Assembly: GCA_027082955.1 (NCBI GenBank)
Contig: JALWTA010000015.1
Coordinates: 1 to 45,013, forward strand
Source: Sulfurovum sp.
GTDB taxonomy: Bacteria; Campylobacterota; Campylobacteria; Campylobacterales; Sulfurovaceae
Length of the DNA: 45,013 nt
Direction of reading: 5' to 3'
A program made the translations under genes and the position numbers. The notes beneath the pieces are model-generated. The model was not told the origin of the DNA and did no database searches. It saw only the letters and a list, made by a program, of their open reading frames with translations. Numbering within the stretch: the stretch's first letter is position 1; each line of letters starts with the position of its first letter. This document shows positions 1 through 45,013 of the stretch, one piece after another.

Positions 1-13
1 CTCCTTGGCAGAA

Positions 14-48
14 GTCTCACCCAACGGGTGATAGCGGTCAGGTGAGAC
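14..48. other. Inverted repeat of unknown role at the left edge
   Basis: An 8-bp perfect inverted repeat (GTCTCACC at 14-21, GGTGAGAC at 41-48) encloses a second, mutually exclusive short stem (CACCC/GGGTG at 18-30). It could be an RNA element, a terminator or the end of a structured RNA lying outside the window. I compared it by eye with SRP RNA, TPP, glycine and guanidine riboswitch cores and found no convincing match. The strand is unknown. Confidence 0.3.
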
Positions 49-167
49 CTCTGTCGGCTTTTCCCCTATTTTACGGCATCTTCTCTTATTCTTTCAATGG
101 TTTGTATTTTCTATTTCGAGATTTGGGCTTTCAGCTTGTTTGGATATTTTATTGTTTTCAGGATTTA

Positions 168-216
168 AGGCTATCCTGCTTTATGTGCCTTGATATAAAC
201 ACGTTTGGGGGCAGGA
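168..216 (-). pseudogene. Duplicated 3' tail of cmoB
   Basis: This stretch matches 310-358, the last codons and stop of the intact cmoB gene, at 44 of 49 positions. Read on the minus strand it still encodes a CmoB-like C-terminus (IPAPKRVYIKAHKAG) followed by a TAG stop. Upstream of the tail the reading frame does not resemble CmoB, so only the gene end is present. It is a remnant or duplication rather than a functional gene. The roughly 90 bp separating the two copies hold several short GC-rich inverted repeats. Confidence 0.7.
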
Positions 217-221
217 ATATC

Positions 222-307
222 ATCATTAGGACACTTCCGAAGCAAAGCTCCGTAAGCTGCGCTGACGCTGTGTCCGCTTCAGCAGCGGGCTCTCGCGACT
301 TGTCGCT
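222..307. repeat. GC-rich hairpin cluster between the two cmoB tails
   Basis: The spacer between the direct repeats contains several back-to-back short inverted repeats, including GCGAC-AA-GTCGC near 290-303 and CCGCT-TCAGC-AGCGG near 270-284. It is richer in GC than the flanks and has no convincing reading frame. It could be a small structured repeat element or a transcription end for cmoB, but no U-rich tract follows on either strand. Confidence 0.35.
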
Positions 308-312
308 TTAGG

Positions 313-1218
313 CTATCCTGCTTTATATACTTTGATATACACACGTTTAGGGGCAGGATAGCCTTCAACTGTCTTGTTTGGGTCTTTGGGGTCGAGGAAG
401 TCTTCGAGGCTCTGGGTTGCGATCCACTCTGTTTTACGCTGTTCATTCAGATCGGTCTTTTTGATCTCGAGTACCTCAACCTCTGCAAATCCGACTCTAT
501 CACACCAGTTTTTCAACGCATTGACTGTGGGAATAAAGTAGATGTTCGGAATTTTGGAGTAGCGCTCTTTGGGTGTCAGGCACACCTCATCCTCTCCATC
601 TATCATAAAAGTATCGAGTATCAGCTCTCCTCCTTTATTCAGTCCTTTAAAGAGAGATTTGAGCATACCGACCGGATCGGAGCGGTGGTAGAGCACCCCA
701 AGGCAAAAGAGTGTATCAAACTTGTGTTCGTAAAATTCGACATGCTCTACTCCCAGCATCTCATAGACAATGGAAGAGTTGACAAAATGGTCAATAAACT
801 GAAACTGTGAGTAGTAGATCGCAGAGGGGTCAAAGCCAACAAGCTTTTTTGGCTGCTGCGTCTGCATACGGAAAAGGTAGTAACCGTTGTTGCATCCTAT
901 GTCACCGACCACTTTGTCTTTGAGATCAAAATGGGGTTCAAGCAGGTTGTACTTGATCTGACTCTGCCACTCAGAGTCAATAAAAAGGTCGTTAATCTGA
1001 AACGGCCCTTTGCGCCACGGCATCATCAGTCGTGCCGTCTGTTCGATGGTCTCGGCATCAGAGGCAGAGAGATTTGGTATCTCAATCGTTACCCTGTCAC
1101 CAAAACTGCATACGACATCATGATACTCAGGCAATCTGCCAATCGCCTCCTGAAGTGGCTGAATATTTTTCCATGTCAGCCACTTGCGCCGCTCTTCTCT
1201 AATCTCCTGAAGGTTCAT
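313..1218 (-). CDS. cmoB: tRNA U34 carboxymethyltransferase CmoB
   Basis: CmoB transfers the carboxymethyl group of carboxy-S-adenosylmethionine to 5-hydroxyuridine at the wobble position of tRNA, the last step towards uridine-5-oxyacetic acid. The 301-residue product has the family layout. An N-terminal helical region is followed by the conserved block MPWRKGPFQIND (about 66-77), the Rossmann SAM-binding motif GDIGCNNGYY (about 105-114) and a C-terminal lobe with CLGVLYHRSDP. The length is typical for the family, slightly shorter than the E. coli protein. It is the last gene of the minus-strand run fthC-rny-(unknown)-cyclophilin-cmoB. CmoA, which makes the cofactor, is not in the window. A copy of its 3' end sits about 140 bp downstream. 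Confidence 0.93.
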   Translation of the reverse strand: MNLQEIREERRKWLTWKNIQPLQEAIGRLPEYHDVVCSFGDRVTIEIPNLSASDAETIEQTARLMMPWRKGPFQINDLFIDSEWQSQIKYNLLEPHFDLKDKVVGDIGCNNGYYLFRMQTQQPKKLVGFDPSAIYYSQFQFIDHFVNSSIVYEMLGVEHVEFYEHKFDTLFCLGVLYHRSDPVGMLKSLFKGLNKGGELILDTFMIDGEDEVCLTPKERYSKIPNIYFIPTVNALKNWCDRVGFAEVEVLEIKKTDLNEQRKTEWIATQSLEDFLDPKDPNKTVEGYPAPKRVYIKVYKAG

Positions 1219-1244
1219 TGGTATACACTTTTACACAAATAGCA

Positions 1245-1305
1245 GCTTTTCATGAGAAAAGCATACCGACACTCTTCACTATTCACTCTTCACTCTTCAC
1301 TATTT
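1245..1305. repeat. Dispersed element copy 1: hairpin plus ACTCTTC heptamers
   Basis: A 7-bp inverted repeat (GCTTTTC 1245-1251, GAAAAGC 1256-1262) is followed by ATACCGAC and then five seven-base units of ACTCTTC or one-to-two-base variants (1271-1305). The last unit contains the stop codon of the cyclophilin gene. The same hairpin, linker and first units recur at 39646-39695, with 25 identical bases (1256-1280 and 39657-39681). This is therefore a dispersed repeat rather than chance low complexity. Confidence 0.75.
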
Positions 1306-1845
1306 CAGGTACGCTTTTTTGATGGTCTGATCAAACATCGGTCTGTCTCCGGGACCGGTAGTCACATTGTCGATCTTCTGCACGACATCCTGCCCTTTAA
1401 TGACCTTTCCAAAGATTGTATAGCCGCCATTAAGCCACGGTGCCGGTGCAACGGTGATGAAAAACTGACTTCCGTTGGTATTGGGACCGTGGTTAGCCAT
1501 AGCAAGCAGATAGGGCTGGTCAAATGTCAGGTTGGGGGCATATTCGTTCTTGAACTCTTTGTGCCAGATGGACTCGCCGCCGCGTCCTGTACCAGTCGGG
1601 TCACCCCCCTGTATCATAAAGCCTTTGATGACACGGTGGAAGATGAGCCCGTTGTAGTAGCCGTTCTTGACATGGGTAACAAAGTTTTCTACAGCAAGCG
1701 GAGCTGCTTTGGGAAAGAGTTTCAGTTCGATCTTCCCGACATTGGTCTCCAGCACAACTACCGGGGCTTTACTCTCTGCCGCATGCAATAAACTCATGCC
1801 GACACACAGTGCCAATACACCTTTTAAAAATCTTCTTCTGAGCAT
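1300..1845 (-). CDS. Periplasmic cyclophilin-type peptidyl-prolyl isomerase
   Basis: This enzyme catalyses cis-trans isomerisation of proline peptide bonds in exported proteins. The 181-residue product begins with a basic, hydrophobic signal peptide (RRR then LALCVGMSLLHA, likely cleaved near residue 23), so it acts in the periplasm. The cyclophilin core is intact, including FHRVIKGFMIQGGDP with the catalytic Arg, GSQFFIT and PWLNGGYTIFG. The ATG has a GAGGGGTG ribosome site that overlaps the stop of the preceding gene, suggesting translational coupling. It resembles the PpiA group, but the exact orthologue is not certain. Its stop codon lies inside a heptamer repeat array. Confidence 0.9.
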   Translation of the reverse strand: MLRRRFLKGVLALCVGMSLLHAAESKAPVVVLETNVGKIELKLFPKAAPLAVENFVTHVKNGYYNGLIFHRVIKGFMIQGGDPTGTGRGGESIWHKEFKNEYAPNLTFDQPYLLAMANHGPNTNGSQFFITVAPAPWLNGGYTIFGKVIKGQDVVQKIDNVTTGPGDRPMFDQTIKKAYLK

Positions 1846-1848
1846 CTT

Positions 1849-2154
1849 TCACCCCTCTATGACATCATTGACACAGTGGTCTATTCCGAGTTCTTTGAGC
1901 AGGCGTTCAAAAAAGGCGCCGCTCTCCCGCTGTGCCTCTTCTCCAAACTCAATGTAAAAGGCTTCATGGTGTTTTTTATCTGTATCGGCGTTATCGAAAA
2001 CGACCGGTTGCATACCCGTCTCCTGACATACTTTGTTGATCGCAGCATCTATCTCTGCTCTCAAGTCTTTACGGTTACCGTCAAAAACCAGACTCATGCC
2101 GGCATAACACTCTTCCATCTTTACATTTGCAACAATCTCTTCACATCTATCCAC
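1849..2154 (-). CDS. Small conserved-looking protein of unknown function
   Basis: I do not recognise this 101-residue protein. It starts with GTG, preceded by AAGG seven bases upstream. It is mildly acidic and predicted soluble, with no signal peptide or membrane segment. Visible features are an N-terminal Cys-containing segment (MDRCEEIV, then EECYAG) and a charged middle (DNADTDKKHHEAFYIEFGEEAQ). Its stop lies 3 bp from the start of the cyclophilin gene, whose ribosome site it contains, so the two are probably co-translated. The compact spacing and lack of a better frame on the other strand support a real gene. Confidence 0.7.
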   Translation of the reverse strand: MDRCEEIVANVKMEECYAGMSLVFDGNRKDLRAEIDAAINKVCQETGMQPVVFDNADTDKKHHEAFYIEFGEEAQRESGAFFERLLKELGIDHCVNDVIEG

Positions 2155-2236
2155 GGATCTACCTTATTTTTGAAATGATGAACAATATTATACCCTTATA
2201 AGATTATAGGGTTTTTAAGAAGAAGACCTGCACTCT

Positions 2237-3763
2237 CTACTTCGCCAATGCCGTTGCCCGCGTCTCCCTGATAACATTCACTTTGATCTCACCGGGATAC
2301 TGTACTTTGTTTTCGATCTCTTTGGCAATCTCTCTGCTTAAAAGCACAGCTTCGTTATCACTGAGTTTTTCAGCATTGACAAAGACACGTACCTCCCGCC
2401 CGGCATTGATCGCATAGGCTTTTTTCACTCCCTGCTTTGAGGTGGCGATCTCCTCGATCTCTTTGACACGTTTGGTAAAGCTCTCAAGCACTTCACGTCT
2501 GGCACCCGGACGTGCAGCTGAAAGTGTATCTGCAGCACAGACAGCAGCACTCTCTACCGAGTCTGGCTCTTCGTGCCCGTGGTGAGCATAGATGGCATTA
2601 ATGACAGTTGGATGCTCACCGTAGCGGCGGCAGAGTTCCGCACCAATTTCTACATGGCTTCCGCCCATATCCTGAGTCAGTGCTTTGCCAATGTCATGCA
2701 GCAGTCCGGCACGCATGGCAAGTTTTTCATCTCCGCCCATCTCCGCAGCCATCACTTTGGCAAGACGTGCCACCTCAAGGGTGTGTGCCAAAGCATTCTG
2801 CCCATAGCTTGCACGATACTTCAGACGTCCTATGAGTCTGGTAAGTTCTTCATGCATGGGAAAGATGCCAAGGTCGATCAGCACATTCTCACCCTCTTCA
2901 AAGGTTTTCTGCTCAAACTCACGCTCCACCTTCTCATGCACCTCTTCGATACGCCCGGGATGGATACGTCCATCCTCGACCAGTATCTCAATGACACGTG
3001 TGGCAATAGCCCGTCTGTAAAGGTTAAAAGAACTTACCAAAATTACCCCCGGCGTCTCATCGATAATGATATCCACACCAAGTAGCATCTCCAGAGCTTT
3101 GATATTCCGCCCTTCTTTACCGATAATACGTCCTTTATGCTCATCACTGGGGAGTGAAACCAGATTGATCAGCCGCTCCCCCGCAAAATCACCGGCATAG
3201 CGTGTGGTCGCTTGCGCCAAAATGTAGTTGGCACGTCGCTGTGCTTCCTCATAGGCACTCTTTTCATACTTTCTGACAATCGCAACAATATCAGCACGGC
3301 TCTGTTGTTCAACCTGTTCCAATATGTAGGCTTTTGCCTCCTCTTTTGTCAAAGCTGCTGCGTGCTGTAGCTTTTCCACGGCACGTGTGATCTCCACCTG
3401 TTTTTGTGCTTCAAGCGTTTCAAGCCGCATAGCAGCTTCGTCAAGCGCCAAAGAGCGCTCGTCCAGACGCTTCTCCTCTTTTTTCAATTCTTTCTCTTGC
3501 AAGATCAATGCCCGCTTGCGTTCTTCTGCTTCCGCAATGCGTTTTTGAAATGCAGCTTCCTGCTCGATCTCTTTGGCTTTCAGCTTGACCTCTGTCTCCT
3601 GAAGCAATAGTTCTGCCTCGTTTCGAATGGCATTGGCTTTTGCCTTCGCTTCAAGTTCAAGATGGGCAAAATGTTTTCTGCTGCTCTTTTTCAGCCACAG
3701 GAAACATGCACCGGCACCGATCACTGCACCGGCAATACCGGATGTGATCACAATAAACATCAT
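2237..3763 (-). CDS. rny: Ribonuclease Y
   Basis: RNase Y is a membrane-anchored endoribonuclease that starts mRNA decay. The 508-residue protein has the full family order. A single N-terminal membrane helix (about residues 2-24) is followed by a long charged coiled coil rich in Lys, Glu and Ala (about 25-170), a KH RNA-binding domain with GRIIGKEGRNIKALE (about 210-225) and an HD phosphohydrolase domain with LLHDIGKA (about 350-357). The start is preceded by AAGGA; two adjacent ATG codons make the exact first residue ambiguous by one. It follows fthC by about 55 bp on the same strand, probably in one transcript. Confidence 0.96.
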   Translation of the reverse strand: MMFIVITSGIAGAVIGAGACFLWLKKSSRKHFAHLELEAKAKANAIRNEAELLLQETEVKLKAKEIEQEAAFQKRIAEAEERKRALILQEKELKKEEKRLDERSLALDEAAMRLETLEAQKQVEITRAVEKLQHAAALTKEEAKAYILEQVEQQSRADIVAIVRKYEKSAYEEAQRRANYILAQATTRYAGDFAGERLINLVSLPSDEHKGRIIGKEGRNIKALEMLLGVDIIIDETPGVILVSSFNLYRRAIATRVIEILVEDGRIHPGRIEEVHEKVEREFEQKTFEEGENVLIDLGIFPMHEELTRLIGRLKYRASYGQNALAHTLEVARLAKVMAAEMGGDEKLAMRAGLLHDIGKALTQDMGGSHVEIGAELCRRYGEHPTVINAIYAHHGHEEPDSVESAAVCAADTLSAARPGARREVLESFTKRVKEIEEIATSKQGVKKAYAINAGREVRVFVNAEKLSDNEAVLLSREIAKEIENKVQYPGEIKVNVIRETRATALAK

Positions 3764-3818
3764 TCTTTCCTTCTTTCCAATGCGTCATGAGAAAAAAGGC
3801 TCAAAAAATAGATACGGA

Positions 3819-4370
3819 TCAGGGCACGATTAGCAGATCGGCCTTGACGTCATAATCATCGGTCACTACTGTTTTCGAAAAGCACAGTGTACGTGCCACA
3901 AATACCGTAGTTTCTATATTTTCAGTCTCTTTTTCAAAAAATCTGTCGTACATTCCCTTGCCAAAACCCACACGTCTATATGTACGGTCCATGCCGACAA
4001 TGGGTACGACGGCTATATCTATCTGTTTCTTTCTATATTGTGTTGAAATATTAGGTTCTTTGATTCCAAACCGCTTTGTTCTCAGCGGGTATCTGTATTT
4101 TACCAATCTGAAACTTTTACCTTCCATAAACGGCACATATATCTCTTTTCCCTCTCTGCGTAAACGCCGTATTAGCGGGTAGAGATTGACCTCCGTTTTC
4201 AGAGGAAGATAGAGCATGATTGTGTCCGCTCTCTTCTTTTGTATAAGATCATACAGTTTTGCCAGCACTTTGCGATCTTTCGCGTAGGCTCCCTGTCTGC
4301 TCTCCTCCCTCAGTCGTTTTAGGCAACGCTGCCTGAAGTGGTGTTTGTGTTTTTCTCTTTCTGATTCCAT
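3819..4370 (-). CDS. fthC: 5-formyltetrahydrofolate cyclo-ligase
   Basis: This enzyme converts 5-formyltetrahydrofolate to 5,10-methenyltetrahydrofolate with ATP, recovering a folate storage form. The 183-residue product fits the family length. It has the basic N-terminal region, LYLPLKTEVN for the substrate side, and the C-terminal nucleotide-binding signature VGFGKGMYDRFF (about residues 133-144). It is the first gene of a minus-strand series leading into rny and is divergent from the thioredoxin-fold gene at 4462, so a promoter should lie in 4371-4461. It is also known as ygfA in E. coli. Confidence 0.9.
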   Translation of the reverse strand: MESEREKHKHHFRQRCLKRLREESRQGAYAKDRKVLAKLYDLIQKKRADTIMLYLPLKTEVNLYPLIRRLRREGKEIYVPFMEGKSFRLVKYRYPLRTKRFGIKEPNISTQYRKKQIDIAVVPIVGMDRTYRRVGFGKGMYDRFFEKETENIETTVFVARTLCFSKTVVTDDYDVKADLLIVP

Positions 4371-4461
4371 ATCTTTTTAATGCTCTTTGGATATAATTTT
4401 TAACTTTTTGTCCATTGGTACACAGATTCCGGACATCCACTATTATAGCAAAAGGAAGCAA

Positions 4462-5124
4462 GTGAAAAGAAGCATCATAACCATTGCAGTATTAGTATTG
4501 GTAGGTGTGCTTCTTTGGATACTTGCCGGACACAAAACTCAAAAACAAGAAACATTGACACCATTTGATCAGGCACAAAAGGATCAGCCGACTGAAATGC
4601 TGACACACAAAAGGCTCGAAAGAGAAAAAACGGCACTGGAACAAAACACCACAACACTCTTTCCCGCATCAGGTACCGGTTTTGTACTGACCGATACACT
4701 CGGAGAAGAACATCACATCACAGTTGACGGTTCGGATATGCTCTTTCAGGACATCTCACACCCTGTCGTGATCCTTTACTTTTTTACCCCGTGGTCACTG
4801 CCAAGCCAAAGCGAAACTCCCTACCTTTCTGAGCTTCAAAAGAAGTATCATGACAACATTTTTATTATGGGTATCCTGCTCAATCCGCAAAAATACGCAA
4901 CTGAGATTGGAAAATTTATTCAGACGTACCATGCCGACTTCTACATTGCCGACGGAAAAGAGAACAACAGGTTTGCACGTACCGTGCTCTCCTCCATGCA
5001 TATCTCCGACACAGTGCCTGTGCCCCTCATTGTTCTCTATCATGGCGGACACTACGACAGGCACTATGAAGGCGCCATCCCCATAGAGATGCTTGAACAC
5101 GACATCAAAACATTATTACACTAA
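4462..5124 (+). CDS. Membrane-anchored thioredoxin-fold protein lacking the CXXC cysteines
   Basis: The chosen start is GTG at 4462, because AAAGGA lies five to six bases upstream and it opens directly on a basic-hydrophobic anchor (KRSIITIAVLVLVGVLLWILAG). An upstream ATG at 4387 would add 25 residues with no ribosome site. The protein is about 220 residues: one N-terminal membrane helix, a charged linker, then a TlpA/ResA-like thioredoxin fold facing the periplasm. In the position of the usual WCxPC active site the protein reads FFTPWSLPSQSETP, so both cysteines are Ser. It cannot do dithiol-disulfide exchange in the normal way. It sits 14 bp ahead of ftsY on the same strand. The fold assignment is fairly firm; the role is unknown. 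Confidence 0.8.
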   Translation: MKRSIITIAVLVLVGVLLWILAGHKTQKQETLTPFDQAQKDQPTEMLTHKRLEREKTALEQNTTTLFPASGTGFVLTDTLGEEHHITVDGSDMLFQDISHPVVILYFFTPWSLPSQSETPYLSELQKKYHDNIFIMGILLNPQKYATEIGKFIQTYHADFYIADGKENNRFARTVLSSMHISDTVPVPLIVLYHGGHYDRHYEGAIPIEMLEHDIKTLLH

Positions 5125-5138
5125 TCAAGGAGCACAGT

Positions 5139-6005
5139 ATGTTCGGTATGCTGAAAAAAGTATTTGGAAAAACATCCGAAGCGATCAAAGAGGTCGCACC
5201 CGAAAAGAAAAAAGCCATTACCAAAGAGGAGTTTGAAGATATCCTCCTTGAAGCAGATGTCAACTACGAACTGGTAGAGCGTCTGCTTGAGGCACTGCCT
5301 GACACCATTACCAGAACACAGGCATTCAACTCGCTCATCTCTGTATTTCAGTACAAAGCCGACTGGAAAGAGAGCGATGCCGTTCCTTATGTGGAAATGA
5401 TCATCGGTGTCAACGGTGCAGGAAAGACCACCACCATCTCCAAACTTGCCTACAAATACAAAAACGAAGGCAAAGGGGTCATTCTCGGTGCGGGTGACAC
5501 CTTCCGTGCTGCAGCGATCGAACAGCTTAGCCGCTGGGCAGACAGGCTTGAGATCCCTATTGTCGCTACCAGACAGGGGCATGATCCTTCAGCTGTGGTC
5601 TACGACACTATTGAAGCGGCAAAAGCAAGAGGCTTGGCGCATGTTATCATCGATACGGCAGGACGTCTGCATACCCAGACCAACCTCAGTGAAGAGCTTA
5701 AAAAGATGATCCGCGTTGCAGGCAAAGCCATGGAGGGCGCACCCCACCGCAAAATGCTCATCCTCGACGGTACGCAGGGAAGCTCCGCCATCAATCAGGC
5801 AAAAGCGTTTGATGAAATGATCGGCATAGACGGCATCATCATCACCAAGCTTGACGGTACGGCAAAAGGCGGGTCGGTACTGAGCATTGCCGATGAGCTT
5901 CAGATGCCTATCTTCTATATCGGTACAGGTGAACAGCCTGAAGATCTGATACGCTTTAAGGCAAATGAGTATGTCAATACCATTCTTGATGAGATATTTC
6001 TTTAA
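5139..6005 (+). CDS. ftsY: Signal recognition particle receptor FtsY
   Basis: FtsY is the GTPase that receives ribosome-SRP complexes at the inner membrane. The 288-residue protein has a short N-domain and a complete NG GTPase: GVNGAGKTTT (G1, about 90-99), GDTFRAAAIEQL, DTAGRLHT (G3, about 171-178), TKLDGTAKGG (G4, about 236-245) and the closing GTGEQPEDLIRF. The acidic A-domain of E. coli FtsY is essentially absent, as is common in this phylum. The ATG has a strong AAGGAG site. The upstream neighbour ends 14 bp before, suggesting one transcript. Confidence 0.96.
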   Translation: MFGMLKKVFGKTSEAIKEVAPEKKKAITKEEFEDILLEADVNYELVERLLEALPDTITRTQAFNSLISVFQYKADWKESDAVPYVEMIIGVNGAGKTTTISKLAYKYKNEGKGVILGAGDTFRAAAIEQLSRWADRLEIPIVATRQGHDPSAVVYDTIEAAKARGLAHVIIDTAGRLHTQTNLSEELKKMIRVAGKAMEGAPHRKMLILDGTQGSSAINQAKAFDEMIGIDGIIITKLDGTAKGGSVLSIADELQMPIFYIGTGEQPEDLIRFKANEYVNTILDEIFL

Positions 6006-6098
6006 GTATCTCTAAATCATTACCAGTGATATGCTAAAATTCTATGGATAAAATATGACAATATGACATATTTTACCCCGCCTCCCTCTAAACCGTTT

Positions 6099-6104
6099 TA
6101 TACT
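6099..6104 (+). promoter_or_regulatory. Possible -10 element for radA
   Basis: TATACT lies about 30 bp before the GTG start of radA, inside the 127-bp gap after ftsY. No clear -35 hexamer is visible, which is usual for the vegetative sigma factor in this phylum. This is a weak call. Confidence 0.35.
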
Positions 6105-6132
6105 ACACAAAACTTACCTTCAGGATACACAC

Positions 6133-7485
6133 GTGGCAAAGAAAAAAACCCTTTTTGAGTGTCAGGCATGCGGCTTTCAGTCTCCAAGATGGATGGGCAA
6201 ATGTACCTCCTGCGGCGAATGGGAGAGTATGATTGAACTGAGTGCCGAACAGATCAAGTTTCTTAAAGAGACAGCTTCATCCTCCTCTTCAACTCCTGCC
6301 ATCCCCAGAGCAAAACCCATCACCGAAGTGGATGAGGACAACATCACACGTTTTGGTTCAGGCAGCAAGGAACTTGACCTCGTACTTGGCGGCGGTATCG
6401 TACCCGGCTCACTCACGCTCATTGGCGGCAGTCCCGGCATAGGAAAGTCCACCCTGCTGCTCAAAATCGCAGGCAACCTTGCCGCACAGCAACAGGATGT
6501 GCTTTACGTCTCCGGTGAAGAGTCTGCCGGGCAGATCAAACTGCGGGCAAACCGGCTTGGCGCCAACCACGAAAAGCTCTTTTTGCTTTCTGAGATCAAC
6601 CTTGCCTCCGTCATTGCCGAGATCAACCGCAGAGACTACCGGTTTATTGTCATCGACTCCATTCAAACCCTCTACTCCGAGGAGACACCCTCAGCTCCCG
6701 GTTCTGTCACACAGGTACGCACCATCACCTTTGAGCTGATGCGTATTGCCAAAAGTCTGCACATCCCCATCTTCATCATCGGGCACATTACCAAAGACGG
6801 CTCCATCGCAGGTCCACGGGTACTGGAGCACATGGTCGATACCGTGCTCTATTTCGAGGGTGACAGCAACTCCGAACTTCGGCTGCTGCGCGGTTTTAAA
6901 AACCGTTTTGGCTCTACCAATGAAGTTGGCATCTTCGAGATGAACAAAGAGGGGCTCAACGATGCCAAAAGCATGGCAGGACGTTTTTTTGACAAAGAAA
7001 AGCTCCAATCAGGTTCGGCACTGACAGTCATTATGGAGGGAAGCCGCCCCATTGTCATTGAGGTGCAGGCACTTGTTGCCGAAGCCTACGGACACCCCAA
7101 ACGCAGCTGCACCGGTTTTGACAACAACCGTCTGAACATGCTCCTTGCCCTGCTGGAGAAAAAACTCGATCTGCCGCTTGGCACCTACGATGTCTTCATC
7201 AACATCAGCGGCGGCATCAAGATCAACGAACCGGCTGCCGACCTTGCCGTCATTGCTGCCATTCTCAGCAGCTACCGTGACAGAGAGCTCAGTACACAAA
7301 CGCTCTTTTTAGGAGAGGTTTCACTCACTGGTGAGATTCGTGAAATCGCTGCACTCTCACAACGGCTAAAGGAGATGGAGACACAGGGATTCTCCAAAGC
7401 TGTCATCCCCAACAGACCCATAGAAGAGACTTCAATTAAATCTTTTATTGCCGATGAAGTCTCAAAAGTGGTAGAATGGATGTAA
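6133..7485 (+). CDS. radA: DNA repair protein RadA
   Basis: RadA (Sms) is a RecA-like ATPase that promotes branch migration during recombinational repair. The 450-residue protein has all the hallmarks: an N-terminal C4 zinc finger (Cys10, 13, 24, 27), Walker A GGSPGIGKST (about 97-106), the RadA-specific KNRFG motif (about 255-259), and a C-terminal Lon-protease-like domain (from about 285) with NISGGIKINEPAADLA. It starts with GTG, preceded by AGGA. It is on the same strand as ftsY, but the 127-bp gap suggests its own promoter. Confidence 0.96.
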   Translation: MAKKKTLFECQACGFQSPRWMGKCTSCGEWESMIELSAEQIKFLKETASSSSSTPAIPRAKPITEVDEDNITRFGSGSKELDLVLGGGIVPGSLTLIGGSPGIGKSTLLLKIAGNLAAQQQDVLYVSGEESAGQIKLRANRLGANHEKLFLLSEINLASVIAEINRRDYRFIVIDSIQTLYSEETPSAPGSVTQVRTITFELMRIAKSLHIPIFIIGHITKDGSIAGPRVLEHMVDTVLYFEGDSNSELRLLRGFKNRFGSTNEVGIFEMNKEGLNDAKSMAGRFFDKEKLQSGSALTVIMEGSRPIVIEVQALVAEAYGHPKRSCTGFDNNRLNMLLALLEKKLDLPLGTYDVFINISGGIKINEPAADLAVIAAILSSYRDRELSTQTLFLGEVSLTGEIREIAALSQRLKEMETQGFSKAVIPNRPIEETSIKSFIADEVSKVVEWM

Positions 7486-7609
7486 AATATAATATTTTTC
7501 AGATAAATTCATACTATCCTATTTGGGACCGAATTTTAAGCGATAGTTGCGTAATATAAAAAAGGCAGACCATAGATATGCCATACCAAGTACAAGAAAA
7601 GAGAAGAAT

Positions 7610-8311
7610 ATGCATAGCCACACACTCCTGTACGCAGAAGATGATCCGCTCATTAGAGAAAACCTGCTTTATATCCTTCGGGACTATTTTGACGAAATAC
7701 TCATTGTGACAAACGGCAATGATGCAGTCACAACCTACAAGGAAAAGCATCCCGATGTTATTTTGCTCGATATCTGTATGCCGGGTATTGACGGATTAGA
7801 GGTAGCAAAAAGGATTCGGCAGGAAAACGAAGATGTCCCCATCATCATGCTTACAGGGCACTCCGACAGGGAAAGACTGCTCGATGCCGTCAGTCTCAAA
7901 CTGGAAGCATATCTTGTCAAACCGGTAGACTATACCCAATTGAATGATACCTTGCACCGTACAATAGACAAGATCAGTAAATCCAGCCTCATTCCCATAC
8001 GATCTGACCTCTTGTGGGACAGCAACAATCAGACACTTCTCTACCGGGACAAATCATTGAAACTGACCAAAAAAGAAAAACTCGCTATGCAGATACTCAC
8101 ACGCAATGTGAACAAATATATTTCCAATGATGCCCTCATCTACCATATCTGGGATGATGAGATACCCGATGAATCCCATGACAACAAGCTGATTCAGCTG
8201 ATCTATCGTCTCAACAAAAAACTGGTTGCAGAGACAGACTACAGTGAAAAGATCATTGAGAACAGCTACACATTGGGGTACAGAATATTTTTTGCCAATG
8301 CAGCTTCATAA
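7610..8311 (+). CDS. OmpR-type response regulator without a neighbouring kinase
   Basis: The protein is 233 residues from the ATG at 7610, which follows AGAAGAA; the frame is open further upstream but without a ribosome site. The receiver domain (about 1-118) has every key residue: Asp11 and Asp12, phospho-acceptor Asp54 in ILLDICMPG, Thr82 and Lys104 in YLVKP. The C-terminal part (about 135-230) looks like a winged-helix DNA-binding domain ending with the typical SYTLGYRIF. No histidine kinase lies next to it. Targets are unknown. Confidence 0.88.
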   Translation: MHSHTLLYAEDDPLIRENLLYILRDYFDEILIVTNGNDAVTTYKEKHPDVILLDICMPGIDGLEVAKRIRQENEDVPIIMLTGHSDRERLLDAVSLKLEAYLVKPVDYTQLNDTLHRTIDKISKSSLIPIRSDLLWDSNNQTLLYRDKSLKLTKKEKLAMQILTRNVNKYISNDALIYHIWDDEIPDESHDNKLIQLIYRLNKKLVAETDYSEKIIENSYTLGYRIFFANAAS

Positions 8312-8365
8312 TAGATAATAATATTATTGCTATACCGTTAAAGTTTTTTTCGATACACTATCAGC

Positions 8366-8719
8366 ATGAAAATTGGAACGGACATCATTCATATTGAACG
8401 GATTGAGAAACTGGTCAAACGGTACGGCATCAAATTCAAACAGCGTTATCTTTCGCAAAAAGAGATTGCCGTTGCCAGACGCATTGAAACACTTGCAGGA
8501 TTCTGGGCAGCAAAAGAGGCCATTTCAAAGGCTTTAGGCTGTGGTATCGGCGGCAAATTGACCTTTCACGATATCATCATTGCCAAAGACCATAGAGGCG
8601 CACCCTATTTCAAACTGACTAAAGAGGCACAAAAAGTCCACAACATCAAAGAGAGTTCCATCTCCATCAGCCATGATGGAGGATTTGCCATAGCCGTGGC
8701 GGTCATTACCACGGCATAG
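8366..8719 (+). CDS. acpS: Holo-[acyl-carrier-protein] synthase
   Basis: AcpS transfers 4'-phosphopantetheine from CoA to acyl carrier protein, activating it for fatty acid synthesis. The 117-residue protein has the two magnesium-binding motifs: GTDI at 4-7 (Asp6) and FWAAKEAISKALG at 47-58 (Glu51). It ends with SISISHDGGFAIAVAV, the conserved C-terminal strand region. The length matches the family. The start has no obvious ribosome site. A lipoprotein gene follows after about 35 bp. Confidence 0.95.
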   Translation: MKIGTDIIHIERIEKLVKRYGIKFKQRYLSQKEIAVARRIETLAGFWAAKEAISKALGCGIGGKLTFHDIIIAKDHRGAPYFKLTKEAQKVHNIKESSISISHDGGFAIAVAVITTA

Positions 8720-8755
8720 GATGTTGTGGGTCAATTATATTTACAAAGGATTTTC

Positions 8756-9133
8756 ATGAAACACTGGATGATATTGGGCGTATGCGGATTGCTTGTTGCC
8801 GGTTGTTCTTTGAATACGGAGCCTGTTTACAGACCTCTTCCCTCTCAGCCCAAAAAAACAGTACCAAAACCTAAAATGCCGCCGGCACCTCCGAAAGCGG
8901 AACATACGCTAAAAGCCGTCGAAGACAATAACTTCTCACCTGAATATATGTACCCGCAAACCGACAAAACACGCACTGTACACCATACTGCGTCACACCA
9001 TAAAAAAACCGCAATGAGCAAAGAGGCTTGTATTCAGATGATAGGGAAGGAAAAGTTCGACCGCTATACGAAGATGCTTGGCAGTGAATATAACGCGATC
9101 AAACGGTGTGAACTTCTCAACTCGATGCAGTAG
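8756..9133 (+). CDS. Small proline-rich lipoprotein of unknown function
   Basis: Translation from ATG 8756 (preceded by AAGGA) gives 125 residues with a classic lipoprotein signal (KHWMILGVCGLLVAGC) and the lipidated Cys at 17. After that comes a Pro/Lys-rich low-complexity linker (about 25-45). A small C-terminal segment follows, with CIQMIGKEKFDRYTKMLG and a second Cys near the end. The two C-terminal cysteines could form a disulfide. I do not recognise the family. It probably anchors in the outer or inner membrane and is possibly co-transcribed with acpS. It converges with midA, separated by 6 bp. Confidence 0.8.
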   Translation: MKHWMILGVCGLLVAGCSLNTEPVYRPLPSQPKKTVPKPKMPPAPPKAEHTLKAVEDNNFSPEYMYPQTDKTRTVHHTASHHKKTAMSKEACIQMIGKEKFDRYTKMLGSEYNAIKRCELLNSMQ

Positions 9134-9139
9134 GCTTTT

Positions 9140-10126
9140 CTACTTGCAAAGATGCATCATTTTAAAGCGGTCTCCCATCATAGTGGGAGAGATGAGGGTC
9201 TTAACCTTGTCCGCTTCACGCATATAGTTTGCCTGAGAAGTTTGCCGTGCGAACTGTTCCAAAATATCGATCAGTCCGAACCGAACCAGCGCCCTCGCCT
9301 GCGTTTCGTAGGCTTTCTCTTCCATTCCCGCCGCTTCAAAGGCTTCCAGAACATGTGCAAAATTGACATCGTAGGTGATATCGTCTTTTTGAAATGCTTC
9401 TTTTAGTGCCAACGCTTCATCGAAAAGGGGAAAGGTCTCATGCTTTCGGTAAACACGAATGGAGAAATCGTTACGTACATACTTTTCACCATAATCAAAT
9501 GTAATAAAATCACATCGCTTGGCACCCGCAGCCATCGATTTGGCAAATGCTTCGTACCCTACGGCAATCTCTCCCTGTTTTAAATACTGTTTTGCTGCCC
9601 ATGAGAGCATCTCTTTGGGAGCATCTTCCCACCCTATGTTGTGGTTCTCTACCACTGCGATCTTGCCATCCTTAAGTAGTTCGCAGGGGAAGGCATCAAA
9701 AATCTCATTGGCAACGATACAGGCATAGTCGGCATTGATCTCCGAGAGATCACCAAAATGCGTTACCTCCACATCTTCACCGAAACGTGACCGAATGTAT
9801 GCAATTTGCGCCTCTCTGACTTCAGGCTGCCGTTCCACTATCCCAAACCGCATTGTTTCAACCAATGTCGGATCACAGGTGTAAAGCCACTGTATCATAT
9901 CACACAGAAGATACCCCTGATGTGCCCCCACTTCTACCAGCCAGCCATTGCGATCCGCCTCTCCCTGAGAGATCATCTTGAACAGATAATTGGCAATACT
10001 CGCACCGAAAAAAGCACTGGTACTGACTGCTGTATAAAAATCACCACCCTTGCCAATGGCTTTAAAGTCTTTATAGTAGCCGTTCTCTCCATACAGCCAT
10101 GCATCCATATAGTCGCTAAAGTACAT
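9140..10126 (-). CDS. MidA/NDUFAF7-family SAM-dependent methyltransferase
   Basis: This 328-residue protein belongs to the COG1565 (DUF185) methyltransferases, whose mitochondrial member NDUFAF7 methylates an arginine of a complex I subunit. Visible signatures are the N-terminal YMDAWLYGENGYY and GDFYTAVSTSAFFG, the SAM motif LVEVGAHQGYLL (about 63-74), and VANEIFDAFPCE. Its start overlaps the end of the tolC-like gene by 11 bp, so the two are translationally coupled. A role in complex I assembly in this organism is only an inference from the family. Confidence 0.85.
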   Translation of the reverse strand: MYFSDYMDAWLYGENGYYKDFKAIGKGGDFYTAVSTSAFFGASIANYLFKMISQGEADRNGWLVEVGAHQGYLLCDMIQWLYTCDPTLVETMRFGIVERQPEVREAQIAYIRSRFGEDVEVTHFGDLSEINADYACIVANEIFDAFPCELLKDGKIAVVENHNIGWEDAPKEMLSWAAKQYLKQGEIAVGYEAFAKSMAAGAKRCDFITFDYGEKYVRNDFSIRVYRKHETFPLFDEALALKEAFQKDDITYDVNFAHVLEAFEAAGMEEKAYETQARALVRFGLIDILEQFARQTSQANYMREADKVKTLISPTMMGDRFKMMHLCK

Positions 10127-11327
10127 TTGCCATCCGTATGTAAAGTTTTAGAAGCTGTATCTGCTTGTCGATACGGTAGATTTGCTGATCAAGCTTTCTG
10201 ATTTTGAGTGAGTTCTGCATCACCTCTGCATCTAGCGGTGTTTTCTCTCCTGCATCAGCAAGGTTCTTTGTAACACGATACAGGTTCGCATAGACCTTTT
10301 CATCCTTGTGTGCCAGGGCGATCTTCTTATCAAGAATATGCAGGCTGTTACGTATCCAGTCATACTCTTCATTGATCGTATGCCGACGGTCAATGACCTC
10401 TGTCTGCGCCTGAAGTTTCTTCACCTTGCTCAGCTCAATATCCGACAATGCATTGACATCTATGGGCATGGAGACCGTAAAACCGTAGTTGTAATACGCA
10501 CCGTTAAGATTGGGGCTTGGGAAAAGCGGGTTAAGATCACCATTGTTGTATTGTGCCTGTAAAGAGAGTGTAGGCAGATATTTTGCCCAGGTAACCTTCT
10601 GCTGGTACGCTACCTCTCTAGCATGGGCAATATCACGCTTGAGCTCAAGGTCTTCATGCAGATAGGTTTTCTTTGGAACCAGCTTCAACGTTGGCAGTTT
10701 CAGCGTGTCTGGATTTTTGTCGCTAAGCAGCGAAAAACGCTGTTTGAGTTCCATCGCACTAAATTGCAATTGCAGCAAGGAGGTCTCATCCTGACTCTTC
10801 TTTAAAATTGCCTGATCAAGAAAACTGCTGTCGATCACTCCGGCACGGTAACGGTCTTTTTTTTGGAGGATGTCAATGCTGTCATTGCGGATCTGTACAT
10901 GCAGTTTCTGCTGTTGGAGCCTATTACGCTTTAACTGAAACAAGATCGTTACAGCATCGCCTATCATCTTCCTGCGCTGAAGTGTAATATCGGTCTGATT
11001 GCTCTGATGAAGTGCCTGCGCATACTTGATGGCATAGTAGATCCCGCCTGAACGAAAGATAGGCTGATCGATATAAACAGAAAAGTTTCCCGTATCTACC
11101 GTACCGGTTTTGAAACGTGTCGTATAATCTTTGCCATACCGTACCGTCACTGGATTGATCCAGCTTTTAGAGAGCATGTCACTTTGCAGGTCGTTGGCAT
11201 CAAAACGGTAATCAAAAAGCTTTTGTTTTGTGTCAGAAAGGATACCCGAGAGTTCATCGGCTACCAGTGGCAGTACCGACAGACTACAGAGAAGAAAGAG
11301 CCGCTTCAAAACGTTTGAATCCTTCAT
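10116..11327 (-). CDS. TolC-family outer-membrane channel protein
   Basis: The 403-residue product starts with a signal peptide (LKRLFLLCSLSVLPLVADE) and then shows the long amphipathic helices and two-fold pattern of the TolC outer-membrane efflux family, including YYNYGFTVSMPIDVNALS in the second half. The start at 11327 is well supported by an AAGGAGGAG site six bases upstream, located inside the end of argD; the genes overlap by 44 bp. It is presumably the outer-membrane partner of the HlyD-type adaptor at 15266, but no inner-membrane transporter is encoded between them. Confidence 0.82.
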   Translation of the reverse strand: MKDSNVLKRLFLLCSLSVLPLVADELSGILSDTKQKLFDYRFDANDLQSDMLSKSWINPVTVRYGKDYTTRFKTGTVDTGNFSVYIDQPIFRSGGIYYAIKYAQALHQSNQTDITLQRRKMIGDAVTILFQLKRNRLQQQKLHVQIRNDSIDILQKKDRYRAGVIDSSFLDQAILKKSQDETSLLQLQFSAMELKQRFSLLSDKNPDTLKLPTLKLVPKKTYLHEDLELKRDIAHAREVAYQQKVTWAKYLPTLSLQAQYNNGDLNPLFPSPNLNGAYYNYGFTVSMPIDVNALSDIELSKVKKLQAQTEVIDRRHTINEEYDWIRNSLHILDKKIALAHKDEKVYANLYRVTKNLADAGEKTPLDAEVMQNSLKIRKLDQQIYRIDKQIQLLKLYIRMANVL

Positions 11328-12471
11328 CGATCTCCTCCTTGCTTATGGTAAGACTCGGCAGGAAACGTACTGTATTGCGTCCTGCCTTCAATACAACCAC
11401 ACCCTCTTCCAGACTCTTTTTAATCACATTACCCTGAATCTCCGCACTTTTTGCACGCAGTCCGCGCATCAATCCAAGCCCTACTTCCTGTGTGAAGAGT
11501 GCCGGATATTCGGCAGCCACGGCTTTGAGTTTCGATTCAAAATAGAGCAGTGTCTCATGGAGTACCCCACTCTCATAGACTGCTGAGAGAATATCGAGTA
11601 CTGCATTACCAGCCGCTGTACTGAGGTAGTTACCGCCAAACGTACTGCCGTGATCACCCGGCTTAAAGACATCCTTGTGCTTTGTCATCACCGCCCCTAT
11701 GGGTACGCCGCCGCCAAGTCCTTTGGCAAGGGTAATGATATCGGGCTCTATCTCGTAAAGATTGCTGGCAAGGAACTCACCGGTACGGTACACACCTGTC
11801 TGTACCTCATCGACAATGAGCAGTACGTTTTTCTCTTTGAGATGTGCGGCAAGCTGCTGTACTTTCTCTTTATCAAAGGGCTGTACACCGCCCTCTCCCT
11901 GTACAAGCTCCAGCAGTACCGCTATGGTCTCATCATCGATGGCACCGTAGACATCATCGAGAGTCGGCACATAGGAAAACCCGTCAGGATAGGGAGAAAA
12001 ATGCGGGGTATGAAAATTCTCCTGTCCCGTCGCCTTGACTGTCGTAATGGTACGTCCATGAAAGGAGTGTTCAAGAGTAATGACCTTGTAGCGTTTCTTC
12101 TCAAACTGCGTCTCACCATACTTACGTGCGATTTTGATGGCTCCTTCATTCGCCTCTGCTCCGGAGTTGGCAAAGAACACCCCCATATCATAGCCGCTAA
12201 GCTCCACCATACGTTTTGCCAGTTTTGCCTGCGGTTCGATCACCTGCAGGTTGGAAATGTGGATGATCTTTTTTGCCTGTTCGCAGATCGCTTCGGTCAG
12301 CTTTGGGTTGCCGTGCCCGACAGAATTGACCGCAATCCCGGAACCGAAATCGATGTAATCTTTTCCGTTTTCATCATAGAGTGTCGAACCGACACCCTTT
12401 ACAAAATTGGTATAGTCACGTGCATAGGTTTGCAGTACGTACTGCTTATCCATCTCTTCAAGTGTCATCAT
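11284..12471 (-). CDS. argD: Acetylornithine aminotransferase
   Basis: ArgD is the PLP enzyme that converts N-acetylglutamate semialdehyde to N-acetylornithine in arginine synthesis; many homologues also serve lysine synthesis. The 395-residue protein has the class-III aminotransferase features: FANSGAEANEGAIKIARKY, LLIVDEVQTGVYRTG (about 213-227) and ITLAKGLGGGVPIGA with the PLP lysine (about 247). AGAGGTG precedes the first of two ATG codons. It sits in a minus-strand run between the TPR gene and the TolC gene, whose start is embedded in its 3' end. Confidence 0.93.
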   Translation of the reverse strand: MMTLEEMDKQYVLQTYARDYTNFVKGVGSTLYDENGKDYIDFGSGIAVNSVGHGNPKLTEAICEQAKKIIHISNLQVIEPQAKLAKRMVELSGYDMGVFFANSGAEANEGAIKIARKYGETQFEKKRYKVITLEHSFHGRTITTVKATGQENFHTPHFSPYPDGFSYVPTLDDVYGAIDDETIAVLLELVQGEGGVQPFDKEKVQQLAAHLKEKNVLLIVDEVQTGVYRTGEFLASNLYEIEPDIITLAKGLGGGVPIGAVMTKHKDVFKPGDHGSTFGGNYLSTAAGNAVLDILSAVYESGVLHETLLYFESKLKAVAAEYPALFTQEVGLGLMRGLRAKSAEIQGNVIKKSLEEGVVVLKAGRNTVRFLPSLTISKEEIDEGFKRFEAALSSL

Positions 12472-12631
12472 CTATCACCTCTCTGCCACACACTTCAACA
12501 CCTCTGTTTAGAATTGCCGGCAAGATAAATTTTCAATCCGATATTATAGCAGAGAGTTAGTAATAGTGCTTGGACTATTCGATTTTGGCATGCCCTGTCT
12601 TGCAAAGAACATCATCAAAATCACTCTCCTT

Positions 12632-13327
12632 TCACCATCTTTCCCTGTGAGGCATTTTGCGAAGATAGACAAAAGGATCATCAAACTGCACACGCTTGGG
12701 CATAGATTTAACAGATTTTAAAAACCATGCTTCTGCCTGCTTTTTATCTCCTATCTCCATGTAACAGACCCCCATATCATTACTGAAAAGCGATTTGAAA
12801 AACTCGATGTCACTACACTCGTCAACTTGACCTCTGGGGAACACATGTTCAAAGATAGTCATCGCTTTACGTCTTCTGCTTTGCAGCATCTTCTCAAGCG
12901 ATTTGACGCCTCTTTTGTAGAGCATGTCTACCTGTGCAAGCCCTTTTCCAAACCATTCCAATGCCTCTTCTAGCTGACCATTTCTAGCATACAGTATACC
13001 AATACGGTGATACAAAGCAAGCATATCCACATCGAGTGCTACAACCGTTTTGAATGGCTCCATCGCATCACGATACCATCCCATTTCATCATAGACAAGC
13101 CCCAGCGAATAGAGTATCTCGATGTTCCCCTCTCTTTGTGCTTTTGCCTGTGTAAGATAAAACTGTGCATAATCAAGATTATGAAGCATACGATAGCATT
13201 CACCTACAATGTAACAGTATGCCCAATCCTCAATGACATCAACTTCAAGCCGGTGCATCTGCTGAAGTGCATCAAAATAATTTCCCTCCCGCATCATTGC
13301 TGCGATCTTTTCTCTTTGTGTACGCAT
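12632..13327 (-). CDS. Tetratricopeptide-repeat protein
   Basis: The ATG at 13327 is preferred because AGGAG lies eight bases upstream; a GTG nine bases earlier abuts that site. The 231-residue protein is almost entirely helical, with about four TPR-like repeats, for example ILYSLGLVYDEMGWYRDAMEPFK and LALYHRIGILYARNGQLEEALEWFGKGL. There is no signal peptide or membrane helix, so it is cytoplasmic. TPRs bind protein partners; the partner here is unknown, but the neighbouring molybdenum enzyme is a possible client. Confidence 0.8.
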   Translation of the reverse strand: MRTQREKIAAMMREGNYFDALQQMHRLEVDVIEDWAYCYIVGECYRMLHNLDYAQFYLTQAKAQREGNIEILYSLGLVYDEMGWYRDAMEPFKTVVALDVDMLALYHRIGILYARNGQLEEALEWFGKGLAQVDMLYKRGVKSLEKMLQSRRRKAMTIFEHVFPRGQVDECSDIEFFKSLFSNDMGVCYMEIGDKKQAEAWFLKSVKSMPKRVQFDDPFVYLRKMPHRERW

Positions 13328-13388
13328 GATATACACTCCTTATCGGTTAGATAAGTCAAGTATAGGCAGCATAATCAAACGGGACAAT

Positions 13389-13422
13389 GGCATTTTGAAG
13401 AAAAAAAAAGTGTAAAAATGCC
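13389..13422. other. Inverted repeat downstream of the molybdopterin oxidoreductase gene
   Basis: GGCATTTT (13389-13396) pairs with AAAATGCC (13415-13422) around an 18-base loop containing nine consecutive A on the plus strand. It lies between the molybdopterin oxidoreductase stop and the TPR gene. It may be a weak transcription end or a processing signal. The stem is AT-rich and no U-tract follows it. Confidence 0.3.
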
Positions 13423-13469
13423 TAGTTGAAGTAAAAGGCTGGGAGCATCAGATAAGCGGGCGCTTCCTA

Positions 13470-15269
13470 TCAGGAACGCTGTACGGTCACCTTGACCTCC
13501 TGATAGCAGGCATTCTCTCCCTCATCACTCAAAATGGAAGGTGTCAGGGTATTGACTCCGATCGTGTTATTGGTGACAACCACACAGTTGGGACGTAGAT
13601 CTTCTGTAAGGTGAACAGTGAACCGGTGGCTGCCATATGGAGATGAAAGCATGACCTCTTCCCCCTCCTCAAAACCGGCATCCGGATGCATCTGTACACG
13701 ATTGTCCCGCACAAACTGCGTATTGAGCGATTTGGAAGACTTGGGTGAGAGCAGCCAAAAGGTCTCATCTTTAGGCTTTTTCGTACTCTTCTTGCGATAC
13801 TTCGTAAAACGCTTTGGATTGATAAAATCATCATCATATTCATCAATAAAGATAAATGATTCATCACCCTCTTCACCAAATCCATCTTCATAAGGAATGG
13901 ATGCATAGCCGGGAGTACGGTAGCACCCCTCCTCCTCTTCACACTGGTCTAGCCAATGTTGAATGTATGCCTGTTCTTCTTTAAGACCGGAGAGGTTGAA
14001 CGCATCGAACAGGTATTTGGTAAAATCATATTCACTGATACCAATCGGACTCTCTACGACCTTGTTCATCTTTTCAACATAGTGATGCCCATAGCTAAGC
14101 CGTACATCCTCTTTTTCAAAAAAATGCTTTGCAGGAATGACGATATCTGCAAGTGCAGAGGTTTCATTCTCATACAAGCCAAAATAGATCAGGGTATCTG
14201 TAGCGGAGAGTTCTTCTTTAACACGGTTGCTGTCCGGCATAGACGCAGCCGGATTGCCGCCTTGCACCAAAACTGTATCGAAGAAGGAAAACTTGGTGGT
14301 CGCTTTTGGGACGCTGGTCGTTTGTACACGGAAGGGGTTATCAAACCCCAATTTGGAGTCTCCCAGATAGTGCACTCCGCATCCCTCTTTGCCAAAAAGC
14401 CCCAATACCGCCGCAAGCGAATCGATCGCCTGAAGCACATAGGAACCTGTGGAGTACTTCTGTACCCCGGTACCGACAAGAAAGACCACACGCTGATCAC
14501 GCATGATCTCCAAAATGCGTCCCATCTCACCCAAATCGGTTCCAATATGCTCCAGTATCGCTTTGATACGGTGTTCTCTGGTATAGTCGTAGAAATCGTC
14601 AAAATCGGGGGCAAACGCCTCCAGCCACTCCAGATCTTCACCATCTTCCATGAAAACAAAACGTGCCAGCAAAATCGCAACATAATAGTCCATACGCGGC
14701 TCTATCTGCATATGCAGGTCAGCTTTTTTTGCGATCGGGGTTTTTACAGGATCAATGACCACCAGCTTCTTCCCCTCTATAAAAGGCATTAGATGTGCAT
14801 TCGTAACAGTGATATTGCGCCCCCATACCACTACCACATCCGCTTTGGCGATCTGCTCAAGCGGCAGATTTCGGTGTACCCCTCTCCCAAGCAATATGCC
14901 TGCTTCTCCGGCACCGTCACACAACGAACCGTGGGTCAATGATCCCCCTATTTCTGCCATAAAAAGGTTGGTCACTTCCTGCATCACACCCAGATTGCCT
15001 GAACCGCGCCAAAGCAGTGTGCGCTCTTTTTTAAAGGCTTCCGCTGCTGCTGCAAGTGCTTCATCCATGCTTACTTCTTGCCCATTGACACGCGGTACAG
15101 TGATACGTTCTGTCTCGTGCATCCGTTTGTTCAGCAAAGCACAGAGGGCACCGTTACCGGCAGGATGTGCCTTGTCTCCGCTGATTTTTGGAAAATGTGC
15201 CTTGTCTGCGACGATACGACAGGCATCATAACAATCCAGCCCACATGCTGTATGGATAATTTCGCTCAT
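13470..15269 (-). CDS. Molybdopterin oxidoreductase, CxxxCxxxC type
   Basis: This 599-residue protein belongs to the DMSO reductase superfamily (bis-molybdopterin guanine dinucleotide enzymes). The N-terminal [4Fe-4S] motif reads CGLDCYDAC with a fourth Cys about 27 residues later (GALC). That is the spacing of the subgroup often seen as CPLDCPDAC rather than the formate dehydrogenase CxxC form. The cofactor-binding core (VVVWGRNI, VVIDPVKT, VQGGNPAASMPDS) and the C-terminal dinucleotide-binding domain are present. No Tat or Sec signal is visible, so it is predicted cytoplasmic. An acidic insert lies near residues 450-475. The start ATG overlaps the adaptor's stop as ATGA. The substrate is unknown. 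Confidence 0.88.
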   Translation of the reverse strand: MSEIIHTACGLDCYDACRIVADKAHFPKISGDKAHPAGNGALCALLNKRMHETERITVPRVNGQEVSMDEALAAAAEAFKKERTLLWRGSGNLGVMQEVTNLFMAEIGGSLTHGSLCDGAGEAGILLGRGVHRNLPLEQIAKADVVVVWGRNITVTNAHLMPFIEGKKLVVIDPVKTPIAKKADLHMQIEPRMDYYVAILLARFVFMEDGEDLEWLEAFAPDFDDFYDYTREHRIKAILEHIGTDLGEMGRILEIMRDQRVVFLVGTGVQKYSTGSYVLQAIDSLAAVLGLFGKEGCGVHYLGDSKLGFDNPFRVQTTSVPKATTKFSFFDTVLVQGGNPAASMPDSNRVKEELSATDTLIYFGLYENETSALADIVIPAKHFFEKEDVRLSYGHHYVEKMNKVVESPIGISEYDFTKYLFDAFNLSGLKEEQAYIQHWLDQCEEEEGCYRTPGYASIPYEDGFGEEGDESFIFIDEYDDDFINPKRFTKYRKKSTKKPKDETFWLLSPKSSKSLNTQFVRDNRVQMHPDAGFEEGEEVMLSSPYGSHRFTVHLTEDLRPNCVVVTNNTIGVNTLTPSILSDEGENACYQEVKVTVQRS

Positions 15270-16066
15270 TTCAGCTCTACCTTGACCAGTTGAGAGAAAG
15301 AGGTTTTCGGTGCATCAATATAGATCTCTGCACGATAGGATGAAATGTATTTCTCATCCGCAACACGCCACACTTTAGTTACGCGGTAAGATGTCGCTTT
15401 GTCATTAAGAAAGACCCTTTCCTGTGATACATGTGCCGCCTCTTCGGGAGATAAGTACAAAACCAGTTTCGCACGGGTCATGTCATCGACAGTCGCAAGC
15501 GGTGTACCCGGAGCGACGAAATCACCTTTACGTACCATAAGACGGTACAGATAACGGTGATGCAGCACCAAGGATTTCTTGGCTATCGTATCTTTCAGCC
15601 GTGCTGCTTTATACTGCATATCGATAAGCTGTCGCTGAAGTACCGTGATCTTCTCTTTGGTGGCCAGATACTGGTTCTTTACAGAGACATAGGCACTGAA
15701 AGCACTGTCCTTTTGTGTTTGCGAAGCGGTCGGAAGTTTTTCGAGCCGGTGAAAATAGCCTTCCTGTCGTTGACTGCTCTTTTCCAGCAGTGCCGCCATT
15801 TGACGATCGATCCGAAGGGTCTCTTCAAGCAGCGCAATGCTCTTTTGTGTAGCATTGAGATCCTTGATCTCCAGTGCATCATCCAAATGTACGATCCGCT
15901 TTCCCTCTACAACGCTCCCTTCCAGTCTTTGCACCGCTTCCGTCACCAAACCGCTGACAGAAGCTTTAAGTACACTACGGTCATACGGCTCAACTTTTGC
16001 ATAATGTACCTTGGCACACAGCAGCATTGGTACAAACAGCACTCCCAACAACACTTTGTGGTTCAC
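15266..16066 (-). CDS. HlyD-type periplasmic adaptor (membrane fusion protein)
   Basis: The 266-residue product has a signal peptide (NHKVLLGVLFVPMLLCA) and the adaptor layout: a biotinyl-lipoyl-like half near the N-terminus (ASVSGLVTEAV, EGSVVEGKRIVHLDD), a long helical hairpin (about 70-165), and the returning lipoyl half (VRKGDFVAPGTPLATVDD). It starts with GTG, preceded by AGGAG. It is coupled to the molybdopterin oxidoreductase gene by ATGA. Adaptors normally bridge an inner-membrane pump and TolC; the TolC-like protein is four genes downstream but no pump gene is in the cluster. Confidence 0.83.
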   Translation of the reverse strand: MNHKVLLGVLFVPMLLCAKVHYAKVEPYDRSVLKASVSGLVTEAVQRLEGSVVEGKRIVHLDDALEIKDLNATQKSIALLEETLRIDRQMAALLEKSSQRQEGYFHRLEKLPTASQTQKDSAFSAYVSVKNQYLATKEKITVLQRQLIDMQYKAARLKDTIAKKSLVLHHRYLYRLMVRKGDFVAPGTPLATVDDMTRAKLVLYLSPEEAAHVSQERVFLNDKATSYRVTKVWRVADEKYISSYRAEIYIDAPKTSFSQLVKVELK

Positions 16067-16085
16067 AGATCTTTTCTCCTCTGTA

Positions 16086-16376
16086 CTATTCGCACTGTGT
16101 TACAATGGAAGCGACAAGGTCAATGAAAACCGTTGCCGTACGCTCATCGATCTCTTTATCTACCACAAGTGCACTGATCTGCCGTTCCAGCTCTTCGTCC
16201 AGCCCGCGTTCTTCTAGCATCTTTTCAGCCACTGCCAAACGCCGAAACACCTTTTCAAGCTCCTGCTCCACAATGTTCTGGTTCGCCGTTTTTGCGATCT
16301 CAAAATAGGACGACTTTGGGGTTCTTCCCATAAAGTCCATACCGTAATCTTCATCATCATCTTCAAACATACCCAT
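16086..16376 (-). CDS. Small acidic protein of unknown function
   Basis: The ATG at 16376 has AAGGAG seven bases upstream and is preferred over a more distal one. It gives about 96 residues: a very acidic start (MGMFEDDDEDYGMDFMG) followed by a helical region rich in Glu, Leu and Arg that could form a coiled coil (EQELEKVFRRLAVAEKMLEERG). There is no signal peptide. The family is not recognised. It ends 19 bp before the HlyD-type adaptor gene and probably leads that transcript. Confidence 0.7.
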   Translation of the reverse strand: MGMFEDDDEDYGMDFMGRTPKSSYFEIAKTANQNIVEQELEKVFRRLAVAEKMLEERGLDEELERQISALVVDKEIDERTATVFIDLVASIVTQCE

Positions 16377-16562
16377 TCTCTGCTCCTTGCATCGGTAAAT
16401 ACTTTTTTGGCAGAACAATGCAAAACCGTCCCAATAAAATACCTGTCTATTTTGCCAAACCGGTCTGCATCACACTTCACCATGAAATTTCGCTAATTAT
16501 AGCCAACTTATGTAAATGTTCCCACCAAACAGATGTATCAAAACCTCATATCGCACAAGGAT

Positions 16563-16591
16563 TGCTATTTATCTCATAAAAAAATTATGAT
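16563..16591 (+). promoter_or_regulatory. Probable promoter of the FIST-GGDEF-EAL gene
   Basis: TTGCTA (16563-16568) and TATGAT (16586-16591) are separated by 17 bp, ahead of the start at 16624. A second possible -10, TATACT, overlaps at 16591-16596. The region lies between divergent genes. Confidence 0.55.
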
Positions 16592-16623
16592 ATACTATTT
16601 TAAAATTCTATAAAGTAATTGTC

Positions 16624-19600
16624 ATGCGTACCTACAACACCTATTATGATGATATTGCCGGGTTCAGCGCTTTTCTCGAAGCGCACGCCATCACAGACAA
16701 TCAAAATCTGCTCATACAGATTTTTACCTCTTTATGTGACAGTTCAAAAATCATAGCTATGCGTGACAGCATACACAAACTGCTTCCCAGTGCTCTGCTC
16801 ATCGGTGCAACAACTGACGGTGAGATTTGTCAAGGCACTGTTACTACCGACAGAACAGTCGTCTCTCTTACCCAGTTTAAGACAACTGCTCTGCAAAGCG
16901 CATTGGTAAATTCTACCGGTGACTGTTATGAAACAGGCAGGCGAATTGCCGATGCGCTCGTAACACCGGAGACAAACCTGCTCATTACTTTTACTGACGG
17001 AATTATCTGTAATGGAGAAAACTATCTGAAAGGGATCACTTCCCGCAAAAATGACCTTGTCATTGCCGGCGGCATGGCGGGAGACAGGGCACGTTTCCGT
17101 CGCACCTATGTGTTCACCCATGATGCTATCAGCGATGACGGTGCTGTTGGCGTAGCCCTCTACAATCCGCATCTGCATATTCGCATTGAGCACAATTTCA
17201 ACTGGATTCCGGTGGGGAAGCAGATGACCGTCACCAAGGTTGAACATAACCGTATCTACACGATCGACAATATCTCTGCCTATGAGATATACCGGTATTA
17301 TCTGGGGGAGGAAGTAGCACAACAGCTTCCTGCTATAGGAATTGAGTTTCCGCTCATTATAGAACGTCACGGACGCAAAGTTGCACGGGCAGTGCTGAAA
17401 AAACACGAAGATGGATCACTCTCCTTTTCAGGCAACTTTGAAAAAGGCGATAGCGTCTATTTCGGATATGGTGAGGCTGAGATGATTCTAGAATCGTCCA
17501 AATCTCGCTGCCGTGTCTCGGCAGATACCCCAGCAGAAAGTATTTTTATCTATTCATGCATGGCAAGAAGGCGCTTTATGCCGAACCTGATCGGAAGCGA
17601 GATCCGCCCATTCGCTGCACTTGCACCGACAGCTGGATTTTTCACTTATGGCGAGTTTTTTACATTTGATCATGGTTCGGAATTGCTTAACCAGACAATG
17701 ACCATACTGATCCTGAGCGAATCATCACAGCAGATATCCTGCAATACCCTTTCAGAAGAAACCGCTCCCGCAGCACTGAATGAGTATCAAAAATCAATCA
17801 AGGCTCTTTCCCACCTGCTTAACATAACCACAAAAGAGATGATGGAAGAGTACAATAGACTGCAACAAGACCATAAGCTTATTCAGGCAAAAAAAGAATC
17901 ACTCCGTCTGGCACAGGAGATTGGACATTTTGGAAGCTGGGAGATCGATCTTGCAACCAAAAAAGCACAATGGTCAAAAGAGAGTTACCATATCTACCGC
18001 CTGGATCCCAAAACGACTGAACCGACACTCGATACCTTCATGTCCATGGTCATTCCCGAAGACCGTCCCAAGGTAACACAGGTACTGACAGAGGGGCTTG
18101 ACGGAAAAATAAAAACACTGGAGGTCGAAGCAGTACGGCATGACGGAGAGCATATCCATCTGTTGCTAAACGGAAAAATCCTGTTTGACAAGCAAGGTAA
18201 TCCTGCAACCCTCATCGGAACAACTCTGGATATTACCGAACAGGTAAAACTGCGTACATACAATGAAGAACTCGCTTCTATCATAGAAGATTCCTCCAAC
18301 GAGATCTACATTATCGAACAAGAGACATACCGGTATCTGTATGTCAACCGGTCTGCACTCAACAGACTCGGTTACAGCAAAGAGGAAATGCTCCAAATGA
18401 ATGTGCTTGATATCAACAAAGAGATCACACGTGAACAGATAGAAGCACTTGAAGCTGCTGTCATTGCCAACGGCTCCATCATGAACCGTACAGTTCATAC
18501 CTGCAAAGACGGCTCTACCTATCCGGTACAATCCTACATCCAGTACCATACTTATCAAAACAAAAAGGTAGGGATCATTTTCGATATTGACATCTCCGAC
18601 CTCATCGAAGCAGAAAAAAGACAAAAAGAACAGGCGCAGATTCTTGAACAGATACAAGACTCGGTCATCTCTACTGACATGGATGACATCATTACCCATT
18701 GGAATCGTGGAGCAACGCTTATTCACGGCTATCATGCCGATGAGATGATCGGAAAATCCATCCAAAAACTCTATCTTCCGGAAGATGCTGAGAAGCTCCA
18801 ATGGATGAAGCAGCAGGCACTGCTGCACGGTGCCTGCCAGGATGAGATCCGAAAGATCACAAAATCAGGAGAGATTATCCATACCCATGTTTCACTTTCA
18901 GTACTAAGAGATGAACAAAACCGTATTATAGGACTGACACGCTACTCACAAGACATTACCCACAAAAAGAAGATTGAACAGCAACTCAAAGAACAGACCG
19001 AACTGCTCAACTTCCAAGCCTATCATGACGCCCTGACACACCTGCCGAACCGGATCCTGTTTGAAGACAGACTGCAACAGTCACTGGCAAATGCCGAAAA
19101 GCACTGTGAAAAGCTCGGACTGCTCTTCATCGATCTGGACAACTTTAAACAGATCAACGACACTCTTGGACACCATTATGGTGATGAAGTGCTCAAGATC
19201 GTCGCAAAACGGCTTTCCAACTGTATACGTGAAGAGGATACGCTTGCAAGACTTGGCGGGGATGAGTTTACTGTCCTCATACAGGATCTTCAACGCTCTT
19301 CCGCTGTTTCACGCGTGGCACAGCAGATCATCGATGCGCTCAAGCCGCCAATCAGACTTAAAAACCACGAACTGCATATTACCGCCAGTATCGGTATTAG
19401 TCTCTATCCCAAAGATGCACTAAACAGGAGTGATCTACTCAAATATGCCGATACTGCTATGTATAAAGCCAAAGAGGAGGGGAGGAACAACTTTCAATTC
19501 TACTCTGAAGAGATGACCCGCCTCGCTTTTGAAAAAGCGATGATGGAAATTAGCCTTCGCAAAGCAGTAGAACGTAAAGAGTTCGTCGTTTATTATCAAC

Positions 19601-20316
19601 TGCAGGTCGATGCGCGCGATGAACACATTGTAGGGCTGGAGGCACTGGTCAGATGGAAGCATCCGGAAATGGGACTGATTTTGCCTGAAACATTCATACA
19701 TATAGCCGAAGAGAGTGATTTTATCAAACAACTTGATCTCTTTGTTATGAAGCAGGCCATGCAGGATGTTAAAGAGTGGTACTCTCAAGGACTAAATCCC
19801 GGTATGCTTTCCGTCAATCTCTCTATCAAACAACTGATGGGGAAAGGGTTTATTGAGAAGCTGCGTAACGTCATACGTCAAACCCGTTTTGATGTCCGAT
19901 GGCTCAAGCTTGAAATCACAGAGAGCCAAATGATGCATGATCCAATGAAATCTATTGACATACTGCATCAGATCAGTGATATGGGTATCCAGATCGCTAT
20001 TGACGATTTCGGTACCGGATACTCCTCTTTGACCTACCTAAAACGCTTGCCTGTCCAAACCCTCAAGATTGACCGATCCTTCATCAAAGACCTGCCTGAC
20101 GATGAAGAGGATCGTGCCATCTCACAGGCAATCATTGCTCTTGCCAAAAGTTTGAACCTTTCCATCATTGCAGAAGGGGCTGAGACGAAAGAACAGGTGC
20201 GTTTTCTGCTTGAGAACGGCTGCTTTTATATTCAGGGATACTATTTTTCACATCCAGTGGACAAAGAGCACATCACCACCTATATACAAACACACCCTGC
20301 CCTATTTACACCCTGA
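16624..20316 (+). CDS. FIST-PAS-GGDEF-EAL cyclic-di-GMP signalling protein
   Basis: This 1230-residue multidomain protein should make and/or break cyclic di-GMP in response to sensed signals. FIST sensory domains fill about residues 30-380 (LIGATTDGEICQG, AGGMAGD), followed by a helical linker. Three PAS domains follow at about 420-545, 550-665 and 670-785. The GGDEF domain runs about 795-960, with intact GGDEF at about 878 and the product-inhibition site REED five residues before it. The EAL domain spans about 970-1225, with GLEALVRW and DDFGTGYSS. There is no membrane segment. Both catalytic signatures are intact, so either activity is possible. It is transcribed alone, convergent with the AhpD-family gene. 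Confidence 0.92.
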   Translation: MRTYNTYYDDIAGFSAFLEAHAITDNQNLLIQIFTSLCDSSKIIAMRDSIHKLLPSALLIGATTDGEICQGTVTTDRTVVSLTQFKTTALQSALVNSTGDCYETGRRIADALVTPETNLLITFTDGIICNGENYLKGITSRKNDLVIAGGMAGDRARFRRTYVFTHDAISDDGAVGVALYNPHLHIRIEHNFNWIPVGKQMTVTKVEHNRIYTIDNISAYEIYRYYLGEEVAQQLPAIGIEFPLIIERHGRKVARAVLKKHEDGSLSFSGNFEKGDSVYFGYGEAEMILESSKSRCRVSADTPAESIFIYSCMARRRFMPNLIGSEIRPFAALAPTAGFFTYGEFFTFDHGSELLNQTMTILILSESSQQISCNTLSEETAPAALNEYQKSIKALSHLLNITTKEMMEEYNRLQQDHKLIQAKKESLRLAQEIGHFGSWEIDLATKKAQWSKESYHIYRLDPKTTEPTLDTFMSMVIPEDRPKVTQVLTEGLDGKIKTLEVEAVRHDGEHIHLLLNGKILFDKQGNPATLIGTTLDITEQVKLRTYNEELASIIEDSSNEIYIIEQETYRYLYVNRSALNRLGYSKEEMLQMNVLDINKEITREQIEALEAAVIANGSIMNRTVHTCKDGSTYPVQSYIQYHTYQNKKVGIIFDIDISDLIEAEKRQKEQAQILEQIQDSVISTDMDDIITHWNRGATLIHGYHADEMIGKSIQKLYLPEDAEKLQWMKQQALLHGACQDEIRKITKSGEIIHTHVSLSVLRDEQNRIIGLTRYSQDITHKKKIEQQLKEQTELLNFQAYHDALTHLPNRILFEDRLQQSLANAEKHCEKLGLLFIDLDNFKQINDTLGHHYGDEVLKIVAKRLSNCIREEDTLARLGGDEFTVLIQDLQRSSAVSRVAQQIIDALKPPIRLKNHELHITASIGISLYPKDALNRSDLLKYADTAMYKAKEEGRNNFQFYSEEMTRLAFEKAMMEISLRKAVERKEFVVYYQLQVDARDEHIVGLEALVRWKHPEMGLILPETFIHIAEESDFIKQLDLFVMKQAMQDVKEWYSQGLNPGMLSVNLSIKQLMGKGFIEKLRNVIRQTRFDVRWLKLEITESQMMHDPMKSIDILHQISDMGIQIAIDDFGTGYSSLTYLKRLPVQTLKIDRSFIKDLPDDEEDRAISQAIIALAKSLNLSIIAEGAETKEQVRFLLENGCFYIQGYYFSHPVDKEHITTYIQTHPALFTP

Positions 20317-20324
20317 TCTTGGCT

Positions 20325-20858
20325 TTACTCCTGACCGAGTCCAAAGACGTTTGAGAGTGTGTTAATATAGTTAAAATACCCTGTAATGGCAACCGCTTCA
20401 AGAATCTCTTTATCGCTCCATCCCATTGTCTTGAGAGCATCAACATCCTCTTTTAAGATCTTGTAGTTGTCTTTCTGTGCAGCACGTATGCAAAATTTTA
20501 GAAGTGCCTTCTCTTTCTCTTCTGCCCGCATCGCATCGACACCGTTGAGTATCTCTTCAATCTTCTCTTCCGTCAACCCCAGCATTTTGGCAATGTTTTT
20601 ATGCACATCGACACACATCTTGCAGCTGTTTTCTTTGGAGATGAGCAAAGCAATCGCCTCTTTGATCTCATAGCTCAGATAGGTCTCATCCAGCAGATAC
20701 TTCTGCACCATGCCATCCGTTGCAAAGTAGATCTTCTCATCGATTGCCAACAGCTTGAAAATATCACCCAGTTTCCCCGTCTTTTCAAGTATCGGTCTTG
20801 CCTTCTCCTGAATTGCAGGAGTCATCTCATCGAACTCTACCAGATCAATATGTGCCAT
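20325..20858 (-). CDS. AhpD/carboxymuconolactone decarboxylase-family protein
   Basis: The 177-residue product is an all-helical AhpD-like protein. The characteristic CxxC...H appears as SCKMCVDVHKNIAK (about residues 80-93), the redox motif of alkylhydroperoxidase AhpD. A peroxide-related thiol reductase role is therefore likely, but the substrate cannot be told. The ATG has AAGGA six bases upstream. It lies just downstream of rnpB on the same strand. Confidence 0.82.
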   Translation of the reverse strand: MAHIDLVEFDEMTPAIQEKARPILEKTGKLGDIFKLLAIDEKIYFATDGMVQKYLLDETYLSYEIKEAIALLISKENSCKMCVDVHKNIAKMLGLTEEKIEEILNGVDAMRAEEKEKALLKFCIRAAQKDNYKILKEDVDALKTMGWSDKEILEAVAITGYFNYINTLSNVFGLGQE

Positions 20859-20986
20859 CGTATATCCTTTTTAGCCCCTCACCCTGTCATCAATAAACAT
20901 AATGATTGGGCATTCGTTTATCTATATGGTACATTATACGGGAATAGTGTTTAAAGTAGCGGAAGAAAATATTGAAGTTCAAATCT

Positions 20987-21388
20987 CAGGAGCGACGATA
21001 AGCCGGGTTCTGTCGTTGGGTAGTTATTTATCTAGGCGTATTGTTGCCAATACGCTCAAGCGAAGCGCTTTTGCCCTAAAGCGTTGCAAGAGTTATTACC
21101 ATACGCTTCTTGCTGCGGACAGGGTTTACCTGGCTGCCCATGTTACCACAGGCACCGGTGAGCTCTTACCTCACCCTTTCACCCTTACCTGCCAAAAGGG
21201 TCTGACCTCAATGATAATGCTTCAGCGTTATCGTTGCGAGTCTGACTCCTTTTTAGCAGGCGGTCTACTCTCTGTTGCACTTGCCCTCGGATTACTCCGG
21301 CCATCCGTTAGATGGAGTCCTCTCTTGCGTGCAGCCCGGACTTTCCTCTCGCAGCACATATGCTGCCAGCAACTACCTGTCGCTCCTG
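20987..21388 (-). ncRNA. rnpB: RNase P RNA component
   Basis: This catalytic RNA trims tRNA 5' leaders. Read on the minus strand, the 5' part contains GAGGAAAGTCCGGGCTGC, the universally conserved P4 region, and the 3' part contains CGACAGAACCCGGCTTATCG, its partner. The ends were set from the perfect 10-bp terminal helix P1: CAGGAGCGAC at the 5' end (21388-21379) and GTCGCTCCTG at the 3' end (20996-20987). About 400 nt is normal for bacterial type A RNA. Confidence 0.96.
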
Positions 21389-21395
21389 AAAACGC

Positions 21396-21401
21396 ATTAT
21401 A
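21396..21401 (-). promoter_or_regulatory. -10 element of rnpB
   Basis: A perfect TATAAT on the minus strand lies 7 bases before the first base of helix P1. There is no recognisable -35; instead a heptamer array begins at 21426, about 38 bp upstream of the inferred start. Confidence 0.75.
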
Positions 21402-21425
21402 GCGAAAAAGGGTAAATGGGATTGA

Positions 21426-21486
21426 GGATTAAGGATTAAGGATTAAGGATTAAGGATTAAGGATTAAGGATTAAGGATTAAGGATT
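21426..21486. repeat. GGATTAA heptamer tandem array
   Basis: Eight perfect copies of GGATTAA (21426-21481) are followed by a partial unit (GGATT). The array is intergenic between oorC and rnpB and abuts the rnpB promoter. Perfect identity of all units suggests ongoing slippage, so copy number may vary among strains. Confidence 0.95.
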
Positions 21487-21555
21487 TTATCACAACAACA
21501 CAAGATGTCAAGGGATTTTAGGATTTTTTTCTTGATTTGCTGTAAATTTTGGGGG

Positions 21556-21605
21556 TTTGGGTGAAGGAGCATACAGTCAGTATGTGACTGATCCCATCAC
21601 CCAAA
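21556..21605. terminator. Compound stem-loop downstream of oorC
   Basis: TTTGGGTGA (21556-21564) pairs perfectly with TCACCCAAA (21597-21605). Inside lies a second stem CAGTCA/TGACTG with a five-base loop. It sits 27 bp past the oorC stop. There is no U-run directly after it on the minus strand, so it may be an mRNA-stabilising 3' end or a repeat element rather than a simple intrinsic terminator. Confidence 0.5.
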
Positions 21606-21631
21606 GATGCAGTGAAACAAGAAGAAAGAGG

Positions 21632-22186
21632 TTACTTCATGGATTCTAGTGCGTATTTTTTACCCAACTCATATGCTTTGAGGTTCAACTCATGCACCTT
21701 TTTAGGTACTTTGGAAAGCATTGTTTCGATCAAAATATCTTCATCCAATGCTTTTGTGTAGGTATTCGCGATACCAAGCGCAACCACCGACTGGGTAATC
21801 ACGTTTCCTACCTCTTCTTTGGCGATAGTAATGATAGGGATTTCAACAATATTCCATTTTTTTCTGTCTTCTTCAGTAGGGTGTACAAGGTTTGGCTCTA
21901 CAACAATGGTACCGCCCTCTCGTACTCCGTTTTTAAACTGCTGATAGCTCACATCCGCAACAGAGAGCATAAAGTCGATCTGTCCGTCAATCGCATACGG
22001 ATAGTAGATCTCTTTATCATCGAGTTGAATGTCAACGACAGTTGGACCACCACGTACTTGAGAGGTGTAGGTAGCCGTCTTGACACCATAACCGCCTGCT
22101 TTGATCTTTGCCGCTGCAAAGATCTCACCAGCAAGAAGAACCCCCTGACCGCCAACACCTGTAAATCTCATTACAATTCTGCTCAT
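21632..22186 (-). CDS. oorC: 2-oxoglutarate:ferredoxin oxidoreductase gamma subunit
   Basis: This is the gamma subunit of the enzyme that interconverts succinyl-CoA plus CO2 and 2-oxoglutarate with reduced ferredoxin or flavodoxin. The 184-residue length matches the OorC type of Campylobacterota. The N-terminal FTGVGGQGVLLAGEIFA and SQVRGGPTVVDIQL are the gamma-domain signatures. AAGGAG precedes the ATG. It is the last gene of the oorDABC operon, 11 bp after oorB. Confidence 0.93.
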   Translation of the reverse strand: MSRIVMRFTGVGGQGVLLAGEIFAAAKIKAGGYGVKTATYTSQVRGGPTVVDIQLDDKEIYYPYAIDGQIDFMLSVADVSYQQFKNGVREGGTIVVEPNLVHPTEEDRKKWNIVEIPIITIAKEEVGNVITQSVVALGIANTYTKALDEDILIETMLSKVPKKVHELNLKAYELGKKYALESMK

Positions 22187-22197
22187 GGTTCTTCTCC

Positions 22198-23055
22198 TTA
22201 TATTTTTTTCGCGAAATCGTCTTGTGTAAGCGGTTTTCTGAGACCCTGATGTACTTTCTTGATCTCTTCATACATATCACAATATTCCGGTGCTTCTGTG
22301 TCCTGCTTCAGTATCCCCGTAGGAAGATAGTTCATGCGCTCTTCCTCCGGCATTGCATCCCATTTTCGCTTGGATACAGTGATCGAATCGATCCAGTCGA
22401 GGTTTGCCATGGCTGACTGCATTTTGTTCTTTCGTCCAAGGTTGATGTGACAGTTTGAAACTGCTTCAACATAGGAGAAGCCTTTGTGTTTCATCGCCTC
22501 ATAGAGTACTTTTTCAAGTTTCTTTGGAGAGGTAACAGTCTCACGTGCTACAAATGACGCACCTGCAGCTTCTGCCAACTTACATCCGTCAAAGGTTGGG
22601 TCAATATTTCCTGCTTTTTGAGAAACAGTCCAAAACCCTCTTGGTGTGGTTGGTGATGTTTGTGAATTTGTCAATCCATAGATGAAGTTTTGTACAATAA
22701 TAAGTGTAATGTCAATATTTCTTCTACATCCGTGAATAGTGTGGTTACCACCGATCGCAAGACCGTCACCGTCACCTGCAACACAAATGACATGCTTGTC
22801 AGGATTTGCCAGTTTGACACCGGTTGCAAAAGCAACCGTTCTTCCGTGTGTCGTGTGAACAGTATTGAAATCAACGTAAGATGAGAAACGTCCTGAACAT
22901 CCGATCCCCGAAACGAGACAGATATCATCTTTTTCCCATCCAAGCTTGTCAATGGCACGAATGAATGATTTTAGGATGACACCGTCACCACATCCCCAAC
23001 ACCACAGTGTCGGCATTTTATTAACTCTAAGATATTGATCATAATTGAATGCCAT
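22198..23055 (-). CDS. oorB: 2-oxoglutarate:ferredoxin oxidoreductase beta subunit
   Basis: The beta subunit binds thiamine pyrophosphate and the catalytic iron-sulfur cluster. The 285-residue protein has WCWGCGDG at 18-25 and VSGIGCSGRF as cluster-associated cysteines. The TPP/magnesium motif GDGDGLAIGGNH lies near residue 93, and NFIYGLTNSQTSPTT near 118. GGAGG precedes the ATG. In autotrophs this complex runs in the CO2-fixing direction; in Helicobacter and Campylobacter it is oxidative. Confidence 0.94.
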   Translation of the reverse strand: MAFNYDQYLRVNKMPTLWCWGCGDGVILKSFIRAIDKLGWEKDDICLVSGIGCSGRFSSYVDFNTVHTTHGRTVAFATGVKLANPDKHVICVAGDGDGLAIGGNHTIHGCRRNIDITLIIVQNFIYGLTNSQTSPTTPRGFWTVSQKAGNIDPTFDGCKLAEAAGASFVARETVTSPKKLEKVLYEAMKHKGFSYVEAVSNCHINLGRKNKMQSAMANLDWIDSITVSKRKWDAMPEEERMNYLPTGILKQDTEAPEYCDMYEEIKKVHQGLRKPLTQDDFAKKI

Positions 23056-23057
23056 GG

Positions 23058-24197
23058 TTAAAATACCTCCTTCACTTTTTCAATAATATCAGCAGGAGAG
23101 AATGGACGACCGTTTGTTTTGGTCAGTTTTTCGATATCCAGTCTACCCATTGATCTTTGGATCTCTTCAAGGTACTGCCCTTGGTTCAGCTCAACAGAGA
23201 GTACTTTGTCAAACTTCTGTCCAAGTTCATGCAGTCTTGCTTCCGGCGATGGCCAGAGTGTGATCGGTCGGAACATACCCACTTTGATACCCTCAGATCT
23301 AAGTACATCTACCGCTTCTTTGATCGCCAGTGATGCAGAACCATATCCGATAAGCAAAATCTCTGCATCATCGAGCATGTACTCTTCATTGCTTTCGATC
23401 TCATCTTTGTGTTCATCCACTTTTCTGAAAAGTCTGTCGATCAGTTTTCTACAGGTTTCGATCTCTTCGGTAGGGAAACCGTCTTCACCATGATGAAGTC
23501 CTGTAAAGTGGTAACGATATCCGGTAAACATAGGGTTGAGAACAGCAGGCTCATCCTGTGGCACACCATAAGGCTTATACTCTTCAGCCGGACCGTCAAA
23601 GGTCTTTCTTGGCACAATATTCTTTTTAACCTCTTCTGCTGTCGGAATGACTGCTTTGGCATGCATATGCCCGATGGTTTCATCAAGCAGTACAAAAACA
23701 GGCTGCATGAAGCGGTCTGCAAGGTTGAACGCTCTGACTGTCTCAGTATAGCACTCTGCGAGGTTACCCGCACAGAGGGTAATAGATTTGTAGTCACCAT
23801 GGCTTGGGTTTTTTGCCTGAGCGACATCCCCCTGTGCCACACGCGTAGGCAGTCCGGTTGAAGGACCACCACGCATAACGTTGATTACCACCAGCGGTAC
23901 CTCTGCCATCTGTGCCAATCCCAGGTTCTCAGCTTTGAGTGAGATACCAGGTCCTGAAGTTGCAGTCAGCGTTCTTACACCTGACATTCCTGCACCGATC
24001 GCTGCGGCAACGCCACCGATCTCATCTTCCATCTGAATTGCTGCTCCGCCTACTTTTGGAAGCAGGTCGGAAATAACGTGCATTACTTCACTTGATGGAG
24101 TAATAGGATAACCGCCGAAAAATCTACATCCGGCATCTACCGCTGCAATTGCAGCCAGTTCATTACCGCTTGAAATAATCTCTCTTGTTGCTGACAT
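23058..24197 (-). CDS. oorA: 2-oxoglutarate:ferredoxin oxidoreductase alpha subunit
   Basis: The 379-residue alpha subunit has FFGGYPITPSSEVMH near the N-terminus, the conserved 2-oxoacid-binding loop. It also has TATSGPGISLKAENLGLAQMA and the C-terminal transketolase-like region (LLIGYGSASLAIKEAV). Its ATG shares one base with the oorD stop (TAATG) and follows AAGGAGG, so the two are co-translated. The length fits Helicobacter OorA. Confidence 0.95.
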   Translation of the reverse strand: MSATREIISSGNELAAIAAVDAGCRFFGGYPITPSSEVMHVISDLLPKVGGAAIQMEDEIGGVAAAIGAGMSGVRTLTATSGPGISLKAENLGLAQMAEVPLVVINVMRGGPSTGLPTRVAQGDVAQAKNPSHGDYKSITLCAGNLAECYTETVRAFNLADRFMQPVFVLLDETIGHMHAKAVIPTAEEVKKNIVPRKTFDGPAEEYKPYGVPQDEPAVLNPMFTGYRYHFTGLHHGEDGFPTEEIETCRKLIDRLFRKVDEHKDEIESNEEYMLDDAEILLIGYGSASLAIKEAVDVLRSEGIKVGMFRPITLWPSPEARLHELGQKFDKVLSVELNQGQYLEEIQRSMGRLDIEKLTKTNGRPFSPADIIEKVKEVF

Positions 24198-24529
24198 TAG
24201 TTAGCCTCCTTGTAATCTTCAGGTAACATATACCCGTTTTCTCTGATCGCTTCCTGGCGTTTTTTTGAAGAGTCAGTCAATTTAGCAAATTTATATTCTT
24301 TTTTCTCCGCTACATAGATCGCGAAATCCGGACAGCAGAGTTCACACTCGCTGCACCCGATACAAGCATCAGGATAGACGACACTGATCATCGCACCCAG
24401 TACCGAAGTCGGTTCCAATTGCATCGATAGAACACCTGCAGGACATGAATCTACGCAGATATCACATGCTTTACATCGGTCTGTATTGACCCATACTGGA
24501 GTATTTTCTGGAGCTGCCATTACTGCCAT
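24197..24529 (-). CDS. oorD: 2-oxoglutarate:ferredoxin oxidoreductase delta subunit (2x[4Fe-4S] ferredoxin)
   Basis: This 110-residue polyferredoxin subunit passes electrons between the catalytic core and its carrier. Two [4Fe-4S] motifs are visible: Cys19, 22, 25, 29 (CKACDICVDSCP) and Cys56, 59, 62, 66 (CIGCSECELCCP). Residues beyond 70 form a short charged tail. It opens the oorDABC operon after a roughly 500-bp gene-free stretch that should hold its promoter. Confidence 0.94.
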   Translation of the reverse strand: MAVMAAPENTPVWVNTDRCKACDICVDSCPAGVLSMQLEPTSVLGAMISVVYPDACIGCSECELCCPDFAIYVAEKKEYKFAKLTDSSKKRQEAIRENGYMLPEDYKEAN

Positions 24530-24587
24530 GTTTTCCCCTTGTTTTTAAAATAGTTTTTCGTGAGATCGCAACCTGAACAAACAGAAT

Positions 24588-24598
24588 GGACACTGTCC
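24588..24598. promoter_or_regulatory. 11-bp palindrome in the oor leader
   Basis: GGACACTGTCC is a perfect palindrome about a central C, about 60 bp before the oorD start. It could be an operator or an RNA hairpin. No regulator is known from this window. Confidence 0.3.
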
Positions 24599-24630
24599 TT
24601 TCCTATAGCATCAGATTGTCAGGGATAGCC

Positions 24631-24704
24631 CTTATTCACTACATAAAGGATATCTTAGTTTTCGTAATGTACCTATGAATAAGCTTGAATTATTGGCAGT
24701 ATAA
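24631..24704 (-). promoter_or_regulatory. Candidate oor promoter and 5' leader stem
   Basis: A TATACT -10 on the minus strand (24699-24704) would start a leader of about 160 nt. Near its 5' end TGAATAAG (24676-24683) and CTTATTCA (24631-24638) form a perfect 8-bp inverted repeat. The 24530-25029 gap holds this, the palindrome at 24588, a GGGTTTA array and the sucCD terminator; I see no gene in it. Confidence 0.4.
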
Positions 24705-24825
24705 GTGAGGTTGTTACCTTTTGAAGCAGCATTACATCCTTGGCATAAAGGAGTCCAGAAAGGTCTATACAACAGCATCTTTAACGGCTGCATTTTAAAG
24801 ATAAGAGGATGTATCGTTTGGTTAC

Positions 24826-24879
24826 GGGTTTAGGGTTTAGGGTTTAGGGTTTAGGGTTTAGGGTTTAGGGTTTAGGGTT
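24826..24879. repeat. GGGTTTA heptamer tandem array
   Basis: Seven perfect GGGTTTA units plus GGGTT lie in the sucD-oorD gap, about 125 bp upstream of the candidate oor -10. The unit coincides with the plant telomere repeat by sequence, but it is embedded in a bacterial operon context. It shares the consensus GGRTTWA with the array at 21426. Confidence 0.95.
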
Positions 24880-24990
24880 CTTGTAAAGAACGAAAACATA
24901 GTTTTTCTGTTTTGTCAAGCAATACAGCCTATTTTCTAAGATATTTGCAAAAAAGATCGTGTTTCTGTCACGTAAGTTTTGACAGTAGAA

Positions 24991-25018
24991 TATAAAAAGA
25001 AACCGGGCAAATGCCCGG
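24991..25018 (-). terminator. Intrinsic terminator of sucCD
   Basis: On the minus strand a GC-only stem CCGGGC (25018-25013) / GCCCGG (25008-25003), with a four-base loop, is followed by TTTCTTTTTATA. It lies 11 bp past the sucD stop. Confidence 0.92.
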
Positions 25019-25029
25019 AGTAAGAAAAC

Positions 25030-25902
25030 TTATTTTGAAAGTACTTCTTTGACCGCTTTACCGATGTCAGCCGGTGAGACAACGACTTTTACGCCTGCTG
25101 CTTCAAGCGCATCCATTTTCTCTTTTGCTGTACCGGCAGAACCGGAAACGATCGCCCCAGCGTGTCCCATTCTTTTACCCTTAGGTGCAGTCTGCCCAGC
25201 AATGAAGGCAACCACAGGCTTAGTGATCTGCTCTTTAATAAGCTTCGCCGCCTGAATTTCAAGGTCACCACCGATCTCTCCGATCATTACGATCGCTTCG
25301 GTTTCAGGATCAGCCTCGAACATTGGCAGCAGTTGCTTGTAGCTTAGCCCGATGATCGGGTCACCGCCAATACCGACTGCTGTGGTGATACCGTATCCCT
25401 CTTTTACTACCTGATTTGCACCCTCATAGGTAAGTGTACCGGACTTGGAGATAAGCCCGACATTCCCTTTTTTAAAGATATTGCCCGGCATAATACCGAT
25501 CTTGCACTCTTCAGCTGTGATGATCCCCGGACAGTTTGGTCCGATGGTCTTCATGCCGTGCTTGACCGCATAGGCTTTTGCCATCTGCATATCACGAACC
25601 GGCGCACCTTCTGTAATGATGACTGCAAGTTCAATCCCTGCGTCTGCCGCTTCCATCACCGCATCTGCAACGAATGCAGGCGGAACAAATACCATAGAAA
25701 CAGTGGCGCCGGTCGCTTCAACCGCATCTTTAACTGTGTTAAATACCGGCTTGCCAAGATGCTCTTGTCCGCCTTTGTTCGGTGTAACACCGCCTACGAT
25801 GTTTGTACCGTAGGCAAGACACTGCTCAGCATGGAAAGTACCTTCACTTCCTGTGAATCCCTGTACAATTACTTTTGTATCTTTATTTACCAGAATACTC
25901 AT
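25030..25902 (-). CDS. sucD: Succinyl-CoA synthetase alpha subunit
   Basis: SucD binds CoA and carries the phospho-histidine intermediate in the reversible formation of succinyl-CoA from succinate. The 290-residue protein has the N-terminal [15 protein letters not shown] CoA-binding loop, [21 protein letters not shown], and the active-site [13 protein letters not shown] with His near 246. AAGGAG precedes the ATG and only one base separates it from the sucC stop. In the reductive TCA cycle it feeds succinyl-CoA to the oor complex encoded just downstream. Confidence 0.97.
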
Positions 25903-25903
25903 C

Positions 25904-27079
25904 TTACTTCGCTCCTTTTGCTGCTTCTACTGCTTTTTTCGCGCCGTCTGCAAGGTCAGTCGCAGGAATAACATTTTCAATATTCGCATTAGAGAGGATC
26001 TCTGCTGCTTCCTCAGCATTGGTACCATCCAGTCTTACAACAACCGGTACATGTACATCGACCATTTTTGTCGCTTCAAGAATACCGTTTGCAATTCTGT
26101 CACATCTTACGATACCGCCGAAGATGTTGACAAAAATTGCCTTGACATTCGGATTTTTCAGAATAATCTCGAATCCTTTGGCAACCGTTTCAGCATTGGC
26201 TTTTCCACCTACATCGAGGAAGTTCGCCGGTGTACCGCCCATATAGTTGATGGTATCCATCGTACCCATCGCGAGTCCTGCACCGTTGACCATACAGCCA
26301 ATCTCACCATCAAGAGCGATATAGCTAAGTCCGTACTGGCTCGCTTCTCTCTCATCAGGATCCTCTTCTGAGATATCTCTCATCTCTTCAATTTCAGGGT
26401 GTCTGTAGAGTGCAGAGTCATCAAAGCCCATCTTTCCGTCAAGTGCAAGGAAATCACCGGCACCTGTTTTGATCAGCGGGTTGATCTCGATGAGTTCTGC
26501 ATCTTTCTCCATGTAAACCTTGAAGAGTTTGGAAGCAAAATCAATAAATTTTCTCTGTTCGTTCTTGTCGGTGATTCCGAGACCGAAAACCAGTTCTCTT
26601 CCGTGGAATCCCTGAAATCCGATAGATGGATCGACTGCGACTTTTACGATCTTTTCAGGTGTCTCTTCTGCGACTTTTTCGATCTCCATACCACCCTCGG
26701 TAGAAGCCATGATCACAGGCATCTCTTTGGCTCTGTCAAGTACCACACCAAGGTAAAGCTCATCTTTGATATCCGCACCCTCTTCAATGTAGACTTTCTG
26801 AACCAGTTTTCCTTCCGGTCCTGTCTGGTGTGTTACCAGTGTCATACCCAAAATCTCACGTGCAAGTTGTTCTACCTCTTCCACAGATTTCGCCAGTTTA
26901 ACACCACCGCCAAGTCCACGTCCTCCTGCGTGGATCTGTGCTTTAACCACCCAGATGCTTCCGCCAAGTTCATGTGCTGCTTTCACCGCCTCTTCCGGTG
27001 TATTGGCAACGATTCCTCTCGGGGTCGGTACACCGTACTGAGCAAAGATCTGTTTTGCCTGATACTCATGAATATTCAT
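25904..27079 (-). CDS. sucC: Succinyl-CoA synthetase beta subunit
   Basis: SucC provides the ATP-grasp domain and the succinate site. The 391-residue protein starts [20 protein letters not shown], a hallmark of the family. It carries [18 protein letters not shown] (nucleotide binding) and [16 protein letters not shown] in the C-terminal ligase domain. AAAAAGGAG precedes the ATG. It opens the sucCD unit, with a good -10 at 27109. Confidence 0.97.
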
Positions 27080-27108
27080 GCAGTCTCCTTTTTACAATAA
27101 GTTCCTAT

Positions 27109-27114
27109 ATTATA
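27109..27114 (-). promoter_or_regulatory. -10 element of sucCD
   Basis: A perfect TATAAT on the minus strand lies 29 bp upstream of the sucC ATG; no conserved -35 is visible. A separate promoter fits with the terminator-like hairpin after fumC. Confidence 0.65.
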
Positions 27115-27199
27115 CGACCATAGCAGATAATATATGGTTAATTGAATTATTATAAAGGATGATTTGATAAAAATGGTAAAAAATTACACAGTTTTGGCA

Positions 27200-27234
27200 G
27201 AAAAAGAGTGGAGAGAAGGCAGCAAAATGCTACC
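27200..27234 (-). terminator. Probable terminator after fumC
   Basis: On the minus strand GGTAGCA (27234-27228) pairs with TGCTGCC (27224-27218), with one G-U pair and a three-base loop, then a pyrimidine-rich tail ending in CTCTTTTTC. It lies 9 bp past the fumC stop. Confidence 0.6.
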
Positions 27235-27243
27235 TTTGGTAAA

Positions 27244-28641
27244 TTACGCCTTCGGAGCGATCATCTCTTCAGGACGTACATATTTGTCGAACTCTTCTGC
27301 TGTGAGCAGTCCGAGGTTGATCGCTTCCTCTTTGAGCGTTGTACCGTTCGCATGCGCTGTTTTGGCGATTTTCGCCGCATTTTCATACCCAATGTACGGA
27401 TTGAGCGCCGTTACCAGCATCAGTGAATCATTGAGAAACTTGTCGATCTTCTCTTCAATCGGCTGAATACCGACGGCACAGTTAACATCAAAACTTCTCA
27501 TAGCATCTGAAAGCAGTCTTACAGACTGAAGAATGTTGTAAGCGATGACCGGCTTAAAGACATTGAGCTCAAAGTTCCCCTGTGAAGCGGCAAATCCAAC
27601 CGCTGCATCGTTACCCATCACCTGTACAGCTACCATAGTCAGTGCCTCTGCCTGTGTCGGGTTGACCTTACCCGGCATGATGGAAGATCCCGGTTCATTG
27701 GCAGGAATCTCGATCTCACCCAGTCCGCATCTTGGACCGCTTGCCAGCCATCTGACATCATTAGCGATCTTCATCAGGTTTGCTGCCAGTGCTTTGAGTG
27801 CACCACTGAGTACTACTTCCGCATCATGCCCAGTCAGTGCATGGAATTTGTTTGGCTGAGAGACAAAACCGTAATCTTTGTCCATAAAGCTGTTGAGTTT
27901 GTCTGCCACTCTCTGGGAGAATTCGGGATGTGAGTTGAGCCCTGTTCCTACTGCTGTACCACCGATAGCAAGTTCTCTAATGTACTTAAGTGCATCTTCG
28001 ATCTGCTTAAGATTGGTCTCAAGCATCGCCACATACCCGCTAAGCTCTTGCCCCAGTGTCAGTGGTGTGGCATCCTGAAGGTGTGTACGCCCTATCTTGA
28101 CAATATCTGCAAAAGCTTCCGATTTTGCCTGAAGTGTTCCTTTGAGTTGATTAAGCGCAGGGATCAAGTTGTCAGTCACCGCAACCACTTCGGCAATACG
28201 CATCCCTGTAGGATAGGTATCGTTCGAGCTCTGTCCTTTGTTGACATCATCATTGGGGTGTACCAAATACTCTTTGGTAAAGTCGCCGCCAAGGATCTCT
28301 GTCGCTTTGTTGGCAACCACTTCGTTCATGTTCATGTTCGACTGCGTACCCGAACCAGTCTGCCATACAACCAGAGGAAAGTTATCATCAAGCTCACCGG
28401 CAAGTACCGTATCGCACGCTTTGACAATGGCATCTGTTTTGGCATCATCAAGGCGTCCAAGTTCATTGTTCACCAGTGCGCATGCCTTTTTGAGATTGGC
28501 AAATCCGTATACTACCTCCATAGGCATCTTTTCCGTACCAATTTTGAAGTTTTGTACCGAACGCTGTGTCTGTGCTGCCCAATACTTGTCTGCAGGTACC
28601 TGCATTTCACCCATGGTGTCTTTTTCGATTCTATATTCCAT
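27244..28641 (-). CDS. fumC: Class II fumarate hydratase
   Basis: FumC interconverts malate and fumarate without an iron-sulfur cluster. Translation from ATG 28641 (GGGAG five bases upstream) gives 465 residues starting [16 protein letters not shown], the usual fumarase start; an in-frame extension upstream overlaps the mdh end and is not convincing. The family signature [27 protein letters not shown] and [16 protein letters not shown] are all present. It lies 16 bp after mdh and is presumably transcribed with the two malate dehydrogenase genes. Confidence 0.96.
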
Positions 28642-28657
28642 CATGTCTCCCTTGTGT

Positions 28658-29602
28658 TTAGTTAAAAAAGTTGTTCTCTTTGAGCACGGCAATGCCCTCT
28701 TTGATGCTCTCTACCGAGGTAGCAAACTTCGCTTTTGTTTCATCATCAAGCTTCATCTCGATGATCTTCTCTACACCCTGCTTGCCAAGTATGACCGGTA
28801 CACCTACGGCAACATCACTGTAGCCGTACTCACCCTCAAGCAGCGCGGAAGCAGCAACCACCACCTTAGCATCATTGAGGATCGCTTCGACCATGTAGGC
28901 AATGGCACGACCCGGTGCATAATATCCTGACGTGCCAAGATGTTTGACGATCTCAGCACCACCGTTCTTGGTACGATCAATGATCTCTTCCATATCTTTT
29001 TGGCTTAGCAGTTCGGAGACGTTGACCGAGCCCACCTGAACCTCCTGTGGCAGCGGGATCATATGCTGTCCGTGGTCACCGATGACCAGTGTGCCGATCT
29101 GTCCGGCACCGTAGCCGAGTTTGTTGTAGATCTGGTATGCCATACGTGCACCATCTAGCGCACCGGAGAGCCCGACAATACGGCTACGCTCCCACCCTGT
29201 CATCTGAGCAATTACATAGGTCATCACATCCAGAGGGTTGGAAACACAGATTATCACAGCATTCGGGGAGTACTTCATCACATCTTCTACCACACTTTTC
29301 ATGATCTTTGCATTGATCATCAGCAGATCTTCACGGGTCATATCCCCTTTGCGCGGTACGCCTGCCGTGATCACCACAATATCACACTCACTCACATCTG
29401 CCGGAGACTGGGCAGCTGTAATCACTGTGCTGTTTGGCGCATAATGTGTTGACTGACCAATGTCTATCGCTTTGCCTTTGGCTACCCCTTCTGCAATGTC
29501 GAACAGTACGATCTCCCCGCATGTTCCCATCATACTCAAACTGAACGCGGCAGTCGCACCTACCGCACCTGCACCGATTATCCCTACCTTACGCTTTGTC
29601 AT
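28658..29602 (-). CDS. mdh: Malate dehydrogenase, NAD-type
   Basis: The enzyme interconverts oxaloacetate and malate. From ATG 29602 the product has 314 residues. The dinucleotide fold has GAGAVG at 10-15 and Asp35 (VLFD) at the end of beta strand 2, the residue that selects NAD over NADP. Substrate arginines lie in [12 protein letters not shown]; the catalytic His is in GDHGQHM, an unusual form of the GxHGDxM motif. The frame extends by a TTG directly abutting the previous stop, but ATG is the safer start. It follows its paralogue by 3 bp. Confidence 0.92.
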
Positions 29603-29605
29603 CAA

Positions 29606-30577
29606 CTACTTCTTCTCTTCTTCAAGTTCTGCAAAAAAATCAACTTCATAGAGTTTGTCTATCATCTCCTGTACCGCTGCTACAGAATTTTTAAAACGCT
29701 TTTGCTGCAGCGGCTTGAGGGTCATGTTGATCACTTGTTCTGCTCCCCCAGCACCGATCATTACAGGCACACCGGAGACAACACCGGAGTAGCCATAGTC
29801 GTTATCGAGCAAGATCGCACAGGAGTGGATCTGATTGGTATCTTTCAGGATCGCTTCTACCATCACCGTGGTTGATTTTGCAGGCGCATAGTAGGCTGAA
29901 CCGTTGCCAAGCAGGTTCACGATCTCCGCACCGCCGTTGCGTGTCTTGCGTACGATCTCACCGATCTCTTCAGAGTCAAGCAGGTCTTCAATAGGTACAC
30001 CGGCAACCGTCGTAAATTTGGGCAACGGTACCATCGTATCGCCATGCCCGCCCATTACCGTCGCACGGATCTGCCCTGCACCATATTCAAGTTTCTCATA
30101 GATAAAATGTGCCATACGCGCTGCATCGAGGATGCCGGCCATCCCCATCACACGTTCTCTTGGAAATCCTGTATATTTCAACGCTACATAAGTCATGACA
30201 TCCAACGGGTTGGAAACCACGATCACAATAGCATCGGGAGCATACTCTTTGATCTCTTTTGCATAACATTTGACAATCTCAGCATTTTTCAACAGTAGAT
30301 CATCCCTGCTCATACCTGGTGTTCGAGGTGCTCCTGCCGTAATGATGACCACATCCGACTCAGCCATATCCTCAGGACCTTTTGCCGCTTTTACGATGGT
30401 ATGCTGTCTTGCCGCATTGGCGGCCTGTGACATATCGAGTGCTTTCCCTTTTGCCACATCATAGTTTCTGCCTCGAAGCAATACATTGTGACATGCACCG
30501 TTCATTGCCAAAATAAATGCGACTGTCGAACCAAAATTCCCCGTCCCGATGACCGTAACTTTTTTACCCTTTGCCAT
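29606..30577 (-). CDS. Second malate dehydrogenase, predicted NADP-type
   Basis: From ATG 30577 (AAGGA five bases upstream) the product has 323 residues; the open frame runs further upstream but through a structured leader. It is a clear paralogue of the next gene, with GTGNFG at 11-16, GAPRTPGMSRDD for substrate binding and the standard catalytic GGHGDTMVPL. At the end of beta strand 2 it reads LLRGRN, so the NAD-selecting Asp is Gly36, followed by Arg37. This is the classic change that favours NADPH. Cofactor preference is inference. Its promoter and leader (30598-30700) appear independent of icd. Confidence 0.9.
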   Translation of the reverse strand: MAKGKKVTVIGTGNFGSTVAFILAMNGACHNVLLRGRNYDVAKGKALDMSQAANAARQHTIVKAAKGPEDMAESDVVIITAGAPRTPGMSRDDLLLKNAEIVKCYAKEIKEYAPDAIVIVVSNPLDVMTYVALKYTGFPRERVMGMAGILDAARMAHFIYEKLEYGAGQIRATVMGGHGDTMVPLPKFTTVAGVPIEDLLDSEEIGEIVRKTRNGGAEIVNLLGNGSAYYAPAKSTTVMVEAILKDTNQIHSCAILLDNDYGYSGVVSGVPVMIGAGGAEQVINMTLKPLQQKRFKNSVAAVQEMIDKLYEVDFFAELEEEKK

Positions 30578-30597
30578 CTGCATCCTTTGTATTGGAA

Positions 30598-30690
30598 TCA
30601 TAGGACAGACTTGCGGCAAAACATCATTCATAACTCCCAACTGAGTTATCAAAAACATTTTGCATGCCAAAAAAGTCCTCTTGTCCTATG
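30598..30690 (-). promoter_or_regulatory. Highly structured 5' leader of the NADP-type malate dehydrogenase gene
   Basis: Read on the minus strand, nested complementary segments form a bulged long helix. CATAGGACA (30690-30682) pairs with TGTCCTATG (30607-30599). GACTT (30677-30673) pairs with AAGTC (30612-30608). GGCA (30668-30665) pairs with TGCC (30618-30615). An apical hairpin ATAACTC/GAGTTAT with a six-base loop lies at 30649-30630. The basal helix closes about 20 nt before the ATG, just above the ribosome site. The AT-rich -10-like element directly precedes the first helix. It looks like a cis-regulatory RNA; I do not match it to a known riboswitch. Confidence 0.55.
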
Positions 30691-30692
30691 TT

Positions 30693-30700
30693 ATTAAATA
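30693..30700 (-). promoter_or_regulatory. Candidate -10 for the structured leader
   Basis: TATTTAAT on the minus strand ends three bases before the basal helix, so transcription would start at or just inside the helix. Confidence 0.4.
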
Positions 30701-30736
30701 GATTATGGATATTTATTCTATCATAAAGTGTGTTAC

Positions 30737-30756
30737 ACAGAGCAAAAATGCTCTGT
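30737..30756. other. Perfect hairpin between icd and the NADP-type malate dehydrogenase
   Basis: ACAGAGCA (30737-30744) and TGCTCTGT (30749-30756) form an 8-bp stem with an AAAA loop on the plus strand. It lacks a U-run on either side. On the minus strand it follows the icd terminator and precedes the candidate promoter, so it may be an operator. Confidence 0.45.
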
Positions 30757-30762
30757 ATGAAG

Positions 30763-30790
30763 AGAAAAAAAGCAACAAATGCTACTTTTT
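30763..30790 (-). terminator. Weak intrinsic terminator after icd
   Basis: On the minus strand AAAAAGTAGCA-TTTGT-TGCTTTTTTT forms a short AGCA/TGCT stem extended by A-U pairs and followed by a U tract. It lies 18 bp after the icd stop. The stem is weak. Confidence 0.5.
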
Positions 30791-30808
30791 GGGTAGATAA
30801 ACCCGTAA

Positions 30809-32992
30809 TTAGATCGCATCGATAATGCTGTTGAGTGTTGCAGAAGGTCTCATCGCAGCTTCTGCTTTGGCTTCATCTGGGTGATAATATCCGCCGATAT
30901 CTTTGGCACTGCCTTCCGCAGCCAGCAGTTCTTCAAGAATTTTCGCTTCATTTTTCACCAAAGCATCTGCAACAGGAGCAAACTTTTCTGCCAGTGCTTC
31001 ATCTGCAGTTTGTGTACTGAGTGCTTCTGCCCAATAGCGCGCTACCCAGTAATGAGATGCTTTGTTGTCCGGCTCACCTGCTTTTCTGCTTGGTGCCTTG
31101 TCATTGTCAAGGTAACCTTCATTGGCTTTGTCAAGTGCTTCAGTCAAGACTCCTATCTTGCTGTCTCCTGACTTCTGATACTCCATTCTCAGAGACTCGG
31201 CAAGTGCAAGGAATTCACCAAGAGAATCCCATCTAAGGTGTCCCTCTTTCAGGAACTGATCTACGTGCTTTGGTGCAGAACCGCCCGCACCAGTCTCAAA
31301 GAGTCCGCCGCCTGCAAGCAGAGGTACGATAGAGAGCATCTTTGCAGATGTACCAAGCTCAAGGATAGGATACATATCTGTCAGGTAGTCTCTCAGTACG
31401 TTACCGGTGACTGAGATGGTATCTTTACCCGCTCTTACTCTCTCGTTGGTGTAGCGTGTTGCAGCAGCAACATCCATGATCTTGATATCAAGCCCTGTAG
31501 TATCATGTTCCTCAAGATATTTGTTGACTTTCTTGATCATCTCGCTATCGTGTGCTCTATTTCCATCCAGCCAGAAGATTGCAGGGCTGCCTGTCAGTCT
31601 TGCTCTCTCAACTGCCAGTCTGACCCAGTCTCTGATCGGGATATCTTTTGCACGAGACATTCTCCAGATATCACCCGCTTCTACCTCATGTTTCATCAAT
31701 ACATTACCGTTGGCATCGACTACTTCTACCACTCCATCCTCGGCAATCACAAAAGTAGTCGGATGAGAACCGTACTCTTCTGCTTTTTGTGCCATCAAAC
31801 CGACATTGGCAACACTTCCCATCGTCGAAACGTCAAACTGCCCGTTGGCAACACAATCTTTAACCATCTCTTCATAGAAGATACCGTATGAGGCATCTGG
31901 AATCACGGCAACACACTCAACGGCATCACCATTTCTGTCCCATTGCTTGCCGCCTTCTCTAATCACTACAGGCATAGAAGCATCGATGATCACATCGTTT
32001 GGTGCATTGAAGTTCGTCTTCCCATTATCAGAATCTACCATTGCGATCTTTGGTGCATCTGCATCAACCACTGCCTGGAATGCCGCTTTGATCTCAGCCT
32101 CTTTTGCGTGACCTGCAATCTTCTTTTCAAGGTCTGCCATACCAAGATTCGGATTGACACCAAGCTCTTTAAAGAGGTCGGCATACTTGCTAAACACCTC
32201 TTCAAAGAAGACTTCAAAAGCATGACCAAACATCACAGGGTCAGAGACTTTCATCATTGTTGCTTTGAGGTGGATCGACCAAAGTACCCCATTGGCTTTG
32301 GCATCATCGATCGTCTTTCTGATAAATGCTCTGAGTGCTTTAGCAGACATGAATGTACCGTCAAGGATCTCACCGTCATGTGCATCAACAGACTTAAGCT
32401 CTTTGCCGTTAAGCAGTATCTTCACCTCTTGTGCTTTGTCAATAGTAACGGCTTGTTCATTACCGTAGAAGTCACCTTCACCGTTCATGTGCGCAACATA
32501 GGCTTTGGAGTTTTCAGCAAACGGCTTGAGTCTGTGCGGATGCTCCTGTGCATATTTTTTCACCGCTTTGGCAGCACGTCTGTCTGAGTTACCCTCACGC
32601 AATACAGGGTTTACCGCCGAACCGAGACAAACACTGTATTTTGCCTGAAGTGCTCTTTCCTCTTCGGTTTCCGGATTTTCCGGATAGTCTGGAATGTCAA
32701 ACCCATGTGACTGAAGCTCAGCGATACACGCTTTAAGCTGCCCTACAGAAGCAGAGATGTTTGGCAGTTTGATGATATTTGCTTCTGGCTGGTGTACGAG
32801 CTTACCGAGTCTTGCCAGTTCATCCTCTGCCAGTCCCATCGCTGCCAGTACACGGCCTGCAAGGGATATATTCACCTGTTCAACATCGACATTCGCTTCG
32901 TTTGCAAACGCTTTTACAATTGGGAAAAGCGAATAGGTCGCCAGTGCCGGTGCTTCATCAATTTTTGACCATAAAATCTTTGGTTTGGACAT
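30809..32992 (-). CDS. icd: Monomeric NADP-dependent isocitrate dehydrogenase
   Basis: The enzyme interconverts isocitrate and 2-oxoglutarate plus CO2 with NADP(H); in the reductive TCA cycle it carboxylates 2-oxoglutarate made by the oor complex. The 727-residue length and start (SKPKILWSKIDEAPALATYS) identify the monomeric family, distinct from the 400-residue dimeric enzymes. Family blocks seen include NPVLREGNSDRRAAKAVK, SIHLKATMMKVSDP, GSHPTTF and WLDGNRAHD. AAAAGGAA precedes the ATG. Confidence 0.96.
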   Translation of the reverse strand: MSKPKILWSKIDEAPALATYSLFPIVKAFANEANVDVEQVNISLAGRVLAAMGLAEDELARLGKLVHQPEANIIKLPNISASVGQLKACIAELQSHGFDIPDYPENPETEEERALQAKYSVCLGSAVNPVLREGNSDRRAAKAVKKYAQEHPHRLKPFAENSKAYVAHMNGEGDFYGNEQAVTIDKAQEVKILLNGKELKSVDAHDGEILDGTFMSAKALRAFIRKTIDDAKANGVLWSIHLKATMMKVSDPVMFGHAFEVFFEEVFSKYADLFKELGVNPNLGMADLEKKIAGHAKEAEIKAAFQAVVDADAPKIAMVDSDNGKTNFNAPNDVIIDASMPVVIREGGKQWDRNGDAVECVAVIPDASYGIFYEEMVKDCVANGQFDVSTMGSVANVGLMAQKAEEYGSHPTTFVIAEDGVVEVVDANGNVLMKHEVEAGDIWRMSRAKDIPIRDWVRLAVERARLTGSPAIFWLDGNRAHDSEMIKKVNKYLEEHDTTGLDIKIMDVAAATRYTNERVRAGKDTISVTGNVLRDYLTDMYPILELGTSAKMLSIVPLLAGGGLFETGAGGSAPKHVDQFLKEGHLRWDSLGEFLALAESLRMEYQKSGDSKIGVLTEALDKANEGYLDNDKAPSRKAGEPDNKASHYWVARYWAEALSTQTADEALAEKFAPVADALVKNEAKILEELLAAEGSAKDIGGYYHPDEAKAEAAMRPSATLNSIIDAI

Positions 32993-33181
32993 AGTCAGTT
33001 CCTTTTGCTAATTTAGTTTAATTCTTGGTAGGTGGAGTGTAACATGATTTATATACCGCTAGAATTAATCATATTGTTTTATAGAACTTATAGATTTGCT
33101 TTGTTTCCAAACTACACAAAATAAGGGGAAAGTATCTGGGAAAAGCATAACGCTAGGAGCATTTGCGCGAAAAACTACCAC

Positions 33182-33219
33182 AAAAAAGTGTTACCGAAGC
33201 ATACATCCGCTTCGGTAAC
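33182..33219 (-). terminator. Intrinsic terminator after the DUF302-like gene
   Basis: On the minus strand an 11-bp perfect stem, GTTACCGAAGC (33219-33209) and GCTTCGGTAAC (33200-33190), is followed by ACTTTTTTG. It lies 14 bp past the stop. Confidence 0.93.
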
Positions 33220-33233
33220 GAAGGAGAAAAAGA

Positions 33234-34208
33234 TTATTTTTCGAGTTCGAACCCTAGTTCTTTAAAGGTTTGAACAACCTCTGCATCGATCTTTCTCATG
33301 TATTCAATACGTTTAGGATCTTTAAAGTCAAGTCCGCTGATCCAGTTGTTGACACTGGAGTAACCCACATGCAGTTCATTCTTCCCTTTCGGAATATAGA
33401 AGTAGATAGAACATGGTGCGAACATTCCCGCTTCAGGTTTCCCTCTGTTGAAAATGGAGTTGGAGAACTGGAAGTGGCACAGCAGTGATACCCAGTAGGC
33501 ATCATATTTGTCAAATGGCAAATCCATATCGCCATATTCGAACTTCAGGTCAATAAATCCTGCAATAATAAAGTTGTGCTTTGTGAATTTTCCGTCATGT
33601 TCCATCACGAAATCTTCAATAAATTCATCCATGTCATCCGGTTTATCAAACTTTTTGACCAGCTTTGTCAATGTTTTTTCAGGCAGTGCATGCTGACGTT
33701 CATAGATTTTGGTAGCATCCGGTTTCATGGTTTTCATGACAACATCATCCAGCCCTTTGACCATTTTGGTAAATTCTGCACGTGTTGCCGGATCTTTTTC
33801 CCCAATGATATCAAGCATCATCTCCGGTGCGAGGTGACCGTAATGTGTGTTGTTATCGTTTTTGTTGTCAAGTGTCTTGTAAATGAGGAAGTTGAATGGT
33901 GTGAATGCGCCAAAATCCGGATTTTTCAAAAGCAGCGGACGAATCGCTTTTTTGTTGATGATATCATAAAAAGAGATGAACTCTACACCCTTCTCCTTAA
34001 ACTTCTGATAATAGAAGTTCTCGATATGCGTATTGGCTTTCATAATGGAGAAACCGGCTTCTCCTATTTTGTTACGCATCATATCATCAAATGTTTTTTC
34101 CACATTGCCTTTGGAAGTATGGAACTCAGCTGTGATAGGTGCCGCCTGACTTGCCGTCATAATACCGGCTGCCGCAAAAAGAGCCAAGACTGTTTTTCGC
34201 ATGTTCAT
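33234..34208 (-). CDS. Secreted protein with two DUF302-like halves
   Basis: The 324-residue product has a signal peptide (RKTVLALFAAAGIMTASQA) and so is periplasmic. Two segments look alike and DUF302-like: PDFGAFTPFNFLIYKTLD...HYGHLAPEMM (about 95-130) and PEAGMFAPCSIYFYIPKGKNELHVGY (about 255-285). The pattern is G-x-F-x-P followed by a tyrosine-ended strand. The assignment rests on pattern recognition only. DUF302 proteins are common in sulfur oxidisers, with no settled function. The ATG has AAAGGA six bases upstream; a strong terminator follows. Confidence 0.6.
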   Translation of the reverse strand: MNMRKTVLALFAAAGIMTASQAAPITAEFHTSKGNVEKTFDDMMRNKIGEAGFSIMKANTHIENFYYQKFKEKGVEFISFYDIINKKAIRPLLLKNPDFGAFTPFNFLIYKTLDNKNDNNTHYGHLAPEMMLDIIGEKDPATRAEFTKMVKGLDDVVMKTMKPDATKIYERQHALPEKTLTKLVKKFDKPDDMDEFIEDFVMEHDGKFTKHNFIIAGFIDLKFEYGDMDLPFDKYDAYWVSLLCHFQFSNSIFNRGKPEAGMFAPCSIYFYIPKGKNELHVGYSSVNNWISGLDFKDPKRIEYMRKIDAEVVQTFKELGFELEK

Positions 34209-34303
34209 GTTTTTTCCTTTTTAAAAAATTTACATCAACCATTTTACCCAATCTTTATTAAATCAATCTATTATATAGATAAATTTAAAAAAATAACTGA
34301 TGA

Positions 34304-35185
34304 TCACTGTTTCTTAAAATAGAGCAGCTTTCCAGCGTAGGTATTTTCATGTTTTATGCTGTGTACTTCTCTCTTTCGATCTTGCATCGGTGCACGGGCA
34401 ACCTCTACGGATGCTACCGCTTTGGCGATCTCTGCCAGCGCATTGGCACGTGCAATCTCCATACGGGCCACAGCTGAGGAAATGGCTGCTTTGGCTTTTG
34501 CCTTGGTTTTTTGAAATACCTCTATCTGAGCATTTCTATCTCCTTTGGGCAACTTGGCATCAATACTTCTGCTCATATCAACAAGCGAAACCGCTTTGGC
34601 GATCTCTACCGCTGAAACCACTTTCGCAATCTTCACCGAGGCTCTATTTTTGGCAATGGTCACCGCTGCCTCTTCATCAACATAATGCTTCGGATGCTGT
34701 ACTTTATAAAGCTCGGCATCACCGCTTAGCTTCAAGATGCTCTTTGTCGCTCTGGCTTTCGCCTCTTCTACCTGTGAGACCGCCTTTGCAATCTCAACCA
34801 GTGCAGAGGCTTTTGCCTTTTCTATTTGTGCATCGGAGATACCGGGGATCTGCTTTAAACGTTCAAGGCTGTCCACAACATGCACAATCTTCTTTTTTGC
34901 ATCGATCTTGCTCAACTCTACAACCGCCGTCATCTCTGCAATCTTTGCCACCGAATCAGCTTCAACAATCTGTGCATAGGCACCCTCTCTTTTTTTTGCT
35001 ATCCTGTCCGCTTTTGCAACTTTCTCCTCTGTACGTGACAGCTCCCGCATCATCTCCGCACGTGCTGCTTCTACTCGCTGTAGATGCTGCAATATCTCTG
35101 CTTGCACACTCTCACGCGTCTGATCTGCATGCAGTTGCAATCCTGTACCAAAAGTGATGCCCCAAACCACTATCCACTTTTTCAT
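34304..35185 (-). CDS. Secreted helical protein built of nine-residue repeats
   Basis: The 293-residue product starts with a signal peptide (KKWIVVWGITFGTGLQLHA). The mature part is highly helical, rich in Ala, Lys, Glu and Val. It contains runs of a nine-residue repeat near the consensus (I/V)A(K/R)AVxxVE, for example IAKVVSAVE then IAKAVSLVD, and IAKAVASVE then VARAP. No family is recognised. It could be a periplasmic coiled-coil spacer or adhesin-like protein. AAAGG precedes the ATG. The DUF302-like gene follows 95 bp downstream. Confidence 0.75.
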   Translation of the reverse strand: MKKWIVVWGITFGTGLQLHADQTRESVQAEILQHLQRVEAARAEMMRELSRTEEKVAKADRIAKKREGAYAQIVEADSVAKIAEMTAVVELSKIDAKKKIVHVVDSLERLKQIPGISDAQIEKAKASALVEIAKAVSQVEEAKARATKSILKLSGDAELYKVQHPKHYVDEEAAVTIAKNRASVKIAKVVSAVEIAKAVSLVDMSRSIDAKLPKGDRNAQIEVFQKTKAKAKAAISSAVARMEIARANALAEIAKAVASVEVARAPMQDRKREVHSIKHENTYAGKLLYFKKQ

Positions 35186-35306
35186 AAATAAGCCTTTTAA
35201 TAGATTATTTTTAAATATTATAATGAATTTTATCTATCGCATTGATTAATAGAATTGTAAAGAAGCAAAAAAAGGGGTGTACGTGTAGAAAGGTAATAGA
35301 AGAGGG

Positions 35307-38300
35307 TTACCCCTCCACTGCAAGCATCTCCTCTTTGTAAACCCCCAGTGCCTTTGCCTCTTCGAGGATCTGCTCACTCACTTTGTATTTGCTCTCGATG
35401 ATCACATCGGCAAGTTTGGACTTGATATGCAGCTCCAAAGGACGCTTTCCCGGATGGCGTTCGACCAGACACATCAGCTCTTCAACCGTTTTGGCATCTG
35501 GCATCAGGTTGAGTGCCAAGATGAGCGGCGGCTGCTCGGGCTCTGGGGTGTGTTTTTCTTCTTTTTTGACCTTGACCTTCTCTTTTTTGGCATCTTTGAG
35601 TGACTCGATCTTGAGGATGTTCATACGGGTAAAGTCCCCATCTTTGGTGATCTTGACCTTGAAAGCGATCGGCTTGGTCATATCAAAATCCTCTTCAAGC
35701 TCCTTAAGACGGTTTTCAAAGAGCATCAGCTCGATGTTGCCGTGCAGGTCCATGATGTTGGCGATGCCAAATTTGTTGCCCTTTTTGGAGATCTTCTCCG
35801 TGATATTCTCAATCTTGCCTATGATCAGCGCCTGTGAACCGTCAGCCAGATCGTCTATCTCAGAGCTTAGCGTATAGTTAATACTCTCAAGCGTCTCACG
35901 GTACTTGTCAAGCGGATGCCCGGAGACATAAAAGCCCAGCGACTCCTTCTCCATCTCGAGTATCTCCATAGGCTCATACTCTTCCATCTCTTTGAGCTCC
36001 AGTTTTACCTGTGTCATTTCCGCATCATCGCCCCAGAGCGAACCGAGTGCCTGTTTCTTGGCATCTCCCGCTTTCTTGGCTGTTTCGATGATCTTCTCAA
36101 TTTGCATGAGCATCGCTTTGCGGCTGTAGCCGAAGCTATCCAGCGCCCCTGCTTTGATGAGAGACTCGATGACCTTTTTGTTCACCTTGGTCGAATCGAT
36201 TCGCGAAACAAAATCCGAGAAGTTTTCAAACGGTGCCTTGGCCCGTGCTTCAAGGATGGAATTGATCGCGATATCCCCTGCTCCTTTGATTGCTCCCATA
36301 CCAAACATGACAACCTCGTCACCGTCGATATTGGTCGCTTCAAAGACGAGCCCTGAGCGGTTGATATCCGGCGGGAGGAGTTTGATGCCCATGCGTTTGA
36401 GCTCATCGACATACTTAACCACTTTGTCGGTATTGTTCTTCTCCAGTGTCAAGATCGCCGCCATGAACTCTGTGGGGTAGTAGTACTTCAGATAAGAAGT
36501 ATAGAAAGTAACCATCGCATAGGCTGCTGAGTGGGATTTGTTGAAGCCGTATCCGGCGAACTTCACGATCAGGTCGAAGAGCTCTTCTGCTTTGGCACGG
36601 TCAAACCCTTTTTTCTGCGCCCCATCGGCAAACTCTCCTTTGAGCCTGTCCATCTCCTCCTTGATCTTCTTACCCATCGCACGACGCACCAAGTCCGCCC
36701 CACCAAGGCTGAAGCCACCGATGGTCTGTACGATCTGCATAACCTGCTCCTGATAGACGATAACCCCGTAGGTCGGTTTGAGGATCGGCTCAAGCTCAGG
36801 GAACATATAGGTAATCTCCGCGCGCCCATGCTTACGCTCGACGAAGTCATCGAGCATCCCAGACTCCATAGGCCCCGGACGATAGAGTGCGAGCATCGCG
36901 ATGATATCTTCAAACCCAGAGGGCTTGAGCTTCTTTGCCAGATCCTGCATCCCGGCTGATTCGATCTGGAAGAGTCCGAGTGTCTCACCTGTTGAGATAT
37001 ACTCATAGACCTTGGGATCTTCGATATTCTCTTCAACGAAGTTGATCCGCTTGCCGTGACGTTTTTCGACCAGCTGTAGCGCCTCTTCAATGACGGTCAG
37101 GGTCTTAAGCCCAAGGAAGTCGAACTTAATGAGATCGACATCCTCGACATACTTCCCGCTGTACTGCGTCGCGAGCGTATCAAGCCCTGTGGGTTTAAAA
37201 AGCGGTGTTTTTTGCCAAAGCGGTTCGTTGGAGATCACCACCCCCGCCGCGTGCGTACCGGCATTTCGGTTGAGCCCTTCAAGTGCCAGCGCAAACTCCC
37301 ACACCCGTTTTGCCTGCGGGTCACGCTCCAGCAGTTCTTTGATCTTGGGCTCTTTTTCGTACGAGCTTTTGAGGTCAATCCCCAGTTCATCGGGAATGAG
37401 CTTCGCCATCGCATCGGCTTTGGCGTAAGGCATATCAAGTACCCGTGCAACATCACGGATGACCCCTTTGGCAAGCAACTTACCAAAGGTAATGATCTGC
37501 GCGACGTTCACACGCCCATACTTCTCGACCACATAGTCGATGATCTCCTGACGGCGTGCCTGACAGAAGTCCATATCGATATCGGGCATACTAACACGCT
37601 CAGGGTTGAGAAACCGTTCAAAAAGCAGTCCGTAAGGCATCGGGTCAATGTCAGTGATCTTGAGCGAATAGGCTACCAGCGATCCCGCCGCCGAACCACG
37701 TCCGGGACCTACAGGGATACCCATATCCTTGGCTGCCTTGACAAAGTCCCAGACGATAAGCATATAGCCGGGGAACTTCATGCTGTTGATGATATCAATC
37801 TCCACCTGAAGCCTGTCACGATACTCCTGATGTTTTGCTTCAGGCACGATCTTCAGACGCTCCTGAAGCCCTTTGCGCGCTTCGACAATAAAGAGTGCTT
37901 TGTCATTCTCGAGTGAATACTCTTCGTCGGGTTCCGGTAGCTCCAGCCCAATGTCCGCCGCACGCTGCCTTGCGAACTTGAAGTTTGGCGGTGTAGGGTT
38001 ACCCAGTTTGATCTCAAGGTTACACTTGTCGGCAATCTCCTGCGTTGCTTCGATCGCTTCGGGGATGTCGGCAAAAAGTTTTGCCATCTCTTCAGGTGAT
38101 TTGACATAAAACTCATGCACCGAGTGACGCAGACGGTTGGGGTCGTCATAGAGTTTGTTCATCGCGATACACATAAACGCCTCATGTGCATCGGCATCTT
38201 CGGGGTTGGTGTAGTGGGTGTCATTGGTTGCAACCACTTTGATGCCCGTCTCTTGACTCAGCTGCAATATCTGCTTGTCGATACGGTGCTGATCGCCGAT

Positions 38301-38864
38301 ACCATGCCGCATGATCTCAAGGTAAAAGTCATCCCCAAAGACCTCTTTGTACTTGAGTGCTACCCGTTTGGCTTCCTCGTATCCCTTGGCGCCAAACTTG
38401 ACATTACGCTCAGAGAGGTTCAGATGCCAGTTCACCTCGCCTTGCAGACATGCCGAAGAGCACACCAGCCCCTCTGCATGATCCTTGAGCAGATCCCAGT
38501 TGATACGAGGATAGTAGTAAAACCCCTCAATGTAGGCTTTGGAGGAGAGAAACATAAGGTTTTTGTACCCCGTCTCATTCTTGGCATAGAGACAAAGGTG
38601 AAACCGCTGACGCACCGACTTGTCGCCGAGTTCTGGCTGGTTATGCACATAGGCTTCCATCCCGATGATGGGTTTGATCCCCTCTTTGCGCATGGTGTTG
38701 TAGAAGTCGATGGTACCGAACATATTGCCATGATCGGTCATCGCCACCGAGGTCATCCCCAGCTCCTTGACCTTCTTGGCAAGCGCCTTGATCTTGTTGG
38801 CACCGTCAAGCAGCGAGTACTCGGTGTGGAGGTGGAGGTGGGTAAATTGGGGCTTATCAGACAT
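35307..38864 (-). CDS. dnaE: DNA polymerase III alpha subunit
   Basis: DnaE is the replicative polymerase. From ATG 38864 the product has 1185 residues; an 11-residue upstream extension lacks a ribosome site. The N-terminal PHP domain starts FTHLHLHTEYSLLDGA. The polymerase active site has PDIDMDFCQARR near residue 430, and GPGRGSAAGSLVAY precedes it. The C-terminal part has the helix-hairpin-helix and OB-fold region (ALIIGKIENI). It begins 26 bp after the toxin-like gene on the same strand, so the three genes may share a transcript. Confidence 0.97.
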   Translation of the reverse strand: MSDKPQFTHLHLHTEYSLLDGANKIKALAKKVKELGMTSVAMTDHGNMFGTIDFYNTMRKEGIKPIIGMEAYVHNQPELGDKSVRQRFHLCLYAKNETGYKNLMFLSSKAYIEGFYYYPRINWDLLKDHAEGLVCSSACLQGEVNWHLNLSERNVKFGAKGYEEAKRVALKYKEVFGDDFYLEIMRHGIGDQHRIDKQILQLSQETGIKVVATNDTHYTNPEDADAHEAFMCIAMNKLYDDPNRLRHSVHEFYVKSPEEMAKLFADIPEAIEATQEIADKCNLEIKLGNPTPPNFKFARQRAADIGLELPEPDEEYSLENDKALFIVEARKGLQERLKIVPEAKHQEYRDRLQVEIDIINSMKFPGYMLIVWDFVKAAKDMGIPVGPGRGSAAGSLVAYSLKITDIDPMPYGLLFERFLNPERVSMPDIDMDFCQARRQEIIDYVVEKYGRVNVAQIITFGKLLAKGVIRDVARVLDMPYAKADAMAKLIPDELGIDLKSSYEKEPKIKELLERDPQAKRVWEFALALEGLNRNAGTHAAGVVISNEPLWQKTPLFKPTGLDTLATQYSGKYVEDVDLIKFDFLGLKTLTVIEEALQLVEKRHGKRINFVEENIEDPKVYEYISTGETLGLFQIESAGMQDLAKKLKPSGFEDIIAMLALYRPGPMESGMLDDFVERKHGRAEITYMFPELEPILKPTYGVIVYQEQVMQIVQTIGGFSLGGADLVRRAMGKKIKEEMDRLKGEFADGAQKKGFDRAKAEELFDLIVKFAGYGFNKSHSAAYAMVTFYTSYLKYYYPTEFMAAILTLEKNNTDKVVKYVDELKRMGIKLLPPDINRSGLVFEATNIDGDEVVMFGMGAIKGAGDIAINSILEARAKAPFENFSDFVSRIDSTKVNKKVIESLIKAGALDSFGYSRKAMLMQIEKIIETAKKAGDAKKQALGSLWGDDAEMTQVKLELKEMEEYEPMEILEMEKESLGFYVSGHPLDKYRETLESINYTLSSEIDDLADGSQALIIGKIENITEKISKKGNKFGIANIMDLHGNIELMLFENRLKELEEDFDMTKPIAFKVKITKDGDFTRMNILKIESLKDAKKEKVKVKKEEKHTPEPEQPPLILALNLMPDAKTVEELMCLVERHPGKRPLELHIKSKLADVIIESKYKVSEQILEEAKALGVYKEEMLAVEG

Positions 38865-38890
38865 TTGAGAACCTTTTTGAAAATCTTTTT

Positions 38891-39175
38891 CTAACAATCT
38901 TTGGTGAGACGATCATATTTTTGATGATCCATGATATCTTGGAAATAGGCAATATCACCACGCATACTTATCAAAATACGAAATCCGTCATCGCCGAGTA
39001 CACGTATTGATCTTTTATGCTTATCTCTTCTGCACACAATCTTTTTGAGTGCAAGCTTTGGGTGGTGCGGGTCAGATTGAAACAGCATTTCTGTCTCTTC
39101 GATTTTATGCACACTTATACGTTTGGCAACTTTCTTTTTGCTGCGTTCGTATTTGGCATCAAATTCAACTTGCAT
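38891..39175 (-). CDS. RelE/ParE-superfamily toxin-like protein
   Basis: The 94-residue basic protein has a C-terminal pattern like RelE-type mRNA interferases: HHPKLALKKI, then SIRVLGDDGFRILISM, then IAYFQDIMDHQKYDRL. These correspond to the spaced HP-L-K, R-V...FRI and D-H..YDR elements of that fold. The N-terminus is not typical. It overlaps the preceding gene by 11 bp, as toxins often do with their antitoxins. The resemblance is by eye only; a small unrelated protein is possible. Confidence 0.5.
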   Translation of the reverse strand: MQVEFDAKYERSKKKVAKRISVHKIEETEMLFQSDPHHPKLALKKIVCRRDKHKRSIRVLGDDGFRILISMRGDIAYFQDIMDHQKYDRLTKDC

Positions 39176-39527
39176 GACGATGCTCTAAGATAAGATCACC
39201 GATTTCCATATCTAGTTTAGCCATTTCGGTCAATAAGGAGTCGATCATAACCCGCGTAGACTCGTCACTTGTCTTTTCAAATATCTTTTCAACCACGTCA
39301 TAGTTATCATCCAGCGCAAACTGCAATGCTCTGAGTTTTTCTTCATTGTAGTTGAGATCATCTAAGATATCACGAAAACCGCTGACCATCATCAAAGCGA
39401 TCTTTATGGCATCTTTTATTTCATCGAGAGAGGCTGCATCGTGTCTCTTTTCATACTCATTAAGAGGAAGCACTATAGTCTGCTGCATATACTCAGCATC
39501 CAACACGGGAATGTACGGCACACTCAT
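39165..39527 (-). CDS. Putative antitoxin partner of the RelE-like protein
   Basis: This is an acidic, helical protein of 120 residues with a strong AGAGGAG site five bases before ATG. TIVLPLNEYEKRHDA near residues 17-31 resembles the IVLPxxEYE start of several type II antitoxins. No ribbon-helix-helix or helix-turn-helix is obvious. The 11-bp overlap with the next gene and the acidic/basic pairing suggest a toxin-antitoxin operon. It has no other recognised family. Confidence 0.45.
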   Translation of the reverse strand: MSVPYIPVLDAEYMQQTIVLPLNEYEKRHDAASLDEIKDAIKIALMMVSGFRDILDDLNYNEEKLRALQFALDDNYDVVEKIFEKTSDESTRVMIDSLLTEMAKLDMEIGDLILEHRHAS

Positions 39528-39645
39528 TTTGTCTCCTCTTTTGATGGTTTCTTGCTATTATAACATAAGTTTGTCACCTGCCGCTCAGATGTACGACACG
39601 TGCCTTGCAGTACTATATTTGACTACTCATTCTTTTAGGCAAAAA

Positions 39646-39695
39646 GCTTTTCGCAAGAAAAGCATACCGACACTCTTCACTCTTCGTTCTTCACT
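39646..39695. repeat. Dispersed element copy 2: hairpin plus ACTCTTC heptamers
   Basis: The same structure as at 1245-1305: GCTTTTC (39646-39652), loop GCAA, GAAAAGC (39657-39663), ATACCGAC, then ACTCTTC twice and GTTCTTC. Loop bases differ (GCAA here, ATGA in copy 1) while the stem is kept. It lies in the 238-bp gap downstream of hsdR, which shows no gene. Confidence 0.75.
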
Positions 39696-39765
39696 GTGGC
39701 AAAGCCACTATGTTTCTAATTTTACTTGAATATAGCAAAGCAAAGATGAAAAGAGGTTGAAAAAT

Positions 39766-42700
39766 TTATAACGTTCCACCCACCTCTTTAAACTTCTCCA
39801 CAAACGCCGCTATCTTCTCAAATACACTCTGCTTCTTTGTCAAATACTGCGGATTGAGCGGGCTCATTTTGGGGAGTATCTCATTGAGTTCGGTGCCGTT
39901 TTCGCTGGCGTATTGGCGTTTGAGAGATCGGAGGATGTAGCGTTTGGCTGCCTCTTTGTTGAGTTGCTCCTCTTCGATGAGTGCTTCTGCCTCTTGACGC
40001 TGCTTCTCCTGTGCAAAAGTAAAGAAGGCATCGATGATCCCAGCTTTGTCATCGATCGTGTCAAGATCGGTTTCGTTGATGAAGTCTACGATAAGGCTCT
40101 CTTTGGCACGATGCCCAAGGCTGGCACGAATCATACGGCGCACTTCGTCGATCAAAGCTTCTTTATCTTTTTTCTTTCTATTCTGTTCAAAAATAAGCTC
40201 AAGGATATAGTCGAGGTTGATCTCCTGCGATTTGAGCAAATCTACCTCAAAGACCACATCGTTCCAGTCGATGCTAGATGCCTCTTGCTCTTTGCCCTCT
40301 CTTTCTCTGCGTATCCATTCGCGGATGTCGTTGTAGGTCGAGCGGTAGTCTTGCTCCACTCGTGGAGGCAGCACCTCGATCTGTCGCAGTTTCTCAACTT
40401 CTTCATCACTAAGGTAGTGCTCCGCTTTGAAACGCTCCATCGCCTCAGCATCTTCAGTGTCGATGCTTTGTAAATCCCGCAACGCTTCGAACTCATCATA
40501 GTTTTGCAAGATATTTTCGAGTCTCAGATACTCACCGAAGAGTTTGACAAACGCTTTTTTATCGCTCTCTCTTTCGATCGCCGCAGGATCAGGGAACCGC
40601 TCTTTGAGCTCGGCGACCACCTCCAAGTATCCAAGCCGTGCCTCTCCACTCTCCTGATCTTCAAATCCACCCATATACTCCTCATAACTCTTCTCGAGCA
40701 CTACATTAGCGGTGTTTTTGTCGCCAAAGAGGGTGATAGCATCAATCGTCGCCTTCTCCAGATCGCGGAAGGTGACGATATTTCCGAAGGTCTTGGTAGC
40801 GTCATAGATGCGGTTGGTACGCGAATACGCCTGTATCAGCCCATGGTAGCGGAGGTTTTTGTCCACAAAGAGGGTGTTGAGCCTCGGTGCATCAAAGCCT
40901 GTGAGGAACATCCCCACCACGATGAGCAGGTCGATCTCGCCCTCTTTGACCCGCTTGGAGATGTCGCGGTAGTAGTTTTGAAACGCCTTGCTATCGACAG
41001 CGTAGTTGGTCTTGAACATCGCGTTGTAGTCGTCGATGGCTGCCGAGAGGAACTCTTTGGCACTGCTGTTCATCGCCGAGACTTCAAAGCTCTCATCGGG
41101 TATCTCACCAATGGCATCTTGTGCTTCATTGGGAGCGAAAGAGAAGATCGTAGCGACCTTAAGCGGTCTCTCCCTCCCTTTCTGTAGCTCTCTGAACGCT
41201 TCGTAGTAGCGTTTGGCGGCATCGACACTGCTAACGGCAAACATCGCGTTAAACCCTTTGGCACCTGCCTGCAGGCGATGTGTCTTTTGCGGATAGTGTG
41301 TCAAGATATACTGCGTGATCTCCCGGATACGCTCGGGGTGAAGGAGGGCTTCTTTGGTCTCTAAGCTACTAAGCTTCTTCTCATCGAGCTCCCTCTCCAT
41401 CGCCTGAAACTTCGGGCGTACATCGTTGTAGTCCACTTTGAACTTGAGCACCTTCTCATCCCGGATCGCATCGGTAATGACATAGCTGTGCAGCTGTCGC
41501 CCAAAGACACTCGCCGTCGTCTCAGCCCCGAGTGCATTCTCAGGAAAGATCGGCGTACCGGTAAAGCCAAATTGGTAATACTTCTTAAACTTCTTTTTAA
41601 GGTTCTTCTGTGCCTCGCCAAACTGAGAGCGGTGTGCCTCATCGAAGATAAAGACCACCTGTTTATCGTAGATCTCAAGGTCACTCTCACTCTTCATCAG
41701 GTTGTTGAGCTTCTGAATGGTGGTAACGATGATCCTGTTGTCCTCTTTGGCGATGTTGCGTTTGAGTCCTGCGGTGCTCTCCGAGCCGTTCACACTCTCA
41801 GGCGAAAAACGCTGATACTCTTTCATCGTCTGATAATCAAGGTCTTTTCTATCCACAACAAAAAAGACTTTGTCGATAAATTCAAGCTCTGTTGCCAGTC
41901 GTGCCGCCTTGAAGCTCGTGAGCGTCTTGCCCGATCCGGTAGTGTGCCAGATGTAGCCGCCACTCTCGGGTCGGCTCCACTTTTTGGACTCAAAAGAGCT
42001 TTTGATCTTCCACAAAATACGCTCCGTCGCAGCGATCTGATAGGGACGCATAATCAGCAGTGTATCGTTCACATCAAAAACACTATATTTACTCAACACC
42101 TCCAGCAAAGTACGCTTCTGAAAGAAGGTAGCCGTAAAGCCTTCGAGGTCTTTGATACGTGTATTGTCGGCTAACGCCCAGTTCATCGTAAAATCAAAGC
42201 TGTTTTTCTCCCGCTTTACAGTATTGGCGAAGTAGCGGGTATCGGTACCGTTGGAGATGACAAAGATCTGAATATACTTAAAGAGTGAACTCTCGGCGTT
42301 AAAGCTCTCTTTGGAGTAGCGGTGTACCTGATTGAACGCCTCTTTGATCGCCACACCTCGCTTCTTGAGCTCCACATGCACCAGCGGTAGACCATTGACG
42401 AGGATCGTCACATCGTAGCGGTTGGCATGCGTACCCGTCTGCTCAAACTGCCGGATCACCTGTACACGGTTTCGGGCGATGTTTTTCTTGTCCAGCAGGT
42501 AGATATTTTGGATATGCCCATCATCAAAGACAAAGTCGTAGATGTAGTCATCGTGTATCTTACGGGTCTTCTCGACGATACTATCGCCCGGCTTGTCGAG
42601 ATACTCCTCCACAAACCGCTGCCACTCACCATCGCTAAAGGTCACACTGTTAAGAGATTGCAACTGCTCACGCAGATTGGAGAGCAGTTGCTCAGGGCTC

Positions 42701-42867
42701 TTGATGTCAGGACGATAGTCATACCCCTGAGCTTGCAGATCGCGCACCAGCTCCCGCTCGAGGTTCTCCTCACTCTGATACGACTCATTGACCCGATCGG
42801 GCTGTTTATAGCGATCGAGGATGATGAAGTTTTTGGACTCGGCGATGGGTTTGTTATATTCAAGCAT
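39766..42867 (-). CDS. hsdR: Type I restriction enzyme HsdR subunit
   Basis: HsdR translocates and cuts foreign DNA as part of the R2M2S complex. The 1033-residue protein is full length. It has an N-terminal PD-(D/E)xK nuclease with HVELKKRG near residue 165, Walker A HTTGSGKT near 308, the DEAH box IFDEAHRSQ near 405, and helicase motif VI-like [14 protein letters not shown]-terminal helical region follows. It starts at ATG with GAGGGGG upstream. It is separated from hsdS by two small genes and a 138-bp gap that may hold its own promoter. Confidence 0.96.
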
Positions 42868-42900
42868 AGAAGACCCCCTCTAAATACTTATATCTTTTTG

Positions 42901-42949
42901 ATGGTAGTTTAAGGTATATTTTGGGATAATAGCACCGCTCAACTACCAT
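42901..42949. promoter_or_regulatory. 9-bp inverted repeat around a candidate hsdR promoter
   Basis: ATGGTAGTT (42901-42909) and AACTACCAT (42941-42949) are perfect inverted copies. Between them lies a minus-strand -10-like TATTAT (42926-42931) facing hsdR, 58 bp from its start. It could be a paired operator or a transcript hairpin. Confidence 0.4.
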
Positions 42950-43005
42950 TGAGTAGTCAGAGGTGACCGCCAATCGTCCGGTCCACAATAGGCGATCCAA
43001 TCTTT

Positions 43006-43554
43006 CTAAAACCATTCACATCCCCTTAAATCAGCATTTGTTTTCCCAATATAAGCTTTATAATACTTTTGAAAATCATCTCTTTTTCTTTGGTGGGTAA
43101 TATAAAAACTTGTCACCAAAAAAGAACTGCTTTTGCCAAGTTTTTGCAATATAACCACAAAATCCTCATCTTCTACCCACAAATATAGTCTTATCGGCTT
43201 TTTACCCTTTGTCTCTTTTCTGTAGAAAAGTTTTACATTTTGTGCTATCGAAGCATTATCGATAATGGGCTTAATCCAATGGATGCGTTTTGCACGGTCA
43301 AAATCCAGAAGCCGCTCTTTGTTCGCTACGATACGATTACCCTCTTTTTTGTAATGGGTTTGTGTCCGCGTAGTCAAGTGCCAAAAGCTAAGCTCTTTGC
43401 CATCCTCTTTTTTATGGCTCTGCGGATCAATGCGTATGGTGTCGTTTAAAAAAGTTTTATTGGCTATAAAGTCATCATAAAATATATCATACAACACATC
43501 AAAAAATTTTACAGCATCAATGCTGTCTAAATCTAGCGGAGCCTCAAGCATCAT
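43006..43554 (-). CDS. Possible phage-type barnase/RelE-like nuclease in the RM locus
   Basis: ATG 43554 overlaps the stop of the DUF3800 gene as ATGA, with GGAG six bases upstream, so it is preferred over an ATG 12 bases earlier. The product has about 182 residues. The C-terminal half has AKRIHWIKPIID, then IRLYLWVEDEDFVVILQKLG, then SFLVTSFYITHQRKRDDFQKYY. This is a strand pattern with conserved basic and Trp positions like the barnase/EndoU/colicin-type nuclease domains found on phages (PBECR families). The match is from memory and tentative. The N-terminal half is unrecognised. Confidence 0.5.
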   Translation of the reverse strand: MMLEAPLDLDSIDAVKFFDVLYDIFYDDFIANKTFLNDTIRIDPQSHKKEDGKELSFWHLTTRTQTHYKKEGNRIVANKERLLDFDRAKRIHWIKPIIDNASIAQNVKLFYRKETKGKKPIRLYLWVEDEDFVVILQKLGKSSSFLVTSFYITHQRKRDDFQKYYKAYIGKTNADLRGCEWF

Positions 43555-44243
43555 TGCAAACTCCATCTAAATATGTTAAATTTCCTCTCCCACGGTTTTG
43601 TTTGCTTAATAGAACAATAAGAGTCGCACGAGGCTCTGATTTTAGCATCGAGATATTCAACAATTCTATTTTTAATGGCACTCTCTTTAGGTATATCGGC
43701 TCTATTTGCATATCCTATCGCACCCACAAAGAGATCGCAAAGCTGAATCAATTGCGATTCGTGCGAATGAATAATTGTAAACTCGCTTTGTTCATACCCT
43801 TTTTTTGATAAAATCTCTTTGAGCTTTTTAACCCTCTCTCCCCCTAAAGTATCTTTATAGTCAAAGTAAATCTTAAAATTATTTTCAACATCCATCATAT
43901 CCCTAAGCGTATAGTAGTAAACCACATAATAAAACTCGTTATGGTCTCTGTCATACCGTTCATGCCGTGCGTTTGTCTTGTTCATAACCAAAGTAGCTTT
44001 AAATTCCATATTCTCATTTTCAAAAAAATAATCGATTAGCTCCTTATAAAAATCCCACTGTTTTGCAATGAGTTTTGTCCATTTTATCTCTGTATGATAG
44101 TTGTATTTATGGCGAAGGTATTTGATATGTTTCTTTGCCTGCAAAAGATACGCTTCGTCTATCTTTAAAGCACCGTTTACCATAATATCCGAAGTATCAT
44201 GAAGCATATAGTTGCTCTCATCGCAAAATATTTTATACACCAT
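43551..44243 (-). CDS. DUF3800-domain protein
   Basis: The 230-residue product begins MVYKIFCDESNYM, the typical (F/I)xDES start of DUF3800 proteins. It has a central WTKLIAKQWDFYKELIDYF and an acidic DYKDTLGG, and ends with the conserved QLIQLCDLFVGAIGYA. The scattered Asp/Glu residues suggest a metal-dependent nuclease-like site, but function is not established. ATG 44243 is seven bases after AGGAG and lies inside the hsdS 3' end. The next gene starts in its stop codon. Confidence 0.75.
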   Translation of the reverse strand: MVYKIFCDESNYMLHDTSDIMVNGALKIDEAYLLQAKKHIKYLRHKYNYHTEIKWTKLIAKQWDFYKELIDYFFENENMEFKATLVMNKTNARHERYDRDHNEFYYVVYYYTLRDMMDVENNFKIYFDYKDTLGGERVKKLKEILSKKGYEQSEFTIIHSHESQLIQLCDLFVGAIGYANRADIPKESAIKNRIVEYLDAKIRASCDSYCSIKQTKPWERKFNIFRWSLQ

Positions 44244-45012
44244 CACTTATCTCCTTTGGAAAATCGAGTAACAGATCACGATAATACTCGTATTGCTTCT
44301 GCCGTAACTCTATCTCTTTTGGTAGACCCTCGGAGATAGAGTTGGTTAGAGTGTCAAACTTATCGAGGATAGCGACAATCTCTTTTTGTTTTTCGAGAGG
44401 TGGGATGGGGATTAATATTTTTCTTAAATTATCGTTATATAATCGTTTAATTGTACCACCTTCAGCAGCATTCCAATTTACAATTTGGTAAAAATAAAAC
44501 AAATATTTATTAAGAACTATACTTTCATCATTTTCTATCCAAACTATATTACTATCTTGAAAATAAGCATCTTCTCCATCAAAAATAACTGCTCTTCCAA
44601 TAGTTCCACTTGCTGATATTAATATCTCACCTTTTTTGGGATAACTATATTTTTCTTTATACTCGTCAAAAAGCTCTCTTGAAATATAAGCATTTGCCTT
44701 TTTGCCAAATGTTCCTATTTTATAGAATGGTATATCACCAACTTCAGAGGTTTGATTTTTCAAAATTCGTTTACACATTCTTACTTCGCCAACTTCCCCC
44801 AACTTCTTCCACTCCACCTCATCCTCACCAAAGCTAAGCAGTCGGTCGCGGTAGTAGCTGTATTGCTTGCGGCGTGCTGTAAGCTCTGCTGTAAGCTCTG
44901 CTGTAAGCTCTGCTGTAAGCTCTGTGAAATTGTCCAGTATCCGGACAATTTCACGCTGCACCTCTATAGGTGGGATGGGGATTTGGATCTTATTTAAGAT
45001 GGTTTGCGTCAA
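44233..45012 (-). CDS. hsdS: Type I restriction specificity subunit HsdS (5' end cut off)
   Basis: HsdS gives a type I system its DNA target. Only the central and C-terminal part is in the window; the frame stays open to the right edge, so the first target-recognition domain is missing. Visible in order are the end of the first half (IPIPPIEVQREIVRILDNF), the spacer helix with TAEL repeats, RRKQYSYYRDRLLSF, the second recognition domain (about 175 residues), and the second conserved helix (IPIPPLEKQKEIVAILDKFD ... YEYYRDLLLDF). hsdM presumably lies beyond the right edge. Confidence 0.93.
   Translation of the reverse strand: MTQTILNKIQIPIPPIEVQREIVRILDNFTELTAELTAELTAELTARRKQYSYYRDRLLSFGEDEVEWKKLGEVGEVRMCKRILKNQTSEVGDIPFYKIGTFGKKANAYISRELFDEYKEKYSYPKKGEILISASGTIGRAVIFDGEDAYFQDSNIVWIENDESIVLNKYLFYFYQIVNWNAAEGGTIKRLYNDNLRKILIPIPPLEKQKEIVAILDKFDTLTNSISEGLPKEIELRQKQYEYYRDLLLDFPKEISDGV
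44876..44923. repeat. Four 12-bp units encoding the HsdS TAEL spacer
   Basis: GCTGTAAGCTCT occurs four times in perfect tandem and encodes TELTAELTAELTAELTA on the minus strand. A 12-bp unit keeps the frame when copy number changes. In the EcoR124 family the number of TAEL repeats sets the gap length of the recognised sequence. Confidence 0.95.
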
Positions 45013-45013
45013 G

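What the first reader, a model, noticed from the sequence alone, without database searches (positions are those of the whole stretch)
43006..44246. DUF3800 plus nuclease-like pair embedded between hsdS and hsdR
hsdS, the DUF3800 gene and the possible barnase/RelE-like gene overlap one another (11 bp, then ATGA), so all three are translationally coupled. hsdR follows after a gap with its own candidate promoter. An inserted coupled pair of this kind inside a type I locus looks like a second defence layer or an addiction module guarding the system. I do not know a described system with this composition.
Basis: partly seen in the sequence, partly recalled or inferred. Interest (0 to 1): 0.66.

Follow-up and report, generated by a model that had tools for sequence, protein, structure and literature searches.

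The report
Two-nuclease cargo module in restriction loci
The two small overlapping genes inside this restriction system are a real, widely shared pair (the same pair as phage P1 rlfA-rlfB) that looks like an RNase H2-type enzyme plus a toxin-type RNase riding as cargo in restriction-modification loci; it is already catalogued as an untested defence candidate, but nobody has shown what it does.

Summary
On the minus strand hsdS, a DUF3800 gene (A), a second gene (B) and, 138 bp on, hsdR follow one another with the stated overlaps; the claimed hsdR promoter is not above chance. The interpretation partly holds. The composition is known: A and B match the two components of PADLOC candidate PDC-M04 (E 6.5e-74 and 9.5e-60), and the pair is homologous to phage P1 rlfA-rlfB. 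New here, as far as I could check: B has no Pfam family, but its confident model is a RelE/HigB/colicin D-type (BECR) RNase fold. A is RNase HII-like with an invariant D-E-D-D set. B follows A in every intact locus seen except one phage. In Campylobacterota 17 of 20 informative pairs sit inside restriction-modification loci of four architectures (type I, BcgI-like, type IIG, type III), and the tree forces repeated moves between them. In orthologous type I loci the same hsdS-hsdR slot holds other genes or nothing. Elsewhere the pair stands alone on phages and plasmids, so it is autonomous defence-type cargo, not specific to hsd. Best mechanism: a B-RNase toxin/effector controlled by A, an abortive-infection or toxin-antitoxin-like layer. 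No activity has been tested.

The parts
43551..44246 (-). Gene A: DUF3800 / PDC-M04A / RlfA homologue, 231 aa (230 from ATG at 44243). Predicted RNase HII-like nuclease; D9, E10, D129, D171 invariant
   Evidence: Pfam PF12686 E 5e-13; PDLC04353 E 6.5e-74; P1 RlfA 37% identity E 5e-43; model pLDDT 94, RNase HII/H2 Z 12.8; residues invariant in 35 of 35
43006..43566 (-). Gene B: PDC-M04B / RlfB homologue, 186 aa (182 aa from ATG at 43554, ATGA overlap with A). Predicted BECR (RelE/HigB/colicin D/BrnT-type) ribonuclease; H63 and R91 invariant
   Evidence: No Pfam or NCBIfam family; PDLC04360 E 9.5e-60; P1 RlfB 27% identity E 1e-6; model pLDDT 90; nearly all of the top 23 structural rows are toxin RNases/RelE-ParE folds, Z up to 5.6; H63 and R91 in 34 of 34
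44233..45012 (-). hsdS, 3' part (second target-recognition domain plus TAEL repeats); interrupted by an assembly gap just beyond the window
   Evidence: Methylase_S E 1e-44; translation; N-run
42868..43005 (-). 138-bp gap between B and hsdR; no above-chance promoter
39766..42867 (-). hsdR, EcoR124-like type I restriction subunit, 1033 aa
   Evidence: HSDR_N E 5e-50, EcoR124_C E 1e-70; TIGR00348

Best explanation
The pair is one autonomous, mobile two-gene module (PDC-M04 = RlfAB family) that has been dropped into a cargo slot of an ordinary EcoR124-like type I locus. Shown: both genes are homologous to PDC-M04A/B and P1 RlfA/RlfB; they travel as a coupled pair; they hop between restriction-modification loci of several types and also live alone on phages and plasmids; A is predicted to fold like RNase HII with an intact acidic site; B is predicted to fold like RelE/colicin D-type RNases with an invariant histidine and arginine. 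Inferred: B is a toxic ribonuclease that cuts RNA of the infected cell; A, made first and translationally coupled, holds or licenses B and may sense nucleic acid (for example RNA-DNA hybrids or invading replication intermediates) through its RNase H2-like site. The module would thus act as a toxin-antitoxin or abortive-infection-type second layer beside restriction, expressed with hsdS from the hsd operon. Likelihood of the module and cargo part about 0.9; of B being the toxic RNase effector under A's control about 0.5.
For: PADLOC hits; P1/P7 homologues in the same order. B directly follows A in all intact loci except Bbif-1: 48 of 53 A genes, with three of the five misses at contig edges and L076 recovered. 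Nearest in-frame B start within -20 to +10 bp of A's stop in 49 of 62 pairs, 22 of them at -1. All intact B hits in 397 genomes have A beside them. Where the module decays, both genes are broken together (L021/G123, L121/G162), and the only A seen without an intact B is Bbif-1. Structures. Invariant sites. 17 of 20 informative Campylobacterota pairs inside restriction loci of four architectures. Tree: own pair is sister to a pair beside an MmeI-type enzyme (support 99/84) and the type I label needs at least 7 changes. Slot swap in orthologous loci. Low GC of the cassette (A 0.345, B 0.360 against hsdM 0.490, hsdR 0.495). Precedent: DarTG2 between hsdS and hsdR in E. coli (PMC12255303).
Against: No toxicity, neutralisation or phage-protection data exist that I could find. 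Structural match of B is modest (Z 5.6, Foldseek E above 0.05), so the fold is supported but a specific target is not. A's catalytic set is fully conserved, which is more than a mere antitoxin would need. Neither protein had a significant match to a DNA-binding domain in Pfam, unlike many type II antitoxins. In P1 the pair is under C1 control next to repL, which suggests expression in lytic growth rather than in the lysogen.
Confidence: 0.5

Rival explanations
1. A and B form one two-nuclease complex in which both active sites act on invading nucleic acid (A on RNA-DNA hybrids or primers, B on RNA); neither is an antitoxin and neither is toxic alone.
For: Near-absolute co-occurrence and translational coupling; A's D-E-D-D set invariant in 35 of 35 and B's H63/R91 in 34 of 34; DUF3800 proteins accompany Cas12a2 and type VI-F loci and are proposed nucleases there (PMC10910872, PMC12669027).
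Against: BECR RNases are mostly toxins controlled by a partner (general knowledge); no complex was modelled (structure jobs spent).
Confidence: 0.25
2. The pair serves phage or plasmid replication (the old reading of rlf as a lytic replication function), and the copies in restriction loci are stray mobile cargo.
For: P1 pair lies next to repL/oriL under a C1 operator; RNase HII-like A could remove primers.
Against: P1 rlfA and rlfB are dispensable for plaque formation (EOP 1.3 and 0.88, PMC10695390) and are replaced by other genes in P1-like plasmids (PMC6906374); repeated independent placement in restriction loci without any replicon.
Confidence: 0.1
3. An addiction or guard module specific to the host restriction system: it kills cells that lose or have inhibited the hsd enzyme.
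For: Position between hsdS and hsdR, coupled to hsdS; frequent embedding in restriction loci.
Against: Same family stands alone on phages, prophages, plasmids and beside tRNA/tmRNA genes and moves among unrelated enzyme types; orthologous hsd loci do without it.
Confidence: 0.1
4. Passive hitch-hiker with no function in the present cell, kept only because it lies in the operon.
For: Some copies are broken (L021, L121).
Against: Intact in most genomes, with active-site residues invariant across very divergent members.
Confidence: 0.05

Closest known systems
PDC-M04 (PADLOC-DB v2.0.0 phage defence candidate, from guilt-by-embedding)
   Same: Both components match with E 6.5e-74 and 9.5e-60, adjacent and embedded in a defence locus
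   Different: Nothing tested differs; the candidate has no known mechanism, and no paper in the library names it
Phage P1 rlfA-rlfB and P7 rapA-rapB
   Same: Homologous proteins in the same order with overlapping or adjacent genes
   Different: P1 copy lies beside repL/oriL under a C1 operator; this copy lies in a chromosomal hsd operon without a replicon
[quoted passage not shown]
   Same: Two-gene toxin-antitoxin defence module in the same slot of a type I locus
   Different: DarTG is an ADP-ribosyltransferase/glycohydrolase pair (general knowledge), a different composition; the island there has the RptR repressor, not sought here
rlo and mlo genes of Campylobacter jejuni hsd loci (PMC5183652, PMC2928727)
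   Same: [quoted passage not shown] here A-B and the AlbA_2 gene
   Different: rloA/rloB sequences were not compared here
DUF3800 nucleases of Cas12a2 and type VI-F loci (PMC10910872, PMC12669027)
   Same: DUF3800, RNase H fold, accessory to an immune system
   Different: There fused to TPR or beside CRISPR effectors, no BECR partner described in the passages read

Membership tests
PDC-M04 | M04A component (DUF3800 subfamily) | tested here: met
   PDLC04353, E 6.5e-74 over residues 2-230
PDC-M04 | M04B component adjacent to M04A | tested here: met
   PDLC04360, E 9.5e-60 full length, directly downstream
PDC-M04 | Antiviral activity | not testable with these tools
   needs phage plating; described only as an unvalidated candidate class
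P1 RlfAB | Both proteins homologous, same order | tested here: met
   tblastn E 5e-43 (A) and 1e-6 (B)
P1 RlfAB | Linked to repL/oriL under phage repressor | tested here: not met
   neighbours here are hsdS and hsdR; so homologous module, not the P1 lytic unit
BECR (RelE/HigB/colicin D/BrnT) ribonuclease fold | Fold | tested here: met
   nearly all of the top 23 VIA rows are RelE/HigB/colicin D/BrnT/CDI toxins, Z 5.6 falling to 2.8, first clearly unrelated row 2.6; Foldseek alone weak
BECR (RelE/HigB/colicin D/BrnT) ribonuclease fold | Residue-by-residue match of the active site | tested here: inconclusive
   H63, R91 and T/S152 invariant but no coordinates were available to superpose
RNase HII / RNase H2 fold | Fold | tested here: met
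   14 Foldseek matches under 1e-3, all RNase H2; Z 12.8 over 163 residues
RNase HII / RNase H2 fold | Acidic D-E-D-D site | tested here: met
   D9, E10, D129, D171 in 35 of 35 rows; correspondence to RNase HII motifs from general knowledge, not superposed
RNase HII / RNase H2 fold | Cleavage of RNA in RNA-DNA hybrids | not testable with these tools
   biochemistry needed
Type II toxin-antitoxin module | Two small coupled genes, one with a toxin RNase fold | tested here: met
Type II toxin-antitoxin module | Antitoxin with DNA-binding/autoregulatory domain | tested here: not met
   A is a single RNase H-like domain with no significant DNA-binding domain in Pfam; so 'works like', not 'is a' classical type II module
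Type II toxin-antitoxin module | Toxicity and neutralisation | not testable with these tools
   expression experiment needed
Type I restriction-modification locus (EcoR124-like) | HsdR, HsdS and HsdM present | tested here: met
DUF3800 RNA-associated genes | A DUF3800 non-coding RNA nearby | tested here: not met
   no such Rfam match in the window hsd region (38000-45013) or in 21 related loci

The most novel reading that the evidence does not exclude
A two-RNase immune module in which an RNase H2-like protein senses or processes RNA-DNA hybrids of the invader (or those arising when restriction fails) and thereby switches on a partner BECR ribonuclease; a mobile companion used with type I, IIG, BcgI-like and type III restriction systems and carried by phage P1 against rivals.
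Probability: 0.15. Interest if true: 0.75.

Novelty: new member of a known kind. Interest (0 to 1): 0.5.

Why it matters
It ties an unexplained pair of classic phage P1 genes (rlfA-rlfB) to an untested defence candidate (PDC-M04), gives both proteins a fold and candidate catalytic residues, and shows that the pair moves among several kinds of restriction systems. That makes the old P1 annotation, 'possibly associated with lytic replication', directly testable with simple expression and plating assays in laboratory E. coli.

Tried and rejected
Peptide-pattern scans with B alone found one relative in the genome collection and none in the viral collection; alignments were needed. DUF3800 non-coding RNA hypothesis: no Rfam match in the window hsd region or 21 related loci. 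No solved-structure match by sequence for A or B. Pfam on 34 B homologues gives only scattered chance matches. PBECR4 (PF18813) as a sequence relative could not be tested: one sub-threshold match in 200 genomes. BFVD fold search of B gave one strong match, an uncharacterised 210-aa siphovirus protein. hsdR promoter claim rejected as chance. P1-like records with a split or shortened A and intact B were not used as evidence because several may be sequencing errors and P1 represses the pair.

Full report
OBSERVATION. The minus strand carries, in order, hsdS (ends 44233), A (DUF3800, 44246 or 44243 to 43551), B (43566 or 43554 to 43006) and, after 138 bp, hsdR (42867-39766). The stated overlaps (11 bp; ATGA) are exact for the ATG starts at 44243 and 43554. 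hsdM lies at C15:47224-48816, outside the window, with an SLFN_AlbA_2/HATPase gene between hsdM and hsdS. The promoter claimed for hsdR is not supported: no site in the gap, and 8 sites in the region against 5.9 +/- 2.6 in shuffles. hsdS is split by a 100-N assembly gap at its TAEL repeats.

IDENTITY. A passes the Pfam DUF3800 cut-off. B has no Pfam or NCBIfam match, and 34 homologues give only scattered chance matches. PADLOC models identify A as PDC-M04A and B as PDC-M04B over nearly full length. PDC systems come from the 'guilt-by-embedding' approach of Payne et al. and are described as unvalidated (PMC12988326; PMC10855318); no paper in the library names PDC-M04. Against named phages the pair matches P1 rlfA-rlfB and P7 rapA-rapB in the same order. 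P1 rlfA/rlfB are annotated only as 'possibly associated with lytic replication', are dispensable for plaques by CRISPRi (PMC10695390), and are replaced by other genes in some P1-like plasmids (PMC6906374). P1-type copies occur in 121 of 5,426 complete E. coli genomes, 123 of 127 places on plasmids.

PAIRING. In 53 distinct A genes, 48 have B directly downstream; three misses are contig edges, one (L076) was recovered, and one (Bifidobacterium phage Bbif-1) has a broken B. Every intact B found with a B profile in 397 Campylobacterota genomes has A beside it. Of 62 pairs, 49 have a B start codon within -20 to +10 bp of A's stop, 22 at exactly -1. In G123 and G162 both genes are broken together.

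FOLDS. A: AlphaFold2 pLDDT 94. All 14 Foldseek matches under 1e-3 are type 2 RNases H; VIA Z 12.8 over 163 residues, Argonaute PIWI domains lower at about 8. D9, E10, D129 and D171 are invariant in 35 of 35 homologues; the adjacent D-E pair is the type 2 RNase H arrangement (general knowledge). This agrees with the published RNase H-fold assignment of DUF3800 (PMC10910872, PMC12669027). B: pLDDT 90. Foldseek alone is weak, but nearly all of the top 23 VIA rows are RelE/HigB/BrnT/colicin D/CDI-type toxins (Z 5.6 to 2.8), which stand above the first clearly unrelated row (2.6). H63 and R91 are invariant, and T152 is T or S, in all 34 rows.

CONTEXT. Two samples of Campylobacterota gave 22 intact pairs; 20 have informative flanks. 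Eight lie in type I loci in the order S-(other)-A-B-(other)-R; six lie directly after a methylase with an HSDR_N domain and before an S-like gene (BcgI-like; the label is mine); two follow type IIG enzymes (MmeI type; Eco57I/TaqI type); one lies between mod and res of a type III system; one lies beside an hsdM; two are unlinked. So 17 of 20 are inside or directly behind restriction-modification genes. In viral and plasmid collections the pair is mostly stand-alone: beside integrases, prophage lysins, tmRNA, a plasmid recombinase, and in a Gastranaerophilales genome beside a tRNA, with a few type I cases (L063, L064, L069). A maximum-likelihood tree of A shows that pairs of different restriction contexts intermix; the type I label needs at least 7 changes forced by well supported branches, and this window's pair is sister to the one beside the MmeI-type enzyme. 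The module has therefore entered restriction loci repeatedly.

THE SLOT. HsdR orthologues with about 50-76% identity have different contents between hsdS and hsdR: AAA_13 ATPase (G143, G135, G104; Pfam shown for G143 and G104, G135 by similar sequence), a RelA/SpoT-like protein (G123, C40), and nothing, with hsdS running into hsdR (G145); a more distant one (48%) has a Fic protein (G035). Neighbours of the pair in other type I loci include Fic, FRG, HTH-IrrE and DUF2971 proteins. Everything between hsdM and hsdR here is low in GC (AlbA_2 0.396, hsdS 0.37-0.39, A 0.345, B 0.360) against hsdM 0.490 and hsdR 0.495. Published precedents are the rlo and mlo genes of C. jejuni hsd loci (PMC5183652, PMC2928727) and DarTG2 between hsdS and hsdR in E. 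coli (PMC12255303).

MECHANISM. The best-supported reading is a mobile two-gene defence-type module: B an RNase effector, A an RNase H2-like partner that controls or licenses it, expressed with hsdS. Gene order, obligate pairing, joint decay, the toxin-type fold and the company kept in the slot speak for it. Full conservation of A's acidic site warns that A is probably an enzyme and not just an antitoxin, so a two-nuclease complex is the main rival. A hsd-specific addiction role is disfavoured by the stand-alone copies and the changes of host system. None of this has been tested by experiment.

VERDICT. Real, conserved and well defined, but its composition is already catalogued (PDC-M04) and known from P1 (RlfAB). 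What is added is the link between the two, a fold for B, candidate catalytic residues, and the breadth of restriction contexts. I did not find these stated in the papers searched, but the key preprint (Payne et al. 2024) is not held and could contain some of them.

Noticed in passing
C15:45747-47219 of the own genome (L016:1748-3220), beyond the window: An SLFN_AlbA_2 plus HATPase_c_4 gene sits between hsdM and hsdS, a second embedded gene of low GC; a relative has the same place in G104.
   Followed up: partly
window 44860-45013 and C15:45014-45113: hsdS carries TAEL repeats like EcoR124, and the assembly breaks there with 100 N; the two flanks repeat the same sequence, so the repeat number, and with it the spacing of the two recognition domains, is unknown.
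   Followed up: partly
window 38891-39527: Two small overlapping genes (120 aa and 94 aa, the latter weakly RelE/ParE-like) between dnaE and hsdR look like another toxin-antitoxin pair.
   Followed up: no
L021 (G123) and L121 (G162): In these genomes both A and B are broken together, as expected if an unpaired B is not tolerated, or simply joint decay.
   Followed up: partly
L048:1-1566 and L002:9255-10759: Stand-alone copies lie directly beside a tmRNA end and a tRNA gene, typical integration sites of mobile elements.
   Followed up: no
G000:C20:26437-29349: A second type I HsdR (37% identical) in the same genome, with its own N6 methylase nearby (C20:32514-33464).
   Followed up: no
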